Below are positions 1-49,695 of a stretch of DNA of 49,695 nucleotides, one piece after another; position 1 is the stretch's first letter, and each line of letters starts with the position of its first letter. The stretch spans positions 1 through 49,695 of the forward strand of contig NZ_JAOPXI010000104.1 in the NCBI RefSeq assembly GCF_025965215.1, in the 5' to 3' direction. The notes beneath the pieces are model-generated. The model was given only the letters and a program-made list of their open reading frames with translations, searched no databases and was not told the origin of the DNA. The position numbers were made by a program, and so were the translations under genes. Origin of the DNA: Marmoricola sp. (lineage in GTDB: Bacteria; Actinomycetota; Actinomycetes; Propionibacteriales; Nocardioidaceae).

Positions 1-950
1 CTGCACCACCGGGACCATCAACCCCAACGGCAACCAGACGATCACCTACACGATGACGATGCCGCCCAGCTTCACCGGCACCCCGACAGGCTGTGACAAC
101 GGCGGCTACCCGGTGGTCAACCACGTCAGCGGCCCAGCCGGAACCGCGAGCGCGACCGTCTGCGTCACTGCTGCACCCTCGTTCAGCGTCACCAAGACCC
201 CGCGCAGCACCACCGCGGCCGCGGGCGGCCAAGTCATCTATGACGTGGTGGCCCACAACGGCGGCACCGGACCAGGTTCGACGTCGTTCACCGACAACTA
301 CGACGACTCCGCCAGTGTCGTGACGTTGCCCAGCACCTGCCACGACTCCACCACCCCGGCCGGTGACAAGCAGTTCACCTGCACCACCGGAGTCATCAAC
401 CCGGGACAATCCGAGACGATCACCTACACGATGCAGATGCCGGCCAGCTTCACCGGCAGCCCGATCGGCTGCGTGAACGGCGGCTACCCGGTGTTCAACC
501 ACATCACCGGCCCAGCCGGCACCGCGGACGCGGCCGTCTGCGTGACGGCGGCACCGACGATCACCGTCGTCAAGACCGCACGGGTGGCGACCGCCGCCCC
601 GGGCGCCGAGGTCACCTATGACGTGGTGGCCACCAACGGCGGCACCGCCCCCGGCTCGACGACGTTCACCGACAACATCGACGACTCCGCCAGCATCGGA
701 ACGCTGCCGAGCACCTGCCAGGACACCACCACACCGGCCGGTGACAAGCAGTTCACCTGCACCACCGGAGTCATCAACCCGGGACAATCCGAGACGATCA
801 CCTACACGGTCTTCATGCCGCCCAGCTTCACCGGCACCCCGACAGGCTGCGACAACGGCGGCTACCCGGTCGTGAACCGCGTCGCCACGATCGACTCCTC
901 GCGTAGCTCGGCTACGGTGTGCGTCACCGCGAAACCGACGTTGGGTCTGG
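1..950 (+). repeat. 378-bp tandem coding repeats
   Basis: The same landmark, starting CTGCACCACCGG, recurs at 1, 379 and 757, an exact 378-bp (126-codon) period. Copies two and three are essentially identical over roughly 356-430 and 734-808, while the outer parts have diverged. This points to recent duplication or gene conversion of a surface domain. The array continues upstream of the window. Confidence 0.9.
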
Positions 951-2659
951 TGAAGACCGGGTCGCTCACCGTCGACAACAACGGCGACCAGATCATCACC
1001 TACACGATCAACTACTCGAACACCGGGACAGCCGAGGCCCAGGCGGTGACGATCACCGACCCGGTCCCGACGGGTACGGTCTTTGTCTCGTGCAGCAACG
1101 GGTGCACGTCCGCAGGCAGTCCGGCCACGGCGACCTGGACTATCGGCACGGTCGCCCCGCTGACCGGGAGCGGATCGGTCATCCTGACCGTCCGGGTCAC
1201 CACCAACCAGAGCTGCTCGATCAGTAACACCGCGCAGATCAGAACGGGTGGCGTGGTGGCTGGCACCTCCAACACAACCACCACCAACATCACCCCGGTT
1301 CCGGACCCGACCACCGCGAAGTCGAACGGCTCGGCGATCGGCATCCAGGTCAAGGCAAAGGGCTTGTTGCAGCTCGTGGTCGGCCTGCTCAACGTGGTCG
1401 TTACCGGCAGCGGCAACAACCAGGTGCTCACCGCAGGCCAGACGTCCAGCAGTCAGACCGGCCCGGGCGGACCGACCGCGAACGAGCAGCACCTGGCCTC
1501 GCTGAACCTCACCGGAATATTGTCGGCCGGGGTCCTGCGGGAGACCAGTTCGAGCGTTGTCACGGCGGCACCGGCCGAAACGCGCCAGACCAGCACCTCG
1601 GAGGTTGCAGGGGTCTGCCTGGTGCCAGTCGCTGGTGTCTGCACCGTCCAGGCCGACGTGGTCCGGGCCGTAGCGTCGACCCAGGCCAACGGCTACTTCG
1701 CCGGCGTGAGCTCGGCGGGATCGACGATCACAAACCTCCGGGTCGTCAACACCGTCGTCCCGGTCGACCTGAACCAGACGACCACGATCCCGCTGAACGC
1801 GCTGGTCTTCGGCTCGAACAGCTACGTGGCGATCAACGAGCGGACGCAGTCAAGCGGGCTGTCGAACGGTCGGTACGCCGCGGACCTGACGGTCTCGATG
1901 ATCCACGTGAAGATCACCAACCTGGCGCTGGTCGGCGCTCTGGACATCGTGGTCGCTCAGGCGACGGCGCACAGCGACTTCCCCAGGACGCTCGTCTGCA
2001 GCGGTTCCAGCAACCAGTCGGTCAGCGGTGACGCCCTGATCGCCAAGTTGTACACCGGCCCGCTGCTGGCCGACCTGACCCAGGGCTTCGTGCAGATCTC
2101 TCCGTTGGGCGGGGCGGAGTCCGAGCAGGTCGTCGGCGCGATCATCCCGCGGTACGGCGTACTGGCCGATGCCCAGGTCGCAGACAGCAACGTCTCTGGC
2201 TCGTTCAACGCGACCGGCAGCACGTCGCGCAGCTGGGCCGAAGTCGTCGGCGACGGGATCAAGCCGGCCTGTGTCCTGAGCTACGTCACAGGCTGTGTGG
2301 TCAACGCGTCAGTGATCAGGGCGGAGGCGAGGTCGGATGCGACGTCGGCGGGTTCGACCTCGACCGACACCGGGACCAACTTCGTCGGGCTCTCGGTGCT
2401 CGGGATCCCGATCACGGGAACCCCTGCGCCCAACTCCACGATCGCCCTACCCGGTATCGGCTTCATCATTCTCAACGAGCAGTTCTGCGACAACGGCGGG
2501 CTGACGAGCCACACCTGCACCGGATCGCCGCACAGCGGCATCACGGTGCGCGGGATCCGGATCGTGGTCACCGTCCTGAACAACGTCCTCGGGTTGACCC
2601 CGGGCGTTGAGCTGACGGTCGCCGAGGCGCACGCCGATACGACCTTCGGGCTCTCCTAG
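2..2659 (+). CDS. Secreted surface protein with tandem DUF11-like repeats (5' end outside window)
   Basis: The frame is open from base 2 with no plausible start, so the gene begins upstream. About the first 310 visible residues are 126-residue repeats, each with paired cysteines, a YDVVA.NGGT strand, FTDN.DDSAS and an NPG..ETITYT motif. This is the pattern of DUF11/isopeptide-like beta-sandwich stalk domains. A more divergent DUF11-type unit follows (YTINYSNTG, ITDPVPTGT). The last ~430 residues are different: Ala/Val/Ser/Thr-rich, with regular pairs of aliphatic strands and a few cysteines, resembling actinobacterial choice-of-anchor P-type proteins. No C-terminal LPXTG or membrane anchor is visible. 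Inferred role: extracellular stalk or adhesin-like protein; ligand unknown. The stop codon lies inside a strong hairpin. Confidence 0.75.
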   Translation, partial: CTTGTINPNGNQTITYTMTMPPSFTGTPTGCDNGGYPVVNHVSGPAGTASATVCVTAAPSFSVTKTPRSTTAAAGGQVIYDVVAHNGGTGPGSTSFTDNYDDSASVVTLPSTCHDSTTPAGDKQFTCTTGVINPGQSETITYTMQMPASFTGSPIGCVNGGYPVFNHITGPAGTADAAVCVTAAPTITVVKTARVATAAPGAEVTYDVVATNGGTAPGSTTFTDNIDDSASIGTLPSTCQDTTTPAGDKQFTCTTGVINPGQSETITYTVFMPPSFTGTPTGCDNGGYPVVNRVATIDSSRSSATVCVTAKPTLGLVKTGSLTVDNNGDQIITYTINYSNTGTAEAQAVTITDPVPTGTVFVSCSNGCTSAGSPATATWTIGTVAPLTGSGSVILTVRVTTNQSCSISNTAQIRTGGVVAGTSNTTTTNITPVPDPTTAKSNGSAIGIQVKAKGLLQLVVGLLNVVVTGSGNNQVLTAGQTSSSQTGPGGPTANEQHLASLNLTGILSAGVLRETSSSVVTAAPAETRQTSTSEVAGVCLVPVAGVCTVQADVVRAVASTQANGYFAGVSSAGSTITNLRVVNTVVPVDLNQTTTIPLNALVFGSNSYVAINERTQSSGLSNGRYAADLTVSMIHVKITNLALVGALDIVVAQATAHSDFPRTLVCSGSSNQSVSGDALIAKLYTGPLLADLTQGFVQISPLGGAESEQVVGAIIPRYGVLADAQVADSNVSGSFNATGSTSRSWAEVVGDGIKPACVLSYVTGCVVNASVIRAEARSDATSAGSTSTDTGTNFVGLSVLGIPITGTPAPNSTIALPGIGFIILNEQFCDNGGLTSHTCTGSPHSGITVRGIRIVVTVLNNVLGLTPGVELTVAEAHADTTFGLS

Positions 2660-2677
2660 GGGAGGAGAGCCCGAAGG
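2643..2677. terminator. Bidirectional hairpin terminator between convergent genes
   Basis: Perfect 15-bp inverted repeat (2643-2657 with 2663-2677) around a 5-nt loop. The left arm includes the last codons and the first base of the TAG stop of the surface-protein gene; the right arm ends just before the stop codon of the opposing hydrolase gene at 2679. There is no T-tract on either side, as is common for actinobacterial terminators. Confidence 0.85.
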
Positions 2678-2678
2678 A

Positions 2679-3704
2679 TCAGGCGTAGGCGAGCAGCTTG
2701 TCCGGGATGACCTGGTCGACGAACGCGGCGATCTCCTCGATCGCCTGGGCCGCCTCGGGCAGCACTCCGGCAGCAGCCTGGAACACGTGCACCTGGTGGT
2801 CCCAGACCTGGAGCTCGACCTCGGCCCCGGCAGCGAGCAGCGCACCCGCCATGGCCTCGGCGTCCGGGTAGACCATCTCGGCCGAGCTCGCCTGGATCAG
2901 TGACGGCGGCAGTCCCTTCAGGGCTGCGTTCGACGGCGCCTGCGGAAGCGCCTCGATCTCGCCGGCCCGGCGCGCAGCGCGGAGCACCACCTGGGAGAGC
3001 CCGTCGAAGCAGTTGGGCGGGAACACCGCGCAGGTGGCCGCGGACTCGGCGGTGACCTTGGCGGTCCCGTCGAAGTCGATCAGCGGCGACATCGCGACGA
3101 GCCCGGCCGGCATCGGGAGTCCGGCCTCCTCGGCAGCCAGGGCGACCTGGTAGGTCAGGTAGCCACCCGCTGAATCACCCATGACGATCACCTGGGAAGC
3201 CGGAACCCCGGACTCCAGCACGTAGCGGTAGGCGTCGAGGGCGTCGGCGATCGAGTCGCTGACGGGGTGGTGCGGCAGCTGGCGGTAGGCCACGGCAACG
3301 ACGCTCGCGCGGGTCGCGTCCGCAATCCGTGACATCAGCTGGCGGTGCAGGTACCGACCACCGACGAGGAAGGCGCCGCCGTGCAGGTAGACGATGACCC
3401 GGTCCTCGACCGACGGGGTGCGCAGCACCTCGGCACGGCAATTCGGCAGGTCCATGCGCTCGTACGTCGTACCGGCCACGGGACGCAGCGCGAGGCCGGC
3501 GTAGTCGGCGACGAAGTAGGGCCACGGAGCGAGCGGAACCCGCGCCCACACGGAGATGAAGGGCCGGACCGTCGAGGACAACGCCTTCGACAGCAGCATC
3601 GAACGCACGCCACCGCCGCCGAACTCGGTGCGCGGGACGCGACGCGGCTGCTCGACCTCGAGCGGAGCCACCAGTCGCAGCTGCGCGTGCGTTGCCATCC
3701 CCAC
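2679..3704 (-). CDS. Alpha/beta hydrolase, hormone-sensitive-lipase (HSL/LipW) type
   Basis: 341 aa. The oxyanion motif HGGAFLVGG and the nucleophile elbow GDSAGGY are the hallmarks of the HSL family of carboxylesterases. The acid/histidine end is visible as YPDAEAMAGAL and WDHQVHVFQ near the C-terminus. The family hydrolyses short acyl esters and steryl or lipid acetates; the substrate here is not evident. The start is taken as GTG at 3704, preceded by AAAAGGGG; an in-frame ATG two codons downstream (3698) is equally possible. No signal peptide is seen. A hairpin at 3767-3805 separates it from gtrA, so it probably has its own promoter. Confidence 0.88.
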   Translation of the reverse strand: MGMATHAQLRLVAPLEVEQPRRVPRTEFGGGGVRSMLLSKALSSTVRPFISVWARVPLAPWPYFVADYAGLALRPVAGTTYERMDLPNCRAEVLRTPSVEDRVIVYLHGGAFLVGGRYLHRQLMSRIADATRASVVAVAYRQLPHHPVSDSIADALDAYRYVLESGVPASQVIVMGDSAGGYLTYQVALAAEEAGLPMPAGLVAMSPLIDFDGTAKVTAESAATCAVFPPNCFDGLSQVVLRAARRAGEIEALPQAPSNAALKGLPPSLIQASSAEMVYPDAEAMAGALLAAGAEVELQVWDHQVHVFQAAAGVLPEAAQAIEEIAAFVDQVIPDKLLAYA

Positions 3705-3766
3705 GATGCCACCCCTTTTTGAACGTCCTTCACGACATGGAGTACAACGTCGCGCCCGGCGAATCT

Positions 3767-3805
3767 ACTCCTGGAATCGGCCTGGACACGGGCGATTCGA
3801 GGAGT
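3767..3805 (-). terminator. Hairpin downstream of the sugar-lipid operon
   Basis: Inverted repeat ACTCCTGGAATCG (3767-3779) with CGATTCGAGGAGT (3793-3805): a 13-bp stem with one mismatch and a 13-nt loop. It lies six bases after the GtrA stop codon on the minus strand, where an operon terminator would be expected. Confidence 0.65.
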
Positions 3806-3810
3806 GGCAC

Positions 3811-4320
3811 CTAGAAAGTTGGCGCCTCGATCTCGTCGTCGAGACCGGCGAAGGGTCCGGTCATTCTCGACGGCTCCGCGTGCTCGGTGAACACGAACCG
3901 GCGGTAGCTCCAGAACCGGAACAGGGTGCCGAGTGCCATCCCGATCACGTTCGAGGAGATGTTGTCGGCGAACCGGCTGGTCAGGCCCATCAGGTCGTGG
4001 GAGATCCACAGCGTGCCGATCGAGAAGCTGAAGCCGATCACGTTGAAGATCACGAACAACGTGACCTCGCGGCGCTGGTCGCCCTGCGGGATGTCGCGCC
4101 AGGTCAGGAACCTGTTGCCCGCGTAGGTCACGCACATCGCGAACGCCACGGCGACCGAACGCGCGACCGACGGGTCCAGCACCGAGAACGGCGAGAGCGA
4201 GCGTAGCGCGTTGAACACCAGGACGTCCACGACGTACCCGGCGCCACCGACCCCGAGGAACGTCACGACCTCGCGCGAGGACAGCCGGGCCACGACCCGG
4301 GTCACGACGTCACGCAGCAC
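3811..4320 (-). CDS. GtrA family membrane protein (polyprenyl-phosphate sugar flippase)
   Basis: 169 aa from GTG at 4320, overlapping the upstream glycosyltransferase by 11 bp; a GTG at 4305 is an alternative. The four hydrophobic segments and the motifs FLGVGGAGYVVDVLVFNAL, YAGNRFLTW and FWSYRRFVF are characteristic of GtrA (PF04138). GtrA proteins are proposed to flip polyprenyl-phosphate-linked monosaccharides across the cytoplasmic membrane. The neighbouring GT2 and GT-C genes supply the synthase and the user of such a lipid-linked sugar, which supports this role. The C-terminus is acidic and cytoplasmic-looking. Confidence 0.85.
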   Translation of the reverse strand: MLRDVVTRVVARLSSREVVTFLGVGGAGYVVDVLVFNALRSLSPFSVLDPSVARSVAVAFAMCVTYAGNRFLTWRDIPQGDQRREVTLFVIFNVIGFSFSIGTLWISHDLMGLTSRFADNISSNVIGMALGTLFRFWSYRRFVFTEHAEPSRMTGPFAGLDDEIEAPTF

Positions 4321-5083
4321 TGGAGGACCGAGCCCGTCGCGACGAGCCGCGGCCAGGCGTCGAGCGGTCACGCAGCTCGCGCCAGCGCCACACCAGGACG
4401 CGCAGGAGTGCTTCGCGAGCGATCGAGCCGGACATCTTCGAGGTCCCCGACGTCCGGTCGGTGAAGGTGATCGGCACCTCGACGACGTCGAGTCCGCGAC
4501 GCGTCGCCCGCCAGGTGTTCTCGATCTGGAACGCGTAGCCGGTCGACCTCGACGCCAGGACGTCGATCTCCTCCAGCGCGCTCCCGCGGAAGGCCTTGTA
4601 CCCGGCGGTCGCATCGTGCACGCCGGTTCCCAGGACGAGACCCACGTACAGGTTGCCGCCGCGCGAGATCACGCGCCGCGACCAGGACCAGTTCCGCACA
4701 CCGCCGCCGGAGACGTAGCGGGACCCGACCGCGACGTCGGCGACGTCGAGGGCCGCGAACAGGGCGGGGAGCCGGCCCGGGGGGTGCGAGAGGTCGGCGT
4801 CCATCTGAGCGACCTGCTGGTACCGCTGCTCGAGGGCCCACGCGAAGCCGGCGCGGTAGGCAGCGCCGAGACCCTCCTTGCCCGATCGCGACAGCAGGTG
4901 CACGTGCTCGCCGTACGCCGCGTCGGCACGCACCAGGTCCGCAGTGCCGTCGGGGCTGTTGTCGTCGACGACCAGCACGTCGACATACGGAGCAGCCGAC
5001 CGCACGGCGTCGAGCACGGCGCGGATGTTCTCGGCCTCCTCGTACGTCGGGATGACGACCAGGCGGCGGACGAGCGGGTTCAC
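4310..5083 (-). CDS. Polyprenol-phosphate mannose synthase-type GT2 glycosyltransferase
   Basis: 257 aa. The N-terminal VVIPTYEEAENI, the VVDDNSPDGTAD nucleotide-sugar loop, the MDADLSHPP metal site and the YKAFRG and EVPITFTDR motifs identify a DPM1/Ppm1-like family 2 enzyme that moves mannose (or another hexose) from GDP-mannose to polyprenol phosphate. Unlike DPM1 proteins with membrane tails, it ends in a basic, soluble Arg/Ser-rich extension. GTG at 5083 is preferred because GAGGAG lies 5 nt upstream; an ATG at 5104 would overlap the previous stop as ATGA but has no ribosome site. It sits in a GT-C/GT2/GtrA operon. Confidence 0.88.
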   Translation of the reverse strand: MNPLVRRLVVIPTYEEAENIRAVLDAVRSAAPYVDVLVVDDNSPDGTADLVRADAAYGEHVHLLSRSGKEGLGAAYRAGFAWALEQRYQQVAQMDADLSHPPGRLPALFAALDVADVAVGSRYVSGGGVRNWSWSRRVISRGGNLYVGLVLGTGVHDATAGYKAFRGSALEEIDVLASRSTGYAFQIENTWRATRRGLDVVEVPITFTDRTSGTSKMSGSIAREALLRVLVWRWRELRDRSTPGRGSSRRARSSSAA

Positions 5084-5100
5084 TGCGACTCCTCGGTTCA

Positions 5101-6615
5101 TCATGAAAGCACCGGACCGGTGCAACGCCCGGAGGGCGCGAGTGCTGGACGGTTCGCACCGTCGCGGAGATAGATCGAGCGACCGCAGATCCGGCCGACG
5201 ACGTGGTACCCGTCGCGGATGGGCTGCATCGCGCCGGCGTGGGTCAGCCGGGTGACAGTGCCCGAGTTCCGGATGACGATCCAGGTCGGCGCGGCCGGAC
5301 TGAGCAGGACTCCGCGAAGCAGGGTCAGGCCCGGGTCGAGCGTCTGCGACGGCAGGCTCCACAGGTACGGGTACGGCGACGAGAGACCACTGGCGTGAAG
5401 GATGTCGGCATCACCGAACGCCGAGAGGATCGTGTCGCCGGGACGGGAGGCCCTGCCGACGGCATCGCCGATCACGGTGCCGGGGGCAGCCACCGGCTGG
5501 ACGAAGCCGAGGCCGAAGGCGACGAGCGACGAGGCGACCACCAAACCCGCCACCGCCCGAGTCACTCGGGGCGCGACGAGTGAGGTCGCGCCGGCGGCCA
5601 GCGCGACCGCCGGCACCGACTCGACCAGGTAGTGCAGCCAGTACGAGCCGCCACCGAGGACGGAGAAAGCGCACCAACCAGCCATCGCGACCAGGCCCCA
5701 GACGACACCTGGGGCGCGCGAGCGGCGGACACCGAACGCGGCGAATGCCAGCAGCACGAGGGGGACGCCGCTGAGCACGACGGCGTCGCCGAGGTGGCTC
5801 AACCGGATCCCGGAGGCCTGGGCGGACGTGTCCGCGATCACGTGCGCCGCCTGGACTCGGAACGGGTAGGTGGCCTGGTAGATCGCCAGCGGCGAGCTGC
5901 CGTGCGCCATCGCCCAGAGCAGCATCACGGCGCCCGTGCCGACCGAGCCGAGGAACGCCAGCCCGACCATGTCGACCAGCCTGCGTCCGGTGATCCGCCG
6001 GGTGCGCCATGCGATGATCCAGTAGACTGCCGCGAAGACGATGCCGTCGGCCATGTTCTGCTTCACGAGCAGAGCCGCAACCGCCGCCACACCGGCCCCG
6101 AGCGCGGCCCCGCGGATGCGCAGCTGGTCAGTGGCCTGGACGGCCTCCACCGCGCATCGCAGGCCGAGGGCGAGGAACGGCACGGCGAGCAGCTCGCCGT
6201 TCACGTTCACGGCGCCGTACATCGGCGTGACCAGCAGCGCGCCGGCGACCACGGCTGTCCAGGTCGCGGCGCGACGTCCGAAGACGCGGCGCGCGGTCGA
6301 GGCGAGCAGCAGGACGGTGGCGGCGGCCGCGATGGCACCGAGGACGCGCAGCGCTCCCAGCCCGCCGAAGAAGTCGGCGATGCTGAACAGGGTGATCAGC
6401 AACGGCGGCCGATCGACCCAGTAGTTTCCGTACAGCGAGGTCCCGCTTGCGTGCCACTGGCTGGCGACCACCAGGTAACCGCCCTCGTCCGGGGACGCGC
6501 CGGCCCGGATCTCGAGGAGCCGGACCAGCACCGTGACGACCGCGATCGTGGGGACCGCACTGAGGCGCGCCGGACGTCGGCTGACGCGCACAGGGGTCGA
6601 CAACTCGGCAGTCAC
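5101..6615 (-). CDS. GT-C (family 39/ArnT-like) membrane glycosyltransferase
   Basis: 504 aa with about ten hydrophobic segments. The first periplasmic loop holds the acidic SPDEGGYLVVA motif followed by YWVDRPPLL, the GT39/ArnT/PMT pattern in which the Asp-Glu pair coordinates the lipid-phosphate sugar donor. Such enzymes transfer a sugar from polyprenyl-phosphate to a protein or envelope glycan outside the membrane. The immediately downstream GT2 enzyme probably makes the donor and GtrA flips it, giving a self-contained pathway. The C-terminal ~100 residues form a soluble extracellular domain. The acceptor is unknown; the huge Thr/Ser-rich surface protein nearby is one possibility. Confidence 0.85.
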   Translation of the reverse strand: MTAELSTPVRVSRRPARLSAVPTIAVVTVLVRLLEIRAGASPDEGGYLVVASQWHASGTSLYGNYWVDRPPLLITLFSIADFFGGLGALRVLGAIAAAATVLLLASTARRVFGRRAATWTAVVAGALLVTPMYGAVNVNGELLAVPFLALGLRCAVEAVQATDQLRIRGAALGAGVAAVAALLVKQNMADGIVFAAVYWIIAWRTRRITGRRLVDMVGLAFLGSVGTGAVMLLWAMAHGSSPLAIYQATYPFRVQAAHVIADTSAQASGIRLSHLGDAVVLSGVPLVLLAFAAFGVRRSRAPGVVWGLVAMAGWCAFSVLGGGSYWLHYLVESVPAVALAAGATSLVAPRVTRAVAGLVVASSLVAFGLGFVQPVAAPGTVIGDAVGRASRPGDTILSAFGDADILHASGLSSPYPYLWSLPSQTLDPGLTLLRGVLLSPAAPTWIVIRNSGTVTRLTHAGAMQPIRDGYHVVGRICGRSIYLRDGANRPALAPSGRCTGPVLS

Positions 6616-6638
6616 GACGCAACCTCATCGGACAAGGG

Positions 6639-6655
6639 CTGAACCAGACCTGAAC
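6639..6655 (-). promoter_or_regulatory. Direct-repeat box (TTCAGG-N5-TTCAG) before the GT39 operon
   Basis: On the minus strand this reads TTCAGG, 5 nt, TTCAG: two half-sites in 11-bp phase, 24 bp upstream of the GT39 start. The same pattern occurs at 8744-8760 beside the response-regulator gene. Tandem half-sites with 11-bp phasing are typical of OmpR/PhoB-family regulators. Regulator assignment is inferred. Confidence 0.55.
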
Positions 6656-6678
6656 ATCTGACGCCCGAGAGGAAGATC

Positions 6679-8031
6679 TCAGTCGTCCGGGGTGGTCGGC
6701 AGCAGGACCTCGAAGCGTGCGCCTCCGAGCGGAGAGTCGACGACGCGCACAGTGCCGCCCAGGCTGGTGACGATCGTGCGGACGATCGCCAGCCCCAGTC
6801 CGCTGCCGCCCTCGTCGCGGGCGCGCCCCTCGTCGAGGCGCACGAAGCGCTCGAAGACGGACTCACTATCACGCGCGGCGATCCCGCTGCCGTCATCATC
6901 GACCCGGAGCACCATCACATGACCGTGCTGGTGCAGGCCGACCTCGACCCGGCTGGTGGCGTGCCGTACGGCGTTGTCCAGAAGGTTGCGCACGACCTGG
7001 CCCAGCAGCACCGTGCTGCCCGTGGTCCGACCGGCACTCAGAGCCGAGACGTCGATGTGCACCGCCGTCCCGGTGTCCCGGATCCGGGCGACCTCGACGA
7101 GCACCACGTCGTCGACGTCGACGGGCTCGATCGGACCGGCCGTGTGGCTCTCGACGCGGGCCAGCAGCAGCAGCGCACTGACCAGGTCCTCGAGCCGGGC
7201 GGTCTCGTGCAGCACGTCGTCGGCCAGCGACTCCTGGCTGACCAGCTCGGGATGCGCGCGCCCCAGCTCGGCGCTCTGGCGCAGCACGGCGAGCGGTGAA
7301 CGGAGCTCGTGGGAGGCGTCGGAGACGAACTGGCGCTGAGAGCGCTGGCTCTCGTCGATCCGGTCGAGCATCTCGTTCAGGGTCCGCGCCAGGCGGGGAA
7401 TCTCGTCCGATCCGGCCGGGACGGCCAGGCGGCGCGCGAGGTGGGCCGCATGGATCTGATCGGCTTCCTCCCGCATCACCTCGACCGGTCGCAGCGCGCG
7501 CCCGACGCTGAGCCAGACGATCGTTGCCAGCGCCAGGACGACCAGCGGCACGGACACGGCCAGTGTCCGTGCGGTCTCAGCCCGGGTGTCGTCGCGCAAC
7601 TCGGTCGACCGCCCGACGATGATCAACCGGACGTTGCGGTTGGCTGTCGATGCCTGCGCGACGATCGTGTACGTCTCGTGGCCGCCAGGAACGTCCTGGG
7701 TGTTGTTCTCCCCCGGGGTCGTCCGCAGCGGCACCGTGAGCTCGTCGGGACGGTCGCTGGCGATCACGACACCGGACGCATTGAGCAGCTGGACGACGAC
7801 GTCGTTGCGGCCGGTGGTGGCCGCCGCGGCCGGCGTGACGCCACGCGCCAGCTGGGCATCGATCGCGGCGGCGTCCTGGCGCGCCGAGTCGATCAGTGTG
7901 TAGTCCACGGTGTGGCCGATGACCGCGACGACCACGATCGACCCCACCGCGGTGACCAACAGCACGAACAGGGCGGCGACCAGCGTGACGCGGATCCGGA
8001 CCGAGGCCGTGATCCGGTCGAGCAGGTTCAC
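6679..8031 (-). CDS. Membrane sensor histidine kinase (HAMP, HisKA, HATPase)
   Basis: 450 aa. Two membrane segments (about 14-40 and 155-178) flank a ~115-residue extracellular sensor region, followed by a HAMP linker, a HisKA box with phospho-acceptor His241 in SHELRSP, and an ATPase with N box NLLDNAVRHA, G1 VDDDGSGI and G2 GGSGLGLAIV. The GTG start overlaps the response-regulator stop as GTGA, so the pair is translationally coupled. Overall architecture matches MprB/CutS-like actinobacterial kinases. The stimulus is unknown; the downstream envelope glycosylation genes suggest a cell-surface signal. Confidence 0.95.
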   Translation of the reverse strand: MNLLDRITASVRIRVTLVAALFVLLVTAVGSIVVVAVIGHTVDYTLIDSARQDAAAIDAQLARGVTPAAAATTGRNDVVVQLLNASGVVIASDRPDELTVPLRTTPGENNTQDVPGGHETYTIVAQASTANRNVRLIIVGRSTELRDDTRAETARTLAVSVPLVVLALATIVWLSVGRALRPVEVMREEADQIHAAHLARRLAVPAGSDEIPRLARTLNEMLDRIDESQRSQRQFVSDASHELRSPLAVLRQSAELGRAHPELVSQESLADDVLHETARLEDLVSALLLLARVESHTAGPIEPVDVDDVVLVEVARIRDTGTAVHIDVSALSAGRTTGSTVLLGQVVRNLLDNAVRHATSRVEVGLHQHGHVMVLRVDDDGSGIAARDSESVFERFVRLDEGRARDEGGSGLGLAIVRTIVTSLGGTVRVVDSPLGGARFEVLLPTTPDD

Positions 8032-8702
8032 GCCGGCATCCGGAGCCGGTAGCCGCTGCCTCGCAGGGTCTCGATGTCGGTGCGACCGAAGGGCTTGTCA
8101 ATCTTGCGCCGCAGCCGCCCGATGTAGACCTCGATGATGTTGGGGTCACCCTCGAAGGCGTAGTCCCAGACGTGGTTGAGGATCTGAGCCTTGGTCACCA
8201 CCTCGCCACGGCGTCGCATCAGGAACTCGAGCAAGGAGAGCTCCCGGCTGGTCAGGCTCAGCTCCGTGCCGGCCCGGGTGACGATCCGACTGGCCGGGTC
8301 GAGCTCGAGGTCGCCGACGCTCAGGGTGGCCGGTCGCTCGGTCGCGCCCCGGCGCAGCAGGGACCTCAGCCTGGCGAGCAGCACGATGAAGGAGAACGGC
8401 TTCGTGACGTAGTCGTCGGCGCCGGTGTCCAGGGCCTCGATCTGGTCCCAGTCACCGTCCTTCGCGGTCAGCATCAGGATCGGTGTCCAGATCTCCTCCG
8501 CGCGCAGGGTCTCGCAGACCTTGTAGCCGTTGAGGACGGGCAACATGATGTCGAGCAGGATCGCGTCGTACGTGTTCTCCCGGGCGTACCAGAGCCCCTC
8601 GCCACCGTCGTGGGCTACGTCGACGGCGAAGCCCTCGGCCTCCAGGCCGGTCCGCAATGACGCGGCGAGCCGCTTCTCGTCCTCGACGACCAGGATCCGC
8701 AT
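8028..8702 (-). CDS. OmpR/PhoB-family response regulator
   Basis: 224 aa, starting at ATG 8702 (MRILVVEDEKRL). The receiver has acidic residues 8-9, phospho-acceptor Asp51 in LLDIMLP, Thr79 and Lys101 (VTKPF). The C-terminal winged helix carries SLTSRELSLLEFLMRR, the transactivation loop and the recognition helix, ending YIGRLRRKID and GSGYRLR. It is the first gene of the two-component operon. A TTCAGG direct repeat lies 42 bp upstream and a matching one precedes the downstream GT39 gene, suggesting autoregulation and control of the sugar cassette. Confidence 0.95.
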   Translation of the reverse strand: MRILVVEDEKRLAASLRTGLEAEGFAVDVAHDGGEGLWYARENTYDAILLDIMLPVLNGYKVCETLRAEEIWTPILMLTAKDGDWDQIEALDTGADDYVTKPFSFIVLLARLRSLLRRGATERPATLSVGDLELDPASRIVTRAGTELSLTSRELSLLEFLMRRRGEVVTKAQILNHVWDYAFEGDPNIIEVYIGRLRRKIDKPFGRTDIETLRGSGYRLRMPA

Positions 8703-8743
8703 GGGTCGAGTTTCACATGCCTGCACCATCCTCCGGTGCACCA

Positions 8744-8760
8744 TTCAGGGCCTGTTCAGG
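8744..8760 (+). promoter_or_regulatory. Direct-repeat box TTCAGG-N5-TTCAGG between divergent genes
   Basis: Two identical TTCAGG half-sites 11 bp apart, in the ~100-bp divergent region between the response regulator (start 8702) and the alpha/beta hydrolase (start 8805). A 6-bp inverted repeat (TGCACC at 8722-8727, GGTGCA at 8735-8740) lies next to it. Orientation relative to the hydrolase matches the orientation of the second box relative to GT39. Confidence 0.55.
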
Positions 8761-8804
8761 CGAGGGACCTCCCGGCACGCGTCGGGAACGTGCAAGATGC
8801 GGCC

Positions 8805-9683
8805 ATGAAGGAGATCCGCATCGACCTGGACGCCGTCAGCCTGCGCGCCCTGACCTGGGGACCGGCCCAGGGGCCCCTTGCGGTTCTCCTGCACGGCTTC
8901 CCCGACACCGCCCACACCTGGCGCCACCTGGGCCCAGCGCTCGCGCACGCCGGCTGGCGGGTGGTCGCGCCCTTCAGTCGCGGTTACGCCCCGTCCGCCG
9001 TCGCCACCGATGGTGCGGGCGACATCGCGGCGCTGATGGACGACGCCGTCGGTGTGCACACCGCGCTCGGCGGCGGACGCGACGCTGTCCTGATCGGCCA
9101 CGACTGGGGCGCCATCACGGCCAACGCGCTGGCTGCTCACCCCGCGTCGCCCTACGGCCGGGTCGTGGCGCTCTCGGTGCCGCCGTTCGCGACGCTGCAG
9201 GGCACCGCAACGATCCGGGTGCTCCCCCGCCAGGTCCGCAACAGCTGGTACATCATGTTCAACCGGCTGCCGCTGCTGCCCGAGCGCTACCTCGAACCGC
9301 TGGTGCGCAAGCTATGGCGTGACTGGTCACCCGGGTACGACGCGAGCAGCGACCTGCCGGCGGTGCTGTCAGCAGTCCGCGGACCGGCCCACCGGCGTGC
9401 CGTGATCGGGTACTACCGCGCGATGGCCAGTCCGTTCGGGCCGCCGGCCGCCTACCGGAAGTGGAAGGGCTCGGAGATGAAGGCGCCCCTGATCCCGCTG
9501 CTGTACCTGCATGGCGCGGACGACGGCTGCCTCGACGCCCGTCTGGTCGAGATGGTCGAGGCACACCTGCTTCCGGGCAGCGTGGTCGACGTGATCGCCG
9601 GCGCAGGCCACTTCCTCCAGCTCGAGCAGCCCGAGGTGGTCAACGCCAGGATCCTGGCCTACCTGGCCGACTCTCAGGAGTGA
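8805..9683 (+). CDS. Alpha/beta hydrolase, epoxide-hydrolase/haloalkane-dehalogenase-like
   Basis: 292 aa from ATG 8805. It shows the oxyanion segment LLHGFPDTAHTWRHL, the nucleophile elbow GHDWGA (Asp nucleophile in the HDWG pattern typical of soluble epoxide hydrolases and haloacid/haloalkane dehalogenases), a lid with WYIMFNRLP, the acid region LHGADDGCLD and the catalytic His in GAGHFLQLEQP. With HDWG rather than GxSxG, epoxide hydrolase is the likelier reaction; the substrate is unknown. It is divergent from the two-component operon and carries the TTCAGG box in its promoter region. Its end overlaps the small membrane gene on the opposite strand by 10 bp. Confidence 0.85.
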   Translation: MKEIRIDLDAVSLRALTWGPAQGPLAVLLHGFPDTAHTWRHLGPALAHAGWRVVAPFSRGYAPSAVATDGAGDIAALMDDAVGVHTALGGGRDAVLIGHDWGAITANALAAHPASPYGRVVALSVPPFATLQGTATIRVLPRQVRNSWYIMFNRLPLLPERYLEPLVRKLWRDWSPGYDASSDLPAVLSAVRGPAHRRAVIGYYRAMASPFGPPAAYRKWKGSEMKAPLIPLLYLHGADDGCLDARLVEMVEAHLLPGSVVDVIAGAGHFLQLEQPEVVNARILAYLADSQE

Positions 9684-9844
9684 TGCGGCCGGTGCAGCGG
9701 CGTGTGCGGCGCGAACCGGGTGCCGTCCGCATCGATCTCGATCGAGCGTCGCCGGTCCGCGAACTCCGCGATCACCAGGGCGGCCACGAAGGCCACCGTC
9801 AGGAAACCCACCACGATCATCATTGCGACCATGCCGAACACCAT
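9674..9844 (-). CDS. Small single-pass membrane protein (56 aa)
   Basis: Start ATG at 9844 gives a protein whose first ~25 residues form one hydrophobic helix (MIVVGFLTVAFVAALVIAEF), followed by a short charged, cytoplasmic-looking tail with DRRRS and DADGTRF and a His-rich end. Third codon positions are strongly GC-rich, as in real genes here. The start is uncertain. The visible ribosome site (AAGGAGCGCCAG) belongs to an ATG at 9866 in a different frame, which gives MTQHINE before running into poor codons; a frameshift near 9845 would join the two. The ATG at 9844 has only GAGG directly against it. Function unknown. Confidence 0.6.
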   Translation of the reverse strand: MVFGMVAMMIVVGFLTVAFVAALVIAEFADRRRSIEIDADGTRFAPHTPLHRPHHS

Positions 9845-9866
9845 CCTCGTTGATGTGTTGCGTCAT

Positions 9867-9932
9867 CTGGCGCTCCTTCCTTGATACGCCGCCTGGAGCC
9901 GTCACGCAAGGAATGCGTATAGCGTCGCGCAG
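9867..9932. promoter_or_regulatory. Short divergent intergenic region with inverted repeat
   Basis: ATACGC at 9884-9889 and GCGTAT at 9915-9920 form an inverted repeat 25 nt apart, in the only space that can hold promoters for the small membrane gene and the TetR gene. A TetR operator is plausible but not shown. Confidence 0.3.
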
Positions 9933-10571
9933 GTGTCCACCGAACAGCCCCGGCGCACCGACGTCCGCCGGACCCAGGCGGAACGCCGCGCCGAGAGTGA
10001 GCGACGCCTGCTGCAGGCCGCTGCCGAGCTGATCGTCGAGCGGGGCCTGGAGAACACCTCGTTGGCCGACATCGGCCGACGGGCCGGTGCCAGCCATGCC
10101 GCGGTCAACCACCGGTTCGGGTCGAAGGAGGAGCTCGTCGACCGGGTCGTCGACGAGGCGTCGCTGTTCTACGTGCGCGCGGCCCGGGACCGGATCGGGC
10201 GGCACACCGGGTACGAGGCACTCGTGGACATCTGCCTGCTCTACCTCGACCTGGTCGACGGTCCCGACCCGCTCGGCCGGGTACACATCGTGCTCTGGAG
10301 CGCGGCGGTCGCGCACACGGCGCCGCACCGTTCCACCCACCTGGACACCGATCGCACGTTCCGGACGTTCCTCGCCGGGCTGATCACCGAGGGCATCGAG
10401 CAGGGCACGATCGACCCAGGCGTGGACGCCCACGACGTCGCCATCACGATCGTGGGCATGCTCCGCGGGGTCTCGATGCAGGTGTTGCTGGACCCGGACG
10501 GGCTCGATCTCGGGCCCGCCAAGGACGTGGTGACCACGCTGCTCGCCCGCAGCCTTCTGCGGGACCCCTAG
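9933..10571 (+). CDS. TetR/AcrR family regulator
   Basis: 212 aa from GTG 9933. The N-terminal helix-turn-helix spans about residues 20-65 (SLADIGRRAGASHAAVNHRFGSK), after a basic arm RRTQAERRAESERRLLQA. The C-terminal ligand domain contains GPDPLGRVHIVLW and a long ligand-pocket helix bundle. It is convergent with, and clearly paralogous to, the TetR gene ending at 10579: they match in the arm, the HTH and the GPDP..RVH.V.W segment. The ligand is unknown. Confidence 0.88.
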   Translation: MSTEQPRRTDVRRTQAERRAESERRLLQAAAELIVERGLENTSLADIGRRAGASHAAVNHRFGSKEELVDRVVDEASLFYVRAARDRIGRHTGYEALVDICLLYLDLVDGPDPLGRVHIVLWSAAVAHTAPHRSTHLDTDRTFRTFLAGLITEGIEQGTIDPGVDAHDVAITIVGMLRGVSMQVLLDPDGLDLGPAKDVVTTLLARSLLRDP

Positions 10572-10578
10572 GACGGCC

Positions 10579-11247
10579 TCAGGCGCTGGCCCGGACCGCC
10601 GAGGGCCGGACCATCGCGTCCAGCGTGCCGGTCACCGTGGCGAGCGCGCCGGCGCGGCTCCCCGACGTCGGGTCGAGCATGAACTGCAGCGCCACACCGC
10701 GAAGCAGCCCGACGACGACCACCGCGACCGCGTCGGGGTCGAGATCGTCGCGGATCGAGCCGTCGGCGATGCCGCCACGGATCAACGTCGCCAGCGAGGA
10801 ACGGAAGTAGCGGTCCCAGGTCACCCGGTACGGGCGCTTGTCGGCGCCCGCAGCAACCGCCTCGCCCCAGACGACCAGGTGCACACGGCTCACCGGATCC
10901 GGCCCCTGCACCATGCCCAGGTAGGTCTCGGCAACCGCAGCGACCGCATCCGCCCCGCACAGGCCGTCGATACTGGTGGCGGTGGCGTCGCTGAACGTCG
11001 CGACCGCCTCGGTGTTGAGTCGCTCGATCAGCGCGTCCTTCGACCCGAACCGGTGGTGGACCAGGCTGTGGCTGTAACCGGCGCGGCGCCCGATCTCGGC
11101 AAGCGACGCGCCCTCGACGCCGCGCTCCACGACGAGCTCAGCGGTGGCCTGCAGCAACCTGCGGTCGCTCTCGGCGCGCCGTTCAGCCTGGGTACGCCGG
11201 GCAGGACCGGGACGCCGAGGTGCCGGGACGGTACCGGTCGGGCTCAC
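10579..11247 (-). CDS. TetR/AcrR family regulator, last gene of the ABC-importer operon
   Basis: 222 aa from GTG 11247. HTH about residues 38-75 (SLAEIGRRAGYSHSLVHHRFGSK) after the basic arm ARRTQAERRAESDRRL. It begins 9 bp after the stop of the preceding membrane-protein gene, so it is very likely cotranscribed with the importer and may report on the imported compound. Its closest visible relative is the TetR gene facing it tail to tail. The recognition helices differ slightly (YSHSLVHH versus ASHAAVNH), so the operators may be related but not identical. Confidence 0.87.
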   Translation of the reverse strand: MSPTGTVPAPRRPGPARRTQAERRAESDRRLLQATAELVVERGVEGASLAEIGRRAGYSHSLVHHRFGSKDALIERLNTEAVATFSDATATSIDGLCGADAVAAVAETYLGMVQGPDPVSRVHLVVWGEAVAAGADKRPYRVTWDRYFRSSLATLIRGGIADGSIRDDLDPDAVAVVVVGLLRGVALQFMLDPTSGSRAGALATVTGTLDAMVRPSAVRASA

Positions 11248-11256
11248 GAGGTCGTG

Positions 11257-11853
11257 CTACCGCTGGCAGAGCCTGCACGGGGTGAGGTTCCCCGCGTCGG
11301 GGCCCACCGGGACGAGGTCGTCGCGTCCGGCCACCAGGTCGCAGTCGGCGCGGTGCACCGTGGTCCCGTTGCCGGCGACGACGAGGACCGCCCCTGCGTC
11401 GCGGGCCGGTGCCTGGTTCGCGCTGGCTGCGGTCGGCGCGGCGGCAAGGGTGGAGGCAGCCGTCGCAGTGTTGTGCGAGACCGCGTCGGCGAGCAGCAGC
11501 AGGGTGTCGGACAGCTGGCGCTGCGACTCCTTCTGGTCTGCGGCGATGCGGGCCAGCCAGGAGCCGAAGTACAGGAACCCGCCGACGAACGTGATGCCCA
11601 GGCCGAGGATGCCACCGGAGATCAGGTAGGAGTTCTGGTCGTAGATGTACGGCGTGTGCGCCGAGCCGTACCAGCCCAGGCCGATGACGATCAGGCCTCC
11701 GGGCAGCAGCACTGCACCGGCGACGAACAGCACCAGGTGCAACAGCTGGGCCGGGTTGTTGCCGCGCAGCGGCGCGGACCCGTCACGGCTGCCTGCGCGC
11801 GGGATCGCCTGGTTCGGCGCCTCGTAGGTGGCGGGCGTCTGGGTGGTGGTCAT
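11257..11853 (-). CDS. Two-helix membrane protein with C-terminal His/Cys motif
   Basis: 198 aa from ATG 11853, with AGGAAGG at good spacing. Two membrane helices (about 35-60 and 77-102) surround a short loop with WYGSAHTPYIYDQNSYL; a cytoplasmic helix (ADQKESQRQLSDTLLLLADAV) and an Ala/Thr-rich linker follow. The C-terminal ~35 residues contain VHRADCDLVAGR and PCRLC, a His plus Cys/CxxC pattern that could bind a metal; similar short HR.DC...C..C tails occur in other actinobacterial proteins. It starts 1 nt after the stop of the upstream gene. Function unknown; cotranscription suggests a role with the importer. Confidence 0.72.
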   Translation of the reverse strand: MTTTQTPATYEAPNQAIPRAGSRDGSAPLRGNNPAQLLHLVLFVAGAVLLPGGLIVIGLGWYGSAHTPYIYDQNSYLISGGILGLGITFVGGFLYFGSWLARIAADQKESQRQLSDTLLLLADAVSHNTATAASTLAAAPTAASANQAPARDAGAVLVVAGNGTTVHRADCDLVAGRDDLVPVGPDAGNLTPCRLCQR

Positions 11854-11854
11854 C

Positions 11855-13519
11855 TCATACCTTCCTGAGGTCAGGGATGCCGGCCTTGAGGCCGTGGGCA
11901 CAGGTGGTGGCTCCGCCGAAGAGCAGCACTCCGGCGCGACGCAGGTACCAACCGGCACCAGCGGCGAGCAGCAGCCCGGCGAGCAGGAGCAGCGTCGGAA
12001 TGCTGCCCAGGGGCGGGAGCCCCGGGATCCCGGAGAGCTTGTTGATCGGCGTCGAGGTGACCGGAGTGCCACTCGCTGCCAGCGGCGGGGTCTCCGCCGA
12101 CGTGGGCCCGGTCGCGATCGGGACACTGCTCGATGCCGGCGGCAGGGTCGGCGACGACACCCCTCCACCCGTGCTGCCGCCGGTTCCACCGGGGAACGAG
12201 ATCGGCGGAACGGTCGCCGCCAGGGCGTCGACCGACCCGAGGACCAGATCGACCCGCGGGGTCGCTTGACCGAGCGCGATGATCAGGCCCTTGAGCACCG
12301 CGGCCTGGCCCGGCAGGTCGGGGAGCTGGGAGATGAGCTGGTCGAGCGGGAGCTTCGGCAGCTTCGAGAGCAGCGGCGCCGTCTTGATCGTGATCCGCAG
12401 CCCCTCGGCGGAGACCTCGCCGGACGAACCGGTCTTGGTGTCGGTCACCTTGCCGAGGTTGAAGCTGATTCCGAGCGCAGCGAGTGCACCCGCGGCCGTG
12501 TCCGGCAGGCCGGGAATCGCGGTGTTGCTCCCGGCAGCGACGAACCCGGTGCCGGTGAACGCGAACTTCTGACCCGCGATCGTCATGCCGCCGATCGTCA
12601 CGCTGTGCGAGGTCTTCGCTCCGCCGGCGATGTTGCTGACCGTCTTGGCGACGACCTCGACCCCGTCGAGCTTCACGATGCCGGCGAGCAGGCTGATGGT
12701 GCCGAGTCGTGCGGTGGCCTGGGAGACGACGGCATCGAGGTTCGAGCCGTAGCTCGTGCTGGAGATGCTCTCCATGCCGCCGGCGTTGACCAGCAGGCCC
12801 AGGGCGCCGAGAGGACTCGAGCTCGGTTGCGGAGCACCCGGGCCCGCGGTCTGGCTCCCGGTCAGGAGGTTACCGAGCGCGGACAGGTTGCCCGAGGTGA
12901 TGTCGGTCAGCGGGTTGGTCGGCGCCGGGGTGGAGCCGTCACCGCTGTCTCCCGGGGCGACGTCTCCCGACGTGCCGTAGCCCTCCTTGGCGACCGACAT
13001 CGTGTCGCTGGTCGAGACCTTGCCGGTGTTGCCCGGGAAGAACTCCTGCGTCGCCGAGGCAGTGTCGCCTGGTGTGGCCGCGTTGATCTGGACTGGATAG
13101 CCACCATCGGTCAGCGCACCGGGCAGGCCGAGCTGCTGGCCGAACGTCTTCAGGCCTTCGCCGACGCCGTCGCCGGGCCACATCGCCGAGGCACGGGCAC
13201 TGCCGTTCGGTCCGGACGAGCCGTCGACCCGGGTGTAGGAGAAGTTGAGCTCCAGTTGCGGGTCCGCCGGGATCGGGATGGCGGGCTCGTGGACCTCGAT
13301 GCGCAGCGGTGTCGCGACCGCGTGGGTCTGGAAACCGCTGAAGTCGGCCGCGCGTGCCGGCGAGAGCGTCGACGCACCGCCCAGTGCCAGCAGGCTCAGC
13401 GTCAGCCCGGACGCGACGGTCCGCTTGGTACGGCGGCTCGCTGTCGCGACCCGGCGCGCCAGCGTCTTGTCGTAGAGCGTCTTCTCGTGCGTGTTGTTCG
13501 CGCATTCCCCACAGGTCAT
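11855..13519 (-). CDS. Exported, C-terminally membrane-anchored protein in the ABC-importer operon
   Basis: 554 aa. The ATG overlaps the livF stop as ATGA. After a Cys-bearing start (MTCGECANN) and a basic stretch comes a signal-like helix ending GGASTLSPARAADF. The extracellular part (~60-450) is Ser/Thr/Gly-rich with beta-strand-like segments; it is followed by a Pro/Ser/Thr-rich stalk (~450-510), a hydrophobic anchor (IPTLLLLAGLLLAAGAGWYL) and a short tail. It resembles secreted choice-of-anchor proteins of actinobacteria and, loosely, the C-terminal region of the surface protein at the window start. Inferred role: wall-spanning partner of the importer. Function unproven. Confidence 0.7.
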   Translation of the reverse strand: MTCGECANNTHEKTLYDKTLARRVATASRRTKRTVASGLTLSLLALGGASTLSPARAADFSGFQTHAVATPLRIEVHEPAIPIPADPQLELNFSYTRVDGSSGPNGSARASAMWPGDGVGEGLKTFGQQLGLPGALTDGGYPVQINAATPGDTASATQEFFPGNTGKVSTSDTMSVAKEGYGTSGDVAPGDSGDGSTPAPTNPLTDITSGNLSALGNLLTGSQTAGPGAPQPSSSPLGALGLLVNAGGMESISSTSYGSNLDAVVSQATARLGTISLLAGIVKLDGVEVVAKTVSNIAGGAKTSHSVTIGGMTIAGQKFAFTGTGFVAAGSNTAIPGLPDTAAGALAALGISFNLGKVTDTKTGSSGEVSAEGLRITIKTAPLLSKLPKLPLDQLISQLPDLPGQAAVLKGLIIALGQATPRVDLVLGSVDALAATVPPISFPGGTGGSTGGGVSSPTLPPASSSVPIATGPTSAETPPLAASGTPVTSTPINKLSGIPGLPPLGSIPTLLLLAGLLLAAGAGWYLRRAGVLLFGGATTCAHGLKAGIPDLRKV

Positions 13520-14223
13520 GCGACACCCCCCAGGATGACGTCGGCCATGATCGAGCCGATCTCGTCCGGTTCGCCGGTCGCGACGACCCGGCCTCCGGTC
13601 ATGACTGCAGCGTAGTCGGAGACACGCAGTGCAGTTCGGGCAAATTGCTCGACCACCAGGATCGACACACCACTCTGTGCGATCCGGGCGACCGTCTCGT
13701 AGAGCTCGTCCACGATCAGCGGCGCCAGGCCCATCGACAGCTCGTCGAGCAGCAGCAGCGCCGGGTCCGAGGTCAGCGCCCGCGCCATCGCGAGCATCTG
13801 CTGCTCACCACCGGACAGCGTTCCGGCCAGCTGGAAACGACGTTCGTGCAGCCGCGGGAAGTAGGAGTACGCCGTCTCGAAGACACGTTCGGCGGGAACA
13901 CCGGCGTACGACATCAGGAGCAGGTTCTCCTCGATCGTGAGGTTCGGGAAGACGCTGCGTCCCTCGGGGATCGTGGTCAGACCCAGTCGTGCCAGGTCGT
14001 CGGGCTTCGCCCCGGTGACGTGGACGCCGCCGAGGTGGATGTCGCCCGAGGTCTGCTCCATCTGTCCGGAGATCACCTTGAGCAGCGTCGACTTGCCGGC
14101 GCCGTTCGGGCCGAGCAGAGCGACCACGGCACCCTTCGGCACGCGCAGGTCGACCCCGCGCAACACCTCGATCCGCCCGTAGGCGGCGTGCAGGTCGATG
14201 ACCTCCAGGATGGGAACGCTCAC
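13516..14223 (-). CDS. livF: Branched-chain-amino-acid-type ABC transporter ATPase LivF
   Basis: 235 aa from GTG 14223, overlapping livG as GTGA. Walker A is GPNGAGKST, the Q loop follows TIPEGRSVFPNLT (typical LivF), the signature is LSGGEQQ, Walker B is LLLLDELSMGL and the H-region is LVVEQF. LivF pairs with LivG on the cytoplasmic face of the permease to power uptake. The true substrate of this importer may be another hydrophobic or carboxylic compound, since many actinobacterial Liv-like systems are linked to lipid, steroid or aromatic catabolism. Confidence 0.95.
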   Translation of the reverse strand: MSVPILEVIDLHAAYGRIEVLRGVDLRVPKGAVVALLGPNGAGKSTLLKVISGQMEQTSGDIHLGGVHVTGAKPDDLARLGLTTIPEGRSVFPNLTIEENLLLMSYAGVPAERVFETAYSYFPRLHERRFQLAGTLSGGEQQMLAMARALTSDPALLLLDELSMGLAPLIVDELYETVARIAQSGVSILVVEQFARTALRVSDYAAVMTGGRVVATGEPDEIGSIMADVILGGVA

Positions 14224-15038
14224 AGTGCCAGCACCTTCGTGTCGTCGTCGCCGGATTCGGCGGGGCCGGATTCAGCGGGGCGGGGACGCGCGTGAGACCC
14301 AGCCGGCTCAGAAGCGTCCTCGTAGCCGAGGTAGGCCTTCTGGACGACCGGGTTCGCGCGGATCTCGGCCGGGGTTCCCTGGGCGATGATCGTGCCGAAG
14401 TCCAGCACGTGGATCACATCGCAGACGTTCATCACCAGGTCCATGTCGTGCTCGACCATCAGCACGGTGCGGCCCTCGCTGGCCAGGTGGCGCAGCAGCT
14501 CGCCGAAGGCCTCCGTCTCGGACTCGTCGAGGCCCGAGGAGGGTTCGTCGAGCAGCAGCAGACGCGGGTCGGTGCCCAACGAGCGCGCGAGCTCCAGCAG
14601 TCGCGCCGTACCGGTCGGGATCGAGTCGGCGCGCTCGTTCGCGTAGTCGGCGATCCCGACCAGCTCGAGAAGCTCGTCGATGTCGTTCTCGACCGAGCGG
14701 AACATGCCGCGGAACCCGTCATGGATGTCGAGGGCGACCCGGACGTTGTCGGCGACCGTCAGCGACCCGAACGCCTCGAGCCGCTGGAAGGTACGTCCGA
14801 TGCCCTTGCGGCTGCGGCGGTGAACGGGCATCCGGGTGATGTCCCTGCCGTCGAGCGAGACCCGCCCCGACGTCGGAGTCTGCAGACCGGTGATGACGTT
14901 GAAGCAGGTGGTCTTGCCGGCGCCGTTGGGGCCGATCAGACCCGTGACCGTGCCCGCCTCGACCTCGAAGTTCGCGTGGTTGACGGCGGTCACGCCGCCG
15001 AACTGGACGACGACATCGTCAACGTGAAGCAACGACAT
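14220..15038 (-). CDS. livG: Branched-chain-amino-acid-type ABC transporter ATPase LivG
   Basis: 272 aa from ATG 15038 with an ideal GGAGGTGA ribosome site. Walker A GPNGAGKTT, LivG-type GIGRTFQRLEAF, Walker B LLLLDEPSSGLDE and MVEHDMDLVMNVCD are all present. The ABC signature is degenerate: where LSGGQ would be expected the sequence reads IPTGTARLLELARSL. This PTGTAR variant is, to my recollection, shared by a subset of actinobacterial LivG proteins. The C-terminus adds ~30 residues rich in Glu/Pro/Ser. It overlaps the permease gene by 20 bp. Confidence 0.94.
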   Translation of the reverse strand: MSLLHVDDVVVQFGGVTAVNHANFEVEAGTVTGLIGPNGAGKTTCFNVITGLQTPTSGRVSLDGRDITRMPVHRRSRKGIGRTFQRLEAFGSLTVADNVRVALDIHDGFRGMFRSVENDIDELLELVGIADYANERADSIPTGTARLLELARSLGTDPRLLLLDEPSSGLDESETEAFGELLRHLASEGRTVLMVEHDMDLVMNVCDVIHVLDFGTIIAQGTPAEIRANPVVQKAYLGYEDASEPAGSHARPRPAESGPAESGDDDTKVLAL

Positions 15039-17037
15039 CCGAAGTCACCTCCCCGGAACTGTGCTCCGAACCCGGACCGCCGACCGGGACGAGCGCCTCG
15101 TCCTCGCCCTCGGGGTCTCCTGCGACCTCGAACGCCCGCGCCTTCAGCGCGAGCCCGGGGTATCTGTCGGCGAGCACCGGATAGAGCGAATCCTGGATCC
15201 AGCCCGGGATCCTGAACATCCAGTAGGTCAGCCCGTTCGGGTTGCGACCGAGGATGACGGCCCCGACCGCGACCACGACGAACATGAGTCCGGCGTACGT
15301 CGGGTAGTTGGACTGGGCGACCGGCAGGTACATCATGAACGCCCCACCGATGACCGCGCCGGTGATCGAGGTGACGCCCCAGACAGCGGCGATCATCAGC
15401 AGGATCAAGCTGTTGAAGTACACGAACGTCGACGCGCTGATCGTCACCCGGAGGCCGGCCAGCAGCGCGCCGGACAGCCCCGCGATTCCGGCCGAGCCGG
15501 CGAACAGGCCGACCCGGAACCAGCGCTGGTCGAGCCCGAGCGTGCCGCACGCGGCCTGGCTGTCGCGCATCGCGATGAGCATCCGGCCGAGTCGGCCGCG
15601 CCGGACCGCGATCACGACCAGGGCGACCAGGACCAGCATGACGGCCATGAGAACGACGTAGCGCCCCTCGTTGCTGAAGCTCACCCCGAAGACCTTCGGC
15701 CGTCCGGCCTTCAGCGGGTTGTCGAACTCGAAGGCCCACTGCGAGGTGAAGAAGAGCTTGTCCATCAGCTGGCCGAACGCCAGCGTCGCCAGAGCCAGGT
15801 AGAGCCCGGTCAGGCGCAGCACCGGGATCGCGACGATGGCTCCGACGATCGCGGTGACGACGATCGCCAGGATGAAGCCGAGCAGGTTCGGCTGGTCCGC
15901 CTTGCAGTAGACGACCGCACCCACCCCGGCGAAGGCGAAGGACGCCAGCGAGACGTACCCGCCGTAGCCCGTCAGCAGGACCAGCGAGAGCATCAGGATG
16001 CTGTAGGCGATGGCGGTTCCGACGTTGGTCAGGCTCGATTCGGCCATCCCGCTCGCCATCACGATGACCGCGCCGATCAGCAGGACACCGAAGACCAGCG
16101 AGCGCGTGATCGTCGGGACCGGCGCGGAGATGATGCCCTTGACCTGGCCGATGCGCAGCGGCGCCTGCGGCAGCAGGACGAGGATCGCGAACAGGAACAG
16201 CGCGGGCACGCAGGCCGGTAGTCCACCCAGCTTGTCGTGGCCGGGGATGTCCTGGAGGTACCCGACGACGTAGGACTGGGCCAGGCCGAGTCCCATCGCG
16301 CCGACGTAGGTCATCGGAAGGCTGGTGAGCTTGCCGAGCATCGCGGCCGCGTAGGCGGAGATGACCAGCAGGGTCAGGTCGTAGTACTGGAGCCCGATGA
16401 TCGGCGCGAGCAGGATGCCGGCGAGCGCGGCGAGGGCGGTGCCGATCGCCCAGGCGAGCGCCGCCACGACGTTGGCGCGGCCGCCGTACAGACCGAGCAG
16501 CTCGGCGTTGTCGACGCTGGCACGCATCGCGGTGCCGGCCCGGGTGCGGGCCAGCAGGATGTAGAGCCCGCCGGCCACGATGGCCGAGATGACGATGGTG
16601 ATCACCTGTTGCGGTGTCACGATCACGCCACCGAGGTGGATCAGATGACCCTGGAAGAACTGCGGGATCGAACGCGCCGCGGAGTTCTCGGGCCAGATCT
16701 GGGTCGCGATCCCGATCATGCCGACCAGGATCGCCACGGTCACCACCAGCGAGACCCCGACCGGTGCGGTACCGAGACCCGGTGTGAGCACCCGCTGGAT
16801 GAACACGCCGGTCAGCGGCGCCATCACCAGGAGGACCAGGACCAGCGAGAGCCAGACCGGCAACCCCTGCCGTTGGGACAGGTCCCAGTAGACGAAGGCG
16901 AAGACCATCCCGACGGCGCCGTGGGCGATGTTGAAGACGCGGGTGGTGCTGTAGGTCAGGACCAGCCCACTGGCCGCGATCGCGTAGGCGGCTCCGGTGA
17001 ACAGCCCGATGACGGTGTAGGACAGGAACGCGGTCAT
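15019..17037 (-). CDS. Fused LivH-LivM permease
   Basis: 672 aa from ATG 17037, 7 bp after the lipoprotein stop. The N-terminal half (~1-300) is LivH-like (GAAYAIAASGLVLTYSTTRVFNIAHGA and MRASVDNAELLGLYG); the C-terminal half (~320-640) is LivM-like (LLTGYGGYVSLASFAFAGVGA, RLTGLYLALATLAFGQ, MRDSQAACGTLG). In classical systems these are two proteins; here one chain forms both pseudo-halves, about 16-18 helices in total, ending in an acidic tail (EGEDEALVPVGG). The fusion fixes a 1:1 ratio of the two halves. Confidence 0.93.
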   Translation of the reverse strand: MTAFLSYTVIGLFTGAAYAIAASGLVLTYSTTRVFNIAHGAVGMVFAFVYWDLSQRQGLPVWLSLVLVLLVMAPLTGVFIQRVLTPGLGTAPVGVSLVVTVAILVGMIGIATQIWPENSAARSIPQFFQGHLIHLGGVIVTPQQVITIVISAIVAGGLYILLARTRAGTAMRASVDNAELLGLYGGRANVVAALAWAIGTALAALAGILLAPIIGLQYYDLTLLVISAYAAAMLGKLTSLPMTYVGAMGLGLAQSYVVGYLQDIPGHDKLGGLPACVPALFLFAILVLLPQAPLRIGQVKGIISAPVPTITRSLVFGVLLIGAVIVMASGMAESSLTNVGTAIAYSILMLSLVLLTGYGGYVSLASFAFAGVGAVVYCKADQPNLLGFILAIVVTAIVGAIVAIPVLRLTGLYLALATLAFGQLMDKLFFTSQWAFEFDNPLKAGRPKVFGVSFSNEGRYVVLMAVMLVLVALVVIAVRRGRLGRMLIAMRDSQAACGTLGLDQRWFRVGLFAGSAGIAGLSGALLAGLRVTISASTFVYFNSLILLMIAAVWGVTSITGAVIGGAFMMYLPVAQSNYPTYAGLMFVVVAVGAVILGRNPNGLTYWMFRIPGWIQDSLYPVLADRYPGLALKARAFEVAGDPEGEDEALVPVGGPGSEHSSGEVTSDVVASR

Positions 17038-17044
17038 CGGCGCG

Positions 17045-19265
<2,221 letters not shown>

Positions 19266-19269
<4 letters not shown>

Positions 19270-20138
19270 GGCGTCCTCTTCTGATGCATCCGGCGCTTCC
19301 TGGCTATCCTGCGCTGCTTGGAAACGAAGGCTACCGACATCCTCTGGGTGGGCCCGGGCGCGAGTCGCTGCAGACGCCAGGCCATCCGTGCCTGGATCGG
19401 CTCGACCACGAGCGCCTCCCCTGCGGCGACCGCCGCCAGGACCCGGTCGGCCAGGACGGCGGGATCCACTGGCTTGCGGATGCCCTGGCCCTTGAGGAAG
19501 TAGTCCCGCCCCACGATGGCGCCGAACTCGCCCTTGTCGAGGATCGGCGTGTCGACGGCTGCGGGGCAGATCGCGGTCACGCCGACGCCATGGGCGTGGG
19601 CCTCGGACCGCAGGGCAAGGGACAGCCCCACGACCGCGTGCTTGGTCATGACGTACGACGTCAGCAGCCCGGCCGCCATCAGACCGCCCATCGAGGCCGT
19701 GTTGACGATGTGTCCGCCACCCTGGCGCACCATCGACGGGTAGGCCGCCGCGACGCCGTGCACGACGCCGCGGATGTTGACGTCGATGATCGAGTCCCAC
19801 TGCGCGAGGGTCAGGTCCTGGGTCTCACCGATCAGACTGATCCCCGCGTTGTTGAACATCAGGTCGAGGCGGCCGTGCTCGTCGACCACCTCGTCGACCA
19901 GCGCCTGGACCGCCGCTGCGTCCGTGACGTCGAGCCGGACCCCTCGAGCCGACCCCGGACCGGTCAGACCGGCGGCGACCCGGTCAGCCGCCGGACCGTT
20001 GATGTCGGCGAGCACCACGTGGGCGCCGGCGGCGACCAGGGCGGCGCCGAGGCTTGCCCCGATACCGGAGCCGCCGCCGGTGACGATCGCACTGGCGCCG
20101 ACGTACAGGCTCTGACGCTTGTCGGTTTTGATTGACAC
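19266..20138 (-). CDS. Short-chain dehydrogenase/reductase
   Basis: 290 aa. Classical SDR: TGGGSGIG (residues 20-27), Asp45 at the end of beta-2 favouring NAD(H), NNAG (96-99), Ser149 and Tyr162-x3-Lys166 (YVMTK) as the catalytic set. The C-terminal ~40 residues form a basic extension (SKQRRIARKRRMHQKR), often seen in actinobacterial SDRs acting on lipids. The GTG start at 20138 lies inside the palindrome 20132-20145; it has only AGG eight bases upstream, so the transcript may be leaderless. An oxidoreductase for an alcohol/ketone step of the divergent catabolic locus is inferred. Confidence 0.9.
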
Positions 20139-20145
20139 GTGTCAA
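20132..20145. promoter_or_regulatory. Perfect 14-bp palindrome TTGACACGTGTCAA (probable TetR operator)
   Basis: The palindrome lies in the 29-bp divergent gap and covers the SDR start codon; it ends 22 bp before the FMO start. Each arm also contains a TTGACA -35-like hexamer. The EthR-like TetR encoded as second gene of the rightward operon is the obvious candidate binder. Confidence 0.7.
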
Positions 20146-20167
20146 ACCTAACGCCTACGGTGCGGTC

Positions 20168-21493
20168 ATGGCTACAGCGATCATCGGTGCCGGTATCAGC
20201 GGACTGACGATGAGCAAGATGCTCAGCGACTACGGCATCGAGTACACCACCTTCGAGTCCTCCGACAGGATCGGCGGCAACTGGGCCTTCGGCAACCCCA
20301 ACGGGCACAGCAGCGCCTACCGGTCGCTGCACATCGACACCTCCAAGCACCAGCTGTCCTTCAAGGACTTCCCGATGCCGGCGAGCTACCCGGACTTCCC
20401 GCACCACACCCAGATCAAGGCCTACCTCGAGTCCTACGCCGACGCCTTCGACCTCAAGGCCAACATCGAGTTCGAGAACGGCGTCGTCCATGCCCGTCGG
20501 ATCGTTGGGGACAACGGGAAGGACGGTGGCTGGGAGCTGGACCTGGCCGACGGGAGCACCCGCAGCTTCGAGTTCCTGATCGTCGCAAACGGTCACCACT
20601 GGGACCCGCGCTTCGCGAACTTCCCCGGCACGTTCGACGGTGTCTCGCTCCACTCGCACGCCTACATCGACCCGTACACGCCGATGGACTTCTCGCACAA
20701 GCGGATTCTGGTCGTCGGCATCGGCAACAGTGCCGCCGACATCGCCGTCGAGCTGTCGTCGAAGGCACTGCAGAACGAGGTCACGCTGACCACACGGTCA
20801 GGCGCCTGGATCGTGCCGAAGTACATCGCCGGCAGGCCCGCGGACAAGTACTACAAGACCTCGCCGTACGTCCCGATGAAGTGGCAGCGCAAGCTGGCGC
20901 AGCTCGGCCAGCCGATCATCTCGGGTCGCCCCGAGCTCTACGGCCTGCCGAAGCCGAACCACCTGTTCTTCGAGGCTCACCCGACCCAGTCGGTCGAGCT
21001 CCCGCTGCGGCTCGGGTCGGGCGACGTGGTCGCCAAGCCGAACGTCACCCTGCTGGACGGTGACACCGTGCACTTCGAGGACGGCACCAGCAGCGACTTC
21101 GACGTGATCCTCTACGCCACCGGGTACAACATCACCTTCCCGTTCTTCGATCCCGGCTTCATCAGCGCGCCGGAGAACGACATCCGGCTGTTCAAGCGGA
21201 TCTTCAAGCCCGGCATCGACGATCTCGCGTTCGTCGGGTTCGCGCAGGCCACCCCGACGCTGTTCCCGTTCGTGGAGGCGCAGACGCGACTCGTCGCGGC
21301 GTACCTGACCGGGCACTACGCACTCCCGCCGATTGCCGAGATGGAGCGCGTGATCAGTGCGGACCAGGAGAAGTACACCGGCCACATGGTCGCCAGCGCG
21401 CGGCACACACAGCAGACCGACTACTTCCTCTACGAGCACGACCTGCGCGCCCGCGAGCTGCCGGCCGGACGGGCCCGCCAGGTGCAGGCATGA
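20168..21493 (+). CDS. Flavin-containing monooxygenase (class B, FMO/Baeyer-Villiger-like)
   Basis: 441 aa from ATG 20168. The FAD-binding GAGISG (residues 7-12) and ESSDRIGGNW are followed by the fingerprint F156xG158xxxH162xxxY166 and the NADPH-binding GIGNSAAD (184-191). With Tyr in place of the Trp of Baeyer-Villiger enzymes, the fingerprint is of FMO type. The C-terminal LYATGYNITFPFF motif is also FMO-like. It could oxygenate N, S or a ketone. The neighbouring hydrolase, CoA ligase and dehydrogenases favour ring or ketone oxidation followed by ester cleavage. It is the first gene of a six-gene operon. Confidence 0.92.
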   Translation: MATAIIGAGISGLTMSKMLSDYGIEYTTFESSDRIGGNWAFGNPNGHSSAYRSLHIDTSKHQLSFKDFPMPASYPDFPHHTQIKAYLESYADAFDLKANIEFENGVVHARRIVGDNGKDGGWELDLADGSTRSFEFLIVANGHHWDPRFANFPGTFDGVSLHSHAYIDPYTPMDFSHKRILVVGIGNSAADIAVELSSKALQNEVTLTTRSGAWIVPKYIAGRPADKYYKTSPYVPMKWQRKLAQLGQPIISGRPELYGLPKPNHLFFEAHPTQSVELPLRLGSGDVVAKPNVTLLDGDTVHFEDGTSSDFDVILYATGYNITFPFFDPGFISAPENDIRLFKRIFKPGIDDLAFVGFAQATPTLFPFVEAQTRLVAAYLTGHYALPPIAEMERVISADQEKYTGHMVASARHTQQTDYFLYEHDLRARELPAGRARQVQA

Positions 21494-22101
21494 CCAGCAC
21501 GAGTCCGCTCGACCGGCGCGGCCCCAGCCGGGGCGACGAGCGCCGGGCGGCGCTGCTCGCGGCACTGGACGGGATCCTGCGCGACGGGACCGGCCTGGAG
21601 GAGATCAATGTCGCCGAGCTGTCCGAGCGCGCCGGGGTGACGCGGTCGGCGTTCTACTTCTACTTCGAGAACAAGGCCTTCGCGGTCGCTGCCCTGATGG
21701 ACGAGCTGTACGCCGACGCGGCGACCGTCACCGATCTGCTGGGCAGCCAGGAAGGCACCCCTGCGCACCGGATCGAGACCATGATCCGCGGCCTGTTCGC
21801 TTCCCTGGACCGGCACCTGCACCTCTACCGGGCCATGCTCGACGCACGCGGCAACAACCCGACGGTGCGGGAGATGTGGGACCGGGACCGGGCTTCCTTC
21901 GTCCCGGCCGTCGCGGCAATGATCCGCGCCGAACGCAAGGCTGGCCACGCGGTGAAGGGCGCCGACGCCGATGCGCTGGCGGCCGTCCTGCTCGATCTCA
22001 ACGACCGGGCCATGGAGCGCCGCGCCCGCGGTGACGGCCCACCGACCGACCGGCACGTCGACGCACTGGTCTCCCTCTGGCTGAGGAGCATCTACGGCTG
22101 A
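21490..22101 (+). CDS. TetR family regulator (EthR-like)
   Basis: 203 aa; its ATG overlaps the FMO stop as ATGA. The HTH (INVAELSERAGVTRSAFYFYFENK) and the following helix bundle (RAMLDARGNNPTVREMW) are EthR-like; in M. tuberculosis EthR controls the monooxygenase EthA, a parallel to this FMO-TetR pair. It probably binds the palindrome at 20132-20145 and senses a pathway intermediate, perhaps a CoA ester. It is cotranscribed with its targets, so autoregulation is likely. Confidence 0.9.
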   Translation: MTSTSPLDRRGPSRGDERRAALLAALDGILRDGTGLEEINVAELSERAGVTRSAFYFYFENKAFAVAALMDELYADAATVTDLLGSQEGTPAHRIETMIRGLFASLDRHLHLYRAMLDARGNNPTVREMWDRDRASFVPAVAAMIRAERKAGHAVKGADADALAAVLLDLNDRAMERRARGDGPPTDRHVDALVSLWLRSIYG

Positions 22102-23114
22102 TGAGCAGTCCACGTACACCGACCACAATCAGGTTCACGTCTGCCGGCACCGACTGCGAGGCCTCGCACTTCGCGGCGCTCGACGACCGGCTCGCTGGAC
22201 CAGCCGGTCGCCCGGTGGTCGTCCTGGCCCACGGCCTCGGCGGTACCCGCGACTCCGGCCTCGAGCCGTTCGCACGTGCCTTCGCCGCTGCCGGTCTGGA
22301 CGCGCTGACCTTCGACTACCGCGGGTTCGGCACCAGTGCCGGTACGCCGCGTCAACGGGTCTCGCTCGACGCCCAGCTCGCGGACTACCGAGCCGCGATG
22401 CGGGCAGCAGCGGCGCTCCCGGGTGTCGATCCCGGCCGGCTCGTCCTGTGGGGAGTCTCGCTGGCCGGCGGACACGTGCTGCGTGTCGCGGCGAACCGGA
22501 GCGACGTCGCGGCCGTGATCTCGGTGGTACCGATGGTCGACGGCCTGGCAGCCGGGCTGCACGCGATCGGAAGTCACCAGCCGGTCGAGCTCCTGCGCGC
22601 GACCGGACTCGGCATCAGAGGCCGGCTCGCCTCCCAGTTAGGCCGAGCGCCCGTGACGATGCCGATCGTCGCCCGTCCCGGCGAGCTCGGCGCGATGACC
22701 CTTCCGGGCGCGCTGGAGGACTACCTCTCGATCGCCGGCCCGTCCTGGGTCAACGAGATCCATGCCGACGTCACCCTGGAGCTCGGAACCCGCAAGCCCG
22801 CCCGGGCTGCAGCCGACATCGCTGCTCCCCTGCTCGTGCAGATCGCCGACTTCGACCTGAGCGCACCACCGCACGCGAGCGCCAAGGCGGCGTTCAAGGG
22901 CCGCGCCGAGGTCCGGCACTACCCCGGCGACCACTTCGACCTGTTCGCGGGCAAGCCGTACCACGAGGCGGCGGTCAGGCACGCGGTGTCCTTCCTGACC
23001 AGGCACCTGAGTGCGAACGTCATCGCGTCTCGACAAGCTCGACGACCGGAGACCGGCGCGGCCATCGAGCTCACCGAGATGCTGGCACCCGAGAGCGAAC
23101 CCACCCATGGCTGA
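22101..23114 (+). CDS. Alpha/beta hydrolase (serine esterase type) in the FMO operon
   Basis: 337 aa; the ATG shares one base with the TetR stop. The core shows LAHGLGGTRDSGLEPF, FDYRGFGTSAG, the nucleophile elbow GVSLAGG and the catalytic His in PGDHFDLF. The layout resembles the small hydrolases that follow Baeyer-Villiger-type monooxygenases and would cleave an ester or lactone made by the FMO. The last ~25 residues (IASRQARRPETG onward) are encoded by a dispersed repeat at 23026-23049 and its flank, so the native C-terminus may have been extended by its insertion. It overlaps the next gene by 8 bp. Confidence 0.86.
   Translation: MSSPRTPTTIRFTSAGTDCEASHFAALDDRLAGPAGRPVVVLAHGLGGTRDSGLEPFARAFAAAGLDALTFDYRGFGTSAGTPRQRVSLDAQLADYRAAMRAAAALPGVDPGRLVLWGVSLAGGHVLRVAANRSDVAAVISVVPMVDGLAAGLHAIGSHQPVELLRATGLGIRGRLASQLGRAPVTMPIVARPGELGAMTLPGALEDYLSIAGPSWVNEIHADVTLELGTRKPARAAADIAAPLLVQIADFDLSAPPHASAKAAFKGRAEVRHYPGDHFDLFAGKPYHEAAVRHAVSFLTRHLSANVIASRQARRPETGAAIELTEMLAPESEPTHG
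23026..23049 (+). repeat. Dispersed REP-like repeat, copy A (inside a gene end)
   Basis: The 24-mer CGTCTCGACAAGCTCGACGACCGG lies within the 3' end of the hydrolase gene. It matches the reverse complement of 44246-44269 at 23 of 24 positions and is similar to 24677-24698. Short dispersed repeats of this type are frequent in Nocardioides and related genomes. Confidence 0.75.
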
Positions 23115-24720
23115 CACCGTCCAGCAGCTCGTGCGCGCCCTGGCGGAGAGCGACGACATCGGGCTGGCGTTCGGCGACGGGACCTGGACCTGGCGCGAGA
23201 CCGTCGCGGACTCCGCGGCCCGGGCCCATGTCCTCGCAGGCTGGGCCGCTCCGGCTCGACCGCTGCACGTCGGAGTCCTGCTCGAGAACACCCCCGAGAT
23301 GATCCGCGCCCTGCTCGCGGGCGCGATCGGCGGGCACGTCACCGCCGGTATCAACGCGACCCGTCGGGGCGACGCCCTGGCGGCCGACGTACGCCGGGCC
23401 GACTGCCAGGTGCTGCTGACCGACGCCGAGCACCTGCCGCTGCTCGACGGCCTGGACCTGGGCGGCGCCCGGGTGGTCGACACCGACTCGGCGACCTGGG
23501 CCGACGTGACCGCGGCGGCACCTCGGACGACCGAAGGCTTCGCCGACGTCGCCCCGATGGATACCTTCATGCTGATCTTCACCTCCGGGACCAGCGGCGA
23601 GCCGAAAGCGGTCCAGGTCAGCAACTTCATGGTGGTGATGTCGGGAAGCGTCCTGTCGGAGAAGTACGCGCTGACTCCGGACGACACCTGCTACTGCGCG
23701 ATGCCCCTGTTCCACAGCAACGCGATCATGGCCTCGCTGTCACCAGCACTCTGCGGGGGCTCGACGATCGCGTTGGCCAGGAGATTCAGCGCGACCAGCT
23801 TCCTGGCAGACATCCGGCGCTTCGGCGCGACGTATATGAACTACGTCGGCAAGCCGCTCGCCTACGTGCTGGCCACGCCCGAGCTCCCTGATGACGCCGA
23901 CAACCCGTTGCGGACCGCCTTCGGCAACGAGGCCTCCGACCGCGACATCGCCGAGTTCGGTCGCCGGTTCGGCTGCACGGTCTGGGACGGCTTCGGATCG
24001 ACCGAGACGGCCGTGATCATCACCCGCACCGACGACACCCCACTCGGCTCGATCGGCCAGCCGTTCGAAGGTGTGGCGGTCTACGACAAAGAAACACGGA
24101 CCGAATGCCCACGCGCAGTCTTCGACGAAAGCGGTGCCGTCGCCAACCTGGGTGACTGCGTAGGGGAGCTCGTGAACACTGCCGGGGCAGGGTTCTTCAG
24201 CGGCTACTACAACGACGAGGCTGCCACCGCATCGCGACTCGACGGCGGGATGTACTGGTCCGGGGACCTCGGCTACCGCGACGAGGCGGGGTTCGTCTAC
24301 CTGGCCGGACGCACCGACGACTGGCTGCGGGTCGACGGCGAGAACCTCGCTGCCGCGCCGATCGAGGCCCTGCTGCTGCGCCACCCTGCGATCAGCCAGG
24401 CCTGCGTGTACGCCGTACCGGATCCGAACGTGGGCGACCAGCTGATGGCCACGCTGGTGCTGCGCGACGGATCGGTGTTGGAACCCGGGGCGTTCGAGAC
24501 CTTCCTCGGCGAACAGAGCGACCTGTCGCCGAAGGCATGGCCACGCTTCGTCCGGATCGCCGAGACGGTCCCGACCACAGCGACCAACAAGGTGCTGAAG
24601 CGAACCCTGCGCACCGAGGGCACCTCGGTGTCGGACCCGGTGTGGGAGCGCGAGGAACGCGGCCACCGGTACGTCATCTCGACAGGCTCGATGACCGGCG
24701 CCTCGGGAGGCACCCGATGA
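23107..24720 (+). CDS. Acyl-CoA synthetase (AMP-forming, FadD17-like)
   Basis: 537 aa from ATG 23107. The P-loop FTSGTSGEPKAV, the A5 motif WDGFGSTETAV, the A7-A8 region YWSGDLGYRD...LAGRTDDWLRVDGENLA and the C-terminal catalytic lysine in TNKVLKRTL are all intact. The reaction is carboxylate + ATP + CoA to acyl-CoA + AMP + PPi. In this operon it probably activates the acid freed by the preceding hydrolase. The FadD17-like resemblance suggests a long or ring-derived substrate. The C-terminal VISTGSMTGASGG segment is encoded by a second copy of the dispersed repeat. Confidence 0.9.
   Translation: MADTVQQLVRALAESDDIGLAFGDGTWTWRETVADSAARAHVLAGWAAPARPLHVGVLLENTPEMIRALLAGAIGGHVTAGINATRRGDALAADVRRADCQVLLTDAEHLPLLDGLDLGGARVVDTDSATWADVTAAAPRTTEGFADVAPMDTFMLIFTSGTSGEPKAVQVSNFMVVMSGSVLSEKYALTPDDTCYCAMPLFHSNAIMASLSPALCGGSTIALARRFSATSFLADIRRFGATYMNYVGKPLAYVLATPELPDDADNPLRTAFGNEASDRDIAEFGRRFGCTVWDGFGSTETAVIITRTDDTPLGSIGQPFEGVAVYDKETRTECPRAVFDESGAVANLGDCVGELVNTAGAGFFSGYYNDEAATASRLDGGMYWSGDLGYRDEAGFVYLAGRTDDWLRVDGENLAAAPIEALLLRHPAISQACVYAVPDPNVGDQLMATLVLRDGSVLEPGAFETFLGEQSDLSPKAWPRFVRIAETVPTTATNKVLKRTLRTEGTSVSDPVWEREERGHRYVISTGSMTGASGGTR
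24677..24698 (+). repeat. Dispersed REP-like repeat, copy B (inside a gene end)
   Basis: TCTCGACAGGCTCGATGACCGG matches copy A except for two bases (AAG/AGG and GACG/GATG) and lies in the last codons of the acyl-CoA ligase gene, in a different reading frame from copy A. With flanking bases it forms GTCATC...GATGAC, a small hairpin. Confidence 0.65.
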
Positions 24721-25721
24721 AGGTCGCAGTCACCGGCGCCGCCGGCTTCCTCGGCCTGAACCTGCTCACGGCGCTGCTCGCCGACGGCCACGACGTCCTG
24801 GCGCTGGACACGGCGCGTCCGCCGATGCCGGCCGGCCAGCACGGGGCGGGCACCTTGCGTTGGGGTGCTGTCGACATCCTCGACGAGACCGCGGTGACGC
24901 GGGCTCTGGCCGACATCGAGGTCGTCCACCACCTGGTGGCGGTGATCAGCCTGCGCCAGGAGGATCCGGTGGCGGAGAAGGTCAACGTGCACGGCGTCGG
25001 CGCGGTCGCGCGAGCCTCGCTGGCAGCCGGCGTCCGGCGGATGGTGAACTGCGGCTCGCTCGCCTCCTTCGACTACGAGAAGGGCGCGACCGTTGACGAA
25101 GGCTCAGCCCGCTCGACCGATCCGGCTCTGCCGGTCTACCACCGCTCCAAGTACGGCGGCGAGGTCGAGCTCCTCAAGGTCATCGACGCCGGGCTCGACG
25201 CGGTCATCTGCAACCCGACCGGCATCTACGGACCCCTCGACCACCCGGACAGGCTGTCCCGGATGAACCAGAGCCTGCTCGAGGCCGCCCTGGGCAAGCT
25301 CGCGGCAAGCGTCTCCGGCGAGTTCGACATGGTCGACGCCCGCGACGTCGCAGCCGGCTTCGTGCTGGCCGCCGAGAAGGGCCGGACCGGTCACAACTAC
25401 CTGATCGGCGGCCACCGCCACGACTTGTTCGACGCTCAGGTGCGCGCAGCCGAGCTCGCGGGCCGCAGGGGCCCGCGGATCAGGATCCCGATGCGCGTCC
25501 TGGAGGCCGTCGCACCACTGGTGGACCCGGTGGCGCGACGCTTCGGTTCGGACTCGTTCGCCCCCGCGGCACTGGAGAACATCTCGATGAGTCCGGTCGT
25601 CGACCGCACCAAGGCGGGAGCCGAGCTCGGTTACCAGCCACGTGCGACCGAGGAGACCCTCCGCGACCTGGTGGCGTTCTTCGCCGCGTCCGGGCTGCTG
25701 GGACAGGCTGCGGTGTCCTGA
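24717..25721 (+). CDS. NAD-dependent epimerase/dehydratase family (3-beta-HSD-like extended SDR)
   Basis: 334 aa; ATG overlaps the ligase stop as ATGA. The N-terminal TGAAGFLG nucleotide motif, HHLVAVISL, SLASFDYEK and the YHRSK (Tyr-x3-Lys) active site define an extended SDR. The body resembles 3-beta-hydroxysteroid dehydrogenase and dihydroflavonol reductase subfamilies more than sugar epimerases. In this catabolic operon, oxidation of a hydroxyl on the CoA-activated or ring substrate is the likely step; the substrate is not identified. Confidence 0.88.
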   Translation: MKVAVTGAAGFLGLNLLTALLADGHDVLALDTARPPMPAGQHGAGTLRWGAVDILDETAVTRALADIEVVHHLVAVISLRQEDPVAEKVNVHGVGAVARASLAAGVRRMVNCGSLASFDYEKGATVDEGSARSTDPALPVYHRSKYGGEVELLKVIDAGLDAVICNPTGIYGPLDHPDRLSRMNQSLLEAALGKLAASVSGEFDMVDARDVAAGFVLAAEKGRTGHNYLIGGHRHDLFDAQVRAAELAGRRGPRIRIPMRVLEAVAPLVDPVARRFGSDSFAPAALENISMSPVVDRTKAGAELGYQPRATEETLRDLVAFFAASGLLGQAAVS

Positions 25722-26737
25722 TGCTGCTCGACGTCCAGCTCGACGCCCGCCCGGACCAGGCGGCCGAGCGGGCGCGACACCTGGTCGCTGCCGGGGTCGA
25801 CGGACTCTTCACGTTCGAGGGACCGCACGACGTCTTCCTACCGTTGATCGTGGCCGCGAACACGGTCGAGACCGACCTGATGACCAACGTTGCGATCGCG
25901 CTGCCGCGCAGTCCGATGCACCTGGCCAACATGGCCTACGACCTGCACCTGCTGTCGGCGGGCAGGTTCCGGCTCGGCCTCGGCTCGCAGATCAAGCCGC
26001 ACATCGAGAAGCGGTACGGCGGCGTCTGGAGCAAGCCGGCGGCCCGGATGCGTGAAACGGTGCTGGCGACCAAGGCGATCCTGACCTCGTGGCAGGACGG
26101 CACCAGGCTGGACTTCCGTGGTGAGTTCACCCAGCACACGCTGATGCCGCCGACTTTCGTCCCCGGCCCCAACCCGTACGGCGTCCCGCCGGTCCTGCTC
26201 GGCGCCCTCGGACCGATCATGACCCGCACCGCTGCCGAGGTCGCCGACGGACTGCTGGTGATGCCGTTCAACAGCGCGCGGCACTTCCGCGAACGCACGC
26301 TGCCCGCCGTGGCCGAAGGGCTCGAACTGGCCGGCCGGCCCGCTCTCGACGCCGGCGGGTTCGACCTCTACCCGCAGGCGATCGTCGCGATGGGCACGAC
26401 GCCGGCCGAGATCGAGGCGGCCAGTGCCGGCGTACGGGGCCTGCTCGCGTTCTACGGGTCGACGCCGGCGTACGTGCCCGTCCTGGAGATCGAGGGCTGG
26501 GGCGACCTGCAGCCCCAGCTCAACGCGCTGTCCAAGACCGGCGACATCACCTCGATGATCGACCTGGTCGACGACGACATGCTGCGGACGCTCGCCGTCG
26601 TCGGCACCCCGTCCGAGTGCGCCGCCGAGATCAAGGACCGCTTCGGCGATGTAGCGGACCGCATCTGTGCCTACTTCCCGGGTTCTGACCACTCGGCCAC
26701 CACGATCCGGGAGCTGGCCGAGTCACTGAAGCGCTAG
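25721..26737 (+). CDS. LLM-class F420-dependent oxidoreductase (TIGR03617-like)
   Basis: 338 aa; the ATG shares a base with the previous stop (TGATG). The luciferase-like TIM barrel is recognisable by LFTFEGPHDVFLPL, IALPRSPMHLANMAYDL, GRFRLGLGSQIKPHIEKRYG and APFx-like PPVLLGALGPIMTRTAAEVADG. The family uses F420 (or FMN) to move hydride on alcohols, enones or aldehydes. It ends the six-gene operon and overlaps the convergent cyclase stop by 4 bp. With the DDN-like gene it makes this locus F420-rich. Confidence 0.9.
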   Translation: MLLDVQLDARPDQAAERARHLVAAGVDGLFTFEGPHDVFLPLIVAANTVETDLMTNVAIALPRSPMHLANMAYDLHLLSAGRFRLGLGSQIKPHIEKRYGGVWSKPAARMRETVLATKAILTSWQDGTRLDFRGEFTQHTLMPPTFVPGPNPYGVPPVLLGALGPIMTRTAAEVADGLLVMPFNSARHFRERTLPAVAEGLELAGRPALDAGGFDLYPQAIVAMGTTPAEIEAASAGVRGLLAFYGSTPAYVPVLEIEGWGDLQPQLNALSKTGDITSMIDLVDDDMLRTLAVVGTPSECAAEIKDRFGDVADRICAYFPGSDHSATTIRELAESLKR

Positions 26738-28245
26738 ACCGGGACCGCGAGCGTCGTCGGCGCGAGGCGCCCGCGCAGCAGCATCGGTTCGAGCAGTCGC
26801 CAGCGCGCCCGTTCCCCGGCCTCGGCCCGATCCACGATCCGTTCGGACGCCACCACGCGCTCGGGCCGGTCCTTGGCCTGCTCGGTCAGCCGGGCCGCCT
26901 CGTTCACGGCATCGCCGATGACGGTGTACTCCAGCCGCTGCGTCGCCCCGATGTTGCCGGCGATCACCAGGCCGTGCGAGACGCCGATACCCGCGTCGAG
27001 GTCAGGGACCTCCTCACGCAGGCGGACGGCCATCGTGCGCGCCGCCGCGAGCGCCGCGGCCGCCGGATCGGGGAGTTCCAGCGGTGCTCCGAAGATGCAC
27101 AGCGCCGCATCGCCCTCGAACTTGTTCACGAGGCCGCCGTACTCGGAGACCACGGAGACCACCACCTCGAAGAACCGGTTCAGCGCGGCCACCACCTCGC
27201 CGGCCGGGCGCGAGGCCGCGAAGGTAGTGGACCCGATCACGTCGACGAACAACGCAGCCGCTTCGCGCTCCTCTCCCCCCAGTGCCACCCCCTGCTGCAG
27301 CGCCAGCCGGGCCACGTCCTCGCCGACGTGGCGTCCGAAGAGGTCGCGCAGCTGCTCGCGTTCGCGCAACGCGAAGACCATGTTGTTGAGGCCGGACTGG
27401 AGCTGGCCGATCTCGCCGGCGTCGTCGACGACGACCGTGACGTCCAGGTCGCCCTTCTCGATCTCGGCCAGTGCCTGCGTCAGTCCGCAGAGCGGCTCCC
27501 CGACCGACTTCGCGAACAGCACCGTGGCGAACAACCCGGTCACCAGCGCGCCGAGGCCGACGACCAGGCCGCTGATCGAGAGCTGGTGCAAGGAGACGCC
27601 GGACTCGCCCGCGAACGCAATCATGCCGATCAGGCCGAGCATCGGGACGCCGGTGGTCAGGGCCCAGGCGAAGACGGCCTTCTGGCCCACGCCTGCCGTC
27701 GAGCCGCGCTGCGGCGGCGACAGCTCGAGGACCCGGGTGATGGCCGACTTGAAGAGCCGCATGCACAACAGGTACGACGTCGCGGCGGTCGCCAGGCCAC
27801 TGATCATCACCGCCATCGCCATCTGCAACGCGTACATGCCGCCGACGTGGAGGTTGGCGTAGAAGAAGACGATGCACGAACACGCCCACAGCACCACCTG
27901 CATCCAGAACAGCCACCACGGCAGGTTCAGGGTGAGCTCGCGCTCCTCCTCGTCCGGCGACATCCCCCGCATCGTCCAGTCCAGCGCCCGGTGCGCCCGG
28001 GGGGCGGCGACCGCCCCGACGAAGATCCAGCTCACCCCGACGCAGACCAGTCCCAGGATCACGTTGCCGCGAACGATCGACGGCGTGGACTCGTTCGGGG
28101 GGAACGGGAAGACGACGAGGTACTCCACCATCAGGACCGCGGCGCCGACGACGTTGGCGAACCAGACCAGGCCGATCACCTGGTACGGGCGCACCCCACG
28201 GATATCCGGACCGTGCAGGCCATGACCACCGTAGAAGTTGAACAT
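26734..28245 (-). CDS. Membrane adenylate cyclase (6 TM, HAMP, class III catalytic domain)
   Basis: 503 aa from ATG 28245, chosen because a longer start would overlap the Nudix gene; no good ribosome site is visible. Six hydrophobic segments (~22-45, 61-80, 108-131, 137-162, 190-213, 222-246) precede a HAMP domain (~247-300) and a cyclase domain. Metal-binding Asp335 (FVDVIGSTT) and Asp379 (NKFEGDAALCIFGAP), and the base/transition-state residues in YTVIGDAVNEAAR (Asn448, Arg452), are present, so it should be active. The architecture matches the M. tuberculosis Rv1318c-Rv1320c group. A membrane or lipid signal is inferred. Confidence 0.92.
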   Translation of the reverse strand: MFNFYGGHGLHGPDIRGVRPYQVIGLVWFANVVGAAVLMVEYLVVFPFPPNESTPSIVRGNVILGLVCVGVSWIFVGAVAAPRAHRALDWTMRGMSPDEEERELTLNLPWWLFWMQVVLWACSCIVFFYANLHVGGMYALQMAMAVMISGLATAATSYLLCMRLFKSAITRVLELSPPQRGSTAGVGQKAVFAWALTTGVPMLGLIGMIAFAGESGVSLHQLSISGLVVGLGALVTGLFATVLFAKSVGEPLCGLTQALAEIEKGDLDVTVVVDDAGEIGQLQSGLNNMVFALREREQLRDLFGRHVGEDVARLALQQGVALGGEEREAAALFVDVIGSTTFAASRPAGEVVAALNRFFEVVVSVVSEYGGLVNKFEGDAALCIFGAPLELPDPAAAALAAARTMAVRLREEVPDLDAGIGVSHGLVIAGNIGATQRLEYTVIGDAVNEAARLTEQAKDRPERVVASERIVDRAEAGERARWRLLEPMLLRGRLAPTTLAVPV

Positions 28246-28280
28246 GGTCGAAGCGTGACGGCCCGGGTTCACCTTGGCAA

Positions 28281-28838
28281 TCAGGCCGACGGCAACCGGT
28301 CCAGCAATTCCCGCACGAACCGGGCCGTAGCGCCCCACACCAACTGCCCCTCGACGGTGTACGTCGAGGTCCGGAACGGGATCCCCTTACTGAGCAGGCG
28401 TGTGTGCCGGTGTCCGGCGACCAGGTCTGCGATCGGGAACTCGAAGACCCGGGCGACCTCGCTCGGAGCCGGCGCCCAGGTCAGACCGGCCGGGATCACT
28501 CCCACGAAGGGGTAGACCCGGTAGTCGCTCAACACGGTGCCGAGCGGGGGAAGGGCGCCGAGGATCCGGACCTGCTCCCGCGGCAGGCCGATCTCCTCCT
28601 CAGACTCGCGCAGGGCGGTCTCGAGCAGGGTCTCACCGGGATCGCGACGCCCACCGGGGAACGAGATCTGGCCGGCGTGCCGACGCAGGTCCGCACTGCG
28701 CTCGGTGAAGATCGCGACCGGCCCGCGCTCGTCCCAGAACAGCGGAACCAGGACCGCAGCCTCGACGCTGCCGCCGGTCTTGATCGCGCTGGCCTCGGCC
28801 GGATCGAGCAGGACCGCGGCGAGGTCGTCGGGCGTCAT
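28281..28838 (-). CDS. Nudix hydrolase, CoA pyrophosphatase type (NudL-like)
   Basis: 185 aa from ATG 28838. The Nudix box GRRDPGETLLETALRESEEE and the preceding UPF0035 signature FTERSADLRRHAGQISFPGG together define the CoA-hydrolysing branch, which cleaves CoA or acyl-CoA to 4'-phosphopantetheine derivatives and 3',5'-ADP. It follows the crotonase gene by 7 bp and is probably cotranscribed with the acyl-CoA dehydrogenase and crotonase, so it may recycle or detoxify CoA intermediates of that route. Confidence 0.9.
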   Translation of the reverse strand: MTPDDLAAVLLDPAEASAIKTGGSVEAAVLVPLFWDERGPVAIFTERSADLRRHAGQISFPGGRRDPGETLLETALRESEEEIGLPREQVRILGALPPLGTVLSDYRVYPFVGVIPAGLTWAPAPSEVARVFEFPIADLVAGHRHTRLLSKGIPFRTSTYTVEGQLVWGATARFVRELLDRLPSA

Positions 28839-28845
28839 CGGCCCA

Positions 28846-29781
28846 TCATGCGGGTTTGGCGTCGCCGAACGGTTCGTCACGTTCACGCACGGCTTGCCGG
28901 AACCCGGCCTCGACGGCCCGTTGCTGGAAGGCGTAGCCCTCGCGGGTGTGCCGGGAGATGCCGTCGAAGACCGTGCTGACCATCGCCGAGGTGGCCACGC
29001 CCTGGGCGAGCAGCGCGCTGTTCAGCGCGAGCTTGACCATGACGAGCTGGTTGATCGGCATCCCCGCGATCCGCTGGACCAGCGCCTCGGCGTGCTCGTC
29101 GAGCTCGTCGGCCGGCCAGGACTCGATCGCGAGCCCCCACTCGGCGGCCTGCTTGCCGGTCAGGCAGTCACCGGTGAGCAGCAGCCGCTTGGCCCGCTGG
29201 TCGCCGAGCCGGTGCGCCCACAGACCGGTGGCCGGCACGCCCCAGACGCGGGTCGGCGGGTAGCCGATCTTGGTGTCGTCGGCGCAGATGATCTGGTCGC
29301 AGTGCAGCGCGATGTCGGTCCCGCCGGCGACCGCGAAGCCGTGCAGCTTGGCCACCGTCGGCTTGTTGGCGTGCAACAGGCTCGCGAAACCGCGGTTGAA
29401 GCGGCTCATCATCGCGTAGTCGACCATCGGGTCCCAGGTACGCGACGGGTCGTGGTTCTCGGCCTGGACGGCCGGGTCGAGCACAGTCCCGCTCCGCCGA
29501 TCAGGCCCGCCGTCGGCACCCATGTTCTCGGCGCTCGGCCCATGGCCGCCTTCGGCAAAGATCGACAAGTCGTAGCCGCCGCAGAAGCCCTTGCCCCGAC
29601 CCGAGAGCAGCATCACGTGCACGCGCGGATCGAGATCAGCACGCTCGACGACCTCGGCCAGCTCGATCGGGGTGTCCGAGGTGATCGCGTTGCCGTGCTC
29701 GGGCCGGTTGAAGGTGATCCGCGCGACCCGGTCGTCGACCTCGTACGTCAGGGTCCGGTAGTCCCTCCCAGAATCGGGCAC
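28846..29781 (-). CDS. Crotonase/enoyl-CoA hydratase family protein
   Basis: 311 aa from GTG 29781, 3 bp after the acyl-CoA dehydrogenase stop. ITFNRPEHGNAIT and the oxyanion-hole segments GRGKGFCGGYDLS and LHGFAVAGGTDIAL are typical. A ~35-residue insertion (about 78-112, GGHGPSAENMG to DPSRTWDP) after the first oxyanion loop is larger than in standard hydratases and occurs in a mycobacterial subgroup. Where fatty-acid hydratases have catalytic Glu residues, TKIGYPPTRVWG is seen, so the exact reaction (hydration, isomerisation, C-C cleavage) is uncertain. Confidence 0.88.
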   Translation of the reverse strand: MPDSGRDYRTLTYEVDDRVARITFNRPEHGNAITSDTPIELAEVVERADLDPRVHVMLLSGRGKGFCGGYDLSIFAEGGHGPSAENMGADGGPDRRSGTVLDPAVQAENHDPSRTWDPMVDYAMMSRFNRGFASLLHANKPTVAKLHGFAVAGGTDIALHCDQIICADDTKIGYPPTRVWGVPATGLWAHRLGDQRAKRLLLTGDCLTGKQAAEWGLAIESWPADELDEHAEALVQRIAGMPINQLVMVKLALNSALLAQGVATSAMVSTVFDGISRHTREGYAFQQRAVEAGFRQAVRERDEPFGDAKPA

Positions 29782-29784
29782 AGC

Positions 29785-31458
29785 TCAGGAGCCTTCGGGG
29801 AGCGCGCGGTCGAGGATCGCGGCGAAGTGGGTGCCTGCCGGCAGCGTGCCGAACGCGAACCCGCCCTGGCCGTCGAGCCGGCTCCCGCAGAACGCGTCGG
29901 CCACCGCGGCCGGAGCGTGCCGGACAAGCAGCGAGCCCTGCAGCACCAGCGCCATCTGCTCGACCAGCGCGCGAGCGCGGGTCTCGAGGTCGGTCGGATC
30001 CGAGAGCGCCGTCCCGAGGCGGCCGACGGCCGAGTCCAGACGGGCATCCGCACCTGCCGACAGGGCCAGCTCGCCCATCAGGGCGTCCAGCGAGGCCGGT
30101 TCCTTGCCGAGCGCACGCAGGACGTCGAGGGCGTTGACGTTGCCCGACCCCTCCCAGATCGAGTTCAGCGGGGCCTCGCGGTACAGCCGCGGCATGCCGG
30201 AGTCCTCGACGTACCCGTTGCCGCCGAAGCACTCCATCGCCTCCGCGGTGAACGCGGCGCCACGCTTGGTCACCCAGTACTTCCCGATCGCGGTGGCGAT
30301 CCGGCGAAACGCCTGCTCGCCCTCGTCACCGCGGATGGCACGGTCGGCAGCTCCGGCTAGACGCAGTGCCAGCGTGGTGGCCGCCTCGGACTCGATCGCC
30401 AGGTCGGCCATCACGTTGCGCATCAGGGGTTGGTCGATCAGGTTCGCGCCGAAGGCAGCCCGGTGCTTGACGTGGTGGCCGGCCTCGACCAGCGCCTTGC
30501 GCATCATCCCGGCCGAGCCCGTGACGCAGTCGAGCCTGGTGCAGCTGACCATGTCGATGATCGTCTTGACGCCGCGACCCTCCTCACCGACGAGCCAGGC
30601 GACGGTGCCGTCGAACTCCGGCTCGGAGGACGCGTTCGAGCGGTTCCCGAGCTTGTCCTTGAGCCGCACGATCCGGAAGGTGTTGCGGGTGCCGTCGGGC
30701 AGGATCCGCGGCACGAGGAAGCACGACGGGCCGCCGGGAGCTTGGGCCAGCACGAGGAACAGGTCGCACATCGGCGCCGAGGTGAACCACTTGTGTCCGG
30801 TCAGTGTGAAGACTCCCGGCTCGGCGCTCGGCACGGCGACGGTGGAGTTGGTGCGGACGTCCGAACCGCCCTGCTTCTCGGTCATGCCCATCCCGGCCAG
30901 CAGTCCGCGCTTGGTGGTCGGGATGCGCAGGCCCGGGTCGTAGACCCGACTGGTCAGGCCCGGCTCGTAGATCGCGGCAAGCTCGGGACTGTGCCGCAGC
31001 GCCGGGACCACGGCGTACGTCATCGTGATCGGACAGCCGTGACCTGCTTCGGTGTGCGACCACGCCAGACCACCGGCCGTACGGGCGACATGCGCGCCCG
31101 GCTGCGGATCGCTCCAGGCAGCACCGGCGCCGCCCTCGGCCACCGAGACCCGCATCAGGTTGTGCCACGACGGGTGGAACTCCACCTCGTCGATCCGGTT
31201 GCCGTAGCGGTCGACGATCCGCAGCTCGGGCTCGAACCGGTTGGCCTGTTCGGCCCAGAGCTGTGCCTCCTGCGAGCCGGCCAGCTGTCCCAGGCGTCGT
31301 ACGTCTGCCTCGGCCCACCCCGCGCCCTCGCGGTGCAGTCCCTCGATCAGCGCGGCATCGGCGGCTGCGTCGTACGGCGCGTGCGGCGGAGGCTGGTTGG
31401 TCACCTCGTGCGTGGCGTACGGCGCAGAGGTGTCGGAACTCTCGAGACTGGTCGTCAT
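29785..31458 (-). CDS. AidB-like acyl-CoA dehydrogenase
   Basis: 557 aa from ATG 31458. It has the long N-terminal domain of the AidB/isovaleryl-CoA branch (EVEFHPSWHNLM), GMGMTEKQGGSDVRTN and TGHKWFTSAP in the middle domain, KYWVTKRGAAFTAEAMECFGGNGYVED, and the catalytic segment LNSIWEGSGNVNALDVLR. E. coli AidB is a DNA-alkylation-response flavoprotein; in actinobacteria relatives are found in catabolic settings. Here it heads an operon with a crotonase and CoA-Nudix gene, divergent from a PaaX-family regulator, which favours acyl-CoA catabolism over DNA repair. Confidence 0.9.
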   Translation of the reverse strand: MTTSLESSDTSAPYATHEVTNQPPPHAPYDAAADAALIEGLHREGAGWAEADVRRLGQLAGSQEAQLWAEQANRFEPELRIVDRYGNRIDEVEFHPSWHNLMRVSVAEGGAGAAWSDPQPGAHVARTAGGLAWSHTEAGHGCPITMTYAVVPALRHSPELAAIYEPGLTSRVYDPGLRIPTTKRGLLAGMGMTEKQGGSDVRTNSTVAVPSAEPGVFTLTGHKWFTSAPMCDLFLVLAQAPGGPSCFLVPRILPDGTRNTFRIVRLKDKLGNRSNASSEPEFDGTVAWLVGEEGRGVKTIIDMVSCTRLDCVTGSAGMMRKALVEAGHHVKHRAAFGANLIDQPLMRNVMADLAIESEAATTLALRLAGAADRAIRGDEGEQAFRRIATAIGKYWVTKRGAAFTAEAMECFGGNGYVEDSGMPRLYREAPLNSIWEGSGNVNALDVLRALGKEPASLDALMGELALSAGADARLDSAVGRLGTALSDPTDLETRARALVEQMALVLQGSLLVRHAPAAVADAFCGSRLDGQGGFAFGTLPAGTHFAAILDRALPEGS

Positions 31459-31469
31459 GGCACCAAGTA

Positions 31470-31503
31470 TTACAACTATTCGACGACCGTGACAAGAGTG
31501 TAA
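31470..31503. promoter_or_regulatory. Divergent promoter with spaced inverted repeat TTACA...TGTAA
   Basis: The 55-bp gap between the AidB-like gene and the PaaX-like gene is AT-richer than its flanks and holds TTACA (31470-31474) and TGTAA (31499-31503). It is a candidate operator for the PaaX-family protein; the arms are short, so confidence is limited. Confidence 0.35.
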
Positions 31504-31513
31504 GGTCCTCGGT

Positions 31514-32254
31514 GTGACGACGCCCCGCCCCCTGAGTGCCCGCTCGGTGGTCCTGAGTCTCCTACTGGGAGCGCACCCGCCCGAGCTACCGGTCAGCGCG
31601 CTCGTCGACGCCGGCGAGATGTTCGGGATCGCCGAGGCCACCCTGCGGGTCGCGCTGACCCGGATGGTCGCCAACGGCGACCTGGAGCGCGCCGACGGCA
31701 CCTACCGGCTGGCGACCCGACTGACCGAGCGCCAGCGGCGCCAGGACCTGGCTCTGGAGCCGGAGCTTCAGGGCTGGGACTCGACCTGGGAGATGGTCGT
31801 GGTGACCTCGGTCGGCCGGAGCGCCTCGGATCGGGCCGGGCTGCGAACGACCCTGGCCGAGCTGCGCCTGGCCGAGCTCCGCGAGGGCGTCTGGATGCGT
31901 CCGGCCAACCTGTCCCGGAGGCTGCCCGCCTGGCCGGAGGAACTGATCAGCACCTTCCGCTCGGTCCCGGCCCAGGATCCGGCGGCCCTGGCTGGGCAGC
32001 TGTGGGACTTGCCGGGATGGGACCTCGACGGTCGGCACCTGCTCGAGGACATGGCGCACGCGCGCACGGCCGCCGAACGGCTCACCGTCGCGGCCGCAGT
32101 CGTCCGGCATCTGCGGACCGATCCCGCCCTCCCGCTGGACCTGGTCGGGTCGGACTGGATCGCGCCGCGGCTCCGGTCGGCATACACGGCGTACCAGCAG
32201 GAGCTCGTGGCCACCGGGATGCAGCTGCTCCTCAGCGCGCCCGATACCCACTGA
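31514..32254 (+). CDS. PaaX-family transcriptional regulator
   Basis: 246 aa from GTG 31514. N-terminal winged-helix SARSVVLSLLLGAHPPELPVS with IAEATLRVALTRMVANGDLER, the central domain with WEMVVVTSVGRSASDRAGLR, and a C-terminal helical region ending YTAYQQELVATGMQLL fit PaaX (PF07848 and PF08223). PaaX of E. coli represses phenylacetate catabolism and is relieved by phenylacetyl-CoA. No paa genes are present; this protein probably senses a CoA thioester handled by the divergent AidB-like/crotonase operon. Its 3' end overlaps the convergent copA by 23 bp. Confidence 0.88.
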   Translation: MTTPRPLSARSVVLSLLLGAHPPELPVSALVDAGEMFGIAEATLRVALTRMVANGDLERADGTYRLATRLTERQRRQDLALEPELQGWDSTWEMVVVTSVGRSASDRAGLRTTLAELRLAELREGVWMRPANLSRRLPAWPEELISTFRSVPAQDPAALAGQLWDLPGWDLDGRHLLEDMAHARTAAERLTVAAAVVRHLRTDPALPLDLVGSDWIAPRLRSAYTAYQQELVATGMQLLLSAPDTH

Positions 32255-34319
32255 ACGACCGCAGCCGCAAGCTGTTGCCGACCACGAACACCGACGAGAG
32301 CGCCATCGCACCGCCCGCGATCATCGGGTTCAGCAGCCCCGCTGCCGCCAACGGCAGGCCGGCCACGTTGTAGGCGAACGCCCAGAAGAGATTGCCCCGG
32401 ATGATCGCGAGCGTGCGCCGCGAGAGCCTGATCGCATCGACCGCGACCATCAGGTCCTCGCGCATCAAGGTCAGGTCACTCGCCTCGATGGCGACGTCCG
32501 AGCCGGTGCCCATGGCCAGTCCGAGGTCGGCCTGCGCCAGCGCGGCAGCATCGTTCACGCCGTCCCCGACCATCGCCACCACGTGTCCCCGGCCCTGCAG
32601 GGCCGACACCGCCGCGACCTTGCCGTCCGGCAGCACCCCGGCGATCACATCGTCCGGACCGATCCCGACCTCGGCGGCGACTGCCTGCGCGACAGCGGCG
32701 TTGTCCCCGGTCAACAGCACCGGCCTCAGGCCGAGCTCCCGCAATGCGGCGATCGCCCCGGCCGACCCGGCTTTGGGCTCGTCCGCCACCACGATGGTGC
32801 CGATCCGGGACCCGTCGCGCAGCACGTCGACGCCGGTCCCGGCAACGACCTCTGCGGAGCGTCGGGCTTCCACCCGGTGACCTTCGACAACCCCCGCGAC
32901 CCCGACGCCCGGCGTGCTCACGAAGTCCTGCACCTGCGGCAGGTCACTGCCCGCAGCAGCCGTGATCGCCCGGGCGATCGGATGGTCGGAGGCACGCTCG
33001 AGGGAGCCGGCCAGCCGGAGTACGACGCTCTCCTCGATGCCATCGACGGCCAGCACATCACGCAGCGTCATCTCACCCGTCGTCACCGTGCCGGTCTTGT
33101 CGAGGACGACCACGTCGACGCGATGGGTCGACTCGAGCACCTCGGGACCTTTGATCAGGATGCCCAGCTGCGCTCCCCGCCCGGTGCCGACCATGAGGGC
33201 CGTCGGCGTGGCTAGCCCGAGCGCACACGGGCAGGCGATGACGAGGACCGCGACCGCGGACGTGAAGGCGTCGGTCGCGGAGTGGCCCGTGACCAGCCAG
33301 CCGGCGAGCGTGGCCACCGACAGGGCCAGCACGAGGGGCACGAAGATCCCCGAGATCCGGTCCGCGAGCCGCTGCACCGGAGCCTTGCCGAACTGGGCCT
33401 GGGTGACGAGCCGGGCCAGCTGCGCCAGCTGGGTCTCGGACCCCACCCGTGAAGCCCGTACGACGAGCCGCCCGCCGACGTTCATGGTCGCGCCGACCAC
33501 GGGGTCGCCCGGACCGACCTCGACCGGCACGGACTCGCCGGTGAGCAGCGAGACGTCGATCGCCGAGGTGCCGTCCTGCACGACGCCGTCGGTCGCGACC
33601 TTCTCCCCCGGCCGCACCACGAAGGCATCGTCGACCGCGAGCTCGCTGATCAGGATCCGGGTCTCGGTCCCGTCGCGCAGCACCGTCACGTCCTTGGCAC
33701 CGAGCTCCAGCAGCGCCCGCAGCGCATGTCCGGACCGGAGCTTGGCGCGTGCTTCGACGTACCGGCCGGCGAGCAGGAACGTGGTCACACCGGCAGCGGC
33801 CTCGAGGTAGATCTCCCCGTGACCCACCAGCACCGTCCACAGCGACCACCCGTAGGCGGCCAGCGTCCCGGTCGAGACGAGGGTGTCCATCGTGGTGCTG
33901 CCATGCCGCAGGTTGGTCCACGCTGCCCGGTGGAAACCGGCGCCACCCCAGACGACGACCGGGGTCGCCAACGCGAGCGAGAGCCACTGCCAGCCGGTGA
34001 AGTGCCAGCCTGAAACCATCCCAAGGACCACCACCGGAAGGCTCAGCACCGCGGAGACGAGCAGTCGGCGGCGCATCAGCTCCGAATCGGTCTCAGACCC
34101 GGACTCGGCAGGAACGTGGGCGCCGTAGCCGGCTTCTTCCACGACACCGACGATGTCGGCGGTGCCGATGCCCGCCGGGACGCTTACCCGGGCCTTCTCG
34201 GTCGCGAAGTTGACCACGGCAGCAACTCCGTCGAGCTTGTTGAGCTTGCGCTCGATCCGGTTCGCGCACGAGGCACACGTCATCCCGGTGATGTCGAGCT
34301 CGAGATCTGTCTGACTCAC
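32232..34319 (-). CDS. copA: Copper-exporting P1B-type ATPase CopA
   Basis: 695 aa from GTG 34319, overlapping the csoR stop as GTGA. One N-terminal heavy-metal domain (GMTCASC, Cys15 and Cys18), eight membrane helices, the transmembrane metal motif CPC (363-365), phosphorylated Asp407 in DKTGTVTTGE, the HP motif DHPIARAI and the hinge GDGVNDAAALAQAD. CPC plus the GMTCASC domain indicates Cu(I) export. It is cotranscribed with csoR under a CsoR operator, which gives copper-inducible expression. Confidence 0.96.
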   Translation of the reverse strand: MSQTDLELDITGMTCASCANRIERKLNKLDGVAAVVNFATEKARVSVPAGIGTADIVGVVEEAGYGAHVPAESGSETDSELMRRRLLVSAVLSLPVVVLGMVSGWHFTGWQWLSLALATPVVVWGGAGFHRAAWTNLRHGSTTMDTLVSTGTLAAYGWSLWTVLVGHGEIYLEAAAGVTTFLLAGRYVEARAKLRSGHALRALLELGAKDVTVLRDGTETRILISELAVDDAFVVRPGEKVATDGVVQDGTSAIDVSLLTGESVPVEVGPGDPVVGATMNVGGRLVVRASRVGSETQLAQLARLVTQAQFGKAPVQRLADRISGIFVPLVLALSVATLAGWLVTGHSATDAFTSAVAVLVIACPCALGLATPTALMVGTGRGAQLGILIKGPEVLESTHRVDVVVLDKTGTVTTGEMTLRDVLAVDGIEESVVLRLAGSLERASDHPIARAITAAAGSDLPQVQDFVSTPGVGVAGVVEGHRVEARRSAEVVAGTGVDVLRDGSRIGTIVVADEPKAGSAGAIAALRELGLRPVLLTGDNAAVAQAVAAEVGIGPDDVIAGVLPDGKVAAVSALQGRGHVVAMVGDGVNDAAALAQADLGLAMGTGSDVAIEASDLTLMREDLMVAVDAIRLSRRTLAIIRGNLFWAFAYNVAGLPLAAAGLLNPMIAGGAMALSSVFVVGNSLRLRSFSGYRAR

Positions 34320-34615
34320 GAGCGCACCAGCCGGGCGATCGCGTCCGAGGCTTCCTTCAGCTTGTCGGCGGCCTCAGGCCCCCCGGCTCGGGCCGCCTCG
34401 AGCACGCAGTGGCCGAGGTGTTCCTCCAGCAGGCTGAGGGAGACCGCCTGGAGCGCCTTGGTCATCGCGGAGACCTGGGTGAGGATGTCGATGCAGTACT
34501 GCTCCTCCTCGACCATCCGCTGGAGTCCGCGCGCCTGGCCCTCGATCCGGCGCAGCCGCTTGAGGTAGTCGTCCTTGGACTTGTTGGCCAGGTAGGAGTG
34601 CTGGTGCTCGCCCAT
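34316..34615 (-). CDS. csoR: Copper-sensing repressor CsoR
   Basis: 99 aa from ATG 34615. The all-helical DUF156 fold carries the Cu(I) ligands Cys41, His66 and Cys70, with exactly the spacing (25 and 4) of the M. tuberculosis protein (Cys36, His61, Cys65), and the DNA-contacting RLRRIEGQARGLQRM. It represses its own operon until Cu(I) binds. On the minus strand a TATAGT -10 hexamer (34623-34628) ends only 7 nt before the ATG, so the transcript may be leaderless. Confidence 0.95.
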   Translation of the reverse strand: MGEHQHSYLANKSKDDYLKRLRRIEGQARGLQRMVEEEQYCIDILTQVSAMTKALQAVSLSLLEEHLGHCVLEAARAGGPEAADKLKEASDAIARLVRS

Positions 34616-34624
34616 GCCGCCTAC

Positions 34625-34643
34625 TATACCCCCCATGGGTATA
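34625..34643. promoter_or_regulatory. CsoR operator TATACCC-N5-GGGTATA
   Basis: Perfect 7-bp arms (34625-34631 and 34637-34643) around a C-rich centre, just upstream of csoR. A/T-rich ends with C/G cores are the known CsoR operator pattern. It overlaps the putative -10 element, consistent with repression by occlusion. Confidence 0.88.
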
Positions 34644-34654
34644 GGTCGACGGCC

Positions 34655-36229
34655 TCAGACAGCGAGCTCCTCGACGGCCGCGACCGGCGCCTCGGGCTTG
34701 CTCCCGCGCAGCGGCACCTCGCGGACGAACCAGGAGACGACGAAGCCGACGATGATCAGCACTGCGGCGGTCAGGAAGATCGAGTGCGTGCCGGCCACGA
34801 CCGCGTGCCGGAACGCGGAGATGAACGAGGCCGGCTCGCCCTTCAGGCGCTGCGGCGTGAGACTCTGCACCGACCCGCCGAGCTTGGGCGCGCTGCCCAG
34901 CTGACTGGCCAACGCCCCGGTGAGCTGATGGGTGTAGATCGTGCCGAGGATCGCCACCCCGATCGACCCACCCAAGGTGCGCACGAACGTGAAGGTGCCC
35001 GTCCCTGCCCCGAGATCCTTCAGCGCGACGCTGTTCTGCGCGATCAGGTTGGTGGTCTGCATCAGGCACCCGAGGCCGAGGCCCATCACGATCATGAACA
35101 GCGCCGAGGTGAAGGTGGTGGTGCCCACGCCCATGGTCGAGAACAGGTAGAGGCCGATCCCCAACAGCGCCGTCCCGACGATCGGGAACACCTTGTACCG
35201 GCCGGTCCTGCTGATGAACTGACCACCGCCCAGCGAGGTCGTCATCAGCGCGAGCATCATCGGCATCAGCAGCAGGCCGCTGTTGGTCGCGGACTTGCCC
35301 TGGACGAACTGCTGGAACTGCGGCAGGAACGTGATGGTGCCGAACATCGCGAACCCGGCGATGAAGCCCATCACGGTGGCCAGGCGGAAGTTGCTGCTCG
35401 AGAACAGGTGCAGGCCGATGATCGGCTCGGCCGCCCGGCTCTCGATCACGAGGAAGGTCACGAAGAACACCGCGGCGACGGAGAACAGGGTGATGATCTG
35501 CGGCGAGCCCCAGGGGTACTGGGTACCGCCCCAGGTGATCGCCAGCACCAGCGAGACGATCCACACGGTCAGGACGGCGGCGCCCCACCAGTCGATGATG
35601 ATCTTGCCCCGGTGCTTGGTCTCGGTCGAGAGGTGCAGCGTCGACCAGATCACCGCGAGCGCGACTACTCCCAGCGGCAGGTTGACGTAGAAGTTCCAGC
35701 GCCAGGAGACGTGGTCGGTGATGAAGCCACCGACCAGCGGACCGCCGATCATCGCGACGGGCATCACGGCCATCATCACGCCGATGTACTTGCCGCGCTC
35801 GCGCGGCGGGACCAGCATCCCGACCACCGACATGATGCCGACCATCAGGCCGCCGGCACCGATCCCCTGGAACGCGCGGAACATGATGAGCTGGTTCATG
35901 TTCTGCGACAGCCCGCAGAGCGCGGACCCGATCAGGAACAGCACGATGGCGATCATGAACGTGTACTTGTGGCCGAACAGGTCACCGAGCTTGCCCCAGA
36001 TCGGGGTGGCCACGGCAGAGGCCAGGATGTAGCCGGTCACCACCCAGGACAGGTGGTTCAGGCCACCGAGGTCGCCGACGATGGTCGGGAGCGCCGGGGC
36101 CACGATCATGTTGTCCAGCTGGGCGAGCAGCATGGCGACGACCAACCCGCTCATCGCCGTGATGATCTGTCGGGGGGTCAGCTCGGTGCCGACCGTCCCC
36201 TCGGCTTCGACATTCGTGTCCTCGGACAA
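34655..36229 (-). CDS. DHA2-family (14-TM) MFS drug exporter
   Basis: 524 aa, start TTG 36229 supported by GATGAGG seven bases upstream; no ATG fits before the first helix. Fourteen hydrophobic segments, LDNMIVAPALPTI in helix 1 (DHA2 motif D1), the loop 2-3 motif A GKLGDLFGHKYTF and motif C-like MIGGPLVGGF mark an EmrB/QacA-type proton-driven exporter. The Asp in LDNMIV is conserved. Substrate unknown. It lies upstream of csoR on the same strand but the CsoR operator in between implies separate control. Confidence 0.93.
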   Translation of the reverse strand: MSEDTNVEAEGTVGTELTPRQIITAMSGLVVAMLLAQLDNMIVAPALPTIVGDLGGLNHLSWVVTGYILASAVATPIWGKLGDLFGHKYTFMIAIVLFLIGSALCGLSQNMNQLIMFRAFQGIGAGGLMVGIMSVVGMLVPPRERGKYIGVMMAVMPVAMIGGPLVGGFITDHVSWRWNFYVNLPLGVVALAVIWSTLHLSTETKHRGKIIIDWWGAAVLTVWIVSLVLAITWGGTQYPWGSPQIITLFSVAAVFFVTFLVIESRAAEPIIGLHLFSSSNFRLATVMGFIAGFAMFGTITFLPQFQQFVQGKSATNSGLLLMPMMLALMTTSLGGGQFISRTGRYKVFPIVGTALLGIGLYLFSTMGVGTTTFTSALFMIVMGLGLGCLMQTTNLIAQNSVALKDLGAGTGTFTFVRTLGGSIGVAILGTIYTHQLTGALASQLGSAPKLGGSVQSLTPQRLKGEPASFISAFRHAVVAGTHSIFLTAAVLIIVGFVVSWFVREVPLRGSKPEAPVAAVEELAV

Positions 36230-36374
36230 AGAGCTACCTCATCGACTTCCTGCGTCCGTCACCTGCCCTGATCGGCCAAGGTACCCACCGCTCGATCCCT
36301 GGACAACCAGATTAGGCCCTGACCCGGCTCGAAATGCGACCTGTCACGATATCCCGCGAAAGCGAGGACATCCG

Positions 36375-37163
36375 ATGACGAACCCGCCAGCGGCGACGGC
36401 CGGGCTGCTCGACCTCCTGGACCTGGAGATGCTCGAGGAGAACACCTACCAGGCGTTCCACGTCTTCGACGAGGACTGGCCCCTGTACGGCGGTCAGGTC
36501 GCCGCCCAGGCGCTGCTCGCCGCCGGGCTGACCGTCGAGCCCAGCCGTCATCCGCACTCCCTGCACGGCTACTTCCTGCGCGCCGGCGACGCGTCCCGCC
36601 CGACGATGTTCAAGGTCGACCGGGACCGCGACGGCCGGTCGTTCTCGGCCCGGCGGGTGGTGGCCATCCAGCGCGGCGAGGTGATCTTCTCCGCAGCGGT
36701 CTCGTTCGCCGCACCGGCCGACGGGATGGAGCGGCAGGCCCTCGAGCTGCCCGACGTGACCGGGCCGGCAGAGAGCCTGGCCTGGGTCGTCCCGCGGATG
36801 TTCTCACTCGAGGTGAGGATCCCGCCCGAGGACGGGATCACAGCCTGGCCGGCACGCTTCTGGTCCCGGTTCACCACCGGCATCGGTGACGACGTGCTGC
36901 TCAACGCCGCGGCCCTGACCTATCTCTCGGACGTGTCCGCGGACCTGCACAGCTTCCACACCGACGGCTTCATCCCGGCCGCCAGCCTCGATCACGCGGT
37001 CTGGTTCCACCACCCGGTCCGGATGGAGGACTGGGTGTTCACCGACCACACCGCACGCGCGATCGCCGGGAACCGGGGGCTCTACACCGGCTCTGTCTTC
37101 GACCGCTCGGGTCGTATGGTCGCGAGCATCGCGCAGGAGGCGCTGTACCGGAAGTTCAGCTGA
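36375..37163 (+). CDS. tesB: Acyl-CoA thioesterase II (TesB-like)
   Basis: 262 aa from ATG 36375. Double hot-dog protein: YGGQVAAQALLAAGLTV and LHGYFLRAGD in the first half; RRVVAIQRGEVIFSAAVSF; SLDHAVWFHHPVRMEDW and RGLYTGSVFDRSGRMVAS in the second half. The latter carries the Asp/Thr/Gln-type active site of TesB. It hydrolyses acyl-CoA to free acid and CoA. The 145-bp divergent gap to the MFS gene holds its promoter, but no distinct motif was seen. It is convergent with npdG (8-bp overlap). Confidence 0.92.
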   Translation: MTNPPAATAGLLDLLDLEMLEENTYQAFHVFDEDWPLYGGQVAAQALLAAGLTVEPSRHPHSLHGYFLRAGDASRPTMFKVDRDRDGRSFSARRVVAIQRGEVIFSAAVSFAAPADGMERQALELPDVTGPAESLAWVVPRMFSLEVRIPPEDGITAWPARFWSRFTTGIGDDVLLNAAALTYLSDVSADLHSFHTDGFIPAASLDHAVWFHHPVRMEDWVFTDHTARAIAGNRGLYTGSVFDRSGRMVASIAQEALYRKFS

Positions 37164-37842
37164 GGTCCGTGACGCGGATCCCGGCATGCGCCTTGTAGCG
37201 ACGGTTGATGCTGATCAGGTTGGCGGTCATCGCCTCGACCTGGTGGGCGTTGCGGATCCGGCCGCCGTACACGCCGCGGACACCCGGGATCGTGTCGGCC
37301 AGCGCCTGGACCAGGTCGGTGGCGGAGCGGTCGTCGCCCAGCACCAGCACGTCGGTGCCGAGATCGGTGACCTCGGGGTCCTCGAGCAGCACCGCGCTGA
37401 CGTTGTGGAAGGCGCCCACCACCGTGCTGTCGGTCAGGATCGCCGCTGCCTGCTGGGTCGCGGAACCCTCGGCGACCGCCAGCGCGTAGGCACCCTGCTT
37501 GTCGAAGCCGAGCGGGTTCACGCAGTCCACGACGACCTTGCCGTCGAGCACGGGCTTCAGGTCGGCCAGCAGCTCGCCGTGGCCTTCCCAGGGCACGACC
37601 ACCAGCACGACGTCGCCGGCCTCGCTGGCGCCGCGGTTGTCGGAGCCGGCGACCGGCACACCGATCGCGTCGCTGAGCTCGGCGGCGGCGGCGGCTCCCT
37701 TCTCCGCGGTCCGGCTGCCGAGCACGACGCTCAGGCCGGCCTGGGCGAAGCGTCGGGCCAGACCGCGCCCCTGCGGACCGGTGCCGCCCAGGACGGCGAT
37801 GGTCAACGCAGCGAGGTCAGGGGCAGCAGCATCAGAAGTCAC
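37156..37842 (-). CDS. npdG: F420:NADPH oxidoreductase (NpdG/Fno)
   Basis: 228 aa from GTG 37842. The Rossmann motif VLGGTGPQGRGLARRFA, LGSRTAEKG for NADP phosphate recognition, VVPWEGHGELLADL and the C-terminal GGRIRNAHQVEAMTANLISINRRYKAH are diagnostic of TIGR01915. The enzyme exchanges hydride between NADPH and coenzyme F420. In actinobacteria it can supply F420H2 for reductases. It is divergent (88 bp) from a pyrimidine catabolic operon with an LLM oxidoreductase, so it may feed that enzyme and the two other F420-type enzymes in the window. Confidence 0.94.
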   Translation of the reverse strand: MTSDAAAPDLAALTIAVLGGTGPQGRGLARRFAQAGLSVVLGSRTAEKGAAAAAELSDAIGVPVAGSDNRGASEAGDVVLVVVPWEGHGELLADLKPVLDGKVVVDCVNPLGFDKQGAYALAVAEGSATQQAAAILTDSTVVGAFHNVSAVLLEDPEVTDLGTDVLVLGDDRSATDLVQALADTIPGVRGVYGGRIRNAHQVEAMTANLISINRRYKAHAGIRVTDLS

Positions 37843-37891
37843 GCCCGTAGGTTACGGCCCCTTGACCGCACGGCGTTCACGGGGAGACTGG

Positions 37892-37915
37892 ATAACTCAC
37901 ACACGTGTTCACACC
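37892..37915. promoter_or_regulatory. Quasi-palindrome around ACACGTGT between npdG and the pyrimidine operon
   Basis: ACACGTGT (37901-37908) is a perfect palindrome extended on both sides to TCACACACGTGTTCACA with two mismatched pairs. It lies in the 88-bp divergent gap, 22 bp upstream of the ribosome site of the amidohydrolase, so it could co-regulate both directions. No regulator gene is adjacent. Confidence 0.45.
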
Positions 37916-37930
37916 CGGGGAGGGACCCAC

Positions 37931-38779
37931 ATGACCATCGTGCGCGCGGCGATCTCGCAGACCACCTGGACCGGCGACAAGGAGTCGATGCTCGATCGGC
38001 ACGAGCAGTTCGCCCGCGACGCCGGCGCCCAGGGCGCACAGGTCATCTGTTTCCAGGAACTGTTCTACGGGCCCTACTTCGGGATCACCCAGGACAAGAA
38101 GTACTACGCGTACGCCGAACCCGCCGACGGCCCGATCGTGCAGCGCTTCGCCGCGCTGGCCGCCGCGCTCGGGATGGTGATGATCCTGCCGATCTACGAG
38201 GAGCAGCAGACAGGCGTCTACTACAACACCGCCGTGGTGGTCGATGCGGACGGCACGATCCTCGGCAAGTACCGGAAGCACCACATCCCGCACGTCGAGA
38301 AGTTCTGGGAGAAGTTCTACTTCCGCCCGGGCAACCTCGGCTACCCCGTCTTCGACACCGCGGTCGGCAAGATCGGCGTCTACATCTGCTACGACCGACA
38401 CTTCCCCGAGGGGTGGCGCGAGCTCGGCCTCGCCGGCGCGCACATGGTCTTCAACCCGAACGCGACCAAGCCCGGGCTGTCCAACCGGCTCTGGGAGATC
38501 GAGCAGCCCGCCGCCGCGGTCGCAAACGGGTACTTCGTCCTCGCACCGAACCGGGTCGGCCTCGAGGACAACGAGTACGGCGACGAGGCCGTGAACTTCT
38601 ACGGCACCAGCCAGGTCGTCGACCCCCGCGGCAACTACGTCGGCGAGCTCGGCAGTGGCGACAAGGAGGAGCTGCTCGTGCGCGACCTGGACCTCGACCT
38701 GGTGCGCCAGATGCGCGACGACTGGCAGTTCTACCGCGATCGTCGCCCGGACTCCTACACGCAGATCGCGCAGCCGTGA
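37931..38779 (+). CDS. Beta-ureidopropionase-like nitrilase-superfamily amidohydrolase
   Basis: 282 aa from ATG 37931 with GGAGGG at ideal spacing. The catalytic triad is Glu43 (FQELFYGPYF), Lys116 (YRKHHIP) and Cys153 (ICYDRHFPE). The EKFYFRPGNLGYPVFDT stretch is typical of beta-ureidopropionase/N-carbamoyl amidohydrolases. The reaction is N-carbamoyl-beta-alanine to beta-alanine + CO2 + NH3, step three of reductive pyrimidine breakdown; step two is encoded by the next gene, which shares a TGATG junction. Confidence 0.92.
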   Translation: MTIVRAAISQTTWTGDKESMLDRHEQFARDAGAQGAQVICFQELFYGPYFGITQDKKYYAYAEPADGPIVQRFAALAAALGMVMILPIYEEQQTGVYYNTAVVVDADGTILGKYRKHHIPHVEKFWEKFYFRPGNLGYPVFDTAVGKIGVYICYDRHFPEGWRELGLAGAHMVFNPNATKPGLSNRLWEIEQPAAAVANGYFVLAPNRVGLEDNEYGDEAVNFYGTSQVVDPRGNYVGELGSGDKEELLVRDLDLDLVRQMRDDWQFYRDRRPDSYTQIAQP

Positions 38780-40209
38780 TGGTCACCCTGATCAAGAACG
38801 GCACGGTGGTCAACGCCACCGGCAGCCACCCGGCTGATGTGCTCACCGACGGCGAGAAGATCGTCGCGCTGCTCTCCCCCGGCTCCACGGCGCTCGGGCA
38901 GATCAACGCCGACACGGTGATCGATGCCACCGGCAAGTACGTGATCCCCGGCGGGGTCGACGCCCACACCCACATGGAGCTGCCGTTCGGCGGCACCAAC
39001 GCCTCGGACACGTTCGAGACGGGCACCCGCGCCGCCGCCTGGGGCGGTACGACGAGCATCATCGACTTCGCCGTCCAGCGGACCGGCGAACGGGTCGAGG
39101 ACGGCCTCGCTGCCTGGCACGCCAAGGCGGACGGCAACTGCGCGATCGACTACGGCTTCCACCAGATCATCGGCGGCGTCGACGAGTTCTCGCTGAAGTC
39201 GATGGAGACGCTCGAGGCCGAGGGCATCACCAGCTACAAGCTCTTCATGGCCTACCCGGGCGTCTTCTACAGCGACGACGCGCAGATCCTCAAGGCGATG
39301 CAGAAGGCCGCCGGGCTCGGTCTGCTCACGATGATGCACGCCGAGAACGGCCCGGCGATCGATGTCCTCGCCGAGCAGCTGGTCAGCGCAGGCAAGACCG
39401 ACCCGTACTTCCACGGCATCGCCCGCGCCTGGCAGATGGAGGAGGAAGCCACGCATCGCGCGATCATGCTGGCCAACCTCACCGGGGCGCCCCTGTACGT
39501 CGTGCACGTGTCGGCGAAGCAGGCCGTCGAGCAGCTCGCCTGGGCCCGCGACAAGGGCCAGAACGTCTTCGGCGAGACCTGCCCGCAGTACCTCTACCTC
39601 TCCCTGGAGGAGCAGCTCGGCGCGAGCAGTCCTGCGTTCGGGAGGTTCGAGGGCGCCAAGTGGGTGTGCTCGACGCCGCTGCGCTCGCGTGCCGAAGGGC
39701 ACCAGGACTCGATGTGGCAGGCGCTGCGCACCAACGACCTGCAGATGGTCTCGACCGACCACTGCCCGTTCTGCATGAAGGACCAGAAGGAGCTCGGTGT
39801 CGGTGACTTCCGGGCGATTCCCAACGGCATCGGCTCGATCGAGCACCGGATGGACCTGATGTACCAAGGGGTCGTGACCGGCGAGATCTCCCTCGAACGC
39901 TGGGTCGAGCTGACCTCGACCACCCCGGCGCGGATGTTCGGCCTGTACGGCACCAAGGGCGTGATCGCGCCCGGCGCCGATGCCGACATCGTCGTGTACG
40001 ACCCGAACGGGCACACCAGCATCGGGGTCGGCGAGGGCCGGACCCACCACATGAACATGGACCATTCGGCCTGGGAGGGCTTCGAGATCGACGGCCACGC
40101 CGACGTCGTGGTGTCGCGGGGGTCCGTGCTCGTCGAGAACGGTACCTATTCCGGTCGGCCGGGTCATGGCAAGTACCTGAAGCGCGGCCTCAGCCAGTAC
40201 CTGATCTGA
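38779..40209 (+). CDS. hydA: Dihydropyrimidinase (D-hydantoinase)
   Basis: 476 aa. Zinc ligands His63 and His65 (GGVDAHTHMEL), carboxylated bridging Lys154 (SYKLFMAYPG, with Tyr159 for substrate), further His residues in MMHAENG and VVHVSA, and the base Asp in STDHCPF. Length and motifs fit dihydropyrimidinase. It opens dihydrouracil or dihydrothymine to the N-carbamoyl amino acid. It is translationally coupled to the ureidopropionase gene. A dispersed repeat follows its stop. Confidence 0.95.
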   Translation: MVTLIKNGTVVNATGSHPADVLTDGEKIVALLSPGSTALGQINADTVIDATGKYVIPGGVDAHTHMELPFGGTNASDTFETGTRAAAWGGTTSIIDFAVQRTGERVEDGLAAWHAKADGNCAIDYGFHQIIGGVDEFSLKSMETLEAEGITSYKLFMAYPGVFYSDDAQILKAMQKAAGLGLLTMMHAENGPAIDVLAEQLVSAGKTDPYFHGIARAWQMEEEATHRAIMLANLTGAPLYVVHVSAKQAVEQLAWARDKGQNVFGETCPQYLYLSLEEQLGASSPAFGRFEGAKWVCSTPLRSRAEGHQDSMWQALRTNDLQMVSTDHCPFCMKDQKELGVGDFRAIPNGIGSIEHRMDLMYQGVVTGEISLERWVELTSTTPARMFGLYGTKGVIAPGADADIVVYDPNGHTSIGVGEGRTHHMNMDHSAWEGFEIDGHADVVVSRGSVLVENGTYSGRPGHGKYLKRGLSQYLI

Positions 40210-40211
40210 GC

Positions 40212-40251
40212 TTTCGAGACGGTTGCCGCGCAACCTCCTCAACCAACGGAG
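40212..40251 (+). repeat. REP-like element with small hairpin between hydA and the LLM gene
   Basis: TTTCGAGACGG... CTCCTCAACCAACGG with the central perfect hairpin GGTTGC-CGC-GCAACC (40221-40235). TTTCGAGACG and CTCCTCAACCA-type ends are common in dispersed repeats of Nocardioides-like genomes. It fills most of the 57-bp gap and could stabilise or attenuate the operon transcript. Confidence 0.6.
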
Positions 40252-40266
40252 AACGAGAGGGAGCAC

Positions 40267-41283
40267 GTGGATTTCGGCGTCGTACTGCAGACCAACCCGC
40301 CCGCGTGGCGCACCGTTGCGCTCGCCAAGCAGGCCGAGGAGCACGGCTTCGACTACGTCTGGACCTTCGACTCGCACCTGCTCTGGCAGGAGCCGTACGT
40401 CATCTACTCAGCGATCCTGGCCGAGACCCACCGGGTGATCGTCGGGCCAATGGTGACCAACCCGGCCACCCGGGACTGGACCGTGACCGCGTCGGTCTTC
40501 GCCACCCTCAATGAGATGTACGGCAACCGCACGGTGGTCGGGATCGGACGCGGCGACTCGGCCGTCCGCGTGCTCAACGGCAAGCCGACGACGCTGCAGG
40601 AGGTCCGTGACGCCACCCACGTGATCCGCGAGCTGGCCAACTGCCGGCCCGTCGAGGTCAACGGCACCACGTTGCAGTTCCCGTGGGCGACGACCTCGGA
40701 GGTCGAGGTGTGGGTGGCGGCGTACGGACCGCTCGCGCTCAAGACCGCCGGTGAGGTCGGGGACGGCTTCATCCTGCAGCTCGCCGACGTCGACATCGCG
40801 ACGTGGATGATCGCCCAGGTGCGAGACGCCGCCGAGAAGGCGGGTCGCGATCCGGACGCGTTGACGTTCTGCGTCGCAGCGCCGGCCTACGTCGGCACTG
40901 ACCTCGCGCACATGCGCGAGCAGTGCCGCTGGTTCGGCGGCATGGTCGGCAACCACGTCGCTGACATCGTCGAGAAGTATGGAACCGACACCGAGTTCCC
41001 CCAGGTCCTGACCGACTACATCAAGGGCCGCCAGGACTACGACTACAACGAGCACGGCCGGCCCGGGAACACGCACACCGGGTTCGTGCCGGATGAGATC
41101 GTGGACCGGTTCTGCATCCTGGGCACACCCGAGCAGCACATCGCCAAGCTCGCCGAACTGAAGGCGATCGGGGTGGACCAGTTCGCGATCTACCTGCAGC
41201 ACGACAACAAGGAGGAGACCTTGCGCCAGTACGGCGAGACCATCATCGGGGCCCTTCGCGACCACGTGACGGCGAAGGCATGA
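40267..41283 (+). CDS. LLM-class F420-dependent oxidoreductase (TIGR03842-like) in the pyrimidine operon
   Basis: 338 aa from GTG 40267 with GAGAGGGAG upstream. MDFGVVLQTNPPAW, FDYVWTFDSHLLWQEPYVIY, VVGIGRGDSAVRVLNGKP and AAYGPLALKTAGEVGDGFILQ define a luciferase-like F420 enzyme closest to TIGR03842. It is coupled (ATGA) to the aminotransferase. No preA/preT-type dihydropyrimidine dehydrogenase is nearby, so this enzyme is a candidate for the missing first step (pyrimidine reduction) or an alternative redox step. That assignment is inference. RutA, which opens uracil rings, is another LLM-class protein, but it is a monooxygenase of a different branch. Confidence 0.92.
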   Translation: MDFGVVLQTNPPAWRTVALAKQAEEHGFDYVWTFDSHLLWQEPYVIYSAILAETHRVIVGPMVTNPATRDWTVTASVFATLNEMYGNRTVVGIGRGDSAVRVLNGKPTTLQEVRDATHVIRELANCRPVEVNGTTLQFPWATTSEVEVWVAAYGPLALKTAGEVGDGFILQLADVDIATWMIAQVRDAAEKAGRDPDALTFCVAAPAYVGTDLAHMREQCRWFGGMVGNHVADIVEKYGTDTEFPQVLTDYIKGRQDYDYNEHGRPGNTHTGFVPDEIVDRFCILGTPEQHIAKLAELKAIGVDQFAIYLQHDNKEETLRQYGETIIGALRDHVTAKA

Positions 41284-42599
41284 GCGCCGAATCGAACGAG
41301 GGGGGCGACGCCCGCGCCGCCGAGCTGGACCGCGCGCACGTCTTCCACTCCTGGTCGGCCCAGGGGGCTCTCCAACCGTTCGTGATCGCCGGCGGCGAGG
41401 GGTGCACGGTCTGGGACCACGCCGGACATCGGTACCTGGACTTCTCCAGCCAGCTCGTCAACCTCAACATCGGGCACCAGCACCCCAAGGTCGTCGCGGC
41501 GATCCAGGAACAGGCCGCGACCCTTGCGACGATCGCACCGGCCACGGCCAACCTCGCTCGCGGCGAGGCAGCCAAGCGGATCACCGACCGCGCGCCGGAG
41601 GCGTTCCGCAAGGTGTTCTTCACCAACGGCGGGGCCGATGCCAACGAGAACGCGATCCGGATGGCGCGGTTGCACACCGGGCGCGACAAGGTGCTCTCGA
41701 CGTACCGCTCCTACCACGGCAACACCGGCGCCGCCGTCGTCGCGACCGGGGACTGGCGCCGCGTCCCGAACGAGTTCGCCCGCGGCCACGTGCACTTCTT
41801 CGGACCGTACCTGTACCGCACCGAGTTCTGGGCGACGTCGCCCGAGCAGGAGGCCGAACGCGCGTTGACGCACCTGCGCCGGGTCATCGAGGCCGAAGGA
41901 CCGGCCAGCGTCGCGGCCATCCTGCTCGAGACAATCCCCGGCACTGCGGGCGTGCTGCTGCCGCCGCCCGGTTACCTGGCCGGCGTACGGGAGCTCGCGA
42001 GCAGGTACGGCATCGTGCTGATCCTGGACGAGGTGATGGCCGGGTTCGGCCGTACGGGCGAGTGGTTCGCGTTCGACGCCTACGACGTGGTGCCCGACCT
42101 GATCACCTTCGCCAAGGGCGTGAACTCCGGGTACGTGCCGACTGGCGGCGTGATCATCAGCGACGACATCGCCGCCGACTTCGACGACACCGTGTTTCCT
42201 GGCGGGCTCACCTACTCCGGCCACCCGCTCGCGATGGCATCGATCGTGGCCACCCTGGACGCGATGGCCGACGAGGGCATCGTCGAGAACGCCGCGACGA
42301 TCGGCCGCGAGCACCTGGAGCCGGCTCTGCGGAAGCTCGCCGAGAAGCACGACATCATCGGCGAGGTCCGGGGCACCGGGGTCTTCTGGGCGCTCGAGCT
42401 GGTCACGGACCGCGAGACCCGGGCACCCGTCCCGGCGGCGGTGATGGGGCGGGTGAAGAGTGAGCTGCTGGCGCGTGGTGTGCTTCCGTTCATCGTCGAG
42501 AATCGCATCCATGTGGTGCCGCCGTGCATCGTCACCCCGGACGAGGTCGCCGAGGCGCTCACGGCGTACGACGAGGTGCTCGGGCTCGAGCTGACGTGA
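41280..42599 (+). CDS. Class III (omega) aminotransferase, beta-alanine:pyruvate type
   Basis: 439 aa, ATGA overlap with the LLM gene. PLP-binding Lys279 lies in ITFAKGVNSGY; other motifs are FFTNGGADANENAIRMAR, YRSYHGNTGA, LDEVMAGFGRTGEWFAFD and GLTYSGHPLAMAS. The family moves the amino group of beta-alanine or 3-aminoisobutyrate to pyruvate or 2-oxoglutarate, giving malonate or methylmalonate semialdehyde, which the next gene's product would oxidise. This fits the end of reductive pyrimidine breakdown. Confidence 0.93.
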   Translation: MSAESNEGGDARAAELDRAHVFHSWSAQGALQPFVIAGGEGCTVWDHAGHRYLDFSSQLVNLNIGHQHPKVVAAIQEQAATLATIAPATANLARGEAAKRITDRAPEAFRKVFFTNGGADANENAIRMARLHTGRDKVLSTYRSYHGNTGAAVVATGDWRRVPNEFARGHVHFFGPYLYRTEFWATSPEQEAERALTHLRRVIEAEGPASVAAILLETIPGTAGVLLPPPGYLAGVRELASRYGIVLILDEVMAGFGRTGEWFAFDAYDVVPDLITFAKGVNSGYVPTGGVIISDDIAADFDDTVFPGGLTYSGHPLAMASIVATLDAMADEGIVENAATIGREHLEPALRKLAEKHDIIGEVRGTGVFWALELVTDRETRAPVPAAVMGRVKSELLARGVLPFIVENRIHVVPPCIVTPDEVAEALTAYDEVLGLELT

Positions 42600-42611
42600 G
42601 AGGGAACCTAG

Positions 42612-44105
42612 ATGACTGACGTACTTGACCACTGGATCGACGGCGGCACCGCCGCGGGCACGTCGCCCCGCACCGGAGACGTCTTCGACCCGGCTCGCGG
42701 TGTCGTGACCAAGCAGGTCCGGCTGGGTTCGGCGGCCGACGTCGACGCGGCCGTGGCTTCGGCATCGAAGGCGTTCACCGACTGGGGGCAGGCCTCGATC
42801 GCCCGGCGCCAGGGAGTGATGTTCGCGTTCCGCGAGCTGCTCAACGCCCGCAAGGGCGAGCTCGCCGAGATACTCACCGCCGAGCATGGCAAGGTGCTCT
42901 CCGACGCGGCCGGGGAGATCGCGCGCGGCCTTGAGGTCGTCGAGTTCGCGTGCGGGTTGCCGCACCTGCTCAAGGGAGCGATGAGCGACCAGGTCTCCCA
43001 GGACGTCGACGTCTACACGCTCAAGCAGCCACTCGGCGTGGTCGGCGTGATCACCCCATTCAACTTCCCGGCAATGGTGCCGCTGTGGTTCTTCCCGATC
43101 GCGATCGCTACCGGGAACACGGTCGTCCTCAAGCCGAGCGAGAAGGACCCGTCGGCGGCCAACTGGATGGCGGCGCTGATGGCCGAGGCCGGGCTGCCCG
43201 CCGGTGTCCTCAACGTGGTGCACGGCGACAAGGAGGCGGTCGATGCCCTGCTGGAGCATCCCGATGTCGCCTCGATCTCCTTCGTCGGATCGACGCCGAT
43301 CGCGCGCTACATCTACGAGACCGGCACCGCCCACGGGAAGCGGGTACAGGCCCTGGGCGGTGCGAAGAACCACATGCTCGTGCTGCCCGACGCCGATCTC
43401 GACCTGGTGGCGGACTCGGCGGTGAACGCCGGGTTCGGCTCAGCCGGCGAGCGCTGCATGGCGATCAGCGTCGTCCTGGCCGTCGACAGCGTCGCCGACA
43501 CCCTGGTCACGAAGATCAGTGACCGGATGGCCACGCTCACGACCGGCGACGGTCGCCGCGCGTGCGACATGGGTCCGCTGATCACCCGCGAGCACCGCGA
43601 CAAGGTCGCCGCGTATGTCGACCTGGCGACCGAGGACGGCGCCACTGTGGTCGTCGACGGCCGTGACCCTCAGGTCGACGGGGAGCCGGACGGCTTCTGG
43701 CTGGGACCGACCCTCATCGACCACGTGCCGACCACGTCGCGGGTCTACACCGACGAGATCTTCGGCCCGGTGCTGTCGGTGGTACGGATCACCGGATACA
43801 CCGAGGGGCTCGGCATCATCAACGCCGGCCCGTACGGCAACGGCACCGCGATCTTCACCAACGACGGCGGCGCGGCCCGTCGCTTCCAGCGCGAGGTCGA
43901 GGTCGGCATGGTCGGGGTCAACGTCCCGATCCCGGTGCCGGTGGCGTATCACTCGTTCGGTGGCTGGAAGGCCTCACTCTTCGGCGACGCCAAGGCCTAC
44001 GGTCCGCACGGGGTCGACTTCTTCACCCGCGAGAAGGCAGTCACGGCCCGCTGGCTCGACCCGAGCCATGGTGGCCTGAACCTGGGGTTCCCGCAGCACG
44101 ACTGA
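42612..44105 (+). CDS. mmsA: CoA-acylating (methyl)malonate-semialdehyde dehydrogenase
   Basis: 497 aa. Catalytic Cys282 (GSAGERCMAIS); the position normally holding the general-base Glu is Asn253 (LGGAKNHMLV), the hallmark of CoA-acylating MMSDH. ITPFNFPAMVPLWFFP and GSTPIARYIY are also typical. It converts malonate semialdehyde (from beta-alanine) to acetyl-CoA, or methylmalonate semialdehyde (from thymine via 3-aminoisobutyrate) to propionyl-CoA. It is the last gene of the operon, 12 bp after the aminotransferase. Confidence 0.95.
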   Translation: MTDVLDHWIDGGTAAGTSPRTGDVFDPARGVVTKQVRLGSAADVDAAVASASKAFTDWGQASIARRQGVMFAFRELLNARKGELAEILTAEHGKVLSDAAGEIARGLEVVEFACGLPHLLKGAMSDQVSQDVDVYTLKQPLGVVGVITPFNFPAMVPLWFFPIAIATGNTVVLKPSEKDPSAANWMAALMAEAGLPAGVLNVVHGDKEAVDALLEHPDVASISFVGSTPIARYIYETGTAHGKRVQALGGAKNHMLVLPDADLDLVADSAVNAGFGSAGERCMAISVVLAVDSVADTLVTKISDRMATLTTGDGRRACDMGPLITREHRDKVAAYVDLATEDGATVVVDGRDPQVDGEPDGFWLGPTLIDHVPTTSRVYTDEIFGPVLSVVRITGYTEGLGIINAGPYGNGTAIFTNDGGAARRFQREVEVGMVGVNVPIPVPVAYHSFGGWKASLFGDAKAYGPHGVDFFTREKAVTARWLDPSHGGLNLGFPQHD

Positions 44106-44141
44106 GGCAACCCGGTGGCCCGACCCTCCGGTCACCCGCCC

Positions 44142-44251
44142 CTCCGGTCACCCGCCTCTCCTGCCGCCTGCCCTCCGGTCACCCGACCCGCCGACCCTCC
44201 GGTCACCCGACCCTCCTGCCGCCTGCCCTCCGGTCATCCGACCCTCCGGTC
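44142..44251 (+). repeat. Two imperfect 55-bp tandem units built on CTCCGGTCACCCG
   Basis: Copies of CTCCGGTCA(C/T)CCG start at 44126, 44142, 44173, 44197 and 44228, with a sixth partial copy at 44244. The 44142-44196 and 44197-44251 blocks match with a 55-bp offset, including CCTGCCGCCTGCCCTCCGGT in both. The last copy runs directly into the dispersed repeat. Confidence 0.8.
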
Positions 44252-44269
44252 GTCGAGCTTGCCGAGACG
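44246..44269 (-). repeat. Dispersed REP-like repeat, copy C (inverted)
   Basis: CCGGTCGTCGAGCTTGCCGAGACG; its reverse complement differs from copy A (23026-23049) by one base. Unlike copies A and B it is intergenic, downstream of mmsA. Confidence 0.75.
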
Positions 44270-44379
44270 TCTCGAAATTTCTCACCGAAGGCACCCAGAA
44301 CCCTTATTTCTAGGGCAAAACCTGGTTTCAATGTTCAGGTACTGCAGACTGCCTGGAACCCTCCCTCTGTGGACGACAC

Positions 44380-44421
44380 ACAGCGCCCCAGCCGGCCTGA
44401 TGCCGCACGGAGGGGCGCTGT
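44380..44421 (+). terminator. 10-bp hairpin downstream of the pyrimidine operon
   Basis: ACAGCGCCCC (44380-44389) pairs perfectly with GGGGCGCTGT (44412-44421) across a 22-nt loop. It is followed by CGGTTG rather than a T-tract. A terminator for the rightward operon is likely, though it is 275 bp after mmsA; an independent structured RNA cannot be excluded. Confidence 0.45.
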
Positions 44422-44544
44422 CGGTTGTCAGCCCACGCGCGACTTGCACCTCGCCGCAGCCTCGGTTGGTCCGTGGGGGAGATTGGACGCAACCCCTCGA
44501 CTGTGCCCGCTGTGTCGATGCTGAAACGTCCCATACGCAATCCC

Positions 44545-44572
44545 GGCCACACGACCGAACGCTCGTGTGGCC
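44545..44572 (-). terminator. 10-bp hairpin terminator of the excalibur gene
   Basis: GGCCACACGA (44545-44554) and TCGTGTGGCC (44563-44572) are perfectly complementary with an 8-nt loop. It lies 22 bp after the stop codon of the leftward excalibur gene, the usual place for an intrinsic terminator. Confidence 0.75.
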
Positions 44573-44594
44573 TAGCGTTGACTCGATATCAGCG

Positions 44595-44879
44595 TCACTT
44601 CTCGCACGCCGTGCCGTCGCGGTCCCGGTCGAGTCGTGTGTAGTTCCTCCAGTAGACCCTCTGCGCCAGGGCGCTGTAAGCCGGCAGGCCGTAGCCCTGG
44701 CGCACCTGACGCAGGGCAGCCGCGCGGCTCTTGGACACCCCGTGGTGGAACCTCACATGGAGCTTCGTACACGAGGAGTAGTAGATGGTGGTGGCGTCTG
44801 CAGACGTGGCCGTGAGAGCGATGCTCACAGGAGCTGCCAGGACCACGGCGAGGAGGGAACCGATCAGACGATTGCGCAT
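44595..44879 (-). CDS. Secreted excalibur calcium-binding domain protein
   Basis: 94 aa from ATG 44879. A signal peptide (basic RNR, then hydrophobic IGSLLAVVLAAPVSIAL, ending ATSADA) precedes a small domain with the first Cys in YSSCTKLH and the terminal calcium loop LDRDRDGTACEK, the DxDxDGxxCE motif of the excalibur domain (PF05901). The pair of cysteines likely forms the domain's disulfide. The central segment (FHHGVSKSRAAALRQVRQGYG) is somewhat longer than in the minimal domain. A cell-surface role is inferred. Confidence 0.88.
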   Translation of the reverse strand: MRNRLIGSLLAVVLAAPVSIALTATSADATTIYYSSCTKLHVRFHHGVSKSRAAALRQVRQGYGLPAYSALAQRVYWRNYTRLDRDRDGTACEK

Positions 44880-44949
44880 GCTCGGACCGTACCCCTGAGA
44901 TCGCTGCTGTGTCTCTGCGCCACCGCTCTGCCGACACCGACGTTGTCGC

Positions 44950-45888
44950 TCAGCCGCGATCGCGAACAGCTTCGACCGCACTCGCAGCCTCACTCGCTAC
45001 GACCGCCGCGCCCGAAGCCCTCGCGGTGGTCTCAGCAGCAGCCCGGTCCGCAGCAAGGGAGCCCATGCCCGCAAGCGCCCGGGCCGTAGCGACGACCTCC
45101 GCCTCCACTGCGGCATCCAGCGCGGACACGGTCTGGGCCACCTCGGTGGCCGCAGCAGCTACGGCGTTCGCCACCGCCGCGGCCGCGCGCGTCGTTTCCA
45201 ACGTCGTCGCATCGGCAGCGGCCTCGACCATGGCCGCGACCAGGAGTGCCGCGGCAGATGCCTCCGCCTCCTGACCGGGGATTCCGGCGGCGACGACGAC
45301 CAGCGCTGCCCGCGCCGCAGCCTGGGCAACCTGTTTGGCGGCGGCTTCAGCATGTGATCGCGTCACGGCTGCGGACTGAACCGCGTCGGACGCCACCATT
45401 CGGGCCGCCTCCTGCGCCGCGAACGTTCGCGCCTCCCGAGCTCGAGCTGCGGCTTCGGATGCCATGTCGGCAGCAGCTGCCACGGCGGCGGCGATCAGCA
45501 ATACCGCCTCCGCTGCCGCCTCCGCCTCGGCCTCGGCTGCGATGGCGACTGCCTCGGCGACCACGACTGCGGCCGCCGCATCATGCAACCCGGTCGGCGC
45601 CTCGACGTGCCACGCCGGATCGTAGTCACGGTGACCCGCGTGCGGCAGTGCCATGACCTTCAGCGCCGTACACGGACGAGTCGGTTCCTTCGCGCAGATT
45701 CCGCAGCGCACGACCGTCTCGGTGCCGGAGCGGGAGGTCACGACCATCGTGTGGTCGTGATGCTGGTCGATCGCGGCAAGCTCTCCTTCGAAATCCCGAT
45801 GAAGGCCGACCTGACCCCTCCCAGAGAACAGGCGGAACGTCTCCTGGTCCTCCTGGACTCGGGCGCAGAGGAACGGAATGATCTTCAC
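44950..45888 (-). CDS. DUF6221-like protein with ~210-residue Ala-rich helical tail
   Basis: 312 aa if started at GTG 45888; no strong ribosome site is visible and the start is uncertain. Residues 1-97 resemble DUF6221: N-terminal FLCARVQEDQ, C-terminal ALKVMALPHAGHRDYDPAWH. Between them lie HHDH (43-46) and a Cys cluster CGIC (62-65) plus Cys73. Residues 104-312 are about half Ala with regular Glu/Arg/Val, a long amphipathic or coiled-coil helix region, not part of ordinary DUF6221 proteins. DUF6221 is common in actinobacteria and their phages; its function is unknown. A 12-bp palindrome lies 48 bp upstream. Confidence 0.6.
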   Translation of the reverse strand: MKIIPFLCARVQEDQETFRLFSGRGQVGLHRDFEGELAAIDQHHDHTMVVTSRSGTETVVRCGICAKEPTRPCTALKVMALPHAGHRDYDPAWHVEAPTGLHDAAAAVVVAEAVAIAAEAEAEAAAEAVLLIAAAVAAAADMASEAAARAREARTFAAQEAARMVASDAVQSAAVTRSHAEAAAKQVAQAAARAALVVVAAGIPGQEAEASAAALLVAAMVEAAADATTLETTRAAAAVANAVAAAATEVAQTVSALDAAVEAEVVATARALAGMGSLAADRAAAETTARASGAAVVASEAASAVEAVRDRG

Positions 45889-45935
45889 GGAGAGCTGCTC
45901 ATGGTTCGAGCATGCACCCGGCGGACGCGAATAGA

Positions 45936-45947
45936 TAGACCGGTCTA
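45936..45947. promoter_or_regulatory. Palindrome TAGACCGGTCTA, probable TetR-type operator
   Basis: A perfect 12-bp palindrome in the 62-bp gap upstream of the DUF6221-like gene. TAGACCGGTCTA-type sites are a frequent TetR/AcrR operator form. The binding protein is not identifiable here. Confidence 0.6.
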
Positions 45948-45950
45948 CTC

Positions 45951-46544
45951 CTACGAGAGTTCGCGCTCGCCGACGAGGATCGGGACCCGCCACAGCGGGC
46001 CGCCGCGGTCGAGGAGCAGCGCCTGGAACGTCCACCGGAGCAGGCTCAGCGAGGCGTAGATGAGGAACACCGCCACCGGGATCTCGATGAATGCCGCGAG
46101 CCCGATGGCCGTCGGTCGGTCGTGAGGAGCTGCGGTCGTGATGTCGAACCACGCGTCGCACAGCAGGAGTACGCCGGAGGCGAAGGACGCGAGCACCACG
46201 AGTTGGCGCCCGCGGAACGCCAGGGCCGCGGTGGCGACGAACATCAAGGTGAGGATCACGTCGAAGCCGACCCAGGTGAGCGTCCAGTTGGGCACGACAT
46301 AGCGACCGGGCAGCGTGATGCCGAGGTAGATGGTCCACGGCACCAGCCCGACTGCACCGACGGTCAGCAATGCGACGCGATGGCGGCGGATCTTCCGGGG
46401 GTCGACGTGAGCGCGTGGTCGCCCTCCCGGCAGGCGCGTGAGTCGGGCCATCAGCTCACGTCGTTCCTCGAGCGTCAACGCCCGGAGGTCGGCATCAGTG
46501 GGCCAATGTCCGCGATCGCGGCTCTCGGCATCGGTATTCGACAC
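45951..46544 (-). CDS. Four-helix membrane protein of unknown function
   Basis: 197 aa from GTG 46544, with GGAGGAGCT directly upstream (a good ribosome site). A ~60-residue charged cytoplasmic N-terminus (ALTLEERRELMARL) leads into four hydrophobic segments: ~58-78, ~88-110, ~113-133 and ~145-172. The second-third loop has FRGRQLVVLASFASGVLLLCDAWFD and the C-terminus RGGPLWRVPILVGE. Similar uncharacterised proteins occur in Nocardioides-like genomes. It is divergent from the broken GH6 gene. Confidence 0.75.
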   Translation of the reverse strand: MSNTDAESRDRGHWPTDADLRALTLEERRELMARLTRLPGGRPRAHVDPRKIRRHRVALLTVGAVGLVPWTIYLGITLPGRYVVPNWTLTWVGFDVILTLMFVATAALAFRGRQLVVLASFASGVLLLCDAWFDITTAAPHDRPTAIGLAAFIEIPVAVFLIYASLSLLRWTFQALLLDRGGPLWRVPILVGERELS

Positions 46545-46685
46545 AGCTCCTCCAGACAAAGGTCGCCAACCCGAGCTACGTGGAAGCCAACACCCGCGGA
46601 GCCAAGAAGATTTCCGTTTGCCCTCAGCAAGGCGGGTCCGCAGCCGATGTAACAGGGAGTAAGCCCACCACGGCAAGGATTTTTG

Positions 46686-47813
46686 GTGTCTCGTTCTCTT
46701 CGTCAGCCGCGGCGCCAGTCAGGTGCCCTGGTAGCCCGCGGCGTACTGCTGTCCTTGCTGGTGTGCGCACTCGGCCTCGGGCTCGGCACCGCCACGCGCT
46801 CCATGGCCGCGACGCCCTCCGGTCGGGCAACAACGCCTGCTGCGACGAACCCGCTGAGGGCTGAACCGTGGGGCATCTACCGCGATCCGTACGAGAGCGC
46901 GTACGCCGCCTAGAGCAGCGCCACCGGCACCGACAAGGCCTTGCTCGCCAAGATCGCGCTGCGACCGCGGGTGATCTGGGTGGGTACCTGGATCAGCACC
47001 GCGAACATCGCAGCCCTGGTCCGCAGCCACATCCAGAACTTCCAGCGCGACGACCCGAACGCGCTCGTCCAGTTCGCCACGTTCCGGACCTTCCCCTACG
47101 GCGAAGGCAAGGTGGGCCAGCCGCTGACCGCCGCAGCGCAAGCCGACTACCGCGCCTGGTACGACCAGCTTGCGCTGGCCATCGGCTCGACGCACGCCGC
47201 GATCATCCTCGAACCCGACCTCGGGCTTGCCTGGAAGGGATGGCGACCACGAGTCCGGTTCGCCTTGGCGGCGTACGCCGCGCGAGTCCTCGGAGCGCTG
47301 CCGCACACCTCGGTGTACATCGACGCCAGTGACGCGGACTGGCTGCACCTGTCACAAGCGACCCAGCAGCTGTTGCTCTCCGGCGTGAAGTACGTGCGCG
47401 GGTTCGCGCTCGGAGCAACGCACTACTCCTCGACCGCGGGCAACATCGCCTACGGCGCGGCACTGGTCAGCGCGCTCGCCCGCGCCGGCGTACCGGGTCG
47501 TCACTTCGTGGTCGACACCGCGGACAACGGCCGTCCGTTCACCTGGCTCCAGTTCTACGCCGCCCACCCGCACGGCACCTTCGACAACGCGAACGTGTGC
47601 GCCAGCCGTGCCCAGACCCGGTGCGACACGCTCGGGATCCCGCCGACGACCTTCACGGCGTCGGCAACCTGGGGGATGTCGACCACGGTGCGTCGGGAGG
47701 CCGCCCGGTCGGCCGACGCGTTCCTGTGGTTCGGTCGCCCCTGGCTCTACCTGCAGGCCAATCCGTTCCAGCTGGCCCGGGCGCTCGCCGTTGCCCGGAC
47801 GACTCCCTACTGA
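46686..47813 (+). pseudogene. Secreted glycoside hydrolase family 6, interrupted by an in-frame TAG
   Basis: From GTG 46686 (AAGGA six bases upstream) a signal peptide and the start of a GH6 domain (NPLRAEPWGIYRDPYESAYAA) run to TAG at 46911-46913. Reading through this one codon, the same frame continues as SSATGTDKALLAKIALRPRV and gives the rest of a GH6 fold: VQFATFRTFPYGEGKVGQPL, the probable proton-donor segment ILEPDLGL, VYIDASDADWL, VVDTADNGRPF and LWFGRPWLYLQANPFQLAR. GH6 proteins are endoglucanases or cellobiohydrolases. One base change (for example TGG or CAG to TAG) explains the break, so recent inactivation or a sequencing error is likely. A TTG at 46941 is an unlikely restart. Confidence 0.85.
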
Positions 47814-48388
47814 GCCAGGTCGCCTGCAGCCTCCAGACCGCGGGTGATGAGGTCTCCCAGCGCCGCGTACGCCGCCGCGTCACCGAGCCCCGTCGCTGCT
47901 TCGATCCGACCCTCCGCGATCGCTGACATCACCACGGCGACGGCAGCGCCGACGAACCGCGCGTCGACCGGACGCAGGGCTTGCGAGGCGACACCCGACG
48001 TCACGATGTCCTGGACCCGCTGGGCGGCCCGCTCGGTGTTCTCGACGTAGATCGCGCGCGCCGGCGGGTAGTCGGCGAGATCGGCGTAGAACTTCTCCGA
48101 CGCCGGGGCGAGCTCCTCTGCGACGGCGGCGAGGGAGACGGCCAGCCGTCGTCCGGGGTCGGGTTCGGCTGCGACCCGGGCCTCGATCCGGTCCTCGGCA
48201 CGACGGAAGTACCGTCGTACCGCAGTGACCACGATCTGCTCCTTGCTGGACGCCACCAGGTACAGGCTGGATCGTGAGCACCGCAGCCGAGCCGCGAGGT
48301 CGCCCATCCCGAAGGCAAGGAAACCCTCGGCCAGGTAGAGCTCGACCAGTGCTTCGAGAAGTTGTTCGCCACGGGCTTCGGGGGCCAT
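47807..48388 (-). CDS. TetR/AcrR family regulator
   Basis: 193 aa from ATG 48388. HTH FLAFGMGDLAARLRCSRSSLYLVASSKEQ (about residues 22-50), followed by a C-terminal ligand domain with FYADLADYPPARAIYVENT. It is divergent (88 bp) from the acyl-CoA dehydrogenase gene, whose promoter carries a partial palindrome at 48401-48428, the likely operator. It overlaps the broken GH6 gene by 7 bp at the 3' end. An acyl-CoA ligand is inferred from context. Confidence 0.88.
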   Translation of the reverse strand: MAPEARGEQLLEALVELYLAEGFLAFGMGDLAARLRCSRSSLYLVASSKEQIVVTAVRRYFRRAEDRIEARVAAEPDPGRRLAVSLAAVAEELAPASEKFYADLADYPPARAIYVENTERAAQRVQDIVTSGVASQALRPVDARFVGAAVAVVMSAIAEGRIEAATGLGDAAAYAALGDLITRGLEAAGDLAQ

Positions 48389-48400
48389 GATTGAGGATAC

Positions 48401-48428
48401 CAGAACCGATACTGTAGTACTAGGTCTG
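48401..48428. promoter_or_regulatory. Imperfect 28-bp palindrome between TetR and acyl-CoA dehydrogenase genes
   Basis: CAGA.C...TACT..AGTA...G.TCTG, 18 of 28 positions symmetrical, centred in the divergent region 13 bp from the TetR start. It is a candidate operator for the adjacent TetR protein. Confidence 0.45.
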
Positions 48429-48476
48429 TTACTCACGGCGTTGGCAAGCACGCCGACCGCAAGCTGGAAGGTTCCG

Positions 48477-49646
48477 ATGACTGCACGACGCGTCCTGCCC
48501 ACCGACGAGGCCACCGACCTGCTCAGGCTGGTCCGGGACCTGGCCACTCGCGAGCTGCTGCCCCTGGCCGCGACCGCCGAGCGCAACCAGGCCTTCCCTC
48601 GGGAGACCTTCCGCCTGCTCGGACGCACCGGTCTGCTCGGACTCCCCTACCCGGAGGAGTACGGCGGAAGCGGGTTGCCCTACGAGGTCTACCTCCAGGT
48701 GCTCGAAGAGATCGGCTCGGTCTGGTCGAGCGTCGGCGTGGGCGTCAGCGTGCACGCGCTCTCCTGCTTCGGCCTCGCGACGGTGGGCACCGAGGAGCAG
48801 AAGCGGTCCTGGCTCCCGGACATGCTCGGCGGCGACCTCCTCGGCGGCTACTGCCTCTCCGAGGCCCACGCCGGGTCCGATCCGGCTGCGATGCGGACCA
48901 CCGCCCGTCGCGAGGGCGATGAGTACGTCCTGAACGGCGCCAAGGCATGGACGACCCACGGCGGGCAGGCGGACTTCTACAAGGTGATGGCCCGGACGTC
49001 GACCGAGCGCAACGGGATCTCGTGCTTCCTGGTCCCGGCCGACACCCCCGGCCTGAGCGCCGATGCTCCCGAGGACAAGATGGGTCTGACCGGCTCGACC
49101 ACCGCGACGATGCTGTTCGACAACGTCCGGATCCCGGTCGAGCGCCGGCTGGGTGAGGAGGGCGACGGCCTCAAGATCGCGCTGGCCGGCCTGGACTCCG
49201 GTCGCCTCGGCATCGCGGCCGTGGCCGTCGGCCTGGCCCAGGGCGCGCTCGACAACGCAGTCGCCTACGCCAAGGAGCGGGAGACCTTCGGCAAGCGGAT
49301 CATCGACCACCAGGGACTGGCCTTCGTCCTCGCCGACGCCGAGGCGGCGATCGCTTCGGCACGTGCGACGACCCTGCACGCGGCCCGGCTCAAAGACGCC
49401 GGACTGCCCTTCAGTCGCGAGGCGTCGATCGCCAAACTGGTCGCCACCGACAACGCGATGAAGGTGACCACCGACGCCGTCCAGGTCCTCGGTGGCTACG
49501 GCTACACCAGGGACTTCCCGGTCGAGCGCTACATGCGCGAGGCCAAGGTCATGCAGATCTTCGAGGGAACCAACCAGATCCAGCGGATGGTCATCAGCCG
49601 CGGGCTCGAGAACGACAACCACGGCACGATCACGCGGAGGCCGTAG
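48477..49646 (+). CDS. Acyl-CoA dehydrogenase (short/medium/branched chain type)
   Basis: 389 aa from ATG 48477 (GGAAGG six bases upstream). GLPYPEEYGGSGLPY, the FAD/substrate motif GYCLSEAHAGSDPAAM, NGAKAWTTHGG, ERETFGKRIIDHQGL, VQVLGGYGYTRDFPVERYMREAK and the catalytic Glu363 in QIFEGTNQIQRM are intact. It introduces the alpha,beta double bond in acyl-CoA using FAD and electron-transfer flavoprotein. It is divergent from, and probably controlled by, the neighbouring TetR. The window ends 49 bp downstream without another recognisable feature. Confidence 0.95.
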   Translation: MTARRVLPTDEATDLLRLVRDLATRELLPLAATAERNQAFPRETFRLLGRTGLLGLPYPEEYGGSGLPYEVYLQVLEEIGSVWSSVGVGVSVHALSCFGLATVGTEEQKRSWLPDMLGGDLLGGYCLSEAHAGSDPAAMRTTARREGDEYVLNGAKAWTTHGGQADFYKVMARTSTERNGISCFLVPADTPGLSADAPEDKMGLTGSTTATMLFDNVRIPVERRLGEEGDGLKIALAGLDSGRLGIAAVAVGLAQGALDNAVAYAKERETFGKRIIDHQGLAFVLADAEAAIASARATTLHAARLKDAGLPFSREASIAKLVATDNAMKVTTDAVQVLGGYGYTRDFPVERYMREAKVMQIFEGTNQIQRMVISRGLENDNHGTITRRP

Positions 49647-49695
49647 CGATCAACGGTCAGGGTCCTGCGGAGGGTGGAACGTAGGCGGTTCGGAG

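What the first reader, a model, noticed from the sequence alone, without database searches (positions are those of the whole stretch)
37156..44105. Pyrimidine/beta-alanine operon with an LLM (F420-type) oxidoreductase in place of dihydropyrimidine dehydrogenase
The rightward operon encodes ureidopropionase, dihydropyrimidinase, an LLM oxidoreductase, a beta-alanine-type aminotransferase and CoA-acylating MMSDH: every step from dihydrouracil to acetyl-CoA. The first enzyme of the route, dihydropyrimidine dehydrogenase (PreA/PreT or DPYD type), is missing here, while a TIGR03842-like LLM protein sits in the middle of the operon, coupled by ATGA. F420:NADPH oxidoreductase is divergently encoded 88 bp away across a shared quasi-palindrome. 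Hypothesis: uracil/thymine reduction by F420H2, regenerated from NADPH. An alternative is that the LLM enzyme acts on a different redox step or uses FMN; family members exist in bacteria not known to make F420.
Basis: partly seen in the sequence, partly recalled or inferred. Interest (0 to 1): 0.78.

Follow-up and report, generated by a model that had tools for sequence, protein, structure and literature searches.

The report
F420-run pyrimidine degradation operon
A bacterial operon for breaking down uracil and thymine lacks the usual first enzyme and carries instead an unrelated enzyme that probably uses the rare cofactor F420, and in other bacteria the genes for making or importing F420 sit beside the same enzyme, which suggests a new way to start a central nitrogen-recycling pathway.

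Summary
Window 37931-44105 is a five-gene operon: nitrilase-type ureidopropionase, dihydropyrimidinase, TIGR03842 LLM oxidoreductase, class-III aminotransferase, MMSDH; npdG is divergent, 88 bp away. The genome encodes FbiC, CofD and a CofE homologue; neither PreA nor RutA exceeds its cut-off.

Comparison supports the replacement idea. Dihydropyrimidinase lies near the LLM in 38 of 53 sample loci and 79 of 80 named-species loci; PreT/PreA in none. PreA exceeds its cut-off in none of 99 LLM-bearing genome handles. A cof gene lies within 10 kb in 36 of the 80 loci, but none of the 53. On Leisingera plasmids a cofGHDCE-npdG-LLM operon faces dihydropyrimidinase, hydrolase, aminotransferase and NCS1 permease. 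Seven of nine cofD-less genomes carry a putative F420-0 importer. Sequence and fold are nearest to F420-dependent Mer.

Best explanation: an F420H2-dependent uracil/thymine reductase, unrelated to DPD, opens the reductive pyrimidine pathway. F420 use is near-certain; the substrate is inferred. Recharging by NpdG (8 of 49) and the palindrome do not generalise. My searches showed no report of such an enzyme; a 2025 paper suggests an analogous yanthine reductase.

The parts
37156..37842 (-). npdG, NADPH-dependent F420 reductase (Fno); the only one over cut-off in this genome
   Evidence: TIGR01915 224.3 bits vs cut-off 149.8; own-genome search
37843..37930 (.). 88-bp divergent intergenic region with an imperfect palindrome at 37858-37884 (10 of 12 pairs) and ACACGTGT; neither found in relatives other than L093
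37931..38779 (+). nitrilase-superfamily beta-ureidopropionase-like amidohydrolase (PydC role)
   Evidence: PF00795 216.9 bits; PDB relatives 2vhh, 8pt4 and 6ftq; found in 78 of 80 relatives' loci
38779..40209 (+). dihydropyrimidinase/D-hydantoinase (PydB role)
   Evidence: TIGR02033 526.6 bits vs cut-off 393.25; PDB D-hydantoinase 456 bits; motif strings
40267..41283 (+). TIGR03842 LLM-class oxidoreductase: proposed F420H2-dependent uracil/thymine (dihydropyrimidine) reductase
   Evidence: TIGR03842 587.6 bits vs 295.45; Mer nearest by profile and by fold; linkage
41280..42599 (+). class-III aminotransferase, presumed beta-alanine aminotransferase (PydD role); ATGA overlap with the LLM gene
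   Evidence: PRK06062 750 bits vs 472; PDB taurine aminotransferase 362.8 bits
42612..44105 (+). CoA-acylating (methyl)malonate-semialdehyde dehydrogenase
   Evidence: TIGR01722 688 bits vs 448.5

Best explanation
The operon is a complete reductive pyrimidine degradation (Pyd) pathway whose first step is done by a Mer-like, F420H2-dependent luciferase-like hydride transferase (TIGR03842) instead of the iron-sulfur flavoprotein dihydropyrimidine dehydrogenase. F420, made by FbiC, CofD and a CofE homologue, is reduced with NADPH by NpdG. The LLM transfers hydride from F420H2 to the C5=C6 bond of uracil or thymine. Dihydropyrimidinase and ureidopropionase then open and trim the ring to beta-alanine or beta-aminoisobutyrate. 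The aminotransferase gives malonate or methylmalonate semialdehyde, which MMSDH converts to acetyl-CoA or propionyl-CoA. Shown here: the genes, their families, the co-occurrence and, in relatives, the physical linkage to F420 supply. Inferred: F420 as the bound cofactor, uracil/thymine as the substrate, and the direction of the reaction.
For: Linkage to Pyd genes: dihydropyrimidinase in 38 of 53 sample loci, and any of dihydropyrimidinase, ureidopropionase, M20 carbamoylase or NCS1 permease in 50 of 53; in 80 named-species loci dihydropyrimidinase in 79, ureidopropionase in 78. Co-occurrence over 246 genomes: LLM with dihydropyrimidinase 50 of 53, against 25 of 193 LLM-negative genomes; LLM with cofD 49 of 53 against 84 of 193 (Fisher 1.5e-29 and 1.7e-11, not corrected for phylogeny). 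No PreT/PreA hit in 133 loci; PreA over cut-off in 0 of 53 LLM-positive genomes and 0 of 47 (G000 is in both). The sample's one PreA-dihydropyrimidinase cluster, with PreT and M20 (G208), has no LLM over cut-off in its genome. F420 linkage: cofGHDCE-npdG-LLM on Leisingera and Paracoccus plasmids, facing hydA, Zn hydrolase, AT and NCS1 in Leisingera; a cof gene in 36 of 80 loci; putative F420-0 importer in 7 of 9 cofD-negative genomes and inside loci L098, L114 and L124. Own genome: FbiC, CofD, CofE homologue, NpdG. Profile and fold are nearest to F420-dependent Mer.
Against: No biochemistry. PreA is also not over cut-off in 24 of 25 dihydropyrimidinase-positive, LLM-negative genomes of the sample, so its absence alone is weak; most of those loci show none of the Pyd partner genes, though several are cut short by contig ends. 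No cof gene lies in any of the 53 sample loci. Residual LLM-positive genomes with no F420 source found: G278 and G160 (81% complete); G119 has only a partial FbiC hit. On the Paracoccus plasmid the LLM sits with the cof operon, but no dihydropyrimidinase hit above 80 bits was found in the 400,000 of 402,633 bases searched. NpdG is over cut-off in only 8 of 49, so the electron donor to F420 differs among lineages.
Confidence: 0.78

Rival explanations
1. The LLM is an F420H2-dependent reductase of a later intermediate, most likely malonate or methylmalonate semialdehyde (the role of PydE), and uracil reduction is done by an unrecognised enzyme elsewhere.
For: Related LLM enzymes act on alcohols and hemiacetals (Adf and Fgd are among its solved relatives). 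No MMSDH was found in 47 of 80 LLM loci.
Against: MMSDH and LLM stand in the same operon in the window and MMSDH is in 33 of 80 loci, which would be redundant. Linkage is tightest to dihydropyrimidinase (79 of 80) and ureidopropionase (78 of 80) and weaker to the aminotransferase (60 of 80). No PreA over cut-off and no RutA over cut-off in the own genome.
Confidence: 0.09
2. The LLM reduces a different heterocycle (a substituted pyrimidine, hydantoin or purine-derived ring), so the operon degrades something other than uracil and thymine.
For: D-hydantoinases accept several rings (recalled) and the nearest solved structures are called D-hydantoinase. An F420-dependent PF00296 'yanthine reductase' is proposed for Chloroflexota uric-acid clusters (PMC12507026, passages read). 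The linked NMT1-type transporter has an unknown ligand.
Against: The downstream set (ureidopropionase, class-III aminotransferase, MMSDH) fits dihydrouracil and dihydrothymine; NCS1-type permeases are found instead of the NMT1-type transporter in many other loci.
Confidence: 0.1
3. The LLM is an FMN-dependent monooxygenase of the RutA type and F420 is irrelevant.
For: Same superfamily, PF00296. Some LLM-positive isolates lack cofD.
Against: No RutA model among its NCBIfam hits. The top-scoring solved relatives are F420 enzymes and the first FMN luciferase scores 55 bits against 180.6 for Mer. It is co-encoded with complete cof operons on plasmids. RutA chemistry gives an unsaturated open product (recalled), not a substrate for dihydropyrimidinase.
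Confidence: 0.02
4. The association is a frozen neighbourhood in Actinomycetota without functional meaning.
For: Many of the 80 named loci come from related families, chiefly Microbacteriaceae.
Against: The same gene set occurs in different orders, with different transporters and different carbamoylase families, across several family codes of the sample and in Alphaproteobacteria.
Confidence: 0.01

Closest known systems
Reductive pyrimidine degradation (Pyd) pathway with PydA (NAD(P)H type PreTA/DPYD, or ferredoxin type PydAc; PMC7332683, passages read)
   Same: Dihydropyrimidinase, ureidopropionase, aminotransferase and semialdehyde dehydrogenase; overall uracil to beta-alanine route
   Different: The first enzyme is a PF00296 protein with no DHODH-type FMN domain and no iron-sulfur clusters; the proposed reductant is F420H2
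Mer, F420-dependent methylenetetrahydromethanopterin reductase (1Z69, 8QPL)
   Same: Fold, GPxVTNP segment, GxGD motif, presumed direct hydride transfer from F420H2 (profile 180 bits; Foldseek E 3.6e-23)
   Different: Substrate: Mer acts on a C1 unit on a pterin; 27% identity; family-specific invariant residues in the C-terminal third
Putative F420-dependent yanthine reductase of Chloroflexota uric-acid clusters (PMC12507026, passages read)
   Same: A PF00296 protein proposed to replace an FMN/Fe-S reductase in a reductive ring-opening pathway
   Different: Different pathway (urate) and phylum; proposed from gene neighbourhoods only; whether it belongs to TIGR03842 was not tested here
RutA pyrimidine monooxygenase
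   Same: PF00296 superfamily and pyrimidine degradation
   Different: FMN and O2 dependent ring opening; no dihydropyrimidinase step (recalled); RutA model not matched

Membership tests
TIGR03842 (F420_CPS_4043) | score over the curated cut-off, whole length | tested here: met
   587.6 vs 295.45 bits, profile 1-329 of 329
F420-dependent luciferase-like hydride transferases | PF00296 TIM-barrel nearest to F420 enzymes | tested here: met
   Foldseek ranks 1-15 are Mer, Adf, FGD2 and FGD1
F420-dependent luciferase-like hydride transferases | host has F420 | tested here: met
   by genes only. G000: FbiC, CofD, CofE homologue, NpdG; CofC/FbiD not searched for
F420-dependent luciferase-like hydride transferases | binds F420 and transfers hydride | not testable with these tools
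   needs protein
Dihydropyrimidine dehydrogenase (PydA/PreTA/DPYD) | DHODH-type FMN domain with 4Fe-4S clusters | tested here: not met
   The LLM has only PF00296; no PreA over cut-off in the genome
Dihydropyrimidine dehydrogenase (PydA/PreTA/DPYD) | reduces uracil to dihydrouracil | not testable with these tools
   inferred from gene context only
Pyd pathway | dihydropyrimidinase plus ureidopropionase in one cluster | tested here: met
   TIGR02033 over cut-off and a CN_hydrolase of the ureidopropionase group
RutA | TIGR03612 match | tested here: not met
   not among the 25 NCBIfam hits of the LLM; no genome hit over cut-off in G000

The most novel reading that the evidence does not exclude
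TIGR03842 is a new class of dihydropyrimidine-forming enzyme, an F420H2-dependent uracil/thymine reductase, and in several bacterial lineages (Rhodobacterales plasmids, Microbacteriaceae, Arthrobacter, Demequina) F420 biosynthesis or F420-0 import is kept largely to run pyrimidine nitrogen recycling.
Probability: 0.6. Interest if true: 0.85.

Novelty: new variant of a known kind. Interest (0 to 1): 0.74.

Why it matters
It would assign a function to a widespread 'hypothetical equivalog' family (over cut-off in 53 of 246 genomes of the phylum sample). It would give the reductive pyrimidine pathway a third kind of first enzyme, besides the NAD(P)H and ferredoxin types. It would answer, for some lineages, a question that the 2021 F420 review lists as open: why Proteobacteria make F420 (PMC8498797, passage seen). 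It also predicts that pyrimidine catabolism of many Actinomycetota depends on F420, and that some bacteria without F420 synthesis import a precursor for it. All of this can be tested, first of all with one purified protein.

Tried and rejected
Divergent npdG and its palindrome as general evidence: rejected. NpdG is beside the operon in 1 of 80 relatives. The palindromic word and ACACGTGT are upstream of the ureidopropionase in 1 of 78, both L093.

Counter-evidence from cofD-negative isolates: tested rather than dropped. Of 9 cofD-negative genomes among 47, 7 have TIGR03868 over cut-off and one, G247, has FbiC; G278 stays unexplained. In the 246-genome sample the LLM-positive genomes without cofD over cut-off are G195 (cofD in pieces, FbiC present), G173 (FbiC present), G119 (partial FbiC hit only) and G160 (nothing; 81% complete).

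Specificity control: the 25 dihydropyrimidinase-positive, LLM-negative genomes of the sample (26 loci L176-L201, several shortened by contig ends). One (G208) has M20, PreA and PreT beside dihydropyrimidinase; L177 has an AT2-like gene and a cofD homologue; L201 has a weak ureidopropionase hit (32%); L184 ends near its dihydropyrimidinase (62% identity). The other 22 show none of BUP, M20, NCS1, AT, MMSDH or PreTA; three of them (L178, L196, L198) have a distant LLM-type hit (23-26%). Dihydropyrimidinase identity alone does not separate the groups: LLM-positive loci of the sample also go down to 41%.

RutA: over cut-off in 2 of 47 LLM-positive genomes, not in the window's own. Phage collection: one 23% hit, not relevant. 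E. coli collection: no match for a 134-base piece of the LLM gene. Wider Proteobacteria: not reached; only plasmid records were available.

Literature: searches showed no F420-dependent uracil reduction and no text on TIGR03842. Limits: open-licence papers only; some searches listed 15 of 2,928, 15 of 108 and 15 of 137 papers. The one paper (PMC10117117, one occurrence of each term) and two of the three (PMC8097209, PMC9045290) were not opened. Selengut and Haft 2010 and Yin et al. 2019 are not held, so prior mention there is not excluded.
Full report
WHAT IS THERE. The window lies in a 3.6-Mb genome (94.76% complete, 206 contigs). The closest of the 80 loci fetched from named genomes is from a Marmoricola sp. 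MAG (LLM 96% identical, L093). The rightward operon at 37931-44105 encodes a nitrilase-type ureidopropionase homologue, a dihydropyrimidinase, a TIGR03842 LLM oxidoreductase, a class-III aminotransferase and a CoA-acylating MMSDH; npdG is divergent at 37156-37842. Dihydropyrimidinase, LLM, aminotransferase (PRK06062), MMSDH and NpdG all pass their curated cut-offs. The ureidopropionase and the substrate of the aminotransferase are inferred: solved relatives are ureidopropionases and N-carbamoylputrescine amidases, and a taurine aminotransferase.

THE MISSING ENZYME. The PreA model (NF006183) finds only a 37-bit hit in this genome (cut-off 335). It is over cut-off in 2 of 246 genomes of the phylum sample, G208 and G191, neither of which has the LLM over cut-off, and in 0 of 47 LLM-bearing genomes, the window's own and 46 behind named-species loci. 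RutA is not over cut-off in the window's genome, and is in 2 of those 47. E. coli PreT and PreA (L092) as tblastn queries find nothing in 53 sample loci or 80 named loci. The same queries do find the PreTA genes of G208 (L176) and the PreA of G191 (L202), so the test can see a positive.

THE LLM TRAVELS WITH PYD GENES. In the phylum sample TIGR03842 is over cut-off in 53 of 246 genomes. Dihydropyrimidinase (TIGR02033) is over cut-off in 50 of those 53 and in 25 of the other 193. I fetched 53 loci: one for each of these genomes except G130, for which I took two, and G000, whose locus is the window itself (L039-L091, many cut by contig ends). They carry dihydropyrimidinase in 38, M20 carbamoylase in 19, ureidopropionase in 29 and NCS1 permease in 25; 50 of 53 have at least one of these. 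Gene order, transporter type (NCS1 or NMT1-type ABC) and carbamoylase family vary between lineages while the LLM stays. The 25 dihydropyrimidinase-positive, LLM-negative genomes were the control (26 loci, several shortened by contig ends). One, G208, is a full alternative, with dihydropyrimidinase, M20, PreA and PreT side by side. Two others have a single Pyd partner-like gene (L177, L201), L184 ends near its dihydropyrimidinase, and the remaining 22 show none of the partners searched for.

THE COFACTOR IS F420. In the sample cofD is over cut-off in 49 of 53 LLM-positive genomes against 84 of 193 LLM-negative ones (Fisher 1.7e-11, uncorrected for relatedness). The window's genome has FbiC (C184), CofD (C161, 380 bits) with a CofE homologue next to it (L203), and a single NpdG over cut-off, the one in the window; CofC/FbiD was not searched for. 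Physical linkage is stronger still. On plasmids of Leisingera caerulea and L. aquaemixtae (L174, L238) one operon reads cofG-cofH-cofD-cofC-cofE-npdG-LLM, and the divergent cluster reads pntAB, aminotransferase, Zn-dependent hydrolase, dihydropyrimidinase, NCS1 permease. I looked at 3 of the 10 Leisingera records found; the third, L204, is cut by the start of its record and shows cofC, npdG and the LLM. Paracoccus alcaliphilus has the same cof-npdG-LLM operon, without a dihydropyrimidinase hit above 80 bits on the searched part of the plasmid. Among the 80 named actinobacterial loci 36 hold at least one cof gene within about 10 kb of the LLM (cofD 32, cofE 8, cofG 4, cofH 4). Among the 53 sample loci none does; in G225 cofD lies about 12 kb away. 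So linkage is lineage-dependent, while co-occurrence is general.

THE APPARENT EXCEPTIONS. CofD is over cut-off in 38 of 47 LLM-bearing genomes or records (50 loci were given, of which L092 is the E. coli yardstick and 3, L092 among them, were not held). Seven of the nine without it (two Salinibacterium, three Arthrobacter, Glaciibacter superstes and a Demequina) encode the putative F420-0 ABC transporter TIGR03868 over cut-off (15 of 34 searched genomes have it, 8 of them cofD-positive). The transporter genes stand near the LLM operon in L098, L114 and L124, and a CofE homologue does so in L098, L100 and L124. In L098 and L100 an LLM gene next to that cofE passes the TIGR03557 (F420, Fgd-like) cut-off, although TIGR03885, a family named FMN-dependent, scores higher without passing its own. 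The transporter models are NCBI 'hypothetical equivalogs', so import is a prediction. Of the other two, G247 has FbiC and G278 remains unexplained. In the sample G160 (81% complete) has no sign of F420 supply and G119 only a partial FbiC hit.

STRUCTURE. A profile of 23 family members matches Mer best among solved structures (180.6 bits), followed by F420-dependent hydroxymycolic acid dehydrogenase, Adf and Fgd; the best FMN luciferase scores 55 bits. The AlphaFold2 model (pLDDT 90.1) has Mer-F420 as best Foldseek match (E 3.6e-23), and the first 15 ranks are all F420 enzymes. The GPxVTNP stretch and the GxGD motif are shared with Mer in the printed alignment. From memory, that stretch lies at the deazaflavin in Mer. 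F420H2 is a low-potential hydride donor known to reduce activated C=C bonds (also recalled), so uracil reduction is chemically reasonable.

MECHANISM AND RIVALS. The most economical reading is that the LLM reduces uracil and thymine with F420H2. In this genome NADPH would recharge F420 through NpdG. NpdG is over cut-off in 8 of 49 genomes or records (the window's own, its Marmoricola relative, three Nocardioides, Microlunatus and the two plasmids), so in the other lineages something else, perhaps an Fgd-like enzyme, must do so; that was not tested. The main rivals are reduction of a semialdehyde, disfavoured because MMSDH stands in the same operon and because the LLM is tied to dihydropyrimidinase more than to the aminotransferase, and a different heterocycle as substrate. 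F420 use I put at about 0.95; uracil/thymine reduction at 0.78.

WHAT IS KNOWN. Ten searches of an open-licence library showed no report of F420-dependent uracil reduction; three of them listed only a part of their matches and a few listed papers were not opened (see Tried and rejected). In the 2020 PydA paper (PMC7332683, passages) the terms F420 and luciferase do not occur and PydA is of the NAD(P)H or ferredoxin type. In the 2021 F420 review (PMC8498797, passages) 'uracil' and 'dihydropyrimidine' do not occur, and it asks why Proteobacteria make F420. A 2025 paper on uric acid (PMC12507026, passages) proposes from gene neighbourhoods an F420-dependent PF00296 yanthine reductase in Chloroflexota, the nearest precedent for the idea. 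I therefore call this a new variant of a known kind: the Pyd pathway with a non-homologous, F420-dependent first enzyme.

Noticed in passing
window 37905-37910 and upstream of the ureidopropionase gene in relatives: TGTTCA occurs within 160 bp upstream of the ureidopropionase in 27 of 78 relatives (shuffled mean 1.0) and ATGTTCA in 25 of 78 (0.3); in L094-L097 it stands 50-73 bp before the gene and 26 bp after a TTGAC, in the window at -25. A candidate regulator site of the operon.
   Followed up: partly
window 25721-26737 (+): A second LLM protein, TIGR03617 family (438 bits), follows an NAD-epimerase-type gene by an overlapping start; function unknown.
   Followed up: no
window 44112-44251: Degenerate tandem array (periods 16, 31 and 55; unit around CCCGACCCTCCGGTCA) directly after the MMSDH gene.
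   Followed up: partly
G246:C6:102768-109145 and G000:C176:428-2673: The near relative L093/G246 has a second FbiC and a second NpdG about 5 kb apart; in the window's genome a contig holds partial FbiC-type hits next to an LLM gene: perhaps a second F420 gene set.
   Followed up: no
G255 (Leifsonia flava, L102): cofD and the putative F420-0 importer are over cut-off but no FbiC/CofH hit was found: maybe salvage of FO or F420-0 followed by local completion.
   Followed up: no
L098:2482-4505, L100:2373-4083, L124:1283-2952: In Arthrobacter and Demequina an LLM gene (Fgd-like TIGR03557 over cut-off in L098 and L100; L124 not scanned) precedes a cofE homologue, with genes of the putative F420-0 importer nearby in L098 and L124: a candidate self-contained F420 salvage and recharging cluster.
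   Followed up: partly
L082-L090: A second TIGR03842 clade (425-456 bits, about 46-52% identical to the window protein); these loci carry ureidopropionase, aminotransferase or dihydropyrimidinase in other orders than the window.
   Followed up: partly
L173:14001-27491 (Paracoccus alcaliphilus plasmid): The cof-npdG-LLM operon is followed by an ABC transporter, adenosylcobinamide amidohydrolase and formate dehydrogenase genes, with no dihydropyrimidinase hit above 80 bits on the searched 400 kb of the plasmid.
   Followed up: partly
window 48387-49646 (+): Acyl-CoA dehydrogenase whose best NCBIfam match is acryloyl-CoA reductase (386 bits, below its cut-off of 640), beside a TetR-type regulator on the other strand.
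   Followed up: no
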